From positions 3,263,001 to 3,327,000 of the forward strand of contig NZ_LT629762.1 in the NCBI RefSeq assembly GCF_900105155.1: a stretch of DNA of 64,000 bases, written 5' to 3'. Under the pieces are notes generated by a model. That model was not told where the DNA came from. It made no database searches and saw only the letters and a program-made list of their open reading frames with translations. Within the stretch, counting starts at the first letter, position 1. Each line of letters begins with the position of its first letter. Below, piece by piece: positions 1 to 64,000 of the stretch. Position numbers and translations under genes: made by a program. Source of the DNA: Pseudomonas prosekii (GTDB lineage Bacteria > Pseudomonadota > Gammaproteobacteria > Pseudomonadales > Pseudomonadaceae).

Positions 1-1347
1 GCAGCATCTTTGCCAGAGCCTGAACGTGAGCCGCAGGCGGAAATCGCCGCCGCGCTGCCATTGACGCCGGTCGCCGAGCCTTGGCTGACCTTGCCGGTGG
101 CGGAAGAACCGGTGGCGCTGGTTGAAGACGAGCAGGCCGCGCACATCGCGCCGCCGATTCCTGCGCCGATTGCGTTTACCCCTGAGCCGGTTCAGGTGCC
201 AGTCATCGAGCTGGCTCCCGCGCTGATGCAGATCTCCGAACCTGCACCTGTTGCGCCGGAGCCGGAAGCGCCGGTATTCGCCGTGCCGGCTGCCCCGATT
301 GTGGTGACGCCAGAGCCAGCACCAGCACCAGCACCCGTTATCGCCCCGGTGATTGCTGACGCACCGGTCGCCATCATCGAAACCCCTGCCGAAGCGCCGC
401 GCACCGAGGAAACCAAAGCCGGTTTCTTCGCTCGCCTCAAGCAAGGTCTGTCCAAGACCAGCGCCAGCATCGGCGAGGGCATGGCCAGCCTGTTCCTCGG
501 CAAGAAGATCATCGATGACGAGCTGCTCGAAGACATCGAAACCCGTCTGCTGACCGCCGACGTTGGCGTCGAAGCGACCTCGGTAATCATTCAGCGCCTG
601 ACTCAGAAAGTCGCGCGCAAAGAGCTGGCCGATGCCGACGCGCTGTACAAATCCCTGCAAGCGGAACTGGCGGCGATGCTCAAGCCGGTTGAACAGCCGC
701 TGAAAATCAATGCGCAAAACAAGCCTTTCGTGATTCTGGTGGTTGGCGTCAACGGCGCCGGCAAAACCACGACCATCGGCAAACTGGCGAAGAAGCTGCA
801 ACTGGAAGGCAAGAAAGTCATGCTCGCCGCCGGCGACACCTTCCGCGCCGCTGCCGTCGAGCAATTGCAGGTCTGGGGTGAGCGCAACAAGATTCCGGTG
901 ATCGCCCAGCACACGGGCGCCGATTCGGCTTCGGTGATCTTCGACGCCGTGCAGGCCGCCAAGGCGCGCGGCATCGATGTGTTGATCGCTGACACCGCCG
1001 GCCGTCTGCACACCAAAGATAATCTGATGGAAGAGTTGAAAAAGGTTCGCCGGGTTATCGGCAAACTCGACGCCGACGCGCCACACGAAGTGCTGTTGGT
1101 GCTCGACGCCGGGACCGGCCAGAACGCCATCAACCAGGCCAAGCAGTTCAACCAGACCGTGCAACTGACCGGCCTGGCGCTGACCAAACTCGACGGCACC
1201 GCCAAGGGCGGGGTGATTTTCGCCCTGGCCAAACAGTTTGGTTTGCCTATCCGCTACATCGGTGTCGGTGAAGGCATCGATGACTTGCGCACTTTTGAAG
1301 CAGAACCCTTTGTCCAGGCATTGTTTGCCGAGCGGGAGCGTTCATGA
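1..1347 (+). CDS. ftsY: Signal recognition particle receptor FtsY (5' end outside window)
   Basis: SRP receptor GTPase that docks ribosome-nascent chain complexes with the Ffh/4.5S RNA particle at the inner membrane. The frame is open from base 1, and the first possible start inside (TTG at 10) has no ribosome site, so the true start probably lies to the left. The first ~135 codons are a Pro/Ala/Glu-rich low-complexity region, the typical acidic A domain of FtsY. The NG domain follows: P-loop GVNGAGKTTT (745-774), DTAGR (991-1005), TKLDG (1183-1197). Its stop overlaps the ftsE start by four bases (ATGA), so ftsY-ftsE-ftsX is one translationally coupled operon, as in most gammaproteobacteria. 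Confidence 0.97.
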   Translation, partial: AASLPEPEREPQAEIAAALPLTPVAEPWLTLPVAEEPVALVEDEQAAHIAPPIPAPIAFTPEPVQVPVIELAPALMQISEPAPVAPEPEAPVFAVPAAPIVVTPEPAPAPAPVIAPVIADAPVAIIETPAEAPRTEETKAGFFARLKQGLSKTSASIGEGMASLFLGKKIIDDELLEDIETRLLTADVGVEATSVIIQRLTQKVARKELADADALYKSLQAELAAMLKPVEQPLKINAQNKPFVILVVGVNGAGKTTTIGKLAKKLQLEGKKVMLAAGDTFRAAAVEQLQVWGERNKIPVIAQHTGADSASVIFDAVQAAKARGIDVLIADTAGRLHTKDNLMEELKKVRRVIGKLDADAPHEVLLVLDAGTGQNAINQAKQFNQTVQLTGLALTKLDGTAKGGVIFALAKQFGLPIRYIGVGEGIDDLRTFEAEPFVQALFAERERS

Positions 1348-2015
1348 TTCGTTTCGAACAGGTCGGTAAACGCTACCCGAACGGTCACGTCGGCTTGCAT
1401 GAGCTGAGCTTTCGAGTCCGTCGAGGCGAATTCTTGTTTGTTACCGGCCATTCCGGCGCCGGTAAAAGCACCTTGTTGCGGCTGCTGCTGGCCATGGAGC
1501 GTCCGAGCACCGGCAAACTGCTGTTGGCCGGGCAAGACCTGAGCACCATCAGCAACGCGCAGATTCCTTACCTGCGGCGGCAGATTGGCGTGGTGTTCCA
1601 GAATCACCAGTTGCTGTTCGATCGCACCGTGTTCAACAACGTCGCGTTGCCGTTGCAGATTCTCGGTTTGTCCAAAGCCGAGATCGTCAAGCGCGTGGAT
1701 TCGGCGCTTGAGCGCGTGGCGCTGTCGGATAAAACCGATCTGTACCCCGGCGACCTGTCGACCGGTCAGCAACAGCGCGTCGGCATTGCCCGCGCCATCG
1801 TCCATCGCCCGGCCCTGCTGTTGGCGGACGAACCGACCGGTAACCTCGACCCGCGTCTGGCGGCAGAAATCATGGGCGTGTTCGAAGACATCAACCGTCT
1901 GGGCACAAGCGTATTGATCGCCAGCCACGACCTGGCACTGATCGCGCGCATGCGTCACCGCATGCTGACCTTGCAACGCGGCCGCTTGATCGGCGACGGG
2001 GAGGCCGGCGTATGA
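1344..2015 (+). CDS. ftsE: Cell division ATP-binding protein FtsE
   Basis: ATPase subunit of the FtsEX complex, which sits at the division ring and controls septal murein hydrolases through EnvC-type activators. The 223 aa match the family length. Visible motifs are Walker A GHSGAGKST (residues 35-43), the signature LSTGQQQRV (138-146), a slight variant of the usual LSGGEQQ, and Walker B LLLADEP with the D-loop GNLD. It overlaps ftsY upstream and ftsX downstream by four bases each (ATGA), which indicates coupled, stoichiometric translation. Confidence 0.97.
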   Translation: MIRFEQVGKRYPNGHVGLHELSFRVRRGEFLFVTGHSGAGKSTLLRLLLAMERPSTGKLLLAGQDLSTISNAQIPYLRRQIGVVFQNHQLLFDRTVFNNVALPLQILGLSKAEIVKRVDSALERVALSDKTDLYPGDLSTGQQQRVGIARAIVHRPALLLADEPTGNLDPRLAAEIMGVFEDINRLGTSVLIASHDLALIARMRHRMLTLQRGRLIGDGEAGV

Positions 2016-3034
2016 GTGCGACGCGCAGTAACAAGCTGTCCGAGCGCGTGGCGCCGAAAGCCGCCGACCCGCAGCCGCAGAAGAAAAAACGCGACGATGA
2101 CGACGGCCCGGATTTCGCCACGCTGTTTCGCGCCTGGATCGAAAGCCATCGCGCCAGCCTGCTGGACAGTCTGCGTCGATTGGGCAAGCAGCCAATCGGC
2201 AGTTTCTTCACCTGCATGGTGATGGCCGTGGCCCTGAGTTTGCCGATGGGGCTGTCACTTCTGCTGAATAACGTCGAACGTCTCGGCGGTTCGTGGCAGC
2301 GCGCGGCGCAGATTTCGCTGTATCTGCAACTCGACGCCAGCACCGAGCAGGGCGAGGCGTTGCGCGAGCAGATCAAAGGCATCCCCGGGGTTGCCGAGGC
2401 TGAGTATGTCGGCCGCGATCAGGCGCTGGAAGAGTTCCAGCAACAGTCCGGTCTGGGCGAGGCGCTTAAAGAGCTGCCGGAAAACCCGCTGCCGGGCGTT
2501 GTGCTGGTGACGCCGAACGAAGTCGACAAGCCTGCGCTTGAAGCATTGAGACAAAAACTTTCCGAATTGCCCAAGGTACAACAGGCGCAACTTGATCTAG
2601 TCTGGGTCGAACGTCTGGCCGCCATCCTCAAGCTCGGCGACCGTTTTGTCTTCGGGCTGACCGTGTTGCTGGTTTCTGCATTACTTTTGGTGATAGGCAA
2701 TACCATTCGTCTTCATATTGAAAACCGCCGCACAGAGATAGAAGTGATTAAACTCGTCGGCGGCACGGACAGCTATGTACGCAGGCCCTTTCTGTACATG
2801 GGCGCGCTATATGGCTTGGGTGCCGGGTTTCTTTCGTGGGGCGTGCTGGCGTTTGGCCTGAACTGGCTGAACGACGCGGTGGTTGGACTGGCCGGCTTGT
2901 ACGGCAGTAATTTTGCGCTGGCCGGAGTGCCAGTCGCCGATGGTCTGTCGCTCTTGCTTGGCGCTGTGCTGTTGGGTTATATCGGTGCATGGATTGCAGT
3001 CGCACGTCATCTCAGGGAGTTGGCGCCGAAGTAG
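2012..3034 (+). CDS. ftsX: Cell division protein FtsX
   Basis: Membrane partner of FtsE. The 340 aa begin with a charged cytoplasmic segment rich in Lys and Asp (residues ~24-34). A first membrane helix follows at ~65-86, then a periplasmic domain (~90-205, the region that contacts EnvC-like activators in E. coli), and three further membrane helices in the C-terminal third (first at ~211-231). This is the classic FtsX/MacB-type permease layout. The long N-terminal extension before the first helix is usual in Pseudomonas. It is the last gene of ftsYEX, and rpoH follows after a 112-base gap with its own promoter region. Confidence 0.96.
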   Translation: MSATRSNKLSERVAPKAADPQPQKKKRDDDDGPDFATLFRAWIESHRASLLDSLRRLGKQPIGSFFTCMVMAVALSLPMGLSLLLNNVERLGGSWQRAAQISLYLQLDASTEQGEALREQIKGIPGVAEAEYVGRDQALEEFQQQSGLGEALKELPENPLPGVVLVTPNEVDKPALEALRQKLSELPKVQQAQLDLVWVERLAAILKLGDRFVFGLTVLLVSALLLVIGNTIRLHIENRRTEIEVIKLVGGTDSYVRRPFLYMGALYGLGAGFLSWGVLAFGLNWLNDAVVGLAGLYGSNFALAGVPVADGLSLLLGAVLLGYIGAWIAVARHLRELAPK

Positions 3035-3071
3035 TAAATTTTTGCGCGTATTGACCTTTCGGTTTTAATGG

Positions 3072-3099
3072 GAACTTGTCCCTTGGTTTCCGGTCAATT
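3072..3099 (+). promoter_or_regulatory. Candidate AlgU (sigma-22/sigma-E type) promoter of rpoH
   Basis: GAACTT (3072-3077) is followed after 16 bases by TCAAT (3094-3098), close to the extracytoplasmic sigma consensus GAACTT-N16/17-TCTGA. It lies about 50 bases upstream of the rpoH start. In P. aeruginosa rpoH is known to have an AlgU-dependent promoter, so the location makes biological sense. The assignment is by eye. Confidence 0.5.
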
Positions 3100-3146
3100 T
3101 TCGCAGTGCTGAACTGCACGAGTTTGTAAGTCGGAGGTTTTTTCGT

Positions 3147-4001
3147 ATGACCAATTCTTTGCAACCTGCATATGCTCTGGTCCCGGGTGCGAACCTGGAG
3201 GCCTATGTGCACACCGTCAACAGCATTCCATTGCTGACGCCGGAGCAGGAGCGTGAACTGGCCGAGAGTCTCTATTATGAGCAGGATTTGGGGGCGGCTC
3301 GGCAGATGGTGCTCGCCCACCTGCGCTTTGTTGTACACATTGCCCGTAGCTATTCCGGCTACGGTCTGGCTCAGGCTGACCTGATCCAGGAAGGCAACGT
3401 CGGCCTGATGAAGGCCGTCAAGCGCTTCAACCCGGAAATGGGTGTGCGCCTGGTGTCGTTCGCGGTGCACTGGATCAAGGCTGAGATTCACGAGTTCATC
3501 CTGCGCAACTGGCGCATTGTGAAAGTCGCGACCACCAAGGCCCAGCGCAAGCTGTTCTTCAACCTGCGCAGCCAGAAGAAGCGTCTGGCGTGGTTGAACA
3601 ACGAGGAAGTCCACCGTGTGGCGGAAAGCCTCGGTGTCGAGCCGCGTGAAGTGCGCGAGATGGAAAGTCGCCTGACCGGCCATGACATGGCGTTCGACCC
3701 GGCTGCGGAAGCGGACGACGACAGTGCTTTCCAATCGCCGGCCAACTATCTGGAAGACCACCGGTACGACCCGGCCCGTCAACTGGAAGATGCCGACTGG
3801 AGCGACAACTCCAATCACAACCTGCACGAAGCACTGGAAGTGCTGGACGACCGCAGCCGTGACATCCTCTACCAGCGCTGGCTGGCAGAAGAGAAAGCCA
3901 CGCTGCACGACCTGGCGCAGAAGTACAACGTGTCGGCCGAGCGAATTCGTCAGCTAGAGAAAAGCGCGATGAACAAGCTCAAGTTGTCGATCGCCGCGTA
4001 A
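3147..4001 (+). CDS. rpoH: RNA polymerase sigma factor RpoH (sigma-32)
   Basis: Heat-shock sigma factor that directs transcription of chaperone and protease genes. The 284 aa match the family. The N-terminal part has sigma region 2, and just after it the RpoH-specific RpoH box sequence with [10 protein letters not shown] (residues ~131-140). Region 4 with the helix-turn-helix ([18 protein letters not shown]) is at the C-terminus. The ATG follows a GGAGG ribosome site (3136-3140). A rho-independent terminator follows directly. The order ftsY-ftsE-ftsX-rpoH is conserved from E. coli to Pseudomonas. Confidence 0.98.
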
Positions 4002-4018
4002 CGCAGCGAGCAGGCAAT

Positions 4019-4055
4019 AAAAAACGCCCCGATCAGCAATGATCGGGGCGTTTTT
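4019..4055 (+). terminator. Rho-independent terminator of rpoH
   Basis: Perfect stem ACGCCCCGATC / GATCGGGGCGT with a six-base loop. It is flanked by an A-run on the left and a T-run on the right, starts 18 bases after the rpoH stop, and may act in both directions. Confidence 0.92.
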
Positions 4056-4081
4056 GTTGGTTTGTCCTGCACACAAATCCC

Positions 4082-4173
4082 TGTAGGAGTGAGCCTGCTC
4101 GCGATCACTATCTATCAGTCGACATTTATTGCGACTGACCTGACGCTATCGCGAGCAGGCTCACTCCTACAGG
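4082..4173. repeat. Inverted REP pair (GTAGGAG...GCTCGCGA type)
   Basis: Two copies of the core TGTAGGAGTGAGCCTGC in opposite orientation, separated by ~40 unrelated bases, lie between rpoH and mtgA. It belongs to the GTAGGAG/CTCGCGA class found nine times in this window, always between genes. Confidence 0.85.
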
Positions 4174-4185
4174 GGATCTTCAGCG

Positions 4186-4908
4186 TTACTGAGCCCAAGG
4201 CGCCCGGCGTGAATCGTTGATCCCAACCAGATAACTGTCGCCACCCAACTGGCTCATCTGCTGCCGAATCCACCCGGCACGCCGTGCGACGTAATTGGTC
4301 GGATGGCTCGCGCTCCATACGCGCGGGTTGGGCAGAACCGCAGCGAGCAAGCTCGATTGGTGGCGGCTCAGGCCTTTGGCGCTCACGCCGAAGTGATGGC
4401 GGGCGGCGGCCTCAGCGCCGAACACGCCGTCATCCCACTCGACGCTGTTCAAGTACACCTCAAGAATCCGCTGCTTGGGCCACAACACCTCGATGAGCCC
4501 GGTGAACCAGGCTTCCAGGCCTTTGCGCAGCCAACTGCGGCCGGACCACAAAAACAGATTTTTCGAGACTTGCTGGCTCAGCGTACTGGCGCCGCGAATC
4601 GAACCGCCAAGCTCGTTATGCGCCAGGGCTTTCTGGATCGCGCCGAAGTCGAAACCCCAGTGCTCGGGGAATTTCTGATCTTCCCCGGCAATCACCGCGA
4701 CTTTGAGGTCGTCAGAAATTTCATCCCAGGGTTTCCAGGTCCGTTGCAGGTCGATGGGTTCACCATCGATCCAGGATTCGACCTTGCGCTCGACCATCAA
4801 CGCCGTGCCCGGTGGCGGCACCACGCGAAAAATCAGCACCAGCAATACGCTGCCGCCCGCGAACCACAGCAGGGCCTTGATGAATCGTCGCAAAAATAAA
4901 CGCAGCAT
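4186..4908 (-). CDS. mtgA: Monofunctional peptidoglycan glycosyltransferase MtgA
   Basis: Polymerises lipid II into glycan strands at the inner membrane without transpeptidase activity. The 240 aa have one N-terminal membrane anchor (~9-30) and a GT51 domain. Key motifs are GEDQKFPEHWG with catalytic Glu76 and the GGSIRGASTLSQQ motif that follows. No penicillin-binding domain follows, which separates it from bifunctional PBPs. It is transcribed away from the DUF423 gene to its right. Confidence 0.96.
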   Translation of the reverse strand: MLRLFLRRFIKALLWFAGGSVLLVLIFRVVPPPGTALMVERKVESWIDGEPIDLQRTWKPWDEISDDLKVAVIAGEDQKFPEHWGFDFGAIQKALAHNELGGSIRGASTLSQQVSKNLFLWSGRSWLRKGLEAWFTGLIEVLWPKQRILEVYLNSVEWDDGVFGAEAAARHHFGVSAKGLSRHQSSLLAAVLPNPRVWSASHPTNYVARRAGWIRQQMSQLGGDSYLVGINDSRRAPWAQ

Positions 4909-4982
4909 AGAGATGGCTTGGCCGAACCCGTTGAGCGGGCCATTATACAGACCCTGTTGATTGAGTCTGACTGGAGTTCTAC

Positions 4983-5363
4983 ATGCTGCGTGGCTTTCTG
5001 ATGCTGGCCGCTTTCTTCGGCTTCACTGGCGTTGCCCTAGGCGCGTTCGCCGCGCATGGCTTGAAAAATCGTCTGACTGCGGAATACCTGACAATTTTCC
5101 ACACCGGCGTCACCTATCAACTGGTGCACACCCTGGCGCTGTTGGGCGTGGCGCTGCTGGCGACGCAGATTCCCGGCCGGCTGGTGACCTGGGCCGGCGT
5201 GTCGTTTGCGCTTGGCATCCTGCTGTTTTCCGGCAGTTTGTACCTGCTGACGATGACCGGCATCAGCAAGCTGGGAATCATCACCCCATTCGGTGGCCTG
5301 GCCTTTCTGGTCGGTTGGTTCTGTCTGGGCCTCGCCGCGTGGCGCTTGCCGCTGACCGCTTGA
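4983..5363 (+). CDS. DUF423 small membrane protein (YgdD-like)
   Basis: A 126 aa integral membrane protein with four predicted hydrophobic helices. The N-terminal motif [17 protein letters not shown] is typical of the DUF423/YgdD family, whose function is unknown. It lies divergent from mtgA and upstream of thiS. In P. aeruginosa an equivalent gene holds the same position between mtgA and thiS. The ATG at 4983 is preceded by a short GGAG-like site (4973-4976). Confidence 0.88.
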
Positions 5364-5434
5364 CGCTTGGTGCTGACCTTTGGGTCATGATCGGGCTAGA
5401 ATGCCTGCCCCAAAAAATGATGGCGGCTTGCAAC

Positions 5435-5635
5435 ATGCGCATTCAGTTGAACGGCGAATCCCTTGAACTGCCCGACGGTGAAACCGTTGCGGCCCTGCTG
5501 ACCCGTCTGGACCTGACCGGACGCCGGGTGGCGGTCGAACTCAATCTGGATATCGTCCCGCGCAGCCAGCATGCCGACACCGCATTGAACGACGGCGACA
5601 CGGTCGAAGTGGTTCATGCGATTGGCGGCGGCTGA
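5435..5635 (+). CDS. thiS: Sulfur carrier protein ThiS
   Basis: A 66 aa ubiquitin-like protein that carries sulfur as a C-terminal thiocarboxylate for thiazole formation in thiamine synthesis. The C-terminus ends in HAIGGG, giving the required terminal Gly-Gly. The frame is open further upstream, but ATG 5435 gives the normal family length and N-terminus (MRIQLNGE). It sits 60 bases upstream of thiG, its partner. Confidence 0.95.
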
Positions 5636-5695
5636 CAGCCCGACGCGCCACGGCCCAGAATTCTGCAAGAACCTCACCCCTACAGAGGATTTCCC

Positions 5696-6490
5696 ATGAG
5701 CATCGTTCGTAACGACAAGCCCTTCGTCCTGGCCGGTCGTACTTACCAGTCGCGTTTGCTGGTAGGTACCGGCAAGTACCGCGACATGGAAGAAACCCGC
5801 CTGGCCATCGAAGCCTCGGGTGCCGAGATCGTCACTTTCGCCGTGCGCCGCACCAACCTCGGGCAGAACCCGGGCGAACCGAACCTGCTCGAAGTGCTGT
5901 CGCCGGATCGCTACACGTTCCTGCCGAACACCGCCGGTTGCTTTGACGCGACCGAGGCTGTGCGCACCTGTCGCCTGGCCCGTGAGCTGCTCGGCGGGCA
6001 CAATCTGGTGAAACTGGAAGTGCTGGCCGACCAGAAAACCCTGTTCCCCAACGTGATCGAAACCCTCAAGGCTGCCGAAGTGCTGGTCAAGGAAGGCTTC
6101 GACGTGATGGTTTACACCAGCGATGACCCGATCATTGCCCGGCAACTGGCGGAAATCGGTGTGATCGCAGTGATGCCTCTGGCCGGCCTGATTGGCACGG
6201 GCCTGGGGATCTGCAACCCGTACAACCTGCAGATCATCCTCGAAGAAGCGAAAATCCCGGTGTTGGTCGATGCCGGTGTCGGTACTGCTTCCGACGCCAC
6301 CATCGCCATGGAACTGGGTTGCGAGGCGGTGCTGATGAACTCGGCGATCGCCCACGCCCAGCAGCCGGTGCTGATGGCCGAAGCCATGAAACATGCGATC
6401 GTCGCGGGTCGCCTGGCCTACCTCGCCGGCCGCATGCCGAAAAAACTCTATGCCAGCGCCTCCTCGCCGCTGGATGGTCTGATCAAGTAA
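5696..6490 (+). CDS. thiG: Thiazole synthase ThiG
   Basis: Condenses 1-deoxy-D-xylulose 5-phosphate, ThiS-thiocarboxylate and dehydroglycine/iminoglycine into the thiamine thiazole phosphate. The 264 aa form a TIM barrel. Lys106 in LVKLEVL is the expected Schiff-base lysine, and [13 protein letters not shown] and the [12 protein letters not shown] phosphate-binding region are present. A GAGG ribosome site precedes the ATG. thiS-thiG-trmB is the standard Pseudomonas order. Confidence 0.97.
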
Positions 6491-6499
6491 GAGCCATTG

Positions 6500-7225
6500 A
6501 TGACTGAATCGAACGAAACGCCGAACACCGTGGAAGAAGGCGACGAGTCCAAGCACCGCCGCATCAAGAGTTTTGTGATGCGCGCCGGCCGCATGACCGA
6601 GGGCCAGCAAAAAGGCCTGGAGCAGGGCACGCCGCTGTTCGTCCTGCCGCTGGCCGATGCGCCGGTGGATTTTGATCAGGTGTTCGGCCGTTCGGCGCCG
6701 CGCTCGCTGGAAATCGGTTTTGGCATGGGCCATTCGCTGCTGGAAATGGCGGCGGCTGCGCCGGAACAGGATTTCATCGGCGTGGAAGTGCACCGTCCGG
6801 GTGTCGGCGCGCTGCTCAATGGCGTGCTGACGCAAGGCCTGACCAACCTGCGGGTCTACGATTGCGACGCAATCGAAGTGCTGAACAATTGCGTGGCCGA
6901 CAACAGCCTCGATCGCCTGATGCTGTTTTTCCCGGACCCGTGGCACAAGAGCCGTCACCACAAGCGCCGTATCGTCCAGGCATCGTTCGCTGAACTGGTG
7001 CGCAGCAAGTTGAAGGTTGGCGGCATTCTGCACATGGCCACCGATTGGGAACCGTATGCCGAATACATGCTGGAAGTGATGAATGTCGCGCCGGGTTACC
7101 GCAATCTCGCCGAAGACGGCAAGTGCGTACCACGGCCGACCGAACGCCCGATCACCAAGTTCGAACGCCGCGGCGAACGTCTTGGGCACGGCGTGTGGGA
7201 CCTGAAGTTCGAAAAACAGTCCTGA
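6500..7225 (+). CDS. trmB: tRNA (guanine-N7-)-methyltransferase TrmB
   Basis: Methylates G46 in the tRNA variable loop with S-adenosylmethionine. From ATG 6500 it is 241 aa; the TTG three bases upstream is a less likely start. The SAM motif [11 protein letters not shown] is at residues 70-80, and [14 protein letters not shown] is the TrmB catalytic signature. It starts nine bases after the thiG stop and is probably co-transcribed with it. Confidence 0.96.
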
Positions 7226-7236
7226 CCGCCACAAGC

Positions 7237-7331
7237 CTGTGGGAGCAAAGCTTGCTCGCGATGGCGGCCTGACAGTCAACCAGGATGTTGAATGTTATGG
7301 CCTCATCGCGGGCAAGCCTTGCTCCTACAGG
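7237..7331. repeat. Inverted REP pair
   Basis: Arms CTGTGGGAGCAAAGCTTGC and its counterpart GGCAAGCCTTGCTCCTACAG surround ~50 bases of non-repeat sequence between the convergent genes trmB and the DUF3392 gene. Confidence 0.85.
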
Positions 7332-7349
7332 TTTTTTTGTGTCTGGGAT

Positions 7350-7673
7350 TCAGCGGCGGTCGGCGACTACGCCGATCAGCACCAGGACCACCAACAGCAC
7401 CGGCGCCAGGCTGTAGTTGTTGAACTGGCTCAGGCCTTTGACGATCCACGGTGTCGCGTAGATCAGCGCGGCGCCGCTGCCGACCATGCACAGCAGGGCC
7501 ATCATCGGTACGCGCAATGCGCCGGCAATGCTGCCCAGGCGTTGTTCGACCCAGCTTTTGATGTCCGCGCCGAACAGCACCAGCAAGCAGCCCACCAGCG
7601 CCAGAGCGATTTCCGACAGGTTGCTGCGGCTCCAGCGAGACGCGGTGGCGAGCAGGTCGAGGATCAAATCCAT
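7350..7673 (-). CDS. DUF3392 family small membrane protein
   Basis: A 107 aa hydrophobic protein with about three membrane helices (residues ~20-38, ~55-72, ~86-104) and a short Arg tail. It resembles the DUF3392 family, which is common next to hemW in Pseudomonas and has no assigned function. It is transcribed behind hemW with a 22-base gap, probably as the last gene of that minus-strand block. Confidence 0.8.
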   Translation of the reverse strand: MDLILDLLATASRWSRSNLSEIALALVGCLLVLFGADIKSWVEQRLGSIAGALRVPMMALLCMVGSGAALIYATPWIVKGLSQFNNYSLAPVLLVVLVLIGVVADRR

Positions 7674-7695
7674 TGGTTTTCCCTTAAGGCTGAAA

Positions 7696-8901
7696 TCAGC
7701 TCAGAAATGTCTGCAGCAAGTCATTGAGAAACAGTTGTCCGCGCTCGGTGGCCGCCAGGCGTGACGGTTCGACCTGCAACAAGCCGCTTTGTTCGGCTTC
7801 GCGGCGACCCTCGGCGAGGCTGTCCAGTGGCAGCCCGGTGCGCTCCGGGTACAGCCGCGATTCCACGCCAGCGGTCAGGCGCAAGGCGTTCATCAGGAAA
7901 TCGAATGGCAACTCGTCATTGCTCAGGGCTTTCTCGCCAGCCTTGAAGCTCTTCGCCGGGTTGAGATAGTCCTTGGGCAGCCGCGTCTTCCAGGTGCGCA
8001 CGATGCGCCCGTCGGGGTGGCTGAGCTTGCCGTGGGCGCCAGCGCCGATGCCGATGAAGTCGCCGAAACTCCAGTAATTGAGGTTATGCCGCGCCGGTTT
8101 GCCGGGCTGCGCGTAGGCCGACACTTCGTATTGCGCGTAACCGTGCTCGGCCAACAGCGCCTGCCCGGCTTCCTGAATGTCCCACAGCGTGTCGTCCTCC
8201 GGCAGCACCGGCGGCTGATTCCAGAACACCGTGTTCGGCTCCAGCGTCAGCTGATACCAGGACAAATGCGTCGGCTTCAGGGCGATGGCCGTGCGCAGGT
8301 CATTCAGTGCATCCTCCAGCGACTGATCGGGCAAACCGTGCATCAAGTCCAGATTGAAGTTATCAAACCCGGCCTGACGCGCCATGCCAGCGGCGCGCAC
8401 CGCTTCGTCACCGTTGTGAATGCGCCCGAGCGCCTTGAGTTTTTCTTCCTGAAAACTCTGGATGCCGATCGACAGGCGATTAATCCCCAATGCACGGTAA
8501 GCGACAAACTTGTCCTGCTCGAACGTCCCCGGATTGGCTTCCAGGGTGATTTCGATGTCGCTGGCAAAGGCAATCCGCTGTTCCACCCCTTTGAGCAAAC
8601 GGCCCAGCGTCTCAGCGCTGAACAGGCTCGGCGTGCCGCCACCAAAGAAGATCGAGCTCAGCTCGCGGCCATAAACCGCGTGCAAGTCCTGATCGAGGTC
8701 GGCGAGCAAGGCGTCGACGTACTCTTCTTCCGGCAGCACTGGGCTGGCGGTGTGGGAGTTGAAATCGCAATAAGGGCATTTGCGCACACACCACGGAATG
8801 TGGATGTACAGCGCCAGGGGCGGCAGCACGGGCAGCGCGGCCCGGGGCGATTGGGCGGCGCCGCCGAAGATCAGCGGCGACGCGGATGAGTCGTGGGTCA
8901 T
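7696..8901 (-). CDS. hemW: Radical SAM haem chaperone HemW
   Basis: Radical SAM protein once annotated as an oxygen-independent coproporphyrinogen III oxidase and now regarded as a haem-insertion chaperone. The 401 aa carry the Fe-S cluster motif Cys38-x3-Cys42-x2-Cys45 ([13 protein letters not shown]), then FFGGGTPSL and the HemN C-terminal domain. Its start overlaps the rdgB stop by four bases. Confidence 0.95.
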
Positions 8902-9494
8902 TTCAAGCCCAGACGCTGGCGCAGCAGATCCATTGCACGGGCGCGGTGGCTGATCAGGTTCTTTTCGCTGGGGCTCAAATCAGCGCTGGAGCATTCGCGT
9001 TCCGGCACCCAGAACAACGGGTCGTAGCCAAAACCGTGCTCGCCGCTGGCCGCCGGCAGAATGCGCCCGTGCCACAAACCTTCGCACAGGATCGGCAGCG
9101 GATCGTCGGCATGCCGCACCAGCGCCAATACACAAACGAACTGCGCGCCGCGCTCGGATTCGGGCACGTCTTTCAAGGCGTCGAGCAGCTTGGCGTTGTT
9201 CGCCGCATCGCCCTTGCCGTCGGCGTAACGCGCGGAATAAATCCCCGGCGCACCGCCAAGGAAATCCACCGCCAGCCCCGAATCGTCGGCCAATGCCGGC
9301 AGACCGGAGATGCGCGCCGCGTTACGCGCCTTGAGGATCGCGTTCTCGACGAACGACAGGCCGGTTTCTTCCGGCTCGATGCTGCTGAACTCGCCGATCG
9401 AGCGCAATTGCACGGACGCGCCGAGCATGGCTTGCAGTTCTTTGAGTTTGCCGGCGTTATGGCTGGCCAATACGAGTTGCGTGAAGTTGATCAT
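8898..9494 (-). CDS. rdgB: XTP/dITP diphosphatase RdgB
   Basis: House-cleaning nucleotide pyrophosphatase that hydrolyses dITP, XTP and similar non-canonical purine nucleotides. The 198 aa begin with the family motif [14 protein letters not shown]. The substrate and metal loop [19 protein letters not shown] and [12 protein letters not shown] follow, with the C-terminal SHRARA motif. Both ends overlap neighbours by four bases (DUF4426 gene upstream, hemW downstream). Confidence 0.97.
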
Positions 9495-9930
9495 TCGCCG
9501 GGGAAGAGCTCTTGGTTGAAGTTGATAGTCCTGGTTTCATCGCCGACCTTGACCGTGATGTCGAAGGTGCGGGTTTCCTGCTGGTCCACCGGGTATTGCG
9601 CGATGTAGTAGACCGCGCCTTGCTCGGTGATCTGGCGGAACGTCAAGGGTACGCTTTTGCTGGTCAGGTCTTTGACTGTGCCGCTCACCTGGGCGATCAG
9701 CGGTTTGCGATCCTTGACCACCGAGACGTTGATCACGCCTTGGTTTTTGCTGCGGATCAGCTCGGCAGCCTTGGCGATATCCGGCGTCAAGAAGGTCGAG
9801 TTGAAGGTGTTGTAATGCACGACCGCGCCGCTGCCCAATTTTTCCTGGCGCTCGCCTTTGATCGCATCGGCAGCCATCGCCGTCACGCTGAGGCAGGCAG
9901 TAAGTACAAACAGTGCTAGACGACCCATGA
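9491..9930 (-). CDS. DUF4426 periplasmic protein
   Basis: A 145 aa secreted protein of the DUF4426 family with unknown function. The start at 9930 is chosen because AAGGAG lies seven bases upstream and the product then has a clean signal peptide (hydrophobic 4-17, cleavage near AMA-AD). The frame is open for ten more codons upstream. It sits between metW and rdgB, an order also found in P. aeruginosa, and its stop overlaps the rdgB start. Confidence 0.88.
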
Positions 9931-9954
9931 TCGTTCTCCTTGGAATAGCGTGGC

Positions 9955-10575
9955 TCAAATCGCGACTTTGTGGTCCGGCAACCCTGGGCTGCTGACGCGG
10001 TAGATGCCGATCTCACCTAACAGATTAGGCCATAGCTTACTGGCCCACCCGTGGCGGTGCTGTTGATCCACGGCAAGCCGATCAATGACCTTGGCTGCAC
10101 GTTCGCGGCACAACTCTTCAAAGTCGCCGAAGGTGCAGAAGTGAATGTTCGGCGTGTTGTACCAGGTGTACGGCAGGAACTCGGAAACCGGCATCCGGCC
10201 CTTGCTCGCCAGATACCAGCGGCAACGCCAGTGGCCGAAGTTGGGGAAGGTGATGATGCATTGGCGGCCGACGCGAAGCATTTCGTCGAGGATCCGGTCG
10301 GGGTAATGCACGGCTTGCAGCGCCTGCGTCATGACCACGATGTCGAAACTGTTGCTGGCAAAGTTGCCGAGGCCCTTGTCCAGGTCCTGCTCGATGACGT
10401 TGATGCCTTTGGCCACGCATTCGGCGATGTTGTCGGCGTCGTTTTCCAGGCCATAACCGGTGACTTGCTTGTTGTCGCGCAGCCAGGTCAGCAGTTCGCC
10501 GTCGCCGCAACCGAGGTCGAGCACGCGGCTACCGGCGGGGATCCATTCCTGGATGATTTCCAGATCGGCTCTCAT
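9955..10575 (-). CDS. metW: Methionine biosynthesis protein MetW
   Basis: SAM-dependent methyltransferase-like protein that works with MetX in homoserine acylation. The 206 aa contain the nucleotide motif VLDLGCGDGELL near residue 20. It starts seven bases after the metX stop, the usual metX-metW pair. The exact biochemical role of MetW in Pseudomonas is not settled; it is thought to be needed for MetX activity. Confidence 0.95.
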   Translation of the reverse strand: MRADLEIIQEWIPAGSRVLDLGCGDGELLTWLRDNKQVTGYGLENDADNIAECVAKGINVIEQDLDKGLGNFASNSFDIVVMTQALQAVHYPDRILDEMLRVGRQCIITFPNFGHWRCRWYLASKGRMPVSEFLPYTWYNTPNIHFCTFGDFEELCRERAAKVIDRLAVDQQHRHGWASKLWPNLLGEIGIYRVSSPGLPDHKVAI

Positions 10576-10582
10576 GGCTTAC

Positions 10583-11722
10583 TCACAATTGGATTCTGTT
10601 CATGTAATTGCTGAACGCCTGCAGGTAGCGCGGGATCGGAATCAGGAAGGCGTCGTGGCCTTGCGGAGCATCGATCTCGAGGTAGCAGACGTCTTTCTTG
10701 GCGGCCATCAGCGCGTCGACCAGTTCCCGCGAACGGGCCGGGGAGAAGCGCCAGTCGGTGGTGAACGACATCACGCAGAACTTGGAGGTGGCGCCGGCGA
10801 AGGTTTTTGCCAGGTCATCGTCGAAGTTCGCCGCCGGGTCGAAGTAGTCCAGGGCTTTGGTCATCAGCAGATAAGTGTTGGCGTCGAAACGTCCGGAGAA
10901 CTCTTCGCCCTGATAACGCAGGTAGCTTTCGACCTGGAACTCGACGCTGTGGAAGTCGTAGTTGAGCTTTTCGCTCTTCAGGCCCCGGCCGAATTTCTCG
11001 CCCATGGAATCGTCGGACAGGTAAGTGATGTGCCCGACCATCCGCGCCAGCATCAAGCCACGCTTGGGGATCACGCCTGCTTCCTGGAACGAACCGCCGT
11101 GGAATTCGGGGTCGGTGAGGATCGCCTGGCGCGCCACTTCGTTGAATGCGATGTTCTGCGCCGACAGCTTCGGGGCCGAGGCGATGGCCAGGCAGTGGCG
11201 CACGCGGTCAGGGTAGGTGATGGTCCACTGCAACGCCTGCATGCCGCCGAGGCTGCCGCCGATTACCGCTGCCCATTGGCTGATGCCGAGCACATCGGAC
11301 AGGCGCGCCTGGCTGTGCACCCAGTCTTCGACGGTCAACACCGGGAAATCGGCGCCGAAGGGCTTGCCGGTGTCCGGGTTGAGGCTGCTCGGGCCGGTCG
11401 AGCCGTTGCAGCCGCCGAGGTTGTTGAGGCTGACGACGAAGAATTTAGTGGTGTCGATCGGCTTGCCGGGGCCGATGCAGCTGTCCCACCAACCGGGTTT
11501 GCGGTCGTCGGGGCTGTGGAAACCAGCCGCGTGATGGTGGCCGGACAAGGCGTGGCAGATCAGCACGGCGTTGCTCGCCGTGGCGTTCAGCGTGCCGTAG
11601 GTTTCGTAAATGAGGTCATAAGCTGGGAGCGAACGGCCGCAGGCCAGGGCCAGGGGTTCACTGAAGTGCGCCACTTGCGGCGTCACCAGACCAACAGAAT
11701 CGGCGGGAAAGGCAGTTGGCAT
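10583..11722 (-). CDS. metX: Homoserine O-acyltransferase MetX
   Basis: First committed step of methionine synthesis, acylating the hydroxyl of L-homoserine. It is an alpha/beta-hydrolase fold protein of 379 aa. The nucleophile elbow is [12 protein letters not shown], and the catalytic His lies in GHDAFLIP near the C-terminus. Pseudomonas MetX proteins are reported to use succinyl-CoA rather than acetyl-CoA; the sequence seen here does not let me decide this by eye. Confidence 0.95.
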
Positions 11723-12135
11723 CGACCCTGCTCTCGTTGAAATGAGGCGTAAGTCTAAAGACCGGTGTGCCTAGCGGCAAGCAATGGGCGGGGTGTTTGG
11801 GAAATAGGTGATCGGCTTTGGATCGACCCCTCACCCTAACCCTCTCCCCAAAGGGGCGAGGGGACTGACCGAGTGGTTTTTCGAATTACATCGACCTGAA
11901 ATACCGAGCCGAACTCAGGTTCAGAAAAGTCCCCGATCAGCTCCCTTTCCCTCTCCCCAAAGGGGCGAGGGGGCTGACCGAGTTGTTTTTCGAATTACGT
12001 CGACCTGAAATACCAAGCCGAACTCAGGTTCTGAAAAGTCCCCGATCAGCTCCCTTTCCCCCTCTCCCCCATGGGGAGAGGGCTGGGGTGAGGGGTGGCT
12101 CTTGGAAGTGGCATCGGTTCAGAGCGAGTAGCCGA
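11723..12135. other. Intergenic region between metX and the yggT-family gene
   Basis: The 413 bases hold no convincing gene. Short frames here consist of repeat sequence only. The first ~100 bases should contain the metX promoter; I see no SAM-type riboswitch. The rest is the composite repeat listed separately (11827-12098). Confidence 0.7.
11827..12098. repeat. Composite MITE-like repeat with tandem internal units (copy 1)
   Basis: The ends are CCCCTCACCCTAACCCTCTC on the left and GGGAGAGGGCTGGGGTGAGG on the right, imperfect inverted repeats of each other. Inside are two tandem units of ~117 bases, each with a CCCCAAAGGGGCGAGGGG block followed by GACCGAGT-TGTTTTTCGA and CGACCTGAAATACC-GAGCCGAACTCAGG. 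Related elements occur at 34349 and 41982. Confidence 0.8.
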
Positions 12136-12726
12136 TCAGATCAAGCCGAGCAATCCGGTCGGCATCAGCGCGTAGTAGGCCAGTCGCGGGATCAGCCAGC
12201 TCTGCAGCAGTTGGATCACGATAAACGCGAAGATCGGCGAGATATCCAGGCCACCGAGGTTCGGAATGATCCGGCGGAACGGTGCCAGCACCGGCTCAGT
12301 GATCTGCGCTACCAGCTCGGCGCCCGGATTGTGGCTGCCCGGTGCGACCCACGAGAGAATCACGCTGATGATCATCGCGTAGAAAATGATGTTCAAGAAC
12401 AGCGAGAACAGCGCAATCAGCGCCCACGGCAGCAGGAACAGCCAGTTCACCATGAAGCCTTTGAGCAACAGGATCACCGCGATCAGCAGCATTTGCAGGA
12501 TCAGCGCCAGCACCAGCGACGACATGTCCAGGCCGAACATGCTCGGGATCACCCGGCGCAGCGGCTTGAGCAGCGGTTGCGTGGCTTTGACGATGAACTG
12601 GCAGAGCGGGTTGTAAAAGTTCGCGCGAACCAGTTGCAGGATGAAACGCAAGAGCACGATCAGCAGGTACAGGCTGCCCAAGGTCTTGATGATGAAAATG
12701 GCAGCGTCATTGAGTCCGAGCATCAT
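12136..12726 (-). CDS. YggT family membrane protein
   Basis: A 196 aa integral membrane protein with two tandem YggT domains, each with a pair of helices and an FRRIIP-type signature (residues 60-65 LRRVIP and 145-150 FRRIIP). The family is linked to osmotic tolerance in E. coli, but its molecular role is unknown. Two adjacent ATGs (12726 and 12723) are possible; the second is better spaced from AAGGA. It follows proC by 21 bases in the conserved yggS-proC-yggT order. Confidence 0.92.
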   Translation of the reverse strand: MMLGLNDAAIFIIKTLGSLYLLIVLLRFILQLVRANFYNPLCQFIVKATQPLLKPLRRVIPSMFGLDMSSLVLALILQMLLIAVILLLKGFMVNWLFLLPWALIALFSLFLNIIFYAMIISVILSWVAPGSHNPGAELVAQITEPVLAPFRRIIPNLGGLDISPIFAFIVIQLLQSWLIPRLAYYALMPTGLLGLI

Positions 12727-12747
12727 TGATTCCTTTGTAAGAGCTGA

Positions 12748-13566
12748 TTAACGCCCAAGTTGCTCGGCCATCTCGGCCGAGCGCTGTGCGGCGGCGCCGA
12801 GTGCTTTTTCGACCAGGGCTTCGAAGCCATTGGCCTGGAACGACTTGATCGCGGCTTCCGTGGTGCCCGCAGGCGAGGTCACACGGCGACGCAATTCTGC
12901 GGCGTCGACGTCACTGGCGACCGCCATGTGCGCGGCGCCCAAGGCGGTTTGCACGGTCAACTGGGCGGCGATGTCTGCCGGCAAACCGAGTTTGACCCCG
13001 GCCGCCGTCATCGCTTCGATCAGCAAAAAGAAGTACGCCGGGCCGCTGCCGGAAACAGCGGTGACCGCGTCCAGTTGCTGCTCTTCGTCCAGCCACAGCG
13101 CCAAACCGACGGCGGACAACAGCTCCTGCGCTTGTTGGCGTTGCTCGGCGTCGACTTCGGCGGTCGCGTACAAACCGCTCACGCCCTGACGCAGCAGCGC
13201 CGGGGTGTTGGGCATGCACCGCACAATCGGTTGCGCGCCGAGCCAGTTTTTCATGCTCGCGCAGGTAATGCCGGCGGCAATCGACACCACCAGTTGATGC
13301 GGTTTGAGGCTTGGGCGGATCGCTTCGCACACGGCTTTCATTGCTTGCGGCTTGACTGCCAGGACCACGACGTCGGCGCCTTCAATCGCTTCGGCGTTGT
13401 CGGCGAACACTTCGATGCCATGTTCTGCGCTCACGCGAGCGCGGGTGTCGGCGCCGGGATCGCTGGCGCGGATGTGCGCCGCGTCCAGACCCTTGGCGCG
13501 CATGCCGCCGATAAGGCTGGCGGCCATGTTGCCGGCACCGATAAATGCAATACGGGTTTTGCTCAT
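12748..13566 (-). CDS. proC: Pyrroline-5-carboxylate reductase ProC
   Basis: Last step of proline synthesis, NAD(P)H-dependent reduction of 1-pyrroline-5-carboxylate. The 272 aa start with the Rossmann motif IGAGNMAASL (residues 9-18). The family signature around AVSGSGPAYFFLLIEAM and TSPAGTTEAAI is present. It lies 34 bases behind the yggS-family gene on the same strand. Confidence 0.97.
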   Translation of the reverse strand: MSKTRIAFIGAGNMAASLIGGMRAKGLDAAHIRASDPGADTRARVSAEHGIEVFADNAEAIEGADVVVLAVKPQAMKAVCEAIRPSLKPHQLVVSIAAGITCASMKNWLGAQPIVRCMPNTPALLRQGVSGLYATAEVDAEQRQQAQELLSAVGLALWLDEEQQLDAVTAVSGSGPAYFFLLIEAMTAAGVKLGLPADIAAQLTVQTALGAAHMAVASDVDAAELRRRVTSPAGTTEAAIKSFQANGFEALVEKALGAAAQRSAEMAEQLGR

Positions 13567-13600
13567 GTCAGGTCCTTATAGAGAGAAGCGTGAGCCATGT

Positions 13601-14311
13601 TCATGGTCGAGCGTAGTCGCGGGCGCCGAACAGGGCCGTACCGATACGAACGCAAGTCGCGCCTTGGGCGATGGCCGATTCGAGATCGTGGCTCATGCCC
13701 ATGGACAGTGTGTCGAGTGGCTGACTCAAAGTGGATTGCAGGCTGGTTTGCAGACTGTCGCGCAAGTCGCGCACGGCAGCAAAAGCGGCGTCCTGGGCGG
13801 CGCGATCGTCAGTCGGCTCGGGAATCGCCATCAACCCGCGCAATTGCAGGCGCGGCAGTTCGCTGATGGCTTTGGCCAGGGCTGGCAGATCGGCGGGGGC
13901 ACAGCCGGATTTGCTCGCTTCGCCGCTGACATTCACTTGAATGCAGATATTCAGCGCCGGCATATCGGCAGGACGTTGTTCGGACAGGCGTTGTGCGATT
14001 TTCAATCGATCCACTGAATGCACCCAAGCGAAGTGCTCGGCGATAGCGCGAGTCTTGTTCGATTGAATGGGGCCGATGAAGTGCCAGATCAAGGGCAAGT
14101 CGGCCAATTCGAGCTGTTTGCTCAAGGCTTCCTGCAGATAGTTCTCGCCGAAGTCGCGCAGCCCGGCGGCATACGCCTCGCGTAGCGCCTCGGCGGGTTT
14201 GGTCTTGCTCACGGCCAGCAACTGGACGCTGTGCTCGTCGCGCTTGGCGGCAAGGGCGGCGGCGTGGATGCGCGAACTAACCTGAAGGATGTTGTCTGCT
14301 ATCGTGGACAT
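13601..14311 (-). CDS. YggS/PLPBP-type pyridoxal 5'-phosphate homeostasis protein
   Basis: PLP-binding protein with no known enzymatic reaction that helps balance vitamin B6 and branched-chain keto-acid metabolism. The 236 aa fold as an alanine-racemase N-terminal TIM barrel. Lys36 in AVSKTKP is the PLP Schiff-base residue, and the phosphate loop LSMGMSHDLESAI is near the C-terminus. It starts 57 bases from pilT, which is transcribed in the opposite direction, so the two share a promoter region. Confidence 0.95.
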   Translation of the reverse strand: MSTIADNILQVSSRIHAAALAAKRDEHSVQLLAVSKTKPAEALREAYAAGLRDFGENYLQEALSKQLELADLPLIWHFIGPIQSNKTRAIAEHFAWVHSVDRLKIAQRLSEQRPADMPALNICIQVNVSGEASKSGCAPADLPALAKAISELPRLQLRGLMAIPEPTDDRAAQDAAFAAVRDLRDSLQTSLQSTLSQPLDTLSMGMSHDLESAIAQGATCVRIGTALFGARDYARP

Positions 14312-14368
14312 TCAAGAGGCGCCAGCGGGTCTGAGGTTCGCGGCATTCTACTGGAATTGAGGAGCGCT

Positions 14369-15403
14369 ATGGATATCACTGAGCTGCTGGCATTCAGCGC
14401 CAAACAAGGCGCGTCCGACCTGCACCTGTCTGCCGGCCTGCCACCGATGATCCGCGTCGATGGCGATGTGCGGCGCATCAACCTGCCGGCTCTGGACCAC
14501 AAACAGGTGCACGAGCTGATCTACGACATCATGAACGACACCCAGCGGGTCGACTTCGAGAAACACCTGGAAACCGATTTTTCCTTTGAAGTGCCCGGCG
14601 TGGCGCGTTTTCGGGTCAACGCCTTCCACCAGAATCGCGGCGCCGGCGCGGTGTTCCGGACCATTCCGTCGAAGGTCCTGAGCATGGACGATCTGGGCAT
14701 GGGCGATGTGTTTCGCAAGATTACCGAAGCGCCGCGTGGGCTGGTGTTGGTGACGGGGCCGACCGGTTCCGGCAAATCTACCACGCTGGCAGCGATGATC
14801 GATTACCTGAACAACCATCGCCATCACCACATTCTCACCATTGAAGACCCGATCGAGTTTGTTCACGAATCACGCAAATGCCTGATCAATCAGCGCGAAG
14901 TCCACCGCGATACCCGCAGCTTCGCCACCGCGTTGCGCTCGGCGTTGCGTGAAGACCCGGACGTGATCCTGGTCGGCGAGATGCGCGATCTGGAGACCAT
15001 TCGCCTGGCGCTGACCGCTGCGGAGACCGGGCATCTGGTGTTCGGCACCTTGCACACGACGTCGGCGGCCAAGACCATCGACCGTGTGGTCGACGTGTTT
15101 CCGGGGGATGAGAAATCGATGGTGCGCTCGATGTTGTCCGAGTCGCTGCTGGCGGTGGTCTCGCAAACGCTGGTGAAGAAGGTCGGCGGCGGGCGCATTG
15201 CGGCGCACGAGATCATGCTCGGCACCTCGGCGATTCGTAACCTGATCCGTGAAGACAAGGTTGCGCAGATGTACTCGTCGATTCAGACCGGGGGCAATCT
15301 GGGGATGCAGACGCTGGACATGTGCTTGAAGGAGTTGGTCGGCAAAGGCTTGATCAGCCGCGACCACGCGCGCGAGAAGGCGCGGTCACCGGATAACTTT
15401 TGA
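14369..15403 (+). CDS. pilT: Type IV pilus retraction ATPase PilT
   Basis: Hexameric ATPase that powers pilus retraction and twitching. ATG 14369 is chosen because it gives the canonical 344 aa and N-terminus MDITELL and has GGAG eight bases upstream; an open frame extends further left from a TTG. Walker A GPTGSGKST is at 130-138, with Asp box, Walker B VILVGEMRD and His box HLVFGTLHT. In P. aeruginosa pilU follows directly; here it does not. Confidence 0.97.
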   Translation: MDITELLAFSAKQGASDLHLSAGLPPMIRVDGDVRRINLPALDHKQVHELIYDIMNDTQRVDFEKHLETDFSFEVPGVARFRVNAFHQNRGAGAVFRTIPSKVLSMDDLGMGDVFRKITEAPRGLVLVTGPTGSGKSTTLAAMIDYLNNHRHHHILTIEDPIEFVHESRKCLINQREVHRDTRSFATALRSALREDPDVILVGEMRDLETIRLALTAAETGHLVFGTLHTTSAAKTIDRVVDVFPGDEKSMVRSMLSESLLAVVSQTLVKKVGGGRIAAHEIMLGTSAIRNLIREDKVAQMYSSIQTGGNLGMQTLDMCLKELVGKGLISRDHAREKARSPDNF

Positions 15404-15416
15404 GGGGCCGGAAACG

Positions 15417-15504
15417 CCTTCGCGGGCAAGCCTCGCTCTTACAGGATTGATATGTGCCGCGAAACTGGCGCATGACCTTAGGAGCGAGGCTTGCCCGCGA
15501 AGGG
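15417..15504. repeat. Inverted REP pair
   Basis: Arms CCTTCGCGGGCAAGCCTCGC and GCGAGGCTTGCCCGCGAAGG face each other across ~40 bases between the convergent genes pilT and the NlpC/P60 gene. Confidence 0.83.
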
Positions 15505-15531
15505 GACCTCAAGAACGACGCAAGTGTCGGA

Positions 15532-16152
15532 TCAGCGCTGCACGACGCGCAGCTGATTCGGCTCTTTGGGCAGAACCCGCTTGGCAACCACGTAGTTCTT
15601 GGCCCAATACGGCTTCTTCAACGTATCAATGCTCACCGATTTGCCACGACGCGGTGCGTGGATAAAACGGTCGTTGCCCAGGTAAATCGCAACGTGATTG
15701 ACCCGACGGCTCTTGAGGTTGAAGAAAATCAGGTCGCCGGGCTTCAAATCCTTGCGATCGACTTTCTCGCCATGACCGCTGGCCATCGCATTCGAGGTGC
15801 GCGGCAGGTCAAATGTCGCGTCGTTGAACGCGTATTTCACCAGACCGCTGCAATCGAAGCCTTTACTTGGGCTGCTGCCGCCCCAACGGTATGGAGTACC
15901 GAGGACGTTTACCGCACGGCTCAACACATTGCTGCTCTGCTTGGTGGCCATTGGCGGCACCAGCTTGCTGTTGGCGCTGGCCAACGTTGCAGTCTGTTTA
16001 GCGTTTTTCTTGTTTTTGCTCGAGGGAGCAGAAACATGGGATTTCGGTGTGTAACCATTAACGTTTGGAAGACGTTGCTCACGATTGGTGGCGTGGGCGG
16101 CCAGTGGCAATAATAGGCAAATGGTTAGCCATGTCTTGAAAAATGGACGCAT
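15532..16152 (-). CDS. NlpC/P60 family murein peptidase (C40)
   Basis: Probable secreted D,L-endopeptidase cutting peptidoglycan stem peptides. From ATG 16152 it is 206 aa with a signal peptide (MRPFFKTWLT, hydrophobic 8-20, AHA). A low-complexity Lys/Ser/Ala linker follows, then the catalytic domain with Cys101 (KGFDCSGLVKYAF), His153 (VNHVAIYLG) and His165. A start ten codons further upstream is possible but would weaken the signal peptide. Confidence 0.92.
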   Translation of the reverse strand: MRPFFKTWLTICLLLPLAAHATNREQRLPNVNGYTPKSHVSAPSSKNKKNAKQTATLASANSKLVPPMATKQSSNVLSRAVNVLGTPYRWGGSSPSKGFDCSGLVKYAFNDATFDLPRTSNAMASGHGEKVDRKDLKPGDLIFFNLKSRRVNHVAIYLGNDRFIHAPRRGKSVSIDTLKKPYWAKNYVVAKRVLPKEPNQLRVVQR

Positions 16153-16402
16153 TAGGCAGGGCTCATATGGGTTAGCGCGCAACTTTATAACAGCTTTTTT
16201 GAGCGTTTCGGGGCCGTTGGTCGATTCAACCTTGCGGTCAACGGAACCAAATGCGCGGTTAATGGACGCAATTGTCTGACAGAACTCAAGAGCTACAAGG
16301 CTTTGACGGCAGTGAAGGTAGCATTTGCCATACGTCGGACGCCTGTAAAAAAGTCACAAAGAATTCAACAATATTTATCTATCGCGTGAATCGAGGTCCT
16401 CC

Positions 16403-16837
16403 ATGAACAGCTATCGACCGCCTGCAATCCAGCAAGGCACCCACAGCAAACTGATCGGTTATTTGCTGTGGATTCTCGGATTTACCGGCGCTCACCGCTT
16501 TTATTTCGGCAAACCGGTCACCGGGACGATCTGGTTTTTCACCTTTGGTTTGCTGGGCATTGGCTGGCTGATCGACCTGTTCCTGATCCCGGCGATGGAC
16601 CGTGAGGCGGATCTGCGTTTCACCCCCGGGCCAATCGAATACACCGTGGCGTGGGTGCTGCTGACGTTTCTCGGGGTGTTTGGCGTACACCGGATGTATC
16701 AGGGGAAATGGATCAGCGGATTGCTGTATCTGGTGACAGGCGGGTTGTTCTTTCTGGGGGTTTTGTATGACTTCTGGACGCTAAATTCCCAAGTGTCTGA
16801 GGTGAACAACATTAGTAGCCGGGCGGGCTCGCGCTAA
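16403..16837 (+). CDS. TM2 domain membrane protein
   Basis: A 144 aa protein with two copies of the TM2 motif. Each has a helix pair joined by a short turn, with GAHRFYFGK (~28-36) and GVHRMYQGK (~93-101) just ahead of the second helix. TM2 proteins are widespread and of unknown function in bacteria. GAGG lies eight bases upstream of the ATG. The 250 bases upstream hold the divergent promoters of this gene and the NlpC/P60 gene. Confidence 0.88.
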   Translation: MNSYRPPAIQQGTHSKLIGYLLWILGFTGAHRFYFGKPVTGTIWFFTFGLLGIGWLIDLFLIPAMDREADLRFTPGPIEYTVAWVLLTFLGVFGVHRMYQGKWISGLLYLVTGGLFFLGVLYDFWTLNSQVSEVNNISSRAGSR

Positions 16838-16839
16838 TT

Positions 16840-16974
16840 GTAGCGAGGGGGCTTGCCCCCGTCGGGCTGCGCAGCGGCTGCAAAAATCAGCAAGCGCGGT
16901 GGCTCAGAGAGACCGCATTTACCGTTTTTACGACTGCTGCGCAGCCGAACGGGGGCAAGCCCCCTCGCCACAGG
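16840..16974. repeat. Inverted repeat of the GCGAGGGGGCTTGCCCCCG class
   Basis: The arms begin GCGAGGGGGCTTGCCCCCGT and end with the complement ACGGGGGCAAGCCCCCTCGC, enclosing a second pair (GGCTGCGCAGC / GCTGCGCAGCC). Two more copies of this class lie at 33342 and 44754, again between genes. Confidence 0.85.
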
Positions 16975-16977
16975 GTC

Positions 16978-18249
16978 TTACGCCTGGTGGCTGATCCGCC
17001 CATCCACCAGCGTATAACGCACCACGCCCGGCAGGCTGTGGCCGATGAACGGGCAGTTTTCACCTTTGGACAACCAGCGTTCGCCGGCCACGGTAGAAGT
17101 GGCCGGGTCGAACAGCACAATGTCCGCCGCGCCACCCACCGCCAACTTGCCCGCCGGCAGGCGCAATGCCTCGGCGGGTCCGGTGCTCAGGCGCGACAGC
17201 AGCGTCGGCAGATCGAGCAAACCGTCTTCCACCAACGTCATCGCCAAGGGCAGCAACAGCTCAACGCTGCTGATTCCCGGCTCGGTGGCACCGAACGGCG
17301 CCAGTTTGGCATCGCGCTCGTGCGGCTGGTGATGGCTGGATATCGCTGAAACCACCCCGGACTTCACCGCCGCACGCAAACCGTCGCGGTCGGCGCGGGT
17401 GCGCAGCGGCGGCTGGACGTGATAGAGGCTGCTGAAGTCGATCAGCGCTTCGTCGGTCAGGATCAACTGATACAGCGCGACATCGGCGGTCACCGGCAGC
17501 CCGCGCGCCTGCGCCTGGGCGATCAACGCCACGCCGCGTGCACTGGTGAGTTGGCTGAAGTGCGCGCGCACGCCGCTTTGCTCGACCAGCAACAGATCAC
17601 GAGCCAGGGCCACGGTTTCCGCGGTTTCCGGAATGCCCGGCAAACCAAGGAAACTCGCGGTCGGGCCTTCGTGGGCCAAACCACCTTCGGCGAGGTCATG
17701 ATCCTGCGAGTTGAAAATCACCGTCAGGTCAAACGTCGCCGCGTATTCCAGCGCGCGGCACAGGGTGCGGGTGTTGCGAAAACTCTCCAGGCCATTGCCG
17801 AACGCCACGCAACCGGCGTCGCGCAGCGCAACCAACTCTGCCAGTTGCTCGCCGTCGAGGCCTTTGCTCAGCGCGCCGATCGGGAACACTTTGGTGTTGC
17901 CGGCCTCGCGGGCGCGGTCGAGGATCAATTCGGCGACGGCCGAAGTGTCGAGCACCGGTTTGGTCTTCGGCGGGCAGCACAGGCTGGTGACGCCACCGGC
18001 CGCTGCCGCGCGTGTTTCGCTGGCAATCGAACCTTTGCGACTGTAACCCGGCTCACGCAGGGCGACGTTGAGGTCAACCAGCCCTGGTGCGGCCACCAGG
18101 CCTTTGGCATCAATGGTTTCCAAAGCCGTGAAGCCGGCCGGTGCCGCGCCCAAGGCAACGATCTTGCAGGCTTCGACATGAATGTCGGTAACTTGATCCA
18201 GGCCACTGCTTGGATCGATGACGCGGGCGCCGAGAATGCTGAGCTTCAC
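16978..18249 (-). CDS. pyrC': Dihydroorotase-like protein PyrC' (catalytically inactive, partner of PyrB)
   Basis: A 423 aa amidohydrolase-fold protein translated with pyrB (4-base overlap). Active dihydroorotases carry DxHxHxR for zinc binding; here the site reads [10 protein letters not shown], with Asn61 and Ala63 in place of both His. This is the known pattern of Pseudomonas PyrC', which has no dihydroorotase activity but is needed to assemble the dodecameric aspartate transcarbamoylase with PyrB. A true pyrC must lie elsewhere in the genome. Confidence 0.95.
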
Positions 18250-19250
18250 TGGGCGTTCTCCTGCTCGAATTGACGTTGCGCAGTCTGCCCACTCATGGCC
18301 ATCGACAACACAGCCATGCGAATCGCGATGCCGTAGGTGACCTGATTGAGAATCACCGAATGCGGACCGTCGGCCACTGCCGACTCAATCTCCACGCCGC
18401 GGTTGATCGGCCCCGGGTGCATGACGATGCAATCCGGTTTGGCCCCGGCGAGGCGCGCGGTGGTCAGGCCGAACAGGCGGTAGAACTCGCCTTCGCTCGG
18501 CAGCAGGCCGCCGGTCATGCGTTCGCGTTGCAGACGCAACATGATCACCACGTCGACGTCTTTCAGGCCTTCGGTCATGTCGGTGTAGACCTTCACGCCG
18601 TATTGCTCGATGCCGATCGGCAGCAGGGTTTTCGGCGCGATCACGCGGATGTCAGGGCAACCGAGGGTTTTCAGCGCGAGCATGTTCGAGCGCGCCACCC
18701 GCGAGTGCAGGATGTCGCCGACGATCGCCACCGAGAGATTCTCGAAACCGCCCTTGTGCCGACGAATCGTCAGCATGTCGAGCATGCCTTGGGTCGGGTG
18801 CGCGTGACGGCCGTCGCCACCGTTGATGATCGCCACTTGCGGGCACACGTGCTCGGCGATGAAGTGTGCGGCGCCGGAATCACCGTGGCGCACAACGAAC
18901 ATGTCGGCGGCCATGGCTTCGAGGTTGCGCAAGGTGTCGAGCAGGGTTTCGCCCTTGCTCGCTGACGATGTCGACACGTTCAGCGTAATCACATCCGCCG
19001 ACAGCCGCTGGGCCGCCAGTTCGAAGGTGGTGCGGGTGCGCGTGGAGTTCTCGAAGAACACGTTGCACACGGTTTTGCCGCGCAGCAACGGGACTTTTTT
19101 CACGGCCCGGGCGCCGACTTCGAGGAACGAGTCAGCGGTGTCGAGGATTTCCGTCAGCAACTCGCGGCGCAAGCCGTCGAGCGAGAGGAAGTGGCGCAGC
19201 TGGCCCTGATCATTGAGCTGCAGCGGGCGCTTGGTGTCTAGAGGCGTCAT
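18246..19250 (-). CDS. pyrB: Aspartate carbamoyltransferase catalytic subunit PyrB
   Basis: Second step of pyrimidine synthesis, carbamoyl phosphate plus aspartate. From ATG 19250 it is 334 aa, the size of the P. putida enzyme; the frame is open six codons further up. The carbamoyl phosphate motif STRTRT is at 69-74, with HPTQ and the C-terminal [10 protein letters not shown]. The N-terminal extension before the ATCase core is typical of Pseudomonas PyrB and contributes to regulation in that class. It overlaps pyrC' downstream and follows pyrR by 27 bases. Confidence 0.97.
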
Positions 19251-19277
19251 CGCGAGGGGGACTCTCAATAGGGCGGA

Positions 19278-19781
19278 TTAGAGGGCGAGGTCTTGCAATT
19301 CGAGCTTGAGTTCCGGGCCCGACAGCTTGACGCGCTCGTGGGCGGCCAGCGCCAGCGTTGCGCCAACCACGTTCGGGCGGATCGGCAGCTCGCCGGCGTC
19401 GAGGTCCAGCAGGCACACCAGTGTCACGCTGGCCGGGCGGCCGTAGTCGAACAATTCGTTCATCGCTGCGCGGATGGTCCGGCCGCTCATCAGTACGTCG
19501 TCGATCAGCACCAGATGCTGGCCTTCAATCTCGAATGGCAGCGCCGAAGGGCGGACTTGCGGGTGCAGGCCGTTCTGGCTGAAATCGTCGCGGTAGAAGG
19601 AAACGTCCAGCGTGCCGAGCGGCGAATCGCTGCCCAGGGCTTCGAGCAACGCCTGGGCGACCCAGATGCCACCACTGCGAATGCCGATGAAACGCGGTTC
19701 GCTGATGCCTCGTTTGGCCAGATAAGTGTCCAGCTCGGTGGCCATCTGGCTGATCAGTTCGGCGGGATTGGGCAGGCTCAT
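19278..19781 (-). CDS. pyrR: PyrR bifunctional regulator / uracil phosphoribosyltransferase
   Basis: A 167 aa PRTase-fold protein. The PRPP loop [12 protein letters not shown] lies at residues 91-102. In Gram-positive bacteria PyrR is an RNA-binding attenuator of pyr operons; in Pseudomonas it is reported to affect pyr gene expression, the mechanism being less clear. It stands first in pyrR-pyrB-pyrC', 82 bases after ruvX. Confidence 0.95.
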
Positions 19782-19863
19782 GGTTGCTCCTTCTTAGGCC
19801 CGAGCCGGTTGTTGCCGCAGGTGGCTCGGGGTGTCGCTATAGAGAGTCGGTTTTTGCAGCTCT

Positions 19864-20301
19864 TCAGGATTCAAACAGCGCGGTGTTTTCGTCAAGCCAG
19901 CCTTGCAGCAGCAGGGCGGCCGCGATGGCGTCGACCGGGTTGTCGCGGTAACTGCCTTTCTGGCCGCCGCGATCACGCCGTTCACCCTTGGCTTCGAAGG
20001 TGGTCAGGCGTTCATCGTGGGTATAGAAGGGCAGGTTGTAGCGGCCATTGAGGCGGCGGGCGAATTTCTCGGCGCGCAGGCACATGTCGCTCGGCGTGCC
20101 GTCCATGTTCAGCGGCAGGCCGACCACCACGGCGTCGGGTTTCCATTCCTTGATCAGCGCTTCGACCTGATTCCAGTCGGGAATGCCGTTTTGCGCCTTC
20201 AACGTACAGAGATCGCGGGCCTGGCCGGTAATGACCTGGCCGACCGCTACGCCGATCTGTTTGGTGCCGTAGTCAAAACCCAGAATCAGTCGCAGGGCCA
20301 T
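19864..20301 (-). CDS. ruvX: Putative Holliday junction resolvase RuvX (YqgF)
   Basis: RNase H-like fold nuclease, implicated in Holliday junction resolution and in 16S rRNA 5'-end maturation. It is 145 aa, with the catalytic Asp in LILGFDYGTKQIGVA and a second acidic cluster in HDERLTTFEA. Start and yqgE stop share one base (TGATG), so the two are coupled. Confidence 0.95.
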   Translation of the reverse strand: MALRLILGFDYGTKQIGVAVGQVITGQARDLCTLKAQNGIPDWNQVEALIKEWKPDAVVVGLPLNMDGTPSDMCLRAEKFARRLNGRYNLPFYTHDERLTTFEAKGERRDRGGQKGSYRDNPVDAIAAALLLQGWLDENTALFES

Positions 20302-20873
20302 CAGGCGTGGCCCGCCTGGCTGGTCAGCAGGCTGAGGTTGATCCCCAGGTGCCGGGCCGCCGCTTCAAGGCGCAATTCGCTGCTGGTGTTGAACAGGATG
20401 TCGGCTTCGTACGGGCAGGTCAGCCAGGCGTTGTCGGCCATTTCGGCTTCCAGTTGCCCGGCTTCCCAACCGGCGTAGCCGAGGGCGATCACGCTTTTCG
20501 CCGGGCCGACGCCGTCAGCGATGGCGAACAAGACGTCCTGGGAGGTCGACAACGACAGCTCGCCTTGCAGCTCGACGGTGGCCTGAAAGGTCTTGCCGGA
20601 CGGGTGCAGGACGAAGCCGCGATCGGTTTGCACCGGGCCGCCCATGAAGATCGGCACATGCTGACAGAGCACGGGCGGCTCGATGTCAGGGCGCAATTGC
20701 TCGAGGATGTCGGCCAGGTTCAGGTCTTGCGGACGGTTGACCACCAGCCCCATGGCCCCATTGGCCGTGTGCTCGACGATGTAGGTCAAGGTGTGCGCAA
20801 AATTCGGGTCGGCCATGTGTGGCATGGCGATCAGGAAGTGATGCTTGAGGTAGCTGGGGCTGACGTTTTTCAT
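20301..20873 (-). CDS. YqgE/AlgH family protein (DUF179)
   Basis: A 190 aa protein of the YqgE/AlgH family from ATG 20873; an in-frame GTG twelve codons upstream is less likely. The N-terminal signature is LKHHFLIAMPHM, followed by GAMGLVVNRP. AlgH of P. aeruginosa was first linked to alginate regulation and later given a possible redox or quality-control role; the function is unresolved. It is coupled to ruvX in the same order as in P. aeruginosa and E. coli. Confidence 0.94.
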   Translation of the reverse strand: MKNVSPSYLKHHFLIAMPHMADPNFAHTLTYIVEHTANGAMGLVVNRPQDLNLADILEQLRPDIEPPVLCQHVPIFMGGPVQTDRGFVLHPSGKTFQATVELQGELSLSTSQDVLFAIADGVGPAKSVIALGYAGWEAGQLEAEMADNAWLTCPYEADILFNTSSELRLEAAARHLGINLSLLTSQAGHA

Positions 20874-20944
20874 GAGCGCTAGTGTGGCGTTGGAGGGGCG
20901 AACTGACAAGCTGGGGATGCACAGGAAATGCTGTCGTGCGCCCC

Positions 20945-21077
20945 TGTAGCAGCTGGCGAAGCCTGCGTTCGGCTGCGAAGCAGTCGTAAATAGCCATACA
21001 TCATTTCTTCAGAACGACCCCGTTTTGCCGGATTGCGAGGACTGCGTCCTCGAACGCAGGCTTCGCCAGCTGCTACA
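20945..21077. repeat. Long perfect inverted repeat (TGTAGCAGCTGGCGAAGCCTGCG class)
   Basis: The left arm (20945-20971) and right arm (21051-21077) are exact complements over 27 bases, separated by ~79 bases, between yqgE and the tonB-like gene. Its core (GCTGGCGAAGCCTGCG) differs from the other two repeat classes, and it is the only copy in the window. Confidence 0.85.
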
Positions 21078-21092
21078 CAGACGGCGTAGGCC

Positions 21093-21992
21093 CTAATTAC
21101 TGGAGAGCTTGTCACCGCGCGCAAACTTCCAGGTGCGGATGATTTCCAGTCGGTCGATGTCCGATAAATCCCCGGTGAACGGCGCGAACGGGGCGGCCAG
21201 CCGCACGATCCGCTGCGCAGCCTGATCGAGCAGCGGTTGCCCGGACGACTCCAGCACCAGCACTTCGTACAGCGAGCCGTCGCGGTTGATCGAGACCATC
21301 AGGCGCAAATTGCCGTAGATCTGCTTGCGGCGTGCTTCGTCGGGGTAATTCAGGTTGCCGATGCGCTCGACCTTCTTGCGCCACTCGTCCTTGTACCAGG
21401 CACCCTTGTCGCGCATGGTCGACGCCGCGCTCAAACGGTGAATGCGCGGGCGCTTGGCGTACAACTGCTGTTCCTTGGCCAGTTCCGCTTCAAGGCTGGC
21501 GATGTCGCTGGACAGCTGCGAGCTGTCGAACGTCGGCGCGGCCACGGCAGGTTTGGTTTTGGGTTTCGGCTCTTCGGTTTTGGTCGGGGCTTTTTTCGGT
21601 TTCGGCGCGACGGTGGTCACGGCAGCCTTGGGTGCCGCTTCCTGCACTTCAGGCTTGGCGGCGGGCGGTGGCGTGACTTTCTGCACCTTGTTGTCCTGGA
21701 ACGGCGCGACCTCGGTGGTCTTGGGAATCGCCTTTTTATCCAGAGTGCCGCTGCCCTGCTGATTGTCCTGCGCGAGGAAATCAGCCTTTTTCGGCTTGGT
21801 TTCGCTTTTGAACGTGGCGAGGGTGATTTCCAGGGTTTTGCTGATTTGCTTGGGTTCGACCATCGTGAAGCCGACGCCCAACAGCAAAGCCAGGTGAATC
21901 AGCGCCGCCAGAAACAGGGTAAAACCGAGGCGATCGGCCGGGCGCACGCCACGGTGGGCGAGTTCAGCAGGCAGATCGGACGGGAGCGTCAT
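21093..21992 (-). CDS. TonB-like energy transducer
   Basis: Inner-membrane protein expected to couple proton motive force to the outer membrane. The 299 aa have an N-terminal anchor at ~22-43. A Lys/Pro/Ala-rich spacer (~60-150) follows, then a coiled segment near 155-175. The C-terminal TonB domain contains YPDEARRKQIYGNLRLMVSI. By position (between gshB and yqgE) it corresponds to P. aeruginosa tonB3, which is required for twitching motility, so the neighbouring pil genes may be functionally linked. Confidence 0.88.
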   Translation of the reverse strand: MTLPSDLPAELAHRGVRPADRLGFTLFLAALIHLALLLGVGFTMVEPKQISKTLEITLATFKSETKPKKADFLAQDNQQGSGTLDKKAIPKTTEVAPFQDNKVQKVTPPPAAKPEVQEAAPKAAVTTVAPKPKKAPTKTEEPKPKTKPAVAAPTFDSSQLSSDIASLEAELAKEQQLYAKRPRIHRLSAASTMRDKGAWYKDEWRKKVERIGNLNYPDEARRKQIYGNLRLMVSINRDGSLYEVLVLESSGQPLLDQAAQRIVRLAAPFAPFTGDLSDIDRLEIIRTWKFARGDKLSSN

Positions 21993-22042
21993 AACAGAAA
22001 AACCAACATCGCGTTTTTACGGGCTCGGCATGATAACGCAAT

Positions 22043-22137
22043 GTTGGTTTTTAGCTTCAAGGTTCAAGCTTCAAGCGACAAGCTGTAAGCGCGCGCTTCA
22101 AACTTGCGGCTTGGAGCTTGTAGCTTTCAGCTGCTTC
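22043..22137. repeat. AGCTTGAAGCTT-type intergenic repeat
   Basis: A run of variants of the short palindromic unit (AGCTTCAAGGTTCAAGCTTC, then GCTTGGAGCTTGTAGCTTTC) at the 3' end of gshB. A shorter relative is at 53122-53160. The right end reaches into the last codons of gshB, so that C-terminus is partly encoded by repeat sequence. Confidence 0.6.
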
Positions 22138-23069
22138 TCTATGGCATCCATCAGCAGGCCGCCAATGTCGGTGCCGAAGGCGTTATCGATCTCGCGGATG
22201 CAGGTCGGGCTGGTGACGTTGATTTCAGTCAGGCTCTCGCCGATCACGTCCAGGCCAACAAACAACAAGCCTTTTTCACGCAGAGTCGGGCCGACCTGGG
22301 CGGCGATCCAGCGATCCTTGTCGCTCAATGGCCGCGCTTCGCCACGACCACCGGCCGCCAGGTTGCCACGGGTTTCGCCGGCAGCGGGGATGCGCGCCAG
22401 GCAGTAATCCACCGGTTCGCCGTCAATCATCAGGATGCGTTTGTCGCCGTCCTTGATCGCCGGCAGGTAAGCCTGGCCCATGATCTGCTGGGTGCCCAGC
22501 GCGGTCAGGGTTTCGAGAATCACCGAGAGGTTCGGGTCGCCGGCGCGATGGCGGAAGATCGACGTGCCGCCCATGCCGTCCAGCGGCTTGAGGATCACGT
22601 CGCCGTGCTTGGCGGCAAATTCACGCAACACGTCGGCGCGGCGGCTGACCACGGTCGGCGGCGTGCACTGCGGGAACAGCGTGGCGAAGAGCTTTTCATT
22701 GCAGTCGCGCAGGCTCTGCGGCTTGTTGACGATCAGCACGCCAGCGCGCTCGGCTTGCTCCAACAGATAAGTGGAGTAGACGAATTCCATGTCGAACGGC
22801 GGATCCTTGCGCATCAGGATCACGTCCAGATCGCTCAGCAGCGCGTCGGTCTCGGCTTCCAGTTCGAACCACTTCTCAGGGTTGGCGAAGACTTTCAGCG
22901 GACGCATCCGCGCCCGTGCTTCACCTTCGCCCTGGTACAAATCGCGCTGTTCCATATAGAACAGTTCCCAGCCGCGCTTCTGCGCAGCCAGCAGCATGGC
23001 CAGCGAGCTATCCTTTTTATAGGAAATGCTGGCGATTGGGTCCATGACAATCCCGACGCGAACGCTCAT
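22098..23069 (-). CDS. gshB: Glutathione synthetase GshB
   Basis: ATP-dependent ligation of glycine to gamma-glutamylcysteine. The 323 aa carry the N-terminal GSH-S domain (VGIVMDPIASISYKKDSSLA) and an ATP-grasp domain (VILKPLDGMGGTSIFR and the catalytic loop near RGNLAAGGRGEARPL). The last residues (KATSSKPQV) fall in a repeat region and may vary between strains. It is divergent from pilG. Confidence 0.97.
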   Translation of the reverse strand: MSVRVGIVMDPIASISYKKDSSLAMLLAAQKRGWELFYMEQRDLYQGEGEARARMRPLKVFANPEKWFELEAETDALLSDLDVILMRKDPPFDMEFVYSTYLLEQAERAGVLIVNKPQSLRDCNEKLFATLFPQCTPPTVVSRRADVLREFAAKHGDVILKPLDGMGGTSIFRHRAGDPNLSVILETLTALGTQQIMGQAYLPAIKDGDKRILMIDGEPVDYCLARIPAAGETRGNLAAGGRGEARPLSDKDRWIAAQVGPTLREKGLLFVGLDVIGESLTEINVTSPTCIREIDNAFGTDIGGLLMDAIEKQLKATSSKPQV

Positions 23070-23294
23070 GGGTTTTTCCTCGAATTGGGGTGGTCCGGGT
23101 GGACGCGAAAAAGTGGCGTCAGAGTGGCGCTGAGTGTGTTCCCGGTCAAGGAAAAACCACCGCGAAGGCCGGCCGATAGATTGGTGTTGGAGACTGTGCT
23201 AAAAAGGCTGCCAAGTGCTGTCGGCCCTTGAGCATCAAGGGTTTCGAGCCATCAAACGGACAATTTGTTTCGCAAAGGCGACGGTAGAGCATTT

Positions 23295-23699
23295 ATGGAA
23301 CAGCATTCCAGCGCCTTGAAGGTGATGGTCATCGATGATTCGAAGACGATTCGCCGCACCGCCGAAACGCTGCTGAAAAACGTTGGTTGTGAAGTCATCA
23401 CGGCCATCGACGGTTTCGATGCGCTGGCCAAGATTGCCGACAATCATCCGGGCATTATCTTTGTCGACATCATGATGCCGCGTCTGGATGGTTATCAGAC
23501 CTGCGCTTTAATCAAGAACAACAGTGCGTTCAAGTCCACGCCAGTGATTATGCTGTCGTCCAAGGATGGGCTGTTCGACAAGGCCAAGGGGCGCATCGTC
23601 GGCTCCGATCAGTTTTTGACCAAGCCTTTCAGCAAGGAAGAACTGCTGAACGCGATCCAGGCCCATGTTCCGGGCTTCGCCGCCGTTTTGCCGCAGTAG
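23295..23699 (+). CDS. pilG: Twitching motility response regulator PilG
   Basis: Stand-alone CheY-like receiver of the Pil-Chp chemosensory system, acting on pilus extension. From ATG 23295 it is 134 aa; an open frame extends ten codons up without supporting features. The acidic pocket is Asp14-Asp15, the phosphoacceptor Asp58 (VDIMMPR), and the conserved Lys110 (LTKPF). It is the first gene of pilGHIJ-chpA-chpC. Confidence 0.96.
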   Translation: MEQHSSALKVMVIDDSKTIRRTAETLLKNVGCEVITAIDGFDALAKIADNHPGIIFVDIMMPRLDGYQTCALIKNNSAFKSTPVIMLSSKDGLFDKAKGRIVGSDQFLTKPFSKEELLNAIQAHVPGFAAVLPQ

Positions 23700-23759
23700 G
23701 ACACGAACAGAGACGCTCGGCCAACGGGCCCGGCGTCGACAAGAAGAATGGGGAAAACC

Positions 23760-24125
23760 ATGGCACGAATTCTGATCGTCGATGATTCGCCGACCGAAAT
23801 GTACAAACTCACTGGCATGCTCGAAAAGCACGGCCATGAAGTGTTGAAAGCCGAAAACGGTGCCGACGGCGTGGCGCTGGCCCGTCAGGAAAAACCCGAC
23901 GCCGTGCTGATGGACATCGTCATGCCCGGTCTCAACGGTTTTCAGGCGACCCGCCAGTTGACCAAAGACCCGGACACCGGGCACATCCCGGTGATCATCA
24001 TCACCACCAAGGATCAGGACACCGACAAGGTCTGGGGCACCCGCCAGGGCGCCAAGGATTACCTGACCAAACCGGTCGACGAAGACACCCTGATCAAAAC
24101 CCTGAACAACGTGCTGGCCGGTTGA
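23760..24125 (+). CDS. pilH: Twitching motility response regulator PilH
   Basis: Second CheY-like receiver of the Pil-Chp system, thought to act as a counterpart or phosphate sink to PilG. ATG 23760 gives 121 aa with GGGGAA as the ribosome site, so the ATG four codons upstream is not used. Phosphoacceptor Asp52 (LMDIVMPG), Lys104 (YLTKPV). It lies 60 bases from pilG. Confidence 0.96.
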   Translation: MARILIVDDSPTEMYKLTGMLEKHGHEVLKAENGADGVALARQEKPDAVLMDIVMPGLNGFQATRQLTKDPDTGHIPVIIITTKDQDTDKVWGTRQGAKDYLTKPVDEDTLIKTLNNVLAG

Positions 24126-24135
24126 CCGCCCGCTC

Positions 24136-24690
24136 ATGAGCGAATCGCTGACGGCTTTCGAACTGCTGCTGCAGATCGACCAGCGTTGCCGGGTGCTGGC
24201 GGCGGATTTGCCGTCGCAGCCAATCCGCCAGGACCGTTGGAGCGGCATCGGTTTTCGCCTCGGCGAGCACTGGTACGTGGCGCCGATGGGCGAAGTCAGC
24301 GAAGTCCTGCATGAGCCGCGCTTCACCCAATTGCCGGGGGTAAAACCCTGGGTCAAGGGGGTCGCCAACCTGCGCGGGCGGTTGCTGCCGATCATGGATT
24401 TGTCCGGTTTTTTTGCGGATCAGGAGCCGGGCCATGAGCCATCGGCGGTGCGCAAGCAGCGGCGGGTGCTGGTGGTGGAATATAAAGAGGTGTTTGCCGG
24501 GTTGATGGTCGATGAAGTCTACGGTTTGCAGCATTTCGCCCAGGACAGCCTGCAAGCACTGCCGGCCAATGCACTGAGCGCGACGATGGCCGGGTTCGTC
24601 AGCGGCCACTTTCAGCGCGAGCAGAGCTGGCAAGTGTTCAGCCCGTTTGCGCTGGCGCAGTCTCAGGACTTCATGCATGTCGCGGTTTGA
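24136..24690 (+). CDS. pilI: CheW-like adaptor PilI
   Basis: A 184 aa CheW-domain adaptor expected to join the receptor PilJ to the kinase ChpA. Visible features are GEHWYVAPMGEVSEVL, then LPGVKPWVKGVANLRGRLLPIMDL, the classic CheW strand-turn region. It starts ten bases after the pilH stop. Confidence 0.95.
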   Translation: MSESLTAFELLLQIDQRCRVLAADLPSQPIRQDRWSGIGFRLGEHWYVAPMGEVSEVLHEPRFTQLPGVKPWVKGVANLRGRLLPIMDLSGFFADQEPGHEPSAVRKQRRVLVVEYKEVFAGLMVDEVYGLQHFAQDSLQALPANALSATMAGFVSGHFQREQSWQVFSPFALAQSQDFMHVAV

Positions 24691-24693
24691 TCC

Positions 24694-24789
24694 TCTGTAG
24701 GAGCGAGGCTTGCCCGCGAAGGCGGTTATTCATTCAACATTAATGTCGACTGACACGACGCCTTCGCGGGCAAGCCTCGCTCCTACAGG
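24694..24789. repeat. Inverted REP pair inside the pil-chp operon
   Basis: Arms TGTAGGAGCGAGGCTTGCCC and GGGCAAGCCTCGCTCCTACA are perfect complements lying between pilI and pilJ, so this pair would be transcribed within the operon and could form a hairpin in the mRNA. Confidence 0.88.
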
Positions 24790-24823
24790 GGCGGGTTGAA
24801 TTGGGCAGTACAGGCGAGGACCG

Positions 24824-26881
24824 ATGACAAAAGCAAAAACAGGCAAGCCAGAAGGGTCGCGCAGTCGCTCGCAGATCATCGTGCTGTTTATCGCGCTGAT
24901 CATCTTCATCATGCTGCTGTTCGCCAACTTCGCTTACCTCAACACTCAGGCCACCTACGACAAACAGTACATCGGCCACGCCGGTGAGCTGCGTGTGCTC
25001 TCGCAACGCATTGCCAAGAACGCCACCGAAGCCGCCGCCGGCAAGGCTGCCGCGTTCAAGTTGCTCAGCGATGCGCGCAACGACTTTGCCCAGCGCTGGG
25101 GTTACCTGAAGAAGGGCGACCCGAACACCGGCCTGCCGCCCGCGCCATCCATCGTGCGCCCGCAAATGCGCGCGGTGCAGCTGGATTGGGAGCACTTGCT
25201 GAAAAACACCGACGCGATTCTCTCCAGCGAACAAACCGTATTGTCGCTGCACCAGGTCGCCGCGACCCTGGCTGAAACCGTGCCGCAGTTGCAGGTCGAG
25301 TACGAAAAAGTCGTCGAAATCCTCCTGCAACGCGGCGCCCCGGCTGCGCAAGTGGCGATGGCCCAGCGTCAGTCGCTGCTGGCCGAACGCATCCTCGGCG
25401 CGGTCAACACGGTATTGTCCGGCGACGAAAACTCGCAGCAAGCCGCCGACGCCTTTGGCCGCGATGCCGCGCGTTTCGGCCAGGTGCTCAACGGCATGTT
25501 GCAGGGCGACCCGGCGCTGCGCGTCAGCCAGGTGGAAGACAAGGACGCCCGCGCGCGCCTGACGGAAATTTCCGAGCTGTTCGAATTCGTCTCCGGCTCG
25601 GTGGATGAAATCCTCGAAACCTCGCCCGAACTGTTCAAGGTTCGCGAAGCGGCCACCAGCATTTTCACCCTCTCGCAAACCCTGCTCGATGAGGCTTCGC
25701 ACCTGGCCAGCGGTTTCGAAAACCTCGCGGGCGGGCGCAATACCGACACCATCGGCGGTTATGTATTGGGCCTGTTGGCGCTGATGTCGATCATCCTCAT
25801 CGGCCTGGTGATGGTTCGGGAAACCAACCGCCAGTTGCAGGAAACCGCCGAGAAAAACGAGCGCAACCAGAACGCGATCATGCGTTTGCTCGACGAAATC
25901 GAAGACCTCGCCGACGGCGACCTCACCGTGACGGCCTCGGTCACCGAAGACTTCACCGGGACCATTGCCGACTCGATCAACTATTCCGTCGACCAACTGC
26001 GCGATCTGGTGGCGACCATCAACCTCACCGCCGGCCAGGTCGCCGCCGCCGTGCAGGAAACCCAGGCCACCGCGATGCATCTGGCGCAGGCTTCCGAGCA
26101 TCAGGCGCAACAGATCAGCGAAGCGTCCACGGCGATCAACGACATGGCGCAATCGATCGATCAGGTCTCGGCCAACGCCGCCGAATCCTCTGCGGTGGCC
26201 GAGCGTTCGGTGGAAATTGCCAACAAGGGTAACGAGGTGGTGCACAACACCATCCACGGCATGGACAACATTCGCGAACAGATTCAGGACACCGCCAAAC
26301 GCATCAAGCGGCTGGGCGAGTCGTCGCAGGAAATCGGCGACATCGTCAGCCTGATCGACGACATTGCCGACCAGACCAACATCCTCGCGCTCAACGCGGC
26401 GATCCAGGCCTCGATGGCCGGGGATGCCGGGCGCGGTTTTGCCGTGGTCGCCGATGAAGTGCAGCGCTTGGCCGAGCGCTCATCCGCCGCGACCCGCCAA
26501 ATTGAAACGCTGGTCCGGGCGATCCAGACTGACACCAATGAAGCGGTGATTTCGATGGAGCAGACCACCACCGAAGTGGTGCGTGGCGCGCGGCTGGCGC
26601 AGGATGCCGGGGTGGCGCTGGAAGAGATCGAAGGGGTTTCGAAAACCCTCGCGGCGCTGATCCAGAGTATTTCCAACGCGGCGCAGCAACAGACGTCGTC
26701 GGCCGGGCAGATTTCCCTGACCATGAACGTGATCCAGCAGATCACCTCGCAGACGTCGTCCGGCTCCACGGCGACCGCCGAAAGCATCGGCAACCTGGCG
26801 AAAATGGCCAGTCAACTGCGCCGCTCGGTGTCGGGTTTCACCTTGCCGGCCGAGCCCAGACCGGCCGCGGACAACGCTTGA
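24824..26881 (+). CDS. pilJ: Methyl-accepting chemotaxis receptor PilJ
   Basis: Membrane receptor of the Pil-Chp system. The 685 aa have a first membrane helix at ~17-38, a periplasmic PilJ-type sensor domain and a second helix at ~309-329. A HAMP-like linker and a long cytoplasmic signalling coiled coil follow, with the hairpin tip [20 protein letters not shown]. The tip matches PilJ-type rather than classic MCP sequence ([11 protein letters not shown] in place of EAARAGEQGRG). No pilK methyltransferase gene follows. Confidence 0.96.
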
Positions 26882-26919
26882 AACGCTTGCGGGCGTAAGC
26901 AGAACAGATTGGAGTGGTT

Positions 26920-29900
26920 ATGGGTGATCGGCACGACTATGTGGCCCTCGAATGGGTCAAAGGCGAGATTGCCGAAACGCTGAAGCAGGCTCATCAGGCA
27001 CTGGAAGTGTTGCTTGATGACCCGCAGGCGACGCAAGCGCTGGACGATTGCCTGGCGTGCATCCATCAGGTTCACGGCAGTTTGCAAATGGTCGAATTCT
27101 ACGGCGCGGCGCTGCTCGCCGAAGAAATGGAACAACTGACCGCAGCCTTGCAACACGACCGCGTCAATCATCGCGATGAAGCCATTCACCTGTTACGCCA
27201 GGCGCTCGGCCAGTTGCCGATTTACCTCGACCGGTTGCAAAGCGCGCGCCGTGATTTGCCGCTGGTGGTGCTGCCGTTGATCAACGATCTGCGCAGTGCG
27301 CGCGGTGAAAGCCTGCTGTCGGAGACCAGCCTGTTCAGCCCGCAACTGCCGGAATTGCCGGCGCTGGATGACGATGAACTGGCGCTGCTGGAACCGGAAA
27401 AATTCGCCGATGTGCTGCGCAAGTTGCGGCAAATGCTGCAAATGGCCTTGGTCGGTTTGCTCCGTGAACAGGACGGCGAAACCAATCTGGATTACCTGAG
27501 CAAAGTCTTCGCCAGGCTTGAAGCGCTGTGCGTCGATGCGCCGCTGAGCCCGTTGTGGCAAGTCGCTTCGGCGCTGGTCGAAGGCCTGCGCAACGGCGCG
27601 ATTGCCAACAGCCCGGCGCTGCGCAGCTTGTTCAAGGACGCCGACAAGGAGCTCAAGCGTCTGCTCGAACAAGGCATGCCCGGCGTCAATCAGGCGCCGC
27701 CGCCGGAGCTGTTGAAAAGTTTATTGTTCTACATTGCCAAAGCCGAACATCCCACCGGGCAGATGCTGACCATGAAAGATCGCTACGGACTGGACGATGC
27801 GCTGCCCGACAGCGCGATGCTCGACGAAGAGCGCGCGCGCCTCGCCGGCCCTGACCGCGACGCGATGCGCTCGGTGCTCGCCGCGCTGTGCGAAGAGCTG
27901 GTGCGGGTCAAGGAACGCCTGGACCTGTTCGTGCGCAGCGACCGCCAGCACACCTCCGACCTCGACAGCCTGCTGTCGCCTCTGCGGCAGATCGCCGACA
28001 CCCTGGCGGTGCTCGGTTTTGGCCAGCCACGCAAGGTCATCATCGACCAATTGGCGGTGGTGTTGAGCCTGGTCCAGGGCCAGCGCGAACCCAACGACGC
28101 GATCCTGATGGACGTTGCCGGTGCCTTGCTTTACGTCGAAGCGACGCTGGCCGGAATGGTCGGCACCGTCGAGCCGGAGAGCCAGGAAGACAGCCGTCTG
28201 CCGACCACCGACCTGACGCAGATTCACCAGATTGTCATTCGTGAAGCGCGGATTTGCCTGCAACAAGCCAAGGACATCATCGTCGACTACATCGACGCCG
28301 ACTGGGACCGCGCGCAACTGCAACCGCTGCCGGACTTGCTCACGCAGGTGCGGGGCGCGCTGGCGATGATTCCGCTGAGCCGCGCCGCGAGCCTGATCGA
28401 GGCCTGCAACGACTTCATCCGCGAACACCTGCTGGTCGACACCGACCACCCCGGCTGGCAGCAACTCGACCACCTCGCCGACGTCATCACCAGCATCGAG
28501 TATTACCTCGAGCGCCTGAACGATGACCCGCAAGCGCCGGGCGAACAGTTGCTGGATGTCGGCGAAAACGGTCTGGCGTTGCTCGGGTTTTTCCCCAGCG
28601 AAAAGCGTGGGCCGGGGCCAACTGTGCCGCTGCTCGAAGACGTGCTCAGTGCCGATGGCGCGCAGGCGCTGCAGGACCTGCAGCAGATCGACAACCCCAC
28701 CGCCGCGCAGTCGCTGGCGGCAGTGCTGGCGAGCCCGATGTCGGCGGTCAATCCGCCCGCGCTGAACACGCCCGGCAGCCTGTTGCCGCCGCCCTCCGGC
28801 GAAGAGCCGGTGGACGATGAGCTGCGCGAAGTGTTCCTCGAAGAGACCGACGAAGTCCTCGACGTACTGCGCGAATACCTGCCGCGCTGGGCGGCCGACA
28901 CCGCCGACAAACCGGCCTTGAGCGAACTGCGCCGGGCCTTCCACACGTTGAAGGGCAGTGGCCGCATGGTCCGCGCGCTGGTCCTCGGCGAACTGGCCTG
29001 GGCCGTGGAAAACCTGCTCAATCGGGTGCTCGAACACAGCGTCGCGCCCGGCCCGGCGGTCGAGCAATTGCTCGGCGATGCGCTGCAATTGCTGCCGGAA
29101 CTGATCAGCGAATTTGCCGCCAACGCGCAACGTCAGCGCGACGATGTCGACCGTTTGGCCGCGCGCGCACATGCCTTGGCCAAGGGCGATGCGCCGCTGG
29201 CCGATGAAGACAGCCAAGACGTCGCGGCGCTGGATCCGCTGTTGCTGGAGATCTTCCGCAACGAGGCTGAAACCCACCTCGCCAGCCTTAACCGTTTCCT
29301 CGATCAAGCCGCCGAGCACGTGCCGTTGCAGGCCAGCGATGAATTGCAGCGCGCACTGCACACGCTCAAGGGCAGCGCGTCGATGGCCGGTGTGTTGCCG
29401 ATTGCCGAACTCGCCGGGCCGCTCGACCAACTGGCGCGTGAATACAAGGCGCATTTGATCGCGCTGGACCTCGACGAAGTTGAATTGCTGCTCGAAGCCG
29501 AAGGCTTGTTCCGCCTCGGTTTGCGCCAACTCAAGACGGATCCGCTGGCGCAGATTCCCGGCGCGCGCTCGTTGATCGAGCGCACTCACGCGTTGTTCGA
29601 TGAACGCCTCGAAGCGCTGCTCAGCGCGCCGAACCGTGGCTTGCGGGTCAAACGCGATCCACAACTGATCAACAACTTTCTCGCCCAGGGCATGGACATC
29701 CTGCTCGACGCCGAAAGCCTGCTGCGCCGCTGGCAAGAACACCCCGGCGAGCGCCAGGAACTCAGCGCGTTGCTCGACGAATTGACCACCCTCGGCGAAG
29801 GCGCGCACCTCGCCGATCTGCACCCGGTGGACGAACTCTGCGAAGCCTTGCTCGACCTTTATGGCGCGGTGGAAGAGAGCAGCCTAGCGGTCAGCGACGG

Positions 29901-32886
29901 CTTTTTCCATGAGGCGCAAAGTGCCCATGAAGCGCTGATCAACATGCTCGACGAACTGGCCGCCGGCCAGGAAGTCAGCCCGCAACCGGAGCGGGTCCGG
30001 GCCTTGCGCGGTTTGCTCGATACCAGCCTCGACCCGTCGGCCATGGGCCTGATTCGCAGCGACGGCAGCCGCACGCTGAGCATTCGTGAACTCGGCAATG
30101 CCACCGCCGAGCTGTCGCACACCGCGACGCACATCGAGCACGACGACGAGATCGTTGCGATCTTCCTCGAAGAAGCCGCGGATATTCTCGAAAGCGCCGG
30201 CCAGGCCTTGCAGCGCTGGCTCGGCGACCCGGACAACGCCGCGCCGCTGTCATCCTTGCAGCGCGATTTGCACACGCTCAAGGGTGGCGCGCGGATGGCC
30301 GAGATCGAGGCGGTCGGTGACCTCGCGCACGAACTGGAGAACCTTTACGAAGGCCTGGTCGACCGCCGCTACAGCCACAGCGCCGCGCTGGCGCAGTTGC
30401 TGCAAACCAGTCATGACCGCTTGGCGCTGCTGCTTGAGCAGTTGCAACAGCAGCAACAGCAGCAACCGTTGGGCGATCCCGACGAAGTGATCGAAGCGAT
30501 CCGGCAGTTCCGCCAAAGCCATTCGAACAGCGTTGAAACGGCAGAACCGCCCGCCGCGCCCGATTCCCCGGGGCATGATCCGGAGCTGCTGGAGATCTTC
30601 CTCGAAGAAGGTTTCGACATCATCGAAAACTCCGGCGCGGCGTTGTTGCGCTGGCAGGCCGAGCCGTCCAATCGCCAGGAAGTGGAAACCCTGCTGCGCG
30701 ATCTGCACACGCTGAAGGGCGGCGCGCGGATGGTAGAAATCGCGCCGATTGGTGACTTGGCGCATGAACTGGAATTCCTCTACGAAGGCTTGTCGGCGGG
30801 CATGCTGCAACCGACGGCGGCGCTGTTCACCTTGCTGCAAAGCAGCCAGGACCGCTTGGCGCAGATGCTCGACGCGATCCGCGCCGGGCAAGCGTGTCCG
30901 CCCGCGGATCGGTTGATCGAGGCGATCAAGAACTTCAACCATCAGGCTGAGCCGCCAGCGCCGGTTGTTGATGCTGTTGTTGCTCCGGTGGTAGCGCCGA
31001 TCAGCGTGCCGACAGCTGCGCCGATTGTTGTAAAACCCGAAGCGCCGGCGCCGGATGCGGGCGCCGACATGGTCAAGGTCTCGGCCGAATTGCTCGACGA
31101 TCTGGTCAATCTGGCCGGCGAAACGTCGATCTTCCGTGGCCGCATCGAGCAACAGGTCAACGATGCGCGCGTAGCGTTGAACGAGATGGAAACCACCATC
31201 GAGCGCATGCGCGATCAGTTACGGCGGATCGACACCGAAACCCAGGGGCGGATTCTCAGCCGCCAGCAAGTCGAGGCCGAACGCCTCGGTTACGAAGAAT
31301 TCGATCCGCTGGAAATGGACCGTCATTCGCAGTTGCAGCAACTGTCGCGCGCGTTGTTCGAATCCGCCTCGGACTTGCTCGACCTCAAGGAAACCCTCGA
31401 CCGGCGCAATCAGGATGCCGACAACCTGCTGCAACAGCAGGGCCGGATCAACACCGAATTGCAGGAAGGCCTGATGCGCACGCGCATGGTGCCGTTCGAA
31501 CGAATGCTGCCGCGCTTGAAACGCATCGTTCGTCAGGTCGCCAGCGAGCTCGGTAAAGACGTCGAGTTCGTCGTCGGCAACGCTGAGGGCGAGATGGATC
31601 GCAATGTGCTGGAGCGCATGGCCGCGCCGCTCGAACACATGCTGCGCAACGCCGTGGATCACGGTTTGGAGTCCGCCGAAGTGCGGCTCGCGGCGGGCAA
31701 ACCGGCGCAGGGACGGATCACTCTCGATCTGGCGCGCGAGGGCGGCGACATCATTTTCGACATCCGCGACGACGGCGCCGGTGTGCCGCTGGACGCGGTG
31801 CGGCGCAAGGCAATCAAGCGCGGTTTGCTCGCGCCGGACAGCGATATCAGCGACCGCGACGTGCTGCAATTCATCCTGCAACCGGGGTTTTCCACTGCAG
31901 AGAAAATCACCCAGATTTCCGGGCGCGGCGTCGGCATGGACGTGGTTCACGAGGAAGTGCGGCAGCTCGGCGGCAGCATGGTCATCGACTCGGTGCCGGG
32001 GCAGGGCGTGCACTTCCGCATTCGGCTGCCGTTCACCGTGTCGGTCAACCGCGCGCTGATGGTGCAGTGCGGTGAGGATCAATACGCGATCCCGCTGAAC
32101 ACCATCGACGGCATCGTCCGCGTGCTGCCCAGCGAACTCGAAGGGCATTACCGACTCGATCCGCCGACCTACAAATACGCCGGGCAGGACTACGAACTGT
32201 GCTACCTCGGCGAACTGCTGAAAACCAGCACACGCCCGAAACTGTTGGGCCAGAGCCTGCCATTGCCGGTGTTGCTGGTGCAATGCAACGAGCGGCACAT
32301 CGCCGTGCAAGTGGATTCGATGGCGGGCACGCGGGAGATTGTGGTGAAGAGCCTCGGCGCGCAATTCGCGGCGGTGCAGGGCTTGTCCGGGGCGACGATT
32401 CTGGGTGACGGGCGGGTGGTGCTGATCATCGATTTGCTCGCGCCGATCCGCGCCATGCAGACGCGCGTGCCGCAACGGCGGGTGACTCAGGAACCGGAAG
32501 CCGAGCCGCATAAACCGTTGCTGGTGTTGGTGGTGGATGACTCGGTGACCGTGCGTAAGGTCACCAGCCGTTTGCTCGAGCGCCACGGCATGAACGTGCT
32601 GACCGCCAAGGACGGCGTCGACGCCATGCTCCTGCTCGAAGATCACCTGCCCGACGTGATGCTGCTGGACATCGAAATGCCGCGCATGGATGGCTTCGAA
32701 GTTGCCACCCAAGTGCGCGCCGACGAGCGTCTGCAGCACTTGCCGATCATCATGATCACCTCGCGCACCGGCCAGAAACACCGCGACCGCGCGATGGCCA
32801 TCGGCGTCAACGACTACCTCGGCAAGCCGTATCAGGAAACCGTGCTGCTCGAAAGCATCGCGCTGTGGAGCAAAACCCATGCATGA
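26920..32886 (+). CDS. chpA: Hybrid chemosensory histidine kinase ChpA (PilL)
   Basis: A 1988 aa CheA-type kinase for pili. ATG 26920 is chosen because the GTG at 26914 lies inside the GGAG ribosome site. By eye there are seven Hpt-like segments: an atypical one at His52 (VHGSLQMV), one without His near 474, canonical HTLKG sites at His675 and His814, a degenerate one near 955, and HTLKGGARM at His1118 and His1263. A dimerisation/ATPase region follows (NAVDHGLE, DDGAGV, GRGVGMDVV), then a CheW domain and a receiver with Asp1917 (LLDIEMPRMDG). P. aeruginosa ChpA is longer and has eight phosphotransfer-like domains. A Gln-rich run (~1175-1187) links two Hpts. Confidence 0.96.
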   Translation: MGDRHDYVALEWVKGEIAETLKQAHQALEVLLDDPQATQALDDCLACIHQVHGSLQMVEFYGAALLAEEMEQLTAALQHDRVNHRDEAIHLLRQALGQLPIYLDRLQSARRDLPLVVLPLINDLRSARGESLLSETSLFSPQLPELPALDDDELALLEPEKFADVLRKLRQMLQMALVGLLREQDGETNLDYLSKVFARLEALCVDAPLSPLWQVASALVEGLRNGAIANSPALRSLFKDADKELKRLLEQGMPGVNQAPPPELLKSLLFYIAKAEHPTGQMLTMKDRYGLDDALPDSAMLDEERARLAGPDRDAMRSVLAALCEELVRVKERLDLFVRSDRQHTSDLDSLLSPLRQIADTLAVLGFGQPRKVIIDQLAVVLSLVQGQREPNDAILMDVAGALLYVEATLAGMVGTVEPESQEDSRLPTTDLTQIHQIVIREARICLQQAKDIIVDYIDADWDRAQLQPLPDLLTQVRGALAMIPLSRAASLIEACNDFIREHLLVDTDHPGWQQLDHLADVITSIEYYLERLNDDPQAPGEQLLDVGENGLALLGFFPSEKRGPGPTVPLLEDVLSADGAQALQDLQQIDNPTAAQSLAAVLASPMSAVNPPALNTPGSLLPPPSGEEPVDDELREVFLEETDEVLDVLREYLPRWAADTADKPALSELRRAFHTLKGSGRMVRALVLGELAWAVENLLNRVLEHSVAPGPAVEQLLGDALQLLPELISEFAANAQRQRDDVDRLAARAHALAKGDAPLADEDSQDVAALDPLLLEIFRNEAETHLASLNRFLDQAAEHVPLQASDELQRALHTLKGSASMAGVLPIAELAGPLDQLAREYKAHLIALDLDEVELLLEAEGLFRLGLRQLKTDPLAQIPGARSLIERTHALFDERLEALLSAPNRGLRVKRDPQLINNFLAQGMDILLDAESLLRRWQEHPGERQELSALLDELTTLGEGAHLADLHPVDELCEALLDLYGAVEESSLAVSDGFFHEAQSAHEALINMLDELAAGQEVSPQPERVRALRGLLDTSLDPSAMGLIRSDGSRTLSIRELGNATAELSHTATHIEHDDEIVAIFLEEAADILESAGQALQRWLGDPDNAAPLSSLQRDLHTLKGGARMAEIEAVGDLAHELENLYEGLVDRRYSHSAALAQLLQTSHDRLALLLEQLQQQQQQQPLGDPDEVIEAIRQFRQSHSNSVETAEPPAAPDSPGHDPELLEIFLEEGFDIIENSGAALLRWQAEPSNRQEVETLLRDLHTLKGGARMVEIAPIGDLAHELEFLYEGLSAGMLQPTAALFTLLQSSQDRLAQMLDAIRAGQACPPADRLIEAIKNFNHQAEPPAPVVDAVVAPVVAPISVPTAAPIVVKPEAPAPDAGADMVKVSAELLDDLVNLAGETSIFRGRIEQQVNDARVALNEMETTIERMRDQLRRIDTETQGRILSRQQVEAERLGYEEFDPLEMDRHSQLQQLSRALFESASDLLDLKETLDRRNQDADNLLQQQGRINTELQEGLMRTRMVPFERMLPRLKRIVRQVASELGKDVEFVVGNAEGEMDRNVLERMAAPLEHMLRNAVDHGLESAEVRLAAGKPAQGRITLDLAREGGDIIFDIRDDGAGVPLDAVRRKAIKRGLLAPDSDISDRDVLQFILQPGFSTAEKITQISGRGVGMDVVHEEVRQLGGSMVIDSVPGQGVHFRIRLPFTVSVNRALMVQCGEDQYAIPLNTIDGIVRVLPSELEGHYRLDPPTYKYAGQDYELCYLGELLKTSTRPKLLGQSLPLPVLLVQCNERHIAVQVDSMAGTREIVVKSLGAQFAAVQGLSGATILGDGRVVLIIDLLAPIRAMQTRVPQRRVTQEPEAEPHKPLLVLVVDDSVTVRKVTSRLLERHGMNVLTAKDGVDAMLLLEDHLPDVMLLDIEMPRMDGFEVATQVRADERLQHLPIIMITSRTGQKHRDRAMAIGVNDYLGKPYQETVLLESIALWSKTHA

Positions 32887-33334
32887 ACATCGTACCAGCA
32901 ACCTCACCGGGCTGTTGCTGCCATTGGCGGATCGCAATTTGATCCTGCCGAACGTCGCGGTCGCCGAGTTGATCGACTATCAACCGGCGGCATTCGACCT
33001 CGACACACCGCCGTGGTATTTGGGCCTGGTGACGTGGCGTAATCGGCAGATTCCGTTGCTGAGTTTCGAGTCAGCGTGCGGCAGCAAAGTGGTGATCGGC
33101 GAACGCGTGAGAATCGTCATCCTCAACGCGCTCGGCGGGCGCCCGGAGTTGAAATTCATCGCGCTGCTGGTGCAGGGGATTCCGCGCTCTTACAAGCTCG
33201 ATAGTCAGTTGAGCTACGTCGATGTGCCGCTGTGCCCGCTGGAACAAGCGGCGGTGCAGATTGGGGAACAAGTGGCGAAGGTGCCGGATTTGTTGGCGCT
33301 GGAGGAGTTGCTTGTAAGTGCGGGTCTGGTCTGA
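32879..33334 (+). CDS. chpC: CheW-like protein ChpC
   Basis: A 151 aa CheW-domain protein that may link additional receptors to ChpA. The start overlaps the chpA stop by eight bases. Hydrophobic strands ILPNVAVAELI and the WYLGLVTWRNRQIPLLSFE region fit the CheW fold. In P. aeruginosa chpB (methylesterase) lies between chpA and chpC; it is missing here. Confidence 0.92.
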   Translation: MHEHRTSNLTGLLLPLADRNLILPNVAVAELIDYQPAAFDLDTPPWYLGLVTWRNRQIPLLSFESACGSKVVIGERVRIVILNALGGRPELKFIALLVQGIPRSYKLDSQLSYVDVPLCPLEQAAVQIGEQVAKVPDLLALEELLVSAGLV

Positions 33335-33341
33335 CCGGATC

Positions 33342-33491
33342 CCTGTGGCGAGGGGGCTTGCCCCCGTTGGATCGCGACGCGGCCCCAAAACCTGTAACCG
33401 AGGTGTATCAGGTACACCCCACGCCATGATTTTACGACTGCTGCGCAGCCGAACGGGGCGATGCGGCGTTCCGACAAGCCCCCTCGCCACA
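33342..33491. repeat. Inverted repeat of the GCGAGGGGGCTTGCCCCCG class (copy 2)
   Basis: Left arm CTGTGGCGAGGGGGCTTGCC, right arm ending CAAGCCCCCTCGCCACAAGG, with inner complementary pieces. The right arm is interrupted by a GATGCGGCGTTCCGA insertion. It lies between the convergent genes chpC and the DUF6124-type gene. Confidence 0.82.
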
Positions 33492-33503
33492 AGGGTTTCT
33501 GCG

Positions 33504-33881
33504 CTAAACCCCGGCCTGAGCGTTCATCTGCAACGCCTCGTTATGATCCAACGCCCGTTCCACCAACAACTGCACCCCATCGGCCATGCGGCTGAGCGCC
33601 AAGGCTACCGAGCGGCGTGATCCTTCTACATCGTCCGCCAGATCGGCTGCAATGGCGCTGATGGACAGCAGGTCTTCGGAGGCATTGGCCAGAAGGGCTT
33701 CGGTGTCGATATCGGGGGAGACGGTGAAGAGGGAGTGTTTGCGGCGCTTGCCCGGTTTTTCTTGGGCGGGCGGGAAGTAATGGGCGAAGACGCGGTCGGC
33801 GGCTTCCTTGAGTTTTTCGGCTTCGAGGGAGGCTTCGGAACTGGTGTCGGTTTCCGGCGGGTTGGGAGTTGGTTTGAACAT
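33504..33881 (-). CDS. DUF6124-type hypothetical protein
   Basis: A 125 aa protein with no signal peptide and no membrane helix. The N-terminus is Pro/Thr/Glu rich (MFKPTPNPPET); the C-terminal half is predicted helical with the segment LANASEDLLSISAIAADLADDV. I recognise the pattern as the Pseudomonas-specific DUF6124 family of unknown function. An AAGGAT ribosome site precedes the ATG. Its upstream region is an unusual structured leader (next entry), which suggests control at the RNA level. Confidence 0.72.
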   Translation of the reverse strand: MFKPTPNPPETDTSSEASLEAEKLKEAADRVFAHYFPPAQEKPGKRRKHSLFTVSPDIDTEALLANASEDLLSISAIAADLADDVEGSRRSVALALSRMADGVQLLVERALDHNEALQMNAQAGV

Positions 33882-34240
33882 GGCGAAGATCCTTGTAGTA
33901 ATGGAGCTGCCATTTTTCGTTTTCCAGACGAAAAGGGTGGCAGCTGTACGCGGACTGGAAAAACCGAGAAAGGATCAAACCCGGCAGACCCGAAGGTCTC
34001 CCACGCACAGCCGCCATAACTTAGAGCTACGGGGCAAAAAAAGCGCCGCAGTATGTCATGTGCATTGATCCTGTTCTCGGGTTTCCAGACCCGGTCGCTG
34101 AATTGGCAGCGACCCGGAAACGATAACGATCAACGCAAAACCCCACCAGTCAGCGGCTTCCCGCATTGCTGTAGGCAACAACGCCAGACCACGTAGCCGC
34201 TCACCCCTCCTGTCGCGCAACTTTTAAACACAAATCCCCA
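33882..34240 (-). promoter_or_regulatory. Structured leader upstream of the DUF6124-type gene (possible C4/P4-like RNA)
   Basis: Three hairpins and a long-range pairing are visible. The gene-proximal hairpin (33905-33945) has arms AGCTGCCA/TGGCAGCT extended by TTTTCGT/ACGAAAA and ends ~20 bases before the ribosome site. A tetraloop hairpin AGACC-CGAA-GGTCT is at 33986-33999. GTTTCC/GGAAAC with GGTCGCTG/CAGCGACC is at 34081-34121. The segments 33957-33980 and 34065-34084 are complementary over ~20 bases with two mismatches or gaps. Short complementary repeats of this sort are the hallmark of C4/P4 phage immunity leaders; that link is inference. Confidence 0.4.
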
Positions 34241-34261
34241 TTTGGCGGGGAAGGGTTGAAG

Positions 34262-34299
34262 AGTCCCAAAAAGGGACTGATCGGTCCTTTTTTGGGACT
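34262..34299. repeat. Strong inverted repeat AGTCCCAAAAAGGGAC
   Basis: The left arm AGTCCCAAAAAGGGAC and right arm GTCCTTTTTTGGGACT pair almost perfectly around a six-base loop (TGATCG). Each arm is itself partly palindromic (GTCCC-AAAAA-GGGAC). It could be a factor-independent terminator or a protein-binding site. Confidence 0.6.
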
Positions 34300-34348
34300 G
34301 GTCGATTGGGATGGGTGTTTGAACATAAAAACCAGGCGTATCCGAAAT

Positions 34349-34614
34349 CCACCCCTCACCCCAGCCCTCTCCCCAGAGGGGAGAGGGGGAAAGGGAGCAG
34401 ATCTCCACGCTTTTCAAATCCTGAGTTCGACCCGGACATTCAGATCTATACGGCTGCGCCTTTCAACTCCTGAGTTCGACCCGGGCATTCAGATCTATAC
34501 GGCTGCGCCTTTCAAATCCTGAGTTCGGCTCGGTCTTTCAGGTCGATGTAGCTCCAAGAACAACTCGGTCAGTCCCCTCGCCCCTCTGGGGAGAGGGTTA
34601 GGGTGAGGGGGTGG
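34349..34614. repeat. Composite MITE-like repeat with 49-base tandem units (copy 2)
   Basis: The ends CCACCCCTCACCCCAGCCCT and AGGGTTAGGGTGAGGGGGTG are inverted. The inside carries three direct repeats with an exact 49-base period (CTGAGTTCGACCCGG at 34421, 34470 and, with changes, 34519), each followed by CATTCAGATCTATACGGCTG in the first two. The outer ends match copies 1 and 3, while the inner tandem sequence differs. Confidence 0.8.
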
Positions 34615-34740
34615 ATCTAACAGCCACCCAATATTTCAAACCATTACCCTAACCGTAACAATCCAACACTCTGCTTGATTGATACCCCCCACCCAACGCT
34701 CCTAAGGTGGCTCCCACGACAGCGAACCCGTGGAGTGGTC

Positions 34741-36411
34741 ATGACAACAACAATTTCCCCCAACGCGCGATGGACGCGGCGGCGCAGCGAGAAGCAGCGG
34801 CGGCTTGAGTTGGTGAAAGGTTTGGCCGACGGCGTGGTGTTGCCGACCGACAAGATTGTCGCGGCGCTGGAGGCGTTGATCTTGCCCGGCGACCGCGTGG
34901 TGCTCGAAGGCAATAACCAGAAACAGGCGGATTTCCTCTCGCGCTCGCTGGCCAAGGCCGATCCGGCCAAGCTTCACGACTTGCACATGATCATGCCCAG
35001 CGTCGGGCGCTCCGAGCACCTCGACCTGTTCGAACGCGGCATCGCTCGCAAGCTCGATTTCTCCTTCGCCGGCACCCAGAGCCTGCGCATCAGCCAATTG
35101 CTTGAAGACGGTTTGCTGGAAATCGGCGCGATCCACACTTACATCGAACTCTATGCGCGACTGGTGGTGGACCTGATCCCCAACGTCGTGCTCTCGGCCG
35201 GTTTCATGGCCGACCGCGCCGGCAATATCTACACCGGCCCGAGCACTGAAGACACTCCAGCGCTTATCGAACCAGCCGCCTTCAGCGACGGCATCGTCAT
35301 CGTCCAGGTCAACCAATTGGTCGACGACGTCAGCGACCTGCCTCGCGTCGACATCCCCGCATCTTGGGTCGACTTCGTGGTGGTGGCCGACAAGCCGTTC
35401 TACATCGAGCCACTGTTCACCCGCGATCCACGGCACATCAAGCCTGTGCACGTGTTGATGGCGATGATGGCGATTCGCGGGATTTACGAAAAACACAACG
35501 TGCAGTCGCTGAACCACGGCATCGGTTTCAACACCGCCGCCATCGAATTGATCCTGCCGACCTACGGCGAATCCCTCGGCCTCAAAGGCAAAATCTGCCG
35601 TAACTGGACGCTCAACCCGCACCCGACGCTGATCCCGGCGATCGAAAGTGGCTGGGTCGAAAGCGTGCATTGCTTCGGCACCGAACTCGGGATGGAAAAC
35701 TACATCGCCGCGCGGCCGGACGTGTTCTTCACCGGCCGGGACGGCTCGCTGCGTTCCAACCGGATGTTCTGCCAACTCGCCGGGCAATACGCGGTGGACT
35801 TGTTCATCGGCGCGACCCTGCAAGTCGATGGCGATGGCCATTCCTCCACCGTCACTCGCGGGCGCCTCGCCGGTTTTGGCGGCGCGCCGAACATGGGCCA
35901 CGACCCGCGCGGTCGCCGCCACGGCACCCCGGCCTGGCTCGACATGCGCCACGACGATGCGCCGGAAGCCTTGCTCGAACGCGGTAAAAAACTCGTGGTG
36001 CAAATGGTCGAGACGTTCCAGGAGGGCGGCAAACCGACCTTTGTCGAAACCCTCGACGCGGTCGAAGTCGCGCGTAAAAGCGGTATGCCGCTAGCACCGA
36101 TCATGATTTACGGCGACGACGTCACTCACTTGCTGACCGAAGAAGGCATCGCCTATCTGTACAAGGCGCGTTCGCTGGAGGAACGCCAAGCCATGATCGC
36201 CGCAGTCGCCGGCGTCACCGCTATTGGTCTGCGCCACAACCCGAAAGACACCGCGCGCATGCGCCGCGAAGGCTTGATCGCCTTGCCCGAAGACCTCGGC
36301 ATCCGCCGCACCGACGCCACCCGCGAATTGCTCGCGGCGAAAAGTGTGGCCGATCTGGTCGAGTGGTCCGGCGGCCTCTACAACCCGCCCGCCAAGTTCA
36401 GGAGTTGGTAA
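34741..36411 (+). CDS. mdcA: Malonate decarboxylase alpha subunit MdcA
   Basis: Acyl-carrier-protein transferase subunit that loads malonate onto the MdcC prosthetic group by swapping it for acetate. ATG 34741 gives 556 aa, with GGAG nine bases upstream; the open frame upstream is repeat-adjacent and lacks conserved sequence. The protein spans two CoA-transferase-like halves. It is the first gene of a complete mdcABCDEGH-madLM operon, which allows growth on malonate by decarboxylation to acetyl-ACP. Confidence 0.96.
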   Translation: MTTTISPNARWTRRRSEKQRRLELVKGLADGVVLPTDKIVAALEALILPGDRVVLEGNNQKQADFLSRSLAKADPAKLHDLHMIMPSVGRSEHLDLFERGIARKLDFSFAGTQSLRISQLLEDGLLEIGAIHTYIELYARLVVDLIPNVVLSAGFMADRAGNIYTGPSTEDTPALIEPAAFSDGIVIVQVNQLVDDVSDLPRVDIPASWVDFVVVADKPFYIEPLFTRDPRHIKPVHVLMAMMAIRGIYEKHNVQSLNHGIGFNTAAIELILPTYGESLGLKGKICRNWTLNPHPTLIPAIESGWVESVHCFGTELGMENYIAARPDVFFTGRDGSLRSNRMFCQLAGQYAVDLFIGATLQVDGDGHSSTVTRGRLAGFGGAPNMGHDPRGRRHGTPAWLDMRHDDAPEALLERGKKLVVQMVETFQEGGKPTFVETLDAVEVARKSGMPLAPIMIYGDDVTHLLTEEGIAYLYKARSLEERQAMIAAVAGVTAIGLRHNPKDTARMRREGLIALPEDLGIRRTDATRELLAAKSVADLVEWSGGLYNPPAKFRSW

Positions 36412-37269
36412 ATGCACGCACTTAATCTGCAATCCAAACCGCTGACGCTGGCCGATCGGCTGGCCGATCTGGCGGTCGACGCGCTGATCGACGAAGCGGA
36501 CCTGTCGCCGAAACCGGCACTGGTTGACCGTCGCGGCAACGGTGCACACAGCGATTTGCACCTCGGTTTGATGCACGCCTCGGCGTTGTCACTGTGGCCG
36601 GCGTTCAAGGAAATGGCCGAGGCGGCGATCCAGTTTGGCGCCGTCGGTTTGCCGCTGCGCGAAGCCCTCGGGCGCATTGGCCGCGAAGGCGAGCAAGCCA
36701 TGCTCACCACCACCAACGGCGTAAATACCCATCGCGGGGCAATTTGGGCGTTGGGCCTGTTGGTCGCCGCCGCCGCACTGGAAAACATCACCACCAATGC
36801 CAGCGCCGTCACGTTGTGCGCGGCACGTCTGGCGTTACTCGACGACCGCTTCGCCCCACGCCCACTCAGCCACGGCGCCCAAGTCGCCCAGCGCTACGGC
36901 GCGCGCGGTGCCCGCGAAGAAGCGCAGCTAGGTTTTCCGGCAGTGCTGCAACGCGCATTGCCGCAACTCAAGCGCAGCCGCGCCCTCGGTCACGGCGAGC
37001 AGAACGCGCGCCTCGACGCCTTGCTCGCAATCATGACCCGACTGGCCGACACCTGTGTGCTCTACCGCGCCGGCGAAACCGGTCTGCAAACCATGCAACT
37101 CGGCGCGCAAGCGGTGCTCGACGCGGGCGGCAGTGCCAGCCTCGGCGGGCGTCGGCGTTTGCATGAGCTGGACCAACAATTAATCGCGTTGAACGCCTCG
37201 CCCGGCGGCGCTGCTGACTTGCTCGCCGCTTGCCTGTTCATCGACCGTATCGAGTCCGGAGCTTTCTGA
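36412..37269 (+). CDS. mdcB: Triphosphoribosyl-dephospho-CoA synthase MdcB
   Basis: Makes 2'-(5''-triphosphoribosyl)-3'-dephospho-CoA, the precursor of the MdcC prosthetic group, from ATP and dephospho-CoA. It is a CitG-family protein of 285 aa with [13 protein letters not shown] and the [15 protein letters not shown] motif. Its ATG directly follows the mdcA stop (no gap) and its stop shares one base with the mdcC start. Confidence 0.95.
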
Positions 37270-37568
37270 TGGAAACCTTATCCTTTGAATTCCCCGCCGG
37301 GCAGCCGCCGCGCGGGCGGACGCTGGTGGGCTGTGTCGGCTCGGGCGATCTGGAAGTGCTGATCGAACCGGGGCAGGCCGGCAAACTGACGATTCAGGTG
37401 CAGACCTCGGTCAACGGTGCCGAACAGCGCTGGCAGCATCTGTTTGCGCGGATGTTCGACGGGCAGACGCCGCCAGCGATGGTCATCGATATCCACGACT
37501 TCGGCGCGACCCCGGGCGTGGTGCGTCTGCGTCTGGAGCAAGGCTTTGAGGAGATTGGCCATGACTGA
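37269..37568 (+). CDS. mdcC: Malonate decarboxylase acyl carrier protein MdcC (delta subunit)
   Basis: A 99 aa carrier protein from ATG 37269. Ser25 in VGSGDLEVL is the expected attachment residue for the phosphoribosyl-dephospho-CoA group, the same position as in Klebsiella MdcC. It overlaps mdcD by eight bases. A longer frame is open upstream, inside mdcB, and is not used. Confidence 0.95.
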   Translation: METLSFEFPAGQPPRGRTLVGCVGSGDLEVLIEPGQAGKLTIQVQTSVNGAEQRWQHLFARMFDGQTPPAMVIDIHDFGATPGVVRLRLEQGFEEIGHD

Positions 37569-38415
37569 TCTCCTCCAGCCATCCCTGCAAAGACGCAGCT
37601 TCGTAGAACTCGGCGCCCGGCAACGGGCGAAAGCCTTGCTCGACGCCGGGACCTTTCGCGAATTGCTCGACCCTTTTCAACGAGTCATGTCGCCATGGCT
37701 GTCGCGCCAGGGCGTGGTGCCGCAAGCCGACGACGGCGTGGTGATCGCCAAGGGCAGCATCGGTGGATTGCCGGTGGTGATCGCCGCGATTGAAGGCGCG
37801 TTTCAGGGCGGCAGCCTCGGCGAAGTCGGCGGCGCGAAGATCGCCGGTGCGCTGGAACTGGCCGCCGAAGACAACCGCAAAGGCATTCCAACCCGCGCCG
37901 TGCTGTTGCTGGAAACCGGCGGCGTGCGGTTGCAGGAAGCCAATCTCGGGCTCGCGGCGATTGCCGATATTCACGCAGCGATTGTCGATCTGCGCCAGTA
38001 CCAACCCGTGATTGGCGTGGTGGCCGGCAGTGTCGGTTGTTTTGGCGGGATGTCGATTGCGGCCGGGTTGTGCAGTTATCTGCTGGTGACCCAAGAAGCG
38101 CGGCTTGGCTTGAATGGTCCGCAGGTGATCGAGCAGGAAGCGGGTCTTGAGGAATACGACTCGCGGGATCGTCCGTTTATCTGGAGCCTGACCGGTGGCG
38201 AGCAGCGGTTTGCCAGTGGTTTGGCGGATCGTTATGTCGCCGATGATGTGGCGCAGATTCAGCAGCAGGTCAGTGATTTGCTCAAGCAAGGTTTGCCGGC
38301 GCAGCAACGTAGCCAGCAATCCGCACTGTTTCTGCAGCGTTTGGCGCGGCTGGATGCTGAACCGCAAATCGAACCTTCAGTGGTTCGCGATCTGTATCAA
38401 GGAGAGCGCTCATGA
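37561..38415 (+). CDS. mdcD: Malonate decarboxylase beta subunit MdcD
   Basis: One of the two carboxyltransferase-like subunits that decarboxylate malonyl-S-MdcC. ATG 37561 gives 284 aa starting MTDLLQPSLQ. The crotonase-fold region includes GGVRLQEANLGLAAIADI and GSVGCFGGMSIAAGL (oxyanion loop). It ends with an ATGA overlap with mdcE. It is expected to pair with MdcE. Confidence 0.95.
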   Translation: MTDLLQPSLQRRSFVELGARQRAKALLDAGTFRELLDPFQRVMSPWLSRQGVVPQADDGVVIAKGSIGGLPVVIAAIEGAFQGGSLGEVGGAKIAGALELAAEDNRKGIPTRAVLLLETGGVRLQEANLGLAAIADIHAAIVDLRQYQPVIGVVAGSVGCFGGMSIAAGLCSYLLVTQEARLGLNGPQVIEQEAGLEEYDSRDRPFIWSLTGGEQRFASGLADRYVADDVAQIQQQVSDLLKQGLPAQQRSQQSALFLQRLARLDAEPQIEPSVVRDLYQGERS

Positions 38416-39200
38416 GAGGTTTGAACTGGTTCAATGCTTTGAGCAGCGGCGCCAAACCTGTTGAAGGTTTGCCCGCCTCGCTGAAAGTCGCCGACGGTGT
38501 TTTGGGCGACCAAACCGTGCGATTTATCGCTGTGGTGACCGATCCCGACAACCGCTTCGCCCGTGCGCGCAATGGCGAGGTTGGATTGCTTGAAGGTTGG
38601 GGTTTGGCCAAAGCCGTGGAGGAAGTTATTGCGGCCGACAGTGACAAATCGCAGAAGCGCGCTTTGATCGCCATCGTCGACGTACCAAGCCAAGCCTACG
38701 GTCGCCGCGAAGAAGCCCTCGGTATTCACCAAGCCTTGGCCGGTGCCGCAGACAGTTACGCGCGCGCTCGATTGGCCGGCCATGCCGTGATCGGTCTGCT
38801 GGTCGGCAAGGCAATGTCCGGCGCATTTCTCGCCCACGGTTATCAAGCCAACCGGCTGATTGCGCTGCGCGATCCGGGCGTCATGGTCCACGCGATGGGC
38901 AAGGCTTCGGCAGCGCGGGTGACCTTGCGCAGTGTCGAGGAACTCGAAGCGCTGGCCGCCAGCGTGCCGCCGATGGCCTATGACATTGAAAGTTACGCCA
39001 GCCTCGGTTTGCTCTGGGAAACCTTGTCAGTGGAGCAGATTGAACAGCCGACGGCGCAGGATGTGTCGCGCGTGAGCGAATGCCTCGGTCAAGCGATGGC
39101 CGATGTCGCCGCGAAGGGCTGCGACCTCAGCAGCCGCCTCGGCGCCAGCAACCGCGCGGCGTCGAGCCAGGTTCGCGAATTGCTGAGAGCGCAGTGGTGA
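38412..39200 (+). CDS. mdcE: Malonate decarboxylase gamma subunit MdcE
   Basis: Second carboxyltransferase-like subunit, partner of MdcD in decarboxylation. The 262 aa carry the crotonase-type segment GHAVIGLLVGKAMSGAFLAHGYQANRL. Start ATG overlaps the mdcD stop (ATGA), and the stop overlaps the mdcG GTG start (GTGA), so the order D-E-G is tightly coupled. Confidence 0.95.
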   Translation: MRGLNWFNALSSGAKPVEGLPASLKVADGVLGDQTVRFIAVVTDPDNRFARARNGEVGLLEGWGLAKAVEEVIAADSDKSQKRALIAIVDVPSQAYGRREEALGIHQALAGAADSYARARLAGHAVIGLLVGKAMSGAFLAHGYQANRLIALRDPGVMVHAMGKASAARVTLRSVEELEALAASVPPMAYDIESYASLGLLWETLSVEQIEQPTAQDVSRVSECLGQAMADVAAKGCDLSSRLGASNRAASSQVRELLRAQW

Positions 39201-39814
39201 AGACGTTTCTGGCGCATGACTTGCTCTGGGGCATGACCCCGCAGCAGTTGCCTGCGGACGCGCCGGCGTGGGTGAGCGAAGCGCTCAGTGCCAGTCATCC
39301 GGTGGTGGTTCGGCGAGCGTTGAGCGCGCCGGGTCAGATCGCGGTCGGCGTGCGCGGGCCGTTGCGTGAGCAGCGTTTTGCCACGCTGATGGCGGTCGAA
39401 GCGATTCAGCGTCGGGTCAAACCGGAAGACCTCTGCCACGTTCTGGTTGATCGGGATTTGCCGGCGTTACGTGCACTGAATCAGCTGCGGCCGATGCTCG
39501 ATGGCTGTGGTTTTGTCTGGGGCATCAGCGGCAGCGCCGGGTTTGAGTTGGCCAGCGGTGTTCAAGCGCTGCATGAGCGCAGCGATCTCGATCTGATTCT
39601 GCGTACGCCGCAACCCTTGAGCCGTGCCCAGGCTCGGGCGCTACTGAAGATTATCGACAACGCAGCCTGCCAGGTTGACCTGCAATTGCAGACACCTTGC
39701 GGCGCCGTCGCCCTGCGCGAATGGGCCGGGCCAGCGCGCCGGGTCCTGTTGAAAAACGCTCATCAGGCCTGTCTGGTGATGGATCCGTGGCACCCGCAGG
39801 AGCAAGCGGCGTGA
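39197..39814 (+). CDS. mdcG: Phosphoribosyl-dephospho-CoA transferase MdcG
   Basis: Attaches the prosthetic group made by MdcB to Ser25 of MdcC. The GTG at 39197 overlaps the mdcE stop by four bases and gives 205 aa beginning MKTFLAHDLLW. The Asp pair in the nucleotidyltransferase-type region (HERSDLDLILR) is probably catalytic, and the preceding GISGSAGFELASG loop fits the same fold. It ends by overlapping the mdcH GTG (GTGA). Confidence 0.93.
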   Translation: MKTFLAHDLLWGMTPQQLPADAPAWVSEALSASHPVVVRRALSAPGQIAVGVRGPLREQRFATLMAVEAIQRRVKPEDLCHVLVDRDLPALRALNQLRPMLDGCGFVWGISGSAGFELASGVQALHERSDLDLILRTPQPLSRAQARALLKIIDNAACQVDLQLQTPCGAVALREWAGPARRVLLKNAHQACLVMDPWHPQEQAA

Positions 39815-40722
39815 GCAGTTTGCTGGTGTTCCCCGGTCAGGGCGCGCAGCAGCCGGGCATGCTCCATCGGTTGCCTCGGGAAACGCTCGACGAGGCGAGT
39901 GAAGTGCTCGGCGAAGACGTCTTGCTGCTCGATTCTGCCGACGCGTTGCGATCGACCAGAGCGGTTCAACTGTGCCTGCTGATCGCTGGTGTCGCGGCTT
40001 CACGGCAACTGGCGATGGCCGCAGAGTATGTCGCCGGGCTGTCCATCGGCGCCTATCCGGCAGCGGTGGTCGCCGGTGCTTTGCGCTTCAGCGACGCGCT
40101 GCATCTGGTCAGCCTGCGCGGCGAGCTGATGCAGCAGGCTTATCCACAGGGCTACGGCATGACCGCGATTATCGGCCTGGATTTATCCACCGTCGAAACG
40201 CTGCTGGCGCAGGTTCACAGCAAAGAAACGCCGGTGTATCTGGCCAATATCAACGCCGATAACCAAGTGGTGATTGCCGGCAGCGATGAAGCGATGAACG
40301 CCGTGGCGCAGTTGGCCAGACAACGCGGCGCAGGCCTGGCTAAACGCTTGGCCGTCAGCGTGCCGTCGCACTGCCCGCTGCTGGATGCGCCGGCGCAAAC
40401 CCTTGCCGAAGCCTTCGCCAAGGTACGTTTGCAAACCCCGGCGACAGGCTACCTGAGCGGCAGCCGCGCCCGGCCGATCAGCAATGTTGAAGCCTTGCGC
40501 GACGACCTCGCGTTCAACATGTGTCGCGTCGTCGATTGGCGTGGCACGGTGCAAAGCGCTTACGAGCGCGGCGTGCGGCTGCAGATCGAACTGCCGCCCG
40601 GCGCCGTGCTGACCGGGCTGGCGCGCCGGGTGTTCGAGCAGGGCAGCGTGATCGCCTTCGACGGTGCGCGGCTCGACACCTTGCAAGCGCTGTTGCGTGA
40701 GGAGGGAACCCGCCAACTCTAG
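39811..40722 (+). CDS. mdcH: Malonyl-CoA:MdcC malonyltransferase MdcH
   Basis: FabD-like transacylase that primes the carrier protein with malonate for the first turnover. The start is GTG 39811 and the product 303 aa, starting SSLLVFPGQGAQQPGM. The nucleophile serine is in AGLSIGAYPAAV (variant of GHSxG), with catalytic His in SVPSHCPLLD. It ends the enzyme part of the operon; madL follows after 66 bases. Confidence 0.94.
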   Translation: MSSLLVFPGQGAQQPGMLHRLPRETLDEASEVLGEDVLLLDSADALRSTRAVQLCLLIAGVAASRQLAMAAEYVAGLSIGAYPAAVVAGALRFSDALHLVSLRGELMQQAYPQGYGMTAIIGLDLSTVETLLAQVHSKETPVYLANINADNQVVIAGSDEAMNAVAQLARQRGAGLAKRLAVSVPSHCPLLDAPAQTLAEAFAKVRLQTPATGYLSGSRARPISNVEALRDDLAFNMCRVVDWRGTVQSAYERGVRLQIELPPGAVLTGLARRVFEQGSVIAFDGARLDTLQALLREEGTRQL

Positions 40723-40788
40723 ATCACCCGACTCAGGCTTCGAACAACAAAAACAACATTCGACGACGCAACTTGAGGAACTACAACA

Positions 40789-41205
40789 ATGATTATTTAC
40801 GGTGTGGCGCTGTTGGCGATCTGTACGCTGGCAGGGGTGATCATGGGTGACGCGCTGGGCGTGTTGCTGGGCGTGAAGTCCAACGTCGGTGGGGTCGGGA
40901 TCGCGATGATCCTGTTGATCTGCGCGCGGCTGTGGATGCAGAAGCGCGGCGGCATGACCAAGGATTGCGAGATGGGCGTCGGCTTCTGGGGCGCAATGTA
41001 CATTCCGGTGGTGGTGGCGATGGCGGCGCAGCAAAACGTCGTCACTGCGCTGCACGGCGGCCCGGTGGCGGTGCTGGCGGCGATCGCTTCGGTGGTGATT
41101 TGCGGCGGCACGATTGCGCTGATCAGCCGCACGCACAAGGGCGAACCGTTGCCCGACGAACCGCAGGAAATCTCCCCGGTTGGCACGCCGGTAGGGGGGC
41201 GCTGA
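40789..41205 (+). CDS. madL: Malonate transporter subunit MadL
   Basis: Small subunit of the two-part MadLM malonate carrier of the inner membrane. The 138 aa have about four hydrophobic helices and a polar tail. The N-terminal sequence with GDALGVLLGVKSNVGGVGIA is typical. GAGG lies 10 to 14 bases upstream of the ATG. One base separates it from madM. Confidence 0.95.
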   Translation: MIIYGVALLAICTLAGVIMGDALGVLLGVKSNVGGVGIAMILLICARLWMQKRGGMTKDCEMGVGFWGAMYIPVVVAMAAQQNVVTALHGGPVAVLAAIASVVICGGTIALISRTHKGEPLPDEPQEISPVGTPVGGR

Positions 41206-41206
41206 T

Positions 41207-41971
41207 ATGTGGGATCTCATCGAGAAAGGCCTGGAACATAACGGTCTGGTCACGGCGTTCGCGTTTGTCGGCGTGATCATGTGGGTGTCGGTGGTGTTGT
41301 CGAAACGCCTGACGTTCGGGCGGATTCACGGCTCGGCGATTGCCATTGTCATCGGCCTGGTGCTGGCGTGGGTCGGCGGCACCATGACCGGCGGGCAAAA
41401 AGGCCTGGCGGACCTGACGCTGTTCTCCGGCATCGGTTTGATGGGCGGCGCGATGCTGCGCGACTTTGCGATTGTCGCGACGGCGTTCGAGGTGCAGGCC
41501 ACCGAGGCGAAGAAGGCTGGAATGATCGGGGTGATTGCGCTGCTGCTGGGCACGATCCTGCCGTTTATTGTCGGCGCGAGCATTGCCTGGGCGTTCGGCT
41601 ATCGCGATGCGGTGAGCATGACCACCATCGGCGCGGGCGCGGTGACTTACATCGTCGGGCCAGTGACCGGGGCGGCGATTGGCGCGAGTTCGGATGTGGT
41701 GGCGTTGTCGATTGCCACCGGGTTGATCAAGGCGATTCTGGTGATGGTCGGCACGCCGATGGCGGCGAAATGGATGGGCTTGGACAACCCGCGCTCGGCG
41801 ATGGTCTTCGGCGGCTTGGCCGGAACCGTGAGCGGCGTGACGGCGGGGCTGGCGGCGACGGATCGGCGGTTGGTGCCTTATGGGGCGTTGACCGCGACGT
41901 TCCATACCGGGCTTGGGTGTTTGTTGGGGCCTTCGTTGTTGTACTTCATTGTTCGCGGGATTGTGGGGTAG
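41207..41971 (+). CDS. madM: Malonate transporter subunit MadM
   Basis: Large subunit of the malonate carrier, 254 aa with about eight membrane helices, rich in Gly, Ala and Val. The N-terminus MWDLIEKGLEHNGLVTAFAF and the motif GGAMLRDFAIVATAFE are family features. It is the last gene on this strand before a composite repeat, with mdcR facing it on the other strand. Confidence 0.95.
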   Translation: MWDLIEKGLEHNGLVTAFAFVGVIMWVSVVLSKRLTFGRIHGSAIAIVIGLVLAWVGGTMTGGQKGLADLTLFSGIGLMGGAMLRDFAIVATAFEVQATEAKKAGMIGVIALLLGTILPFIVGASIAWAFGYRDAVSMTTIGAGAVTYIVGPVTGAAIGASSDVVALSIATGLIKAILVMVGTPMAAKWMGLDNPRSAMVFGGLAGTVSGVTAGLAATDRRLVPYGALTATFHTGLGCLLGPSLLYFIVRGIVG

Positions 41972-41981
41972 GGCTCAAGAT

Positions 41982-42189
41982 CCACCCCTCACCCTAACCC
42001 TCTCCCCAGGGGGGCGAGGGGACTGACCGAGTTGTTCTTTCGAGCTACATCGACCTGAAATATCGCGCCGAACTCAGGTTTTGAAAAGCAGATCCATTGC
42101 GATTAAAAGTTGAACTCAGGTTTGAAAAGCCCCGTATCGGCTCCCTTTCCCCCTCTCCCCTCTGGGGAGAGGGCTGGGGTGAGGGGTGG
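41982..42189. repeat. Composite MITE-like repeat (copy 3)
   Basis: The ends CCACCCCTCACCCTAACCCT and AGAGGGCTGGGGTGAGGGGT are inverted repeats. The inner part carries GACCGAGTTGTTCTTTCGAG and ACATCGACCTGAAATATCGC as in copy 1, plus a short duplicated GAACTCAGGTTTTGAAAAGC unit. It sits between the convergent genes madM and mdcR. Confidence 0.8.
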
Positions 42190-42196
42190 TTCTCAG

Positions 42197-43117
42197 TCAT
42201 ACCACCACATTCCGATTGGCGTACATCCGACACTCCGCCAGCAGCGCTAATAAATTCGGATCACGCTCCTTGGCTTTCAGAAACACCACGCCAATGTGCT
42301 GCTGCAATCGGTACTTTTCCTGCAGCGGAATCAGCTTCACCCGGTTTTCGTACACCGCCGCAATCCGCCCCGGCAGCAGCGCATAACCGACGCCCGAGCT
42401 GACCATGCTCAGCAGGGTGAAGATGTCGTTGACCTGCATCGCCACTTTTGGCTCGAACCCCGCCTGCTTGAACACCCGAATCCCGTCCTGATGCGTGGCG
42501 AAGCCTTGCGTCAGCGTAATGAATGTCTCGTCGCGCACTTCCGCGAGGTCGACTTCGGCGCGCTGGGCGAACTTCGAGTCTGCCGGCGTAGCGAGGAAGA
42601 TGTCGTCGGAGAACAGCGCAATATGCTCGCAGTCGGCGTCGTGGATGCTGTCGTCCAGCGACACCAGAATCGCGTCGACTTCCATGTTTTTCAGCTTGTA
42701 CAACAGGTCGATATTGGAGCCGAGGATCAGGTCGATATTCAGTTCGCTGCGGCGGATCTTCAGGCCCATGATCAGCTGCGGCACGGTCTTCACCGTCAGC
42801 GAATACAGCGAGCCAAGCTTGAAACGTTCCGCCGAGAACCCGGCCGCTTCGCGGGTCAGGCGCACACTTTCGACGACGTCCTGAATCAGCTTTTGCGCGC
42901 GTTCTTCCAGCACGTAAGCGCTTTCCAGCGGCGTCAGGTTGCGTCCTTCGTGCTTGAACAACGGGCAGCGCAGGGCGCTTTCGAGGGAATGAATCGCGCG
43001 GTGCACGCTGACGTTGCTGGTCTGCAATTCGGCGGCGGCACGGGCCAGGTTGCCGGTGCGCATGAAGGCGAGGAACACCTCGAGTTTTTTCAGGGTCAAC
43101 TCTTCGTCGATCAGCAT
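42197..43117 (-). CDS. mdcR: LysR-type regulator of malonate catabolism (MdcR)
   Basis: A 306 aa LysR-family activator, from ATG 43117 (start MLIDEELTLKKLEVFLAFM). The helix-turn-helix region ARAAAELQTSNVSVHRAIHSLE is at ~24-45, with the effector domain at ~90-295. By position and sequence it should activate mdcABCDEGH-madLM in the presence of malonate. Frames further upstream are open but have no LysR homology. Confidence 0.85.
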   Translation of the reverse strand: MLIDEELTLKKLEVFLAFMRTGNLARAAAELQTSNVSVHRAIHSLESALRCPLFKHEGRNLTPLESAYVLEERAQKLIQDVVESVRLTREAAGFSAERFKLGSLYSLTVKTVPQLIMGLKIRRSELNIDLILGSNIDLLYKLKNMEVDAILVSLDDSIHDADCEHIALFSDDIFLATPADSKFAQRAEVDLAEVRDETFITLTQGFATHQDGIRVFKQAGFEPKVAMQVNDIFTLLSMVSSGVGYALLPGRIAAVYENRVKLIPLQEKYRLQQHIGVVFLKAKERDPNLLALLAECRMYANRNVVV

Positions 43118-43254
43118 GGGCCGGACTCTGGTTCGAATGGTTCGATTGTGCACGATGCAAGTTGCAAGGGGATATGTGTCTTGAAACATTGCGCTTTTAG
43201 TCTCAAGGGCTGAGCCTTGCGCCATGTTGTAGCGAATTTTGAGGTGAGTAACAG

Positions 43255-43872
43255 ATGTATCACGGGGAAAGATTGAACGCCTGGACGCACTTGGTCGGGG
43301 CCGTCGCGGCAGGGATTGGCGCGGTGTGGATGCTGGTGATTGCAAGCATGGACGGCAGTCCGTGGAAGATTGTCAGCGTGGCGATTTACGGATTTACCTT
43401 GATGGTGCTCTACAGCGCCTCGACCGTTTACCACAGCGTGCGCGGGCGCAAGAAAGAGATCATGCAGAAGGTTGATCACTTTTCGATCTACCTGCTGATC
43501 GCCGGCAGCTACACGCCGTTTTGCCTGGTGACGTTGCGCGGGCCGTGGGGCTGGACGTTGTTCGGGATTGTCTGGGGGTTGGCGCTGATCGGGATTTTGC
43601 AGGAGATCAAACCGCGTTCGGAGGCGCGGATTTTGTCGATTGTGATTTACGCGGTGATGGGCTGGATTGTCTTGGTGGCGGTCAAGCCTTTGCTCGCGGC
43701 GCTGGGCGCTACGGGCTTCGCGTGGCTGGCGTCGGGCGGGGTTTTATATACGGTGGGGATTATCTTTTTCGCGCTGGATCACCGGTTGCGGCATGCGCAT
43801 GGGATCTGGCATCTATTTGTGATCGCCGGGAGTGTGCTGCACTTTGTGGCGATATTGTTTTATGTCCTGTAG
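43255..43872 (+). CDS. trhA: Hemolysin III family membrane protein (PAQR, TrhA-like)
   Basis: A 205 aa, seven-helix membrane protein of the PAQR/hemolysin III family, linked to membrane-fluidity homeostasis. Diagnostic residues are in GERLNAWTHLVGAV, VYHSVRG, DHFSIYLLIAGSYTPF and HGIWHLFVIAGSVLHF, where the His and Asp form the metal site. No experimental haemolytic role is implied. It is divergent from mdcR. Confidence 0.92.
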   Translation: MYHGERLNAWTHLVGAVAAGIGAVWMLVIASMDGSPWKIVSVAIYGFTLMVLYSASTVYHSVRGRKKEIMQKVDHFSIYLLIAGSYTPFCLVTLRGPWGWTLFGIVWGLALIGILQEIKPRSEARILSIVIYAVMGWIVLVAVKPLLAALGATGFAWLASGGVLYTVGIIFFALDHRLRHAHGIWHLFVIAGSVLHFVAILFYVL

Positions 43873-43885
43873 GTCAAGGTAAGCC

Positions 43886-43978
43886 CATCGCGGGCAAGCC
43901 TTGCTCCCACAGGTCGGTGGCCGTCGAAAGCTCGGTGGCAACCCTGACCCTGTGGGAGCAAAGCTTGCTCGCGATAGC
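43886..43978. repeat. Inverted REP pair (reverse arrangement)
   Basis: Arms ATCGCGGGCAAGCCTTGCTC and GAGCAAAGCTTGCTCGCGAT lie between trhA and rsmE. Here the GCGGGCAAG end is outermost, as also at 15417 and 48385, whereas the other pairs have GTAGGAG or GTGGGAG outermost. Confidence 0.83.
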
Positions 43979-43981
43979 GGT

Positions 43982-44701
43982 TTAGAAATCCCCCCACAAT
44001 TGCTGGGCAACCGCCAACGCCACCACCGGCGCGGTCTCGGTGCGCAGCACTCGCGGGCCGAGGCGGGCGGCGTGGAAACCGGCACTTTTAGCCTGATCCA
44101 CTTCCGCATCCGACAACCCGCCTTCAGGCCCGATCAGAAACGCCAACGTTGCAGGTTTGGCATGGCTCACCAGCGGTTCCGCGACCGGGTGCAGCACCAG
44201 CTTCAATTCGGCGTCGGTCTGCTTCAACCAATCCGCCAACAACAGCGGCGGATGAATCACCGGCACTGTTGAGCGTCCGCACTGTTCGCACGCGCTGATC
44301 GCCACTTGGCGCCAGTGCAACCGACGTTTGTCGGCGCGTTCGTCCTTGAGGCGGACTTCGCAGCGGTCAGTGAAAATCGGGGTGATTTCAGTCACGCCCA
44401 GCTCGGTGGCTTTCTGGATTGCCCAGTCCATCCGCTCGCCACGGGACAGGCCTTGGCCGAGGTGGATCTGCAGCGGCGATTCGATCTGGCCGCGAAAGCT
44501 CTCATCGATCCGCACCACCACGCGTTTCTTCCCGACGTCCACCAGCGAGCCGCGAAACTCATGGCCCGAGCCGTCAAACAATTGCACCGCATCCCCCTCG
44601 GCCATGCGCAGCACCCGGCTGATGTAATGGGCCTGCGCCTCGGGCAACTCGTGCTCGCCGGTACTCAGGGGGGCGTCGATAAAGAAGCGGGAGAGTCTCA
44701 T
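43982..44701 (-). CDS. rsmE: 16S rRNA m3U1498 methyltransferase RsmE
   Basis: SPOUT-class methyltransferase acting on U1498 of 16S rRNA. ATG 44701 gives 239 aa beginning MRLSRFFID; upstream codons are repeat-derived. The knotted SAM site is FLIGPEGGLSDAEV and LGPRVLRTETAPV. In P. aeruginosa the same gene also lies next to bioA. Confidence 0.96.
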   Translation of the reverse strand: MRLSRFFIDAPLSTGEHELPEAQAHYISRVLRMAEGDAVQLFDGSGHEFRGSLVDVGKKRVVVRIDESFRGQIESPLQIHLGQGLSRGERMDWAIQKATELGVTEITPIFTDRCEVRLKDERADKRRLHWRQVAISACEQCGRSTVPVIHPPLLLADWLKQTDAELKLVLHPVAEPLVSHAKPATLAFLIGPEGGLSDAEVDQAKSAGFHAARLGPRVLRTETAPVVALAVAQQLWGDF

Positions 44702-44753
44702 CTGGGTTCTCTGAAAAATTGGCTCGGAATCGCTTTTGTGGCGGCTGACGATT

Positions 44754-44886
44754 TGTGGCGAGGGGGCTTGCCCCCGTTCGGCTGCGAAGCAATCGCAATC
44801 CATTCAGCACGGTGTAACTGATGTACCGCGTTGAGTGGGGATGGGAGTCCTTCGGCCTCCAACGGGGGCAAGCCCCCTCGCCACAG
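44754..44886. repeat. Inverted repeat of the GCGAGGGGGCTTGCCCCCG class (copy 3)
   Basis: Arms TTGTGGCGAGGGGGCTTGCC and GGCAAGCCCCCTCGCCACAG, with inner segments TTCGGCTGC... and ...TTCGGCCTCC no longer paired well. It lies between rsmE and bioA on the minus strand. Confidence 0.83.
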
Positions 44887-44902
44887 GGTTTTGCGGTGAC
44901 TG

Positions 44903-46309
44903 TCAGCCCGGATCACGGAAGTCCGGGTGAAATTCTTTCGGCACTGACACGCTGACGCTGTCGCGCGTGGCGATGTCGATGCCTTCGCTGGCCACTTCGG
45001 CGAGGAAGTCGATCTGCTCCGGGGTAATCACGTACGGCGGCAGGAAATACACCACGCTGCCCAGCGGCCGCAACAAGGCACCGCGCTCCAGCGCATGCTT
45101 GAACACCTTCAAACCGCGCCGTTCCTGCCACGGATAGGCTTGCTTGGTCGCCTTGTCCTTGACCATCTCGATGGCCAGAACCATGCCGGTCTGCCGCACT
45201 TCGGCGACGTTCGGATGATCGACCAGATGCGCGGTGGACGTCGCCATGCGCTGGGCCAGGACCTTGTTGTTCTCGATGACGTTGTCTTCTTCGAAAATAT
45301 CCAGCGTCGCCAACGCGGCGGCGCACGCCAGCGGGTTGCCAGTGTAGCTGTGGGAATGCAGGAAGGCGCGCAGGGTCGGGTAATCGTCGTAAAACGCGCT
45401 GTAGACGTCGTCGGTGGTCAACACCGCCGCCAACGGCAGATAACCGCCGGTCAACGCTTTCGACAAGCACAGGAAGTCCGGACGGATACCGGCCTGCTCG
45501 CAGGCAAACATGGTCCCGGTGCGGCCAAAACCGACGGCGATTTCATCGTGGATAAGGTGCACGCCATAACGGTCGCACGCCTCGCGCAGCAACTTCAGGT
45601 ACACCGGGTGATACATGCGCATGCCGCCCGCGCCCTGAATCAACGGCTCGAGAATGACCGCGGCCACCGTGTCGTGATTCTCGGCCAAGGTCTGTTCCAT
45701 GGCGACGAACAGGTTGCGCGAGTGTTCTTCCCAGCTCATGCCTTCCGGGCGCAAGTAGCAATCCGGGCTCGGCACTTTGATGGTGTCAATCAGCAGCGCT
45801 TTGTAGGTTTCGGTGAACAACGGCACGTCGCCGACCGCCATCGCCGCCATGGTCTCGCCGTGGTAGCCGTTGGTCAGGGTGACGAAGCGCTTTTTGTTCG
45901 GCTGGCCGCGATTGAGCCAATAGTGAAAGCTCATTTTCAGCGCGACTTCGATGCACGACGAACCGTTATCGGCGTAGAAGCACCGGGTCAGGCCTTCCGG
46001 GGTCATCTTCACCAGACGCTCGGACAGCTCGATGACCGGCTGATGGCTGAAACCGGCGAGGATCACGTGTTCCAGTTGATCGACCTGGTCCTTGATGCGC
46101 TGGTTGATGCGCGGGTTGGCGTGGCCGAACACGTTGACCCACCAGGAACTGACGGCGTCGAGGTAGCGTTTGCCTTCGAAGTCCTCCAGCCAGATGCCTT
46201 CACCGCGCTTGATCGGGATCAGCGGCAGCTGTTCGTGGTCTTTCATCTGGGTGCACGGGTGCCATAAAACGGCCAGATCCCGTTGCATCCACTGATTATT
46301 CAGGCCCAT
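44903..46309 (-). CDS. bioA: Adenosylmethionine-8-amino-7-oxononanoate aminotransferase BioA
   Basis: PLP enzyme of biotin synthesis that converts KAPA to DAPA with SAM as amino donor. The 468 aa belong to the class III aminotransferases. Lys284 in CLSKALTGGYLPL is the PLP lysine, and the entry motif WHPCTQMKDHEQ is typical of BioA. GGAG precedes the ATG by seven bases. The other bio genes are not in this window. Confidence 0.96.
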   Translation of the reverse strand: MGLNNQWMQRDLAVLWHPCTQMKDHEQLPLIPIKRGEGIWLEDFEGKRYLDAVSSWWVNVFGHANPRINQRIKDQVDQLEHVILAGFSHQPVIELSERLVKMTPEGLTRCFYADNGSSCIEVALKMSFHYWLNRGQPNKKRFVTLTNGYHGETMAAMAVGDVPLFTETYKALLIDTIKVPSPDCYLRPEGMSWEEHSRNLFVAMEQTLAENHDTVAAVILEPLIQGAGGMRMYHPVYLKLLREACDRYGVHLIHDEIAVGFGRTGTMFACEQAGIRPDFLCLSKALTGGYLPLAAVLTTDDVYSAFYDDYPTLRAFLHSHSYTGNPLACAAALATLDIFEEDNVIENNKVLAQRMATSTAHLVDHPNVAEVRQTGMVLAIEMVKDKATKQAYPWQERRGLKVFKHALERGALLRPLGSVVYFLPPYVITPEQIDFLAEVASEGIDIATRDSVSVSVPKEFHPDFRDPG

Positions 46310-46546
46310 TTACAGTCTCCTCGAGGCGCTCCGCGACAGGCGCGGACATACAATCGCGCAAGCCTATGCAATGCATCGCGCCGGAACAACCCCGCCCGAG
46401 CAACCCATTGTGTCGATTGAGCTACTTTGTGTGGGGCGATAGACGTCGCTGGCGGCGTTTTGATGGCTGACGTATTCTTCGCGATTCTTTGAGTCGTCTG
46501 ACTCGCAAAACTGATTTTTCCTACGCTTATTTCCGGAGTTCGCTGA

Positions 46547-48322
46547 ATGTCTGCTGGTTGGCTGCGCGCCTGTGCGCTGGTGATGTTGGGGCTGTTCAGC
46601 GTTTCGGCGCTGGCCAAGGATAAAACAGCGATCGTGATCGGCGGCGGGCTTTCGGGCCTCACGGCGGCGTACGAACTGCAAAACAAAGGCTGGCAGGTCA
46701 CGCTGCTGGAAGCCAAACCAAGCCTGGGCGGTCGCTCCGGCATGGCCACCAGTGAGTGGATCGGCAACGACAAGGCCCAACCGGTGCTGAACAAATACGT
46801 TTCGGCGTTCAAGCTGAGCACCACGCCAGCGCCCGAATTCGTGCGCACACCCGGCTACCTGGTTGATGGTGTTTATTTCACCGCCGCCGATCTGGCCACC
46901 AAGGACCCGGTGACTGCCGAAGCGCTGAAGCGCTACGAAAAAACCGTCGATGATCTGGCGCGTTCGATCGAAGACCCGCAAAACCCGGCCGCCAACAACA
47001 CGCTGCATGCGCTGGATCAGATCAACGTGTCCAATTGGCTCGACCGTCTGTCGCTGCCAGCAACGGCGCGTCAGTTGATCAATCAGCAGATTCGTACGCG
47101 TTACGACGAACCTTCGCGCCTGTCGCTGCTGTATTTCGCACAGCAGAACCGCGTCTACAGCGGTGTTTCCGACCGTGACCTGCGGGCTTCGCGCCTGCTC
47201 GGCGGCAGCCCGGTGTTGGCTCAGGCCTTCGTCAAACAACTGAAAACCATCAAGACCAGCTCACCGGTGTCGGCGATTGTCCAGGACAAGGACGGCGTGA
47301 CCGTCAAAGTCGGCAGCGTTGGTTATCAGGCGGATTATGTGGTGGTCGCGGTGCCATTGCGCGCCCTCAACAAGATCAGCATGACCCCGGCGCTGGACGC
47401 GCAGCACCTCGGCGCGATCAAGGGCACCAACTACGGCTGGCGCGACCAGATCATGCTGAAGTTCAAGACTCCAGTGTGGGAAAGCAAGGCGCGCATGTCC
47501 GGCGAGATCTACAGCAACGCCGGCCTCGGCATGTTGTGGATTGAACCGGCGCTGAAGGGCGGCGCCAACGTTGTGATCAACCTGTCCGGTGACAATGCGC
47601 GGGTGATGCAGGCCTTCGGCGACAAGCAGATGGTCGATCAGGTGTTGATTCGCCTGCACGCGTTTTATCCACAGGCGCGCGGTTCGTTCACCGGTTATGA
47701 AATCCGCCGTTACAGCACCGACCCGTCGATGGGCGGCGCTTACCTGGCCTTCGGCCCAGGCCAGATCAGCAAATACTGGCGCCTGTGGGAACGTCCGCTG
47801 CAGCGCGTAGCGTTTGCCGGCGAACACACCGACACCTTGTACCCGGGCACTTTGGAAGGCGCCTTGCGCACCGGCCAGCGCGCGGCCAGTCAGGTTGAAG
47901 ACCTGGCGGCGGGCAAGTCGTTTGAACCGGCGAAAGTGGTTCCGGCAGCGACCGCAGTAGCGGCGGGCGCGGCAGCGCAGAAGAAAGGCAACGTCTTCAG
48001 CAATTTCTTCGGCAATCTGTTCGGTGGTTCTGCGGACGAAGAGAAGAAAGCGCAACCAGTGAAGGCGCCTGAGCCAGTAACGCCGCCAGCCCCGACGCCA
48101 GCTCCAGTGGTAGCCCCGGCCCCGGCGCCGGTGGAAGCACCGAAGCCTGCGGCACCGGTCAAAGCCGAGCCAGCGAAGAAAGCGGCCAAGCCTGCGGCGA
48201 AGAAACCTGCGGCAAAAACCGAGACTAAAAAAGCCCCGGCCAAACCGGCGGCGAAGAAAGCTGAACCGGCGAAAAAGCCTGCGGCAAAACCGGCTGCAGC
48301 GACTGAGACCAAAGCGCAGTAA
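46547..48322 (+). CDS. Exported FAD-dependent amine oxidase with Lys/Ala/Pro-rich tail
   Basis: A 591 aa flavoprotein of the monoamine oxidase family. A signal peptide precedes residue ~24 (SALAKD), then the FAD motif VIGGGLSGLTAAYEL (29-43). The C-terminal flavin contact is FAGEHTDTLYPGTLEGALRTG. From ~455 onwards a tail of more than 130 residues is built of Ala, Pro and Lys with KPAAKKPAAK-type repeats, like AlgP/histone H1 tails. By position it corresponds to P. aeruginosa PA0421. Substrate unknown. A terminator follows. Confidence 0.88.
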   Translation: MSAGWLRACALVMLGLFSVSALAKDKTAIVIGGGLSGLTAAYELQNKGWQVTLLEAKPSLGGRSGMATSEWIGNDKAQPVLNKYVSAFKLSTTPAPEFVRTPGYLVDGVYFTAADLATKDPVTAEALKRYEKTVDDLARSIEDPQNPAANNTLHALDQINVSNWLDRLSLPATARQLINQQIRTRYDEPSRLSLLYFAQQNRVYSGVSDRDLRASRLLGGSPVLAQAFVKQLKTIKTSSPVSAIVQDKDGVTVKVGSVGYQADYVVVAVPLRALNKISMTPALDAQHLGAIKGTNYGWRDQIMLKFKTPVWESKARMSGEIYSNAGLGMLWIEPALKGGANVVINLSGDNARVMQAFGDKQMVDQVLIRLHAFYPQARGSFTGYEIRRYSTDPSMGGAYLAFGPGQISKYWRLWERPLQRVAFAGEHTDTLYPGTLEGALRTGQRAASQVEDLAAGKSFEPAKVVPAATAVAAGAAAQKKGNVFSNFFGNLFGGSADEEKKAQPVKAPEPVTPPAPTPAPVVAPAPAPVEAPKPAAPVKAEPAKKAAKPAAKKPAAKTETKKAPAKPAAKKAEPAKKPAAKPAAATETKAQ

Positions 48323-48337
48323 GGCGTTGCGGTGAAT

Positions 48338-48368
48338 AAAAGCGCGGACTGAGGGCCGCGCTTTTTTT
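48338..48368 (+). terminator. Rho-independent terminator behind the amine oxidase gene
   Basis: Stem AAAGCGCGG / CCGCGCTTT with an eight-base loop and a run of eight T, starting 16 bases after the stop codon. Confidence 0.9.
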
Positions 48369-48384
48369 TGCCTGGCAGATGGCT

Positions 48385-48453
48385 TTCGCGAGCAGGCTCG
48401 CTCCTGCATCTGACGCCACGCGGTTCTCTGTAGGAGTGAGCCTGCTCGCGATA
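48385..48453. repeat. Inverted REP pair
   Basis: Arms TTTCGCGAGCAGGCTCGCTC and GAGTGAGCCTGCTCGCGATA face each other across ~30 bases. This is the shortest of the nine pairs. Confidence 0.8.
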
Positions 48454-48644
48454 GCGTCGTCCGCACCAACACCTATTTCTCGACATTCGCCTCACAGCCC
48501 GACACAAATTCGCCTTTAATCTTTCCTTAACTCACCACTTGGAGACTCTTGATCGTATTTCTCGATATTTCAAAGCGAAATTTTCCGCTTTAATTCGATA
48601 GATAACTCGTTAGTCTTGTTCGCAGTTCTCACAGGATTTGAGCA

Positions 48645-49196
48645 ATGCCGCTACGTAACTCTTCTTCTCGTTATGGCTGGGTCAGCGTGTTCCTGCATTG
48701 GGGCGTGGCGCTGGCGGTCTTCGGGCTGTTCGCGTTGGGCCTGTGGATGGTCGGGCTGGATTACTACAGCACCTGGCGCAAAGACGCGCCGGACCTGCAC
48801 AAAAGCATCGGCCTGACGCTGTTCGCGATCATGTTGCTGCGTGTGCTGTGGCGCTTTATCAGCCCACCGCCGCCGACGTTGCAGAGCTACAGCCGGATGA
48901 CGCGCATCGGCGCCAAGTTCGGTCATTCGTTCCTGTACATCAGCCTGTTCGCTGTGATGATTGCCGGTTACCTGATTTCCACCGCAGACGGTGTCGGGAT
49001 TCCGGTGTTTGGCCTGTTTGAGATTCCTGCACTGGTTTCCGGACTACCGGACCAGGCAGACACCGCTGGGGTGGTTCATTTTTACCTGGCGTGGATATTG
49101 GTAATTTTTTCCGGTCTCCATGCGTTGGCAGCATTGAAGCACCACTTTATCGACCGTGATGCGACGCTGACGCGAATGCTCGGCCGCAAAGCTTGA
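48645..49196 (+). CDS. Cytochrome b561 family protein
   Basis: A 183 aa inner-membrane dihaem cytochrome with four helices. The probable haem ligands are His residues in VFLHWGVAL (~18), DLHKSIGL (~49), KFGHSFLYI (~92) and [13 protein letters not shown] (~154-161). It is expected to move electrons from quinol or another donor to a periplasmic partner. It sits 32 bases upstream of the YceI-type gene, a common pairing. Confidence 0.93.
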
Positions 49197-49228
49197 AGTT
49201 CAACCTCAACTCCAAAGGAATAGAAAGC

Positions 49229-49822
49229 ATGTTGAAAAAGACTCTCGCCGCTCTGGCAATCGGTTCCGCTCTGCTGTCCGCTAACGTGATGGCTGCTGAC
49301 TACACCGTCGACAAGGAAGGCCAGCACGCCTTCGTCGACTTCAAGATCAGCCACTTGGGCTACAGCTACATCACCGGTACTTTCAAGGACATCGACGGCA
49401 AGTTCAGCTTCGACGCTGCCAAGCCAGAAGACAGCAAGATCGAGTTCAACGTGAATACCGCCAGCGTGTTCACTAACCACGCCGAGCGCGACAAGCACAT
49501 CGCCAGCGCTGATTTCCTGAACGTCAGCAAGTTCGCCAAGGCCACTTTCGTTTCCACCAGCGTCAAATCCACCGGCAAAAACGCCGCTGGCAAAGACACT
49601 GCTGATGTAGCCGGCGACCTGACTCTGCTGGGCGTGACCAAGCCAGTTGTGGTCAAAGCCACTTTCCTGGGTGAAGGCAAGGATCCATGGGGCGGCTACC
49701 GTGCCGGCTTCGAAGGCACCACCAGCATCAAGCGCTCCGACTTCGGCAAGCAAAAAGATCTGGGCCCAACCTCCGACGCGGTTGAGCTGTACATCACGTT
49801 TGAAGGTGTCAAAGCGAAGTAA
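49229..49822 (+). CDS. YceI family periplasmic protein
   Basis: A 197 aa secreted lipocalin-like protein that binds polyisoprenoid-type lipids in related structures. From ATG 49229 (AAAGGAA upstream) a signal peptide ends at MAA-DYTVD. The mature part has the family start [20 protein letters not shown]. The equivalent P. aeruginosa protein, PasP, is a secreted protease-like factor, though the family is not a known peptidase class. Followed by a terminator. Confidence 0.94.
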
Positions 49823-49836
49823 CCTTCGCGCCTGAC

Positions 49837-49875
49837 AAAAAAACGCCCCCGGCCTCACGGTTGGGGGCGTTTTTT
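49837..49875 (+). terminator. Rho-independent terminator behind yceI
   Basis: ACGCCCCC...GGGGGCGT stem with A-run before and T-run after, 14 bases past the stop codon. Confidence 0.92.
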
Positions 49876-49910
49876 ATTGCCGACAATATCTCCATGACCT
49901 CCGCATATCC

Positions 49911-50005
49911 CCTGTGGGAGTGAGCCTGCTCGCGATGGGGCCTTCACATTCAAAATATCTGCTGACTGATCCACCGCTTTCGCGGGCAAGCCTCGCTCCT
50001 ACAGG
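49911..50005. repeat. Inverted REP pair
   Basis: Arms CTGTGGGAGTGAGCCTGCTC and GCAAGCCTCGCTCCTACAGG lie between the two terminators that separate yceI from rhlE. Confidence 0.82.
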
Positions 50006-50020
50006 TTTGTGGCGTGCATA

Positions 50021-50056
50021 AAAAATGCCCCGGATCGTGAGATCCGGGGCATTTTT
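50021..50056 (-). terminator. Rho-independent terminator of the DEAD-box helicase gene
   Basis: Perfect 16-base arms (AAAAATGCCCCGGATC and complement) with loop GTGA. It lies 14 bases beyond the helicase stop codon and is symmetrical enough to work on both strands. Confidence 0.92.
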
Positions 50057-50069
50057 GGTTACTTCAAAC

Positions 50070-51950
50070 TCAGCGGTTGCGGGTCAGCAGCGCTGGTTTT
50101 TCGCCGCGCGGGCGACCTGGCAGTTGATCCAGTTGCTCAGGAGTCGGGAACCGATCGGTTTTCGACTCTTTATGGATAATCTTCGGTGCCGGGCCACGCG
50201 GGTTTTGCACGGCCGGTTCCGAACGAGGCTGATCGTCGGTGCGGGCCGGGCGGCGGTTGCGTGACTCTTCGCGACGGGCTTGACCGTCACGTGGAGCGCC
50301 GTTGCGTGGGCCGCTGCGCTTGGCTGGCGGGGTGCCGGTGGTGGCGCCGTCGCTGCTGCGCGGGCCGCTTTGGCGACCCTGAGGCTTGCCGCCGGTGCGC
50401 GGAGCACCTGCGCCAGTTGCCGCGCCTTGTGCCGGAGCACCTGGACGACGACCACGGCCCTGGGCCGGTTTGGCCTGAGGCACGTAGTCAACGCGGTTAC
50501 CGAAGTTATCCACGTCGTCGTCGAGGAACTCATCCGGAGCACGATCAGCCGCCGCAGCGCGTGGCGCCGGACGCTGTTGTTCGCGGGCCGGGGTGCCTTC
50601 GCGCGGCTTGTGCTCACGCGCCGGACGATCGCCACGGCCAGTGGCTGCAGGTTTTTCCTTGCCGCCCTTGTCCTTGCCTTTGTCCTTACGACCGCCGCCA
50701 CCACCAGTGCCGTTCGGACCGTCGCCGCGCGGGCCACGTGGGTTGCGCGGGTTACGCACATCCGGACGCTCGCGAACTTCAGGCTTCTCGGCCTCTACAG
50801 CGCTCGAATCGAAGCCCATCAGGTCGCCATCGGCGATTTTCTGCTTGGTCATGCGTTCGATGCTTTTCAGCAGTTTTTCTTCGTCCGGAGCAACCAGCGA
50901 GATCGCCTCGCCCGAACGACCGGCACGGCCAGTACGGCCGATACGGTGCACGTAGTCTTCATCGACGTTCGGCAGTTCGAAGTTGACCACGTGTGGCAAC
51001 TGATCGATGTCGAGGCCGCGAGCGGCGATGTCGGTGGCAACCAGGATCCGCACTTCGCCGGCCTTGAAGTCGGCCAGGGCTTTGGTGCGCGCGTTCTGGC
51101 TCTTGTTACCGTGGATCGCGACGGCGGTGAGGCCGTGTTTGTCCAGGTATTCGGCCAGACGGTTGGCGCCGTGCTTGGTGCGGGTGAACACCAGCACCTG
51201 TTCCCAGGCGCCAGCGGTAATCAGGTGCGCAAGCAGCGAGCGCTTGTGGCTGGCGGCGAGGCGGAATACACGCTGTTCGATACGCTCGACCGTGGTGTTC
51301 GGCGGCGTGACTTCGATGCGTTCCGGGTTGTGCAGCAGCTTGCCGGCGAGGTCGGTGATGTCTTTGGAGAACGTCGCCGAGAACAGCAGGTTCTGGCGTT
51401 TGCTCGGCAGACGCGCGAGGACCTTTTTCACGTCATGGACAAAACCCATGTCGAGCATGCGGTCGGCTTCGTCGAGCACGAGGATTTCCACGTGGGACAA
51501 ATCGACGCTGCCTTGGCCGGCGAGGTCGAGCAGGCGGCCAGGGCAGGCGACCAGCACGTCAACGCCACGGGACATGGCCTGAACCTGTGGGTTCATGCCA
51601 ACGCCGCCGAAGATGCAGGCACTGACAAACTTCAGGTCACGGGCATAGACCTTGAAGCTTTCGTGCACTTGAGCCGCGAGTTCGCGGGTAGGGGTCAGGA
51701 CCAGTACGCGCGGTTGGCGCGGGCCGTGACGCTGGGATTTGTCCGGGTGACCGTTGGGGAACAACCGCTCCAGAATCGGAAGGGCGAAGCCGCCGGTTTT
51801 ACCAGTACCTGTCTGTGCCGCGACCATCAGGTCGCGACCTTGCAACACGGCGGGAATGGCCCGCTGTTGCACCGGAGTAGGCTCGGTATAGCCCGCCGCC
51901 TCGATGGCGCGGACTAAAGCCTCGGAGAGACCGAGGGAAGCAAAGGACAT
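50070..51950 (-). CDS. rhlE: DEAD-box RNA helicase RhlE type (RhlE2-like)
   Basis: ATP-dependent RNA helicase, 626 aa from ATG 51950; upstream codons show no homology. It has the Q-motif ([14 protein letters not shown]), motif I AQTGTGKT (45-52), DEAD (160-163), SAT, RGLDI and [10 protein letters not shown]. After ~385 comes a 240-residue tail rich in Arg, Gly, Pro and Ala, including a run of GGGGG and Lys/Asp clusters. In P. aeruginosa the orthologous position (PA0428) is RhlE2, whose C-terminal tail binds RNA and RNase E. mexAB-oprM, its P. aeruginosa neighbour, is absent. Confidence 0.93.
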
Positions 51951-52173
51951 GAGTAATCCTGTTTTAGTTAGGGCTTGGCCCAATGGGAGTCTTGCCTGGC
52001 GCGAATGGCGTTTAAGAGGAACGCAATCCCGTCCGGTCCTGCTGGGTTTCGAAGGCTCGTCTGGAGCGCTCGCGCGGGCTGAAAAGCTGCGCTGTAGCGG
52101 GGTCGAGATGCCTTGAACGATTCCGAGCGTCCGGGCGTGAGCCTGGCGGGAAGGCCGGAGTATAACAGAGCAA

Positions 52174-52989
52174 TCACTGCGCGCCGCTTTCCTGCTGCTC
52201 AACGGTTTTACCGGGGACGGTTGAAGTGCTTTTTGCCTGCACCACCGGGTCCGGATTCGCCCCGTAACGGGCGCTCAGCTCAGCATAGGCGGGCTCGCGC
52301 TTGAATCGCTTGAGCTCGGCGCCGAAGCGCTGCACCAGCAAATCCATCCCGGCGTTGCGCCGCACGGCCAGAAACTGGCTCTGATGGCTGATGATTGTCG
52401 GGTTTTCAGTGATCTGATCGCGGATATTCAGCTCATCGAGCAGATGCTGCCCGACTCGGCGATCAGTGATTAACAGGTCGATGCGCCCGCGCACCAGTTT
52501 GCCGAAGTTGGCTTCATGGGTCGGCGCCGGTTCGCGGGTAAACAGCGTCGAGCTGCTGAAATCCTCGCTGTACAGATAACCCGGCGAGGTGCCGATGGTC
52601 AGGCCCTTGAGTGCTTCGAGCGTGCTGAACGGGTGTGGGCGCTGGTTGGCATAGAACATCACGAACTCGACTTCCGAGAGCGGTTCGCTGGGGTAGAGCA
52701 GGGTGGCGTCGCGTTCGGCGCTGTGGAAAATATCCAGCGCGCCGTCGGCCTGGCCGGTTTCGAGCATCGACAGGCAGCGCTTCCACGGCAGGAATTGCCA
52801 TTCCACTTCGATGCCCAAGCGTTTGAAGACGATGGCGGTGGTTTCGTAGTCCAGACCCAGCGGTTTGCCGTCCTGTTCATAGACGTAAGGTGCCCAAGGC
52901 TCAGTGACAATGCGCAATTTCTCGCCCCTAGCGGTGAAGCTCAGGCAAGTGAAAAGTAGCAGGGTCAGTAACTGCGCGATCAAAGGCAT
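52174..52989 (-). CDS. Extracellular solute-binding protein, family 3
   Basis: A 271 aa periplasmic binding protein of the amino-acid type (SBP_bac_3) with a signal peptide ([20 protein letters not shown]). The binding-fold start [21 protein letters not shown] follows. There is no ABC permease or ATPase gene beside it, so it is an orphan binding protein, possibly a sensor component. The same gene lies between rhlE2 and metF in P. aeruginosa (PA0429). Confidence 0.85.
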
Positions 52990-53085
52990 GGCTTGAGATT
53001 ACGACGAGAAACCGTAAAGAGCCAGAAACTGCCTGCACAAGCTCTAACTCCGTGTGTTGGCGCACAAAAAAAGCGCGCTGAACGC

Positions 53086-53118
53086 AAAAAATCGCAGCCC
53101 CGGAGGGCTGCGATCTTT
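53086..53118. terminator. Terminator-like hairpin between metF and the binding-protein promoter
   Basis: ATCGCAGCCC-CGGA-GGGCTGCGAT with A-run on the left and T-run on the right. It lies beyond the metF stop and could end metF transcription. Confidence 0.8.
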
Positions 53119-53121
53119 TGG

Positions 53122-53160
53122 TTTTGCTTGGAGCTTGGAGCTTGAAGCTTGTAGCTGCGT
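53122..53160. repeat. AGCTTGGAGCTTGAAGCTT repeat
   Basis: Tandem short units GCTTGGAGCTTGGAGCTTGA ending in AGCTTGTAGCTGCG, directly at the metF stop codon. It resembles the repeat at 22043-22137. Confidence 0.55.
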
Positions 53161-54005
53161 CAGCGTGGCAACTTCAGGTTGTTCCACACTGCCAGGCTCG
53201 GTTCAGCCTGGTTCAGCGTGTAGAAGTGCAACCCTGGAGCGCCACCCTGCAGCAGGCGTTCGCACATTTGGGTGATGACTTGCTCACCAAAGCGTTGAAT
53301 GCTCTGGGTGTCATCGCCATAGGCTTCCAGTTGCTTGCGAATCCAGCGCGGGATTTCCGCACCGCAGGCATCGGAGAAGCGCGCGAGTTTGCTGTAGTTG
53401 GTGATCGGCATGATCCCCGGCACGATCGGGATGTTCACGCCCATCGCCCGTACCCGCTCGACAAAGTAGAAGTAGCTGTCGGCGTTGAAGAAGTACTGGG
53501 TGATCGCACTGTCGGCGCCGGCGTTGGCCTTGCGCACGAAGTTCTGCAGATCGTCTTCAAAGTTGCGCGCTTGCGGATGCATTTCCGGGTAAGCGGCAAC
53601 TTCGACGTGGAAATGATTGCCGGTTTCTTCACGAATGAATTCAACCAGGTCATTGGCGTGGCGCAATTCACCGCTGGCCATGCCCATGCCCGAAGGCAGG
53701 TCACCGCGCAGGGCGACGATGCGGGTAATGCCGGCCGCCTTGTATTGCGTCAGCAGGCCGCGCAGGTCGTCCTTGCTGTCGCCGACGCAAGACAGGTGCG
53801 GGGCGGCCGGGACTTTGACTTCGCTTTCGAGCTGCAACACGGTGTTGATCGTGCGATCACGGGTCGAACCGCCAGCGCCGTACGTGCAGGAAAAGAAATC
53901 GGGATTGTAAGTCGCCAACTGACGGGCAGTGGCGAGCAGTTTTTCATGCCCAGCATCGGTCTTGGTAGGGAAGAACTCGAAGCTGTAGCGACGGTCTTGG
54001 GACAT
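53160..54005 (-). CDS. metF: 5,10-methylenetetrahydrofolate reductase MetF
   Basis: FAD enzyme that supplies 5-methyltetrahydrofolate for methionine synthesis. ATG 54005 gives 281 aa with AAGGA seven bases upstream; the ATG two codons before is too close to that site. It has the start YSFEFFPTKTDAG, TYGAGGSTRDRT and FFNADSYFYFV. The neighbour ahcY completes a methyl-cycle pair. Confidence 0.96.
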   Translation of the reverse strand: MSQDRRYSFEFFPTKTDAGHEKLLATARQLATYNPDFFSCTYGAGGSTRDRTINTVLQLESEVKVPAAPHLSCVGDSKDDLRGLLTQYKAAGITRIVALRGDLPSGMGMASGELRHANDLVEFIREETGNHFHVEVAAYPEMHPQARNFEDDLQNFVRKANAGADSAITQYFFNADSYFYFVERVRAMGVNIPIVPGIMPITNYSKLARFSDACGAEIPRWIRKQLEAYGDDTQSIQRFGEQVITQMCERLLQGGAPGLHFYTLNQAEPSLAVWNNLKLPR

Positions 54006-54039
54006 GGTCATATCCTTGGAAACGCGTAAGCCTTGCTTT

Positions 54040-54128
54040 TGTAGGAGCAAAGCTTGCTCGCGATGAACGCGCCGCGGTATCCAGGGGAAACCGTGGTGAT
54101 GCTATCGCGAGCAAGCTTTGCTCCTACA
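54040..54128. repeat. Inverted REP pair
   Basis: Arms TGTAGGAGCAAAGCTTGCTC and GAGCAAGCTTTGCTCCTACA are perfect complements and lie between metF and ahcY. Confidence 0.86.
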
Positions 54129-54148
54129 GATTTGCGTGTTCTGCATGA

Positions 54149-54173
54149 GTCCGCCCCTGCGAAAGGGGCGGAC
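54149..54173 (-). terminator. Hairpin behind ahcY
   Basis: GTCCGCCCCT / AGGGGCGGAC with a short loop, 12 bases past the ahcY stop. There is no T-run, so it may only partly stop transcription or protect the 3' end. Confidence 0.45.
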
Positions 54174-54184
54174 AGCAGGACCAA

Positions 54185-55917
<1,733 letters not shown>

Positions 55918-56322
55918 ATGAACTTCCACACCCGCAAATGGGTAAAACCCGAAGACCTCAACCCCAACGGCACGCTGTTCGGCGGCAGCCTGTTGCGCTG
56001 GATCGACGAAGAAGCGGCGATCTATGCGATCGTCCAGCTCGGCAATCAGCGCGTGGTCACCAAGTACATTTCCGAAATCAACTTTGTCAGCGCCTCGCGC
56101 CAGGGCGACATCATCGAGCTGGGCATCACCGCCACCGAGTTCGGCCGCACCTCGATCACCCTGACCTGCGAAGTGCGCAACAAAATCACCCGCAAAAGCA
56201 TCCTTACCGTTGAGCGCATGGTTTTCGTCAACCTCGGCGAAGACGGACTGCCGGCACCGCACGGCCGCACCGAGATCAAATACGTCAAAGACCAGTTCCA
56301 GGACGAACTCGCCAGCGAGTAA
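55918..56322 (+). CDS. Acyl-CoA thioesterase (YciA-type hotdog)
   Basis: A 134 aa hotdog-fold thioesterase. ATG 55918 is chosen for the AGGAG site nine bases upstream. The active region NPNGTLFGGSLLRWIDEEAAI contains the Asn-Gly-x-x-Phe-Gly-Gly-x-x-x-x-x-x-Asp signature of YciA/acyl-CoA hydrolases. The natural substrate is not predictable; acyl-CoA pool turnover is the likely role. Confidence 0.9.
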   Translation: MNFHTRKWVKPEDLNPNGTLFGGSLLRWIDEEAAIYAIVQLGNQRVVTKYISEINFVSASRQGDIIELGITATEFGRTSITLTCEVRNKITRKSILTVERMVFVNLGEDGLPAPHGRTEIKYVKDQFQDELASE

Positions 56323-56330
56323 CTCGAGCC

Positions 56331-56420
56331 CTGTAGGAGCGAAGCTTGCTCGCGAAGGCGCCATTCGCGTCACCCCAAAAACCGAGGTGAACCCCTTCGC
56401 GGGCAAGCCTCGCTCCTACA
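56331..56420. repeat. Inverted REP pair
   Basis: Arms CTGTAGGAGCGAAGCTTGCT and GGCAAGCCTCGCTCCTACAA lie between the thioesterase gene and the formate/nitrite transporter gene. Confidence 0.84.
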
Positions 56421-56504
56421 AGAGCGGTTTCGTTTGGGTGGCGAGTGAACAGCGCCGAACCGCGCGTGTCGTACGTACACACACGCCACCGGTTCGCAGC
56501 TCCA

Positions 56505-57392
56505 ATGGACACCCAAAAAGACGGCAAGACCCCGAATCTCTCGGCGGAAGAAAAACACGAAGCCCATCGCAACCAGCCGCCACGCGCGGCGGTGCTGCAT
56601 GAAATCATCAGAACCCAGGGCGATCAGGAGCTGGAGCGCAGTGTCGCGGCGCTCTGGTGGTCGGCGCTCGCCGCCGGCCTGACCATGGGCCTGTCGCTGA
56701 TGGCCATGGGTTTGCTCAACTCGCGTCTGCCCGACGGCGAAGGCTTCAAAGTCATCGCCAGTTTCGGTTACTGCGCGGGGTTCCTCGCGGTGATTCTGGC
56801 GCGCCAGCAACTGTTCACCGAAAACACCCTGACGGCCGTGCTGCCGATCATGACCAAACCCACACTGAGCAACTTCGGTCGATTGTTGCGACTGTGGAGC
56901 GTGGTGCTGGTCGGCAACCTGTGCGGCACATTGCTGGTCGCTTACGTGATGTTGCACTTGCCGATTTTCGACGCGAAGACTGATCTGGCCTTCCTCGACA
57001 TCGGGCGCAAGATCATGGAAAACGACGCCGGGAATATGTTCGCCAAAGGCATCATCAGCGGCTGGATGATCGCCACCATGGTCTGGATGATTCCGTCCAT
57101 GGAGAGCGCGAAGATGTGGATCATCATCCTCATCACCTACCTGATGGCGCTCGGCGATTTCACGCACATCGTCGTCGGTTCGGCGGAGGTTTCGTATCTG
57201 GTGTTTGCCGGCGAGTTGCCGTGGAAAGATTTCTGGCTGGTATTTGCCGGGCCGACGCTGGCGGGCAACATCATTGGCGGCAGTTTCATCTTCGCCCTGA
57301 TCAGCCATGCGCAGGTGCGCAGCGAAAGCAGTGCGCCGAAAGAAGAGGCGGATCAGGAACCAAGCCCTGATCCGCAAAAGGACAAAAAGTAA
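56505..57392 (+). CDS. Formate/nitrite transporter family protein (YfdC-like)
   Basis: A 295 aa membrane protein of the FNT family with six helices. The N-terminal cytoplasmic tail is charged (~1-40), followed by SAEEKHEAHRNQPPRAAVLHEIIRTQG before the first helix. The FNT region AGLTMGLSLMAMGLL and GEFLWKDF-like loop are present. It resembles E. coli YfdC more than FocA, so formate or nitrite is not assured as substrate. No GAGG-type ribosome site precedes ATG 56505, and the start is chosen by homology. Confidence 0.82.
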   Translation: MDTQKDGKTPNLSAEEKHEAHRNQPPRAAVLHEIIRTQGDQELERSVAALWWSALAAGLTMGLSLMAMGLLNSRLPDGEGFKVIASFGYCAGFLAVILARQQLFTENTLTAVLPIMTKPTLSNFGRLLRLWSVVLVGNLCGTLLVAYVMLHLPIFDAKTDLAFLDIGRKIMENDAGNMFAKGIISGWMIATMVWMIPSMESAKMWIIILITYLMALGDFTHIVVGSAEVSYLVFAGELPWKDFWLVFAGPTLAGNIIGGSFIFALISHAQVRSESSAPKEEADQEPSPDPQKDKK

Positions 57393-57440
57393 ACAATGAC
57401 GCTTTCTAGTCAGTGATGCTTTCTATCAGTGATGCTTTTT

Positions 57441-57962
57441 TTAGTGATGCTCTGCCTGCGCCGTTGGCGCAGGCTCATCCTTGGTGACGTGTTTGACCAG
57501 TTTGCCGATGCTCAAACCCTGCAACAGGATCGACGACAGCACCACGATGTAAGTGATGCTCAGGATCAGATCGCGCTCCGGGCCCAGCGGCAACGCCAGG
57601 GCCAGGGCCACCGAAACACCGCCGCGCAAACCACCCCACGTCAAAATCCGGATCGTCCCGCGCGGCACTGTGCGCCAGCGTCGCAGCAACATAATGGCCG
57701 GGGCCACGGTCAGCAGGCGCGACAGCAGAATCGCCAACGCGAGCAAACTCGCCGCCAGCACGTGCAGCCAGTTGAACGGCAGCAGCAACAGTTCCATGCC
57801 GATCAGCGCGAACAGCAGCGCGTTGAGCATGTCATCGAGCAATTCCCAAAATTTTGCCATTCGCATTTTTTTGTCAGTTATTCGGAGTGCCTGTAGAATA
57901 GAAGTTACAGCCAGCTCGCCACGGATTTTGAAAGTGACAATCGTCAAAAAAGGATCGCCCAT
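57441..57962 (-). pseudogene. Truncated Na+/H+ antiporter (CPA1/NhaP type), C-terminal remnant
   Basis: The 173-codon frame matches only the last third of CPA1 antiporters: KFWELLDDMLNALLFALIGME, then TWGGLRGGVSVALALALP and the C-terminal helix. The N-terminal helices are missing. Homology stops near 57870 (about MRMAKFWE), and the remaining codons to 57962 are read from the foreign DNA. The insertion of the recombinase module at this point is the evident cause. A functional transporter is not expected. Its 3' end holds three copies of an AGTGATGCT unit (57410-57452). Confidence 0.88.
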
Positions 57963-58035
57963 TGAAACCTATCCCTTCCGAGCTCTGGCGCCTGATGTGG
58001 TGGAGTTGTTTCAGCGTTGCGCTGAGCGTAGGTAG
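57934..58035 (+). pseudogene. N-terminal fragment of the first recombinase, before an in-frame TAG
   Basis: A GTG frame gives 33 aa (MTIVKKGSPIETYPF...) and ends in TAG at 58033. It is in the same frame as the next gene, and the text on both sides (AERR*VPSTTTLKLL) reads like one protein. The frame overlaps no other gene of the island. It is either the true N-terminus lost through TGG to TAG or an upstream leader peptide; the former is favoured. Confidence 0.45.
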
Positions 58036-58869
58036 GTGCCGTCGACGACGACATTGAAGCTTCTCGAATGCTTTTGTGACATCACCAACCAGCCCTTGTC
58101 TTTCTTGAAGCTTTCGTCGTCAGAGCTGACCCACATCGTTGCGGGTTTTCAAGGAGCGCTGTTCGAACAGGATTTGGTCGGCACGTCTGACGTGACGCGC
58201 GCGAAGATTTCCGTTTATCTGCAAGACATTCTGCTCGAAGCACGTAATTACGTCCCTTCCATGCCGCCGACAGAATGTGGAAGTGGACTAAGAAAAAAAT
58301 ATAATACGAAGTGGAAAAAAATACTTCTTGGGGTTGACCAGCGTAAAGTCAATTATTGGACTGGATGGCCTGTAGAAAACCGTAAAGGCACCAAGTTGTA
58401 TTATCACTTTGCCAATATTCATAACAGTCATGGTCATGACTTTACATCCGGCTTGTATGAGCAGCTACGACTCCATATTTCAGGGTATGGAACTACGCAG
58501 TTAACTATGCCGAATAAGATGGCTGGTTTTCTGAGTCGGAATAGTGATTCCTGGCCTGAATACACGTTTAACGATTCGACAATGATTTACAATTTCTTCT
58601 GGGACTTTAGGGAAAGTTTTTTCATGAGTGGCGAGGCCCAGGGGCTGGATATCGACGCACAAATGAAGACTTGGAATAAGTATATTGGGTTTGTCGAGAA
58701 GATTTTCATTCTTCCAGGCGTATGGGCCGAGCCATTGGGAGGGAAACTGCCGTTAGCACCTGCGAAGCGAATCGATGGTCAGTCGACTAATGTCAGAAAA
58801 AATGATGATGGTGCGGAGGTAAAAGTTAAGCTCGTAATGGAAGTGCCATTACATCTTACTGATGTCTGA
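58036..58869 (+). CDS. N-terminal/core-binding part of the first large tyrosine recombinase
   Basis: A 277 aa frame starting at GTG 58036, which lacks a good ribosome site. It contains no catalytic residues. Mixed helical sequence such as TMIYNFFWDFRESFF and MKTWNKYIGFVEKIF fits the DNA-binding domain that precedes an integrase catalytic domain. It ends in EVPLHLTDV, a phrase expected in mid-protein, and overlaps the next frame by eight bases. I interpret 58036-60211 as one gene broken by a single-base shift at ~58863. Confidence 0.65.
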   Translation: MPSTTTLKLLECFCDITNQPLSFLKLSSSELTHIVAGFQGALFEQDLVGTSDVTRAKISVYLQDILLEARNYVPSMPPTECGSGLRKKYNTKWKKILLGVDQRKVNYWTGWPVENRKGTKLYYHFANIHNSHGHDFTSGLYEQLRLHISGYGTTQLTMPNKMAGFLSRNSDSWPEYTFNDSTMIYNFFWDFRESFFMSGEAQGLDIDAQMKTWNKYIGFVEKIFILPGVWAEPLGGKLPLAPAKRIDGQSTNVRKNDDGAEVKVKLVMEVPLHLTDV

Positions 58870-60211
58870 AGCTATTGAGATATTATTCATTTCCATATCT
58901 AAGCGGCTGAAGATTATTGAAGGATGGGCCAAAGCTCAGATAGCAGATCTATATAGTAGGGTTCTTCGTCGTAAACAGCTCGCTGCGCAGGGGGAGTTGG
59001 TAGATACGACTAAACGGAAGAAGGGGCACCTACTAATAATCCCCAATATTTGCTGTATTTTCGAGACCTACGGCTATGGAGAGCCTTACAGCCACTACGC
59101 TTCCTTGTCAGTGGATACAAAAGATTCTCAGACTCCGGCTTCTGATTTAGCTAGCTATATGGGGATGCCACTGACGGGGAGTCTAATGCCATTTAAGCTC
59201 CTAATTATTCTAAGGCATCCGATAATTACGTCGGAGTTTCTGGGTGATTTCGACCTTTGGAATAAGCAGGGGCAGAGATCTGGATACGTACTGGACGGGT
59301 CGGTATATAAGCTGGTGGGGTACAAGGATCGTAAGGGGGCAGGAAGGTCTGAACAAAAAATCACGCTAACCTCAGAAACTAAAGCTTTGGTCGACCAAAT
59401 TATTGAGATCACTGCGCCCCTACGTGAGTATCTGAAATCACAGGGTGATCCCTCATGGAGGAAGCTGTTCATTACATGCGGCAACGCATTTTCACCGCCT
59501 GTCAAAAGCACCCTAACCCCGTGGTCGAGGTCGACACTTAAACCTGGTACGTATTTGAGAAATAATCTTTTAGCTCAGTTCCGCCCTCATACGGACATGC
59601 CTGAAGATGATCTCGTTAAGTTTTTGGAGATGGTGAGTGCGTCTTCCGTACGCGCATCCAGAGTAACAGAGATATTCATTAAGACGCATAGCGCTGAAAC
59701 TACATCTCAGGCTTTAGGCCATGATAGCTACGATCCTAACCTCATGGATCACTATCTGCCCAAGGTGATTATCGATTTCCTGCATGAAAGGCGTATGCGA
59801 GTATTTAATAAGGTCTTAATTTGTCATAGTCTTAAAGATAGCCCGTTTTTATTTCGGGCGAGCAATTTTTCAAGCGTGGATGAATTAGACACTTTCCTAG
59901 TAAATCATGCTTTTGGAGATATTCCTGCGTATCTTCAAGATCCAGAGGGTCGTCATGAAAAGCTTGAGAACGACGGGACTGTATATGCGTTAGTGTCTGC
60001 CGATATTTTGAGCGTGCTGCTCTCGATAAAATTAGCTGTTGAACAAGCGCCACCCAATCAGAAGGTTAATGCTAAGGCAGTCTACTGGGCGAGTTACGCA
60101 GGCTTTCTTGAGGGAGAGATCAGTAAGCATCGAGATGTCACTTATCGTAGCGATCTACACAAGGCGTCACTAACAGCAAGCGCAGCGTCAATGGAGAGGT
60201 TTGTTTATTAA
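58862..60211 (+). CDS. Catalytic part of the first large tyrosine recombinase
   Basis: A 449 aa frame with a degenerate but readable tyrosine recombinase site: Arg in ILRHPIITSEFLGDF, Lys in the turn KDRKGAGRSEQK, Arg264 in SSVRASR (box II His replaced by Ser), His287 in QALGHDS and the likely nucleophile Tyr298 in LMDHYLPK. The recombinase probably helps integrate or excise the island. In the GMT arrangement this is the GmtY position; I do not assign the symbol. AT-rich codon use differs from the core. Confidence 0.75.
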   Translation: MSEAIEILFISISKRLKIIEGWAKAQIADLYSRVLRRKQLAAQGELVDTTKRKKGHLLIIPNICCIFETYGYGEPYSHYASLSVDTKDSQTPASDLASYMGMPLTGSLMPFKLLIILRHPIITSEFLGDFDLWNKQGQRSGYVLDGSVYKLVGYKDRKGAGRSEQKITLTSETKALVDQIIEITAPLREYLKSQGDPSWRKLFITCGNAFSPPVKSTLTPWSRSTLKPGTYLRNNLLAQFRPHTDMPEDDLVKFLEMVSASSVRASRVTEIFIKTHSAETTSQALGHDSYDPNLMDHYLPKVIIDFLHERRMRVFNKVLICHSLKDSPFLFRASNFSSVDELDTFLVNHAFGDIPAYLQDPEGRHEKLENDGTVYALVSADILSVLLSIKLAVEQAPPNQKVNAKAVYWASYAGFLEGEISKHRDVTYRSDLHKASLTASAASMERFVY

Positions 60212-62294
60212 TGCTCCATCTAAACTTGGGTTCCTCAACGAGCCTCGCGTGGCACCGGCAGAAGCGTTCCGTAAGGCTTCTTGGCTAACCAATAATTTTA
60301 ATGCCTCCATCTGGAGCGTGAATTTCAACGGTGATCCTATCCTGCTCAACTGGAAGGTAGCCCTAGACAACAACTCATACCTTACCGATGACGAAAACCT
60401 AGATCTGTTGAACGGTCTTAAATACGCGCTCATTGGCGCTACGCGAAATAGCCTGGTTGAAATGGCAAATTCTCAAAGTGTTGAGACATTAAGAAGGAAG
60501 TTTCACGCCGCCGTGGGTGTTATTGACTGTCTGCTAATTCACGCACATGAGCTTAAACTTTCAAGTGCCGGATTGGCAGGCTTGTCTGAAGGCGATATGA
60601 AATGGATCCTAAATAAGCTGTCTTCAGAGTCCTCCGTGGCTGAAGCGCTGTATGATTGGTCAGAAAAATTGTGTGAGTATGCTCTAGCGCTCTTGGATGA
60701 AATACCAGTCGCGACGATTGCTTCCATATTGGAAGAGAATCCTTCGATGTCAGAGATAAGTTCTACCCAGCTCGAGTCTAACGAGCTTAATGTTTCCGTT
60801 GATAATATTCCACGTATTCGGGCCGCTTTATATCATAAAGGTCACTACGACGGACATAGAGGTGCTGGCTATACAGTAAACTCTGTACGCATCTCAGCCG
60901 AAGTTTACCCAAATACTATCCGTGGGGACATGGCCAAGCCGAGGCATGAAATTCTTAGTTTTTATCCGCTTGGTGAGTCCTATAAGCGTGAGATGGAGGG
61001 AGTAAAGGTTACTGCTAGGTCGGGAAGTCTCATGGCCGAATCCCAGTACAGGCTATTTTACAATTTTTTGTATGGAATGGGGTTGCTCAAGAAACTTGGA
61101 GTGCCAGGGCCCAATGAGCGAGTTTTGGATAGAATTAAAGGTTACATGCCAGAGCTAGCCAAACCTGGTCGTTATGTGACAGTGCCGTCCGGCACGATTT
61201 TTAAATTATTCAAAGGTGCTGTCGAGTTTCATTACGAGTTGGGCCCTCTCGTTATTGAGGGGTTTTGCAGGTTGGCTCGATACTGTTATGAGCATGACAA
61301 AACGCTTACAAGCCTAACCGATGAGCAGGTTGTTTCAATTGTTGGCAGTGATTTGGAACATCACGGTGTGAAAAAACTGGGGCTTGGTTGTAGAAATACA
61401 AGTGATGCCGATGGCAGTGGTCTTGAAAGTCGAAAGGGAACGAGGGAGAACTATTTTGAGCGGCTAAGATCCAATGCAGGCTTGCTTGAACTTGTCTATG
61501 TTTATATTGGTGCTATTCAATTTGTTGTTGGTTTGCTTATGGCTCGCCGAATAGATGAGCTTTTGCAGATCCCGTCGGCCCGAGCATTCGACTCCACGAA
61601 TTCTTGGCTGATGTTCATGAGAGAAAAGAGCACAACCAATACGTATGGTCTCCGGAAATACGACGCAAGGCCTATTGATCCTCTTGCGGTGCAGATGCTT
61701 GGGCAATTAGTACGCCTTCAGGAGGAACTCATCAATGCTGGTTTCTCGGCGGAAGCTCCTACTATATTCTCCGTTCCTTCTTTGCATGGAAGAAAGGTAA
61801 TATATTCTGCCACAAAAATGAGCATGAATACATGCTTCGACTTTTTGTGTGCCTACTTTGAGAGCGAAGTTAATGACGTAGGGCTTCGGTATTATATCAG
61901 GCAGCACCAGTTGCGCCGTGTAGCGGCCCTGCTGTTCTTTCACGCATATGGGAAAGGACGCATAGATACACTTCGTTGGATTCTCGGGCATAACGATATT
62001 GAGCATGCATGGAGGTACATTACAGATGCCACAGATGGCGCATCCCTCCGTGGGGCGGAAGCTCAAATCATTGCTGAGAAATTCTTCACTGGTGATGTGC
62101 ATAACTATAAATCGTTACGTGCGTTGATGAAGGAGCAGTTCGGAACGGATGATGTGCGTCTTGTAGATCAAGAATCCTTTTCGGAGCATCTGGAGCATTT
62201 GATGAGTAAAGGCATTGTCAAATTTGAGCCCGCATTTGTTCTTGGCGCTTATGGCAAGGAAATGCAGGTTCTTGTTCACGTAAAGGGGACGTAA
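60201..62294 (+). CDS. Second large tyrosine recombinase/integrase (GmtZ/TnpB-like)
   Basis: A 697 aa frame from TTG 60201, which overlaps the previous stop; the start is uncertain. All catalytic residues are present: Arg449/450 (LMARRIDELLQ), Lys in MREKSTTN, His569-x-x-Arg572 (RQHQLRRVAAL), His597 (ILGHNDI) and Tyr606 (AWRYI), with the usual nine-residue His-to-Tyr spacing. The first ~400 residues are unlike short integrases and may bind DNA or partner proteins. It is the intact-looking member of the module. Confidence 0.82.
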   Translation: MFINAPSKLGFLNEPRVAPAEAFRKASWLTNNFNASIWSVNFNGDPILLNWKVALDNNSYLTDDENLDLLNGLKYALIGATRNSLVEMANSQSVETLRRKFHAAVGVIDCLLIHAHELKLSSAGLAGLSEGDMKWILNKLSSESSVAEALYDWSEKLCEYALALLDEIPVATIASILEENPSMSEISSTQLESNELNVSVDNIPRIRAALYHKGHYDGHRGAGYTVNSVRISAEVYPNTIRGDMAKPRHEILSFYPLGESYKREMEGVKVTARSGSLMAESQYRLFYNFLYGMGLLKKLGVPGPNERVLDRIKGYMPELAKPGRYVTVPSGTIFKLFKGAVEFHYELGPLVIEGFCRLARYCYEHDKTLTSLTDEQVVSIVGSDLEHHGVKKLGLGCRNTSDADGSGLESRKGTRENYFERLRSNAGLLELVYVYIGAIQFVVGLLMARRIDELLQIPSARAFDSTNSWLMFMREKSTTNTYGLRKYDARPIDPLAVQMLGQLVRLQEELINAGFSAEAPTIFSVPSLHGRKVIYSATKMSMNTCFDFLCAYFESEVNDVGLRYYIRQHQLRRVAALLFFHAYGKGRIDTLRWILGHNDIEHAWRYITDATDGASLRGAEAQIIAEKFFTGDVHNYKSLRALMKEQFGTDDVRLVDQESFSEHLEHLMSKGIVKFEPAFVLGAYGKEMQVLVHVKGT

Positions 62295-62296
62295 TC

Positions 62297-62560
62297 ATGG
62301 GTAAGCCTAGGTCGGAAATTCAAGTTTACAATCAGTCAATCAAGGCGCGGCAGGTTCTGCTAGAGGGCGTACTTGCCGATGTTAAAAAATACTTCTCAAA
62401 TGAGGTTGTTACTTCCGCTCTAAAAAATCAAGGAGCTTTGGCTTCCCTTTCTTACAAGTTCGATTTGGCTGGACAGCATTACGCTATCGACTCAACGAGT
62501 CTGAACACCCTCAAAAAAAATCCGATGAATTACTTGGTCATCACGGTTTCGCAGGGTTAG
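62297..62560 (+). CDS. Small gene of the recombinase module, first part (GmtX/TnpC-like position)
   Basis: An 87 aa frame that begins two bases after the second recombinase stop, so it is coupled to it. At 62513 it meets a run of eight A. Read in the -1 frame from there, it continues as LKKKSDELLGHHGFAGLERLRCVAKDAIAAYAERG into the next frame, which looks far more protein-like than its own end (NPMNYLVITVSQG). I take both frames as one ~192 aa protein made by slippage or broken by loss of one A. Confidence 0.65.
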   Translation: MGKPRSEIQVYNQSIKARQVLLEGVLADVKKYFSNEVVTSALKNQGALASLSYKFDLAGQHYAIDSTSLNTLKKNPMNYLVITVSQG

Positions 62561-62574
62561 AGCGTCTTAGATGC

Positions 62575-62874
62575 GTGGCTAAGGATGCAATTGCCGCGTA
62601 TGCCGAAAGGGGCAACAAACCCACCAAGAAGACCAAGCATGGGCTAGAGCAAATTAATAGCGAGTTAGAATGCGCGGTGGTCGCACTGCGCCGCGCTAAT
62701 TTCAGGTTGCTTCAAGGGCTTTCCACTGCTATCTCGGGAATCAAAGAAACTAGGGATGGTTCTAGTGAGGCTATTAGAAATAAAAGCGCTAGCGAAGCCG
62801 TAAATGCACTGTTGGCAATAGTCTCGCTTAATGAATCTCCTTTTGATGTGATTCCATCTCACGATAATATCTGA
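62575..62874 (+). CDS. Small gene of the recombinase module, second part, ended by the IS
   Basis: A 99 aa frame from GTG 62575; the coding frame itself is open back to the A-run at 62513. It is a Lys-rich helical protein (KDAIAAYAERGNKPTKKTKHGLEQ) with a coiled segment. The stop TGA (62872-62874) is the first three bases of the IS end, so the native C-terminus may be lost. Function unknown; in Tn554-type modules the third gene influences recombination orientation and efficiency. Confidence 0.6.
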   Translation: MAKDAIAAYAERGNKPTKKTKHGLEQINSELECAVVALRRANFRLLQGLSTAISGIKETRDGSSEAIRNKSASEAVNALLAIVSLNESPFDVIPSHDNI

Positions 62875-62889
62875 ATCGCCCCGGGTTTT

Positions 62890-63771
62890 CTAGACACTCT
62901 CCAGGCTCGCTGCGTAACGCTTTTCAAACTCTACCGGTGACAGCTGATTGTTGAAACTGTGGCGTCGTTTTGGGTTGTAAAACATCTCGATGTAATCGAA
63001 CACATCATCCCGAGCATCCTGGCGTGTAGTGTAGATTTTACGCTTGATCCGTTCCCGCTTTAGCAGCTGGAAAAAGCTCTCCGCCACAGCGTTGTCGTGG
63101 CAGTTACCTCGACGACTCATGCTGGCCACCAGGTTGTTAGCTTTCAAGAAGCTTCGCCAGTCTGAGCTGCTGTACTGACTGCCTTGATCTGAGTGGATCA
63201 TCACCTCTTGCTTCGGCTTACGTCTCCAAACCGCCATCAGCAGTGCATCAATGGCTACGTCGCTGGTCATCTGCGACTTCATTGACCAACCAATGATCTG
63301 GCGTGAAAACAGATCGAGCACCACGGCCAAATACAGCCAGCCTTCATATGTTCGGATGTAGGTAATGTCTGTGACCCAGACTTTGTTGGGTTCTCTGACA
63401 TCGAATTGGCGCTTCAGTAAGTTCGGTGAGGCAACGGCTGGTTTACCGCCATATTTTCCCGGCCTCCGTCGATACCCAGTCTGAGAACGTAAACCCTCAA
63501 GGCGCATCAACCTAGCCACCCGGTGACGGCCACAGCTCTCACCAACCTCTCGCAGGTCATCATGGATCTTGCGATAGCCATAAACGCCACCGCTTTCCAG
63601 CCAGGAGTGTTTGATCAATCCAAGCAGTCGCTGATCGTCCTTGGCTCGCGCAGATTTTGGTTCTGATAGCCACGCGTAGTAGCCGCTGGGATGAACCTTG
63701 AGCGTCAGGCAAAGCCGTCGAATCGCGTAATGACCCGATTGCTGCTTAATAAAGGCGTACTTCAGCCGCAC
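62890..63771 (-). CDS. IS3-family transposase OrfB
   Basis: A 293 aa integrase-core protein. The DDE residues are visible: Asp in VWVTDITYI, Asp in IHSDQGSQY and Glu in NAVAESFFQ. The N-terminal HTH_21 region (LMRLEGLRSQTGYRRRPGKY) is present. It starts inside the end of orfA in another frame, the usual IS3 arrangement for frameshift expression. The frame is intact, so the IS could be active. Confidence 0.95.
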   Translation of the reverse strand: MRLKYAFIKQQSGHYAIRRLCLTLKVHPSGYYAWLSEPKSARAKDDQRLLGLIKHSWLESGGVYGYRKIHDDLREVGESCGRHRVARLMRLEGLRSQTGYRRRPGKYGGKPAVASPNLLKRQFDVREPNKVWVTDITYIRTYEGWLYLAVVLDLFSRQIIGWSMKSQMTSDVAIDALLMAVWRRKPKQEVMIHSDQGSQYSSSDWRSFLKANNLVASMSRRGNCHDNAVAESFFQLLKRERIKRKIYTTRQDARDDVFDYIEMFYNPKRRHSFNNQLSPVEFEKRYAASLESV

Positions 63772-64000
63772 TCCTTGGCAAAGTACGCGGCGGCCTTTTT
63801 TAAGATGTCTCGCTCCTCCGTCACCCGTTTCAGCTCGGCACGTAGACGACGAACCTCAGCGCTTTGATCATCCTCCTCAACGCGCTGTTCTTGGGGCTTG
63901 GTGTAGCGCTTAACCCAGGCATAGAGGCTGTGCACGGACACACCCAATCGTGCAGCCACCTCCGAGACAGGAAGCTGCTTTTCGGTCACTTGCTTGACCG
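63762..64000 (-). CDS. IS3-family transposase OrfA (5' end outside window)
   Basis: The helix-turn-helix protein of the IS. At least 78 codons are visible and the frame is open through the window edge; the internal GTG at 63989 is not a real start. It has the HTH sequence SEVAARLGVSVHSLYAWVKRY, then a leucine-zipper helix (EVRRLRAELKRVTEERDILKKA) ending AAYFAKECG. The AAAAAAG slippery site lies near the end of the frame. Confidence 0.92.
   Translation of the reverse strand, partial: VKQVTEKQLPVSEVAARLGVSVHSLYAWVKRYTKPQEQRVEEDDQSAEVRRLRAELKRVTEERDILKKAAAYFAKECG

Follow-up and report, generated by a model that had tools for sequence, protein, structure and literature searches.

Tn554, with the genes tnpA-tnpB-tnpC, inserts site-specifically using several recombinases. 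GInt elements (ginABCD) are described as cargo islands that encode three recombinase-type proteins, one without the first arginine, along with a small protein; the same description gives target-site specificity with imperfect repeats and 6-nt staggered cuts, lists an ABC transporter gene, ssb, and a ribonucleotide reductase gene as targets, and has the small gene, ginD, as the last gene of the operon, where the cargo starts (PMC5385486). The words hrpB and helicase are absent from the main text of that paper, and GInt is named a Tn6571-family transposon in another (PMC10121019). Strand-biased circularizing integrative elements (SE) have the order intA-tfp-intB-srap, and one of them, SE-6283, brings a copy of bcp, the gene broken by its insertion (PMC10214605, PMC9345347).

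Here, these systems are compared with a locus at the right edge of a 64,000-nucleotide window, the whole stretch of DNA analysed, from source genome G000. The locus is very probably what decay has left of a genomic island that inserts site-specifically at a fixed core of approximately 6 bp within a CPA1 antiporter gene. Its features are as follows:

57441..57851, minus strand: C-terminal half of an interrupted CPA1-type Na+/H+ antiporter gene (PF00999, E 1.2e-16); the open reading frame continues to 57962 within the element
57845..57851, no strand: attL core, boundary of chromosome arm and element end (by eye, from empty G016, G019, and G017 against occupied G005 and G050)
57852..57933, no strand: left terminal region of the element (imperfect inverted match to the right end, by eye)
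57934..60211, plus strand: remnant of gene 1 (g1), a large degenerate tyrosine recombinase of 762 aa in relatives (from relatives and motif columns)
60201..62294, plus strand: gene 2 (g2), a large tyrosine recombinase (open frame, usual start codon lost)
62297..62871, plus strand: remnant of gene 3 (g3), a small protein of 201 aa in relatives (split in an A-run at 62512, truncated by an insertion sequence)
62872..64000, continuing to 64102, minus strand: IS3-family insertion sequence (IS) of 1231 bp (NF033516, E 5.8e-109)

The second antiporter half begins at window-equivalent position 64203, i.e., 203 bp beyond the window end, and the uninterrupted antiporter genes of G016 and G019 match both halves with a 7-bp overlap. 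This bears out an earlier note on this DNA, made from the sequence alone, in reading the gene as cut; the junction that it placed at 57868 is corrected to approximately 57,845-57,852, with the cut at approximately 57,845. Comparison with strains that have an intact antiporter gene fixed both the left end and the target site, which is occupied in G000, G005, and G050 and empty in G016, G019, and G017. Repeated insertion at a single core site that is empty in some relatives is the pattern of site-specific multi-recombinase islands. The left and right ends match across G000, G005, and G050, and the attL core of the window is one base longer than that of G005, with a single-base indel at 57847.

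At the same antiporter site, two relatives carry islands of 39 kb and approximately 60 kb with genes for arsenic or copper resistance, Gabija, and CBASS. The trio of the earlier note is, in intact members, a module of four genes that adjoins the left end of the island in the order large pseudo-recombinase (g1), large tyrosine recombinase (g2), small protein (g3), and ordinary tyrosine recombinase (g4), hereafter the quartet. The fourth gene was found in 70 of the 73 loci in which g3 is followed by 1.5 kb or more of sequence, the exceptions being G000, L134, and L135; these 70 rows amount to 51 distinct sequences, some genomes being present twice under two names. Residues R240, K269, H348, R351, and Y403 of g4 are present in all 70 rows, and the G005 protein matches PF00589 (E 1.4e-12). 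The same four-gene order is seen in the deposited annotation of named plasmids. Islands span approximately 34-64 kb (14 measured), and the group is frequent in Pseudomonas and occurs in other Gamma- and Betaproteobacteria. None of the curated models searched names these islands.

Among other explanations, the one that survives best is that the locus is, or was, a GInt in the broad sense. This is a question of classification that is compatible with the reading of a decayed island, and we consider it possible but doubtful. Intact relatives have at one island end an operon in which three recombinase-type genes are joined by a small one, as in the GInt description (PMC5385486); the window, with g4 absent, does not. 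The GInt protein without the first arginine would have its counterpart in g1. However, the small gene of GInt, as described, borders the cargo, whereas that of the quartet stands third and the ordinary recombinase last.

As the earlier note had it, the window contains two large recombinase-type genes with a small gene coupled to them, and relatives keep the three as a unit. Gene 2 is 92% identical to its G005 homologue and 90% identical to that of G050, its alignment has R450, K476, H569, R572, W593, and Y606 invariant, and its matches at E <= 1e-60 in 25 of 298 genus genomes, G000 counted, are not due to chance. In g1 the tyrosine is retained and the first Arg and the His are absent (motif columns of the alignment). 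The best 16 matches in a fold search with g1 were all tyrosine recombinases, weakly so (Foldseek best E 0.0074); none reached E <= 0.001, and TM-scores were at most 0.45 when taken by target and at most 0.23 when taken by query. The structure model of g3 is of low confidence (pLDDT 49) and too poor for a structure search, and because of this the role of g3 is read from its position alone. A prophage origin is unsupported: the only PHROGs match below E 0.09 was a weak one between gene 2 and an integrase (E 0.0084), and a search of 50,697 phage records with gene 2 of G005 returned nothing at E 1e-3.

Compared with the uninterrupted homologues of G005 and G050, gene 1 has a nonsense codon (TAG) within its frame at 58033 and is split by a one-base indel at 58862, and gene 3 is split by a one-base indel in an A-run at 62512. 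The three lesions listed in the earlier note (the latter two at ~58863 and 62513) are thus real; the list had missed a substitution at 60209, where an early stop ends gene 1 four codons short and the usual start codon of gene 2 is gone, as well as the IS, which cuts off the last codons of gene 3, and the loss of g4 and cargo. Programmed frameshifting at the two frame breaks is ruled out, since both G005 and G050 have these genes without interruption. Assembly errors in three genes that are in fact functional are very unlikely. Two point lesions, those that split gene 1 and gene 3, are indels of one base, the latter within an A-run, and this is a common error type, but the TAG at 58033 and the altered base at 60209 are substitutions. 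The IS and the missing g4 and cargo are structural, in a genome that is one contig and given as 100% complete.

Relative to its relatives, the G000 element has undergone a large deletion and lacks g4 and cargo. The earlier note had expected cargo to the right of the window; beyond 64000 there are only the remainder of the IS and, just outside the window, the right end of approximately 100 bp, followed by the antiporter remainder. With that remainder approximately 100 bp past the IS, no cargo is therefore left, and the suggestion of defence cargo holds for the intact same-site sister islands, which carry defence and metal-resistance genes, and not for this locus. The source genome has nine copies of the IS3-family element, and among the eight with flanks read (the window's included; the ninth, L059, was not recovered) one shows a target duplication and the window copy does not. 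A missing duplication fails as proof of an IS-driven deletion, given that seven of the eight copies are without one, and the part of the IS in the deletion is accordingly putative. Further, the elements of G000 and G005 are mosaic, and therefore exchange between copies, not insertion alone, shaped them.

Taken as a decayed island, the locus suggests the following course. An intact island would recombine into the fixed core of approximately 6 bp within the CPA1 antiporter gene, with g2 and g4 as the probable agents of strand exchange and g1 and g3 as putative DNA-binding or architectural partners, and would presumably move as a circle, as GInt and SE elements do. An IS3-family copy with an adjoining deletion would then have taken out g4 and the cargo while both ends were retained. 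With g4 and cargo lost and the ends left, the element is unable to move by itself, and the earlier note was right in reading it as disabled. The window illustrates the death of an island whose ends persist.

Many sister elements are inserted in hrpB. The antiporter-targeting elements form one clade (100/100) in which target follows lineage, with L094 and L095 placed at the antiporter by a weaker match (the reference is apparently a wrong-strand ORF) and by the tree. Across the tree the correspondence is imperfect, the hrpB group requiring four changes and comM three. All 12 traced hrpB islands have ends comparable to those of the antiporter-site elements and carry a spare full-length hrpB with altered target-site codons, in which the Glu of DEFHERSL is replaced by Leu, Ser, or Ile under the recombination core and the remainder stays HrpB. 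These island copies fall in three or four separate places in the HrpB tree; among the rows compared, L103_t is the island copy taken twice. Whether a mobile element recodes its target gene against renewed insertion can be tested directly in the hrpB branch.

An identification of the locus as GMT or Tn554, as the earlier note had proposed, is so improbable that it can be set aside at the sensitivity of the searches made, despite the shared site specificity, the several recombinases, the defence genes in relatives, and the distant homology of g4 to TnpA, because GmtY has no match here and neither GMT nor Tn554 proteins are significantly similar to the genes of the window. GMT elements, as presented in a citing paper, are gammaproteobacterial and combine recombinases with defence cargo, as do quartet islands; they differ in gene sizes and are without significant sequence similarity, and together with the absent GmtY these differences rule out GMT identity. 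Pieces of the window's recombinase locus had no NCBIfam match at E <= 1, six relatives gave one unrelated weak match only, and the GmtY model NF040693, which detected real GMT by exceeding its cut-off score in 22 of the 296 genomes of the genus, had no match at this locus. In seven GMT loci of the genus, a protein of 862-1373 aa and one of 196-224 aa come after GmtY (451-488 aa); against GMT proteins, profiles of g1-g4 gave best E-values of 0.085 and 0.18 in two comparisons (the latter, like the E-value of 0.053 for the Tn554 proteins given below, for a set of 12 sequences) and hhalign probabilities of at most 1%.

Tn554 membership is likewise ruled out, since only g4 resembles TnpA and g4 is absent in the window. 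Quartet islands are like Tn554 in being site-specific, in having several recombinases, and in having in g4 a distant TnpA homologue (45 bits; tblastn E 2e-4). No match of g1-g3 to TnpA, TnpB, or TnpC was significant (best E 0.053 at 1.2 bits), and the order TnpA-TnpB-TnpC is not found, g4 being last in relatives; the additional 762-aa protein, the large cargo, and other targets also set the quartet apart.

The analysis defines the core, ends, and targets of a cargo-island group that is without a name in the curated models searched, and the gene content of this group, judged from sequence, resembles that of GInt and SE, as those are published, in a different order. Compared with GInt by published description, the islands have the same gene content, are site-specific cargo islands, and agree in imperfect repeats with 6-nt staggered cuts; their order of large degenerate, large active, small, and ordinary last is not that of ginA-B-C-D. 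Compared with SE by published description, they have the four protein kinds (an ordinary recombinase, a recombinase-fold protein, a large recombinase, and a small protein), and the ends share a 6-bp spacer (PMC10214605, PMC9345347). SE-6283, with its bcp copy, also parallels the hrpB islands in bringing along the gene that it disrupts. The SE order intA-tfp-intB-srap is not found at the left end, where the ordinary recombinase is last instead of first, and the quartet reads as its cyclic shift: tfp-like, intB-like, srap-like, intA-like. There is about an even chance that quartet elements are an undescribed group related to SE by this shift, the hrpB members of which carry an insertion-proof replacement of their target that protects both host and element.

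The genome of the host strain (G000) is a single contig of 6.09 Mb, of which the window is bases 3263001-3327000. Comparison with strains that carry an intact CPA1-type Na+/H+ antiporter gene confirmed that an island border lies within this gene, as the earlier note had proposed: both halves were found, with the left junction at about 57,845. The remaining antiporter DNA begins 203 bp past the window end (alignment of the intact G016 and G019 genes). Since these intact genes align to both halves, which overlap by 7 bp, the insertion is approximately 6.35 kb long, from 57,845 to window-equivalent 64,202. The right end, for which the same note had advised reading beyond 64000, was reached about 100 bp after an IS3-family element. 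It matches G005, a close relative with an island at the same site, at 92% across 228 bp that include chromosomal DNA, and a second such relative, G050, at 79%. Genes 1 to 3 together span the leftmost 5 kb of the insertion, and the features at this border are as follows.

57441-57851, minus strand: C-terminal half of the CPA1-type Na+/H+ antiporter
from 57934: gene 1, large pseudo-recombinase (762 aa uninterrupted in G005/G050)
60201-62294: gene 2, large tyrosine recombinase (695-697 aa in the uninterrupted versions of G005/G050)
62297-62871: gene 3, small protein (201 aa uninterrupted in G005/G050)

Three previously noticed lesions, a nonsense codon at 58033 and single-base indels at 58862 and 62512, proved real against the uninterrupted genes of G005 and G050. 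Relative to the same genes, a substitution at 60209 causes gene 1 to stop four codons early and gene 2 to lose its usual start codon. The IS3-family element, 1231 bp in length, starts at 62872 within the last codons of gene 3. It (window 62872-64102) is one of 9 near-identical copies in G000 (L051-L059), and no target duplication was found at seven of the eight copies with flanks read. Because gene 4 is gone from the locus, genes 1 and 3 are broken, and the G000 genome holds no second gene 2 match, the mechanism of this element should not run.

Intact relatives carry a module of four genes rather than the trio first described. Gene 3 followed by 1.5 kb or more of sequence was available at 73 loci, and 70 of these encode a fourth gene starting no more than 150 bases after the end of gene 3 (51 distinct sequences); the exceptions are G000, L134, and L135. 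The product of gene 4 is a tyrosine recombinase of the ordinary kind (that of G005 matches PF00589 at E 1.4e-12) and keeps the residues R, K, H-x-x-R, and Y in all 70 rows. For gene 2, the residues R, K, H-x-x-R, W, and Y are kept in 22 of 22 sequences of the alignment, two of which have the second His altered. In gene 1 (14 sequences aligned), the tyrosine is kept and the first Arg and the His are missing. The 16 best PDB matches of a gene 1 model (mean pLDDT 78) are tyrosine recombinases, XerH at the top, although these matches are weak: the best E is 0.0074, no match reaches 0.001, and TM-scores are low. The XerH entry 5JJV is among the templates reported for the SE (strand-biased circularizing integrative element) protein Tfp (PMC10214605).

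The identical four-gene order is found in the deposited annotation of Pseudomonas and Providencia plasmids, and 18 of 18 loci from more distant relatives have ORFs of matching size and order. Of five fourth ORFs from these relatives tested with NCBIfam, three were clear recombinases, one was weak, and that of L151 gave none; the L151 ORF matches the gene 4 profile. The four-ORF order is kept across L151-L168, and L151 adjoins cation/proton antiporter-like DNA (by eye). Three quartets of another clade, L136, L140, and L246, have a class A beta-lactamase gene as neighbour; it is annotated in L246 and was read by eye in the other two.

The insertion site is fixed, the four genes are conserved and closely coupled, and, by eye, the element's two ends form an imperfect inverted match with a core some 6 bp long. 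Together with experiments on GInt (PMC5385486) and SE (PMC10214605), these features suggest that genes 2 and 4 would carry out strand exchange and that genes 1 and 3 may bind DNA or set direction.

The antiporter position of G000 is also occupied in G005 (a 39.4-kb insertion) and G050 (~60 kb). In 300-base windows, G005 and G000 share 82-88% identity in the antiporter-side flank, whereas the element is 97-99.7% identical at 58004-60404, 86-89% at 60405-61904, and 95-96% beyond. These differences show either movement of the element between lineages or its exchange at a fixed site. A cargo scan of 17 different proteins picked from 89 ORFs (10 per library, 3 in both) found arsenic genes, a GajA-type Gabija gene, and a CBASS cyclase in G005, and copper genes with GajA and GajB in G050, where some ORFs begin like the arsenic genes of G005. 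A search of both islands at E <= 1e-3 gave no spare antiporter, the two halves being the only matches.

Gene 2 matches occur in 45 of 298 genus genomes at E <= 0.001 and in 25, G000 included, at E <= 1e-60. A gene 1 scan of genome contigs returned 57 loci from Pseudomonas and other Gamma- and Betaproteobacteria, and additionally one MAG labelled Planctomycetaceae, whose copy is identical to that of Stutzerimonas. The 54 distinct gene 2 sequences lie in or beside hrpB (24), comM (5), the antiporter (4), benE-like (3), or pncA-like (2) genes, with 16 unassigned. On the gene 2 tree, the antiporter, benE, and pncA groups each form one clade (100/100 support); hrpB requires 4 changes and comM 3.

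The hrpB islands (roughly 34-64 kb) insert at the His-Glu codons of DEFHERSLDADLAL. All 12 genomes searched have the hrpB N-terminal piece at the island's far end and, between this piece and the quartet, another hrpB of full length (L191-L216). The Glu at the insertion core is replaced in all 12 island copies (Leu in ten, Ser in one, Ile in one), most with further adjoining changes, and DE(F/Y)HERSL is kept in all 25 other copies scanned from the genus set of about 295 (G000's own and L220-L243). A spare target carried by an element has precedent in SE-6283, reported with a bcp homologue and integration in bcp (PMC9345347). Islands in hrpB are mentioned in passing (PMC8373256), and a search of an open-access library gave no report of an altered target core. 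In the HrpB tree (midpoint root only), 14 changed copies, including L211 and L212 from outside quartet islands, occupy four places, one pair nesting close to ordinary genes of its host group, which speaks for repeated change of the core. Alternatively, the Leu of several clades could have a single origin and have spread with the copies. The two outside copies (L211 in G255, L212 in G217) are further changed copies, hinting at stacked islands at the hrpB site. Three genomes (G288, G270, and G082) have two hrpB matches each, one of them changed (L217, L218, and L219, respectively), with no quartet detected; the changed-core trick may be common to other recombinases or to modules since lost.

Membership in GMT (Gamma-Mobile-Trio) or Tn554, suggested by the earlier note, was tested and the element falls in neither. 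True GMT operons (GmtY over cut-off; L169-L187) are present in 22 of 296 genus genomes, and the seven loci looked at encode GmtY, then an 862-1373 aa ORF, then a 196-224 aa ORF. Compared with the published descriptions of GInt and SE, the element departs from both gene orders. In the way it works it nonetheless appears to resemble these islands and to be related to them in kind.
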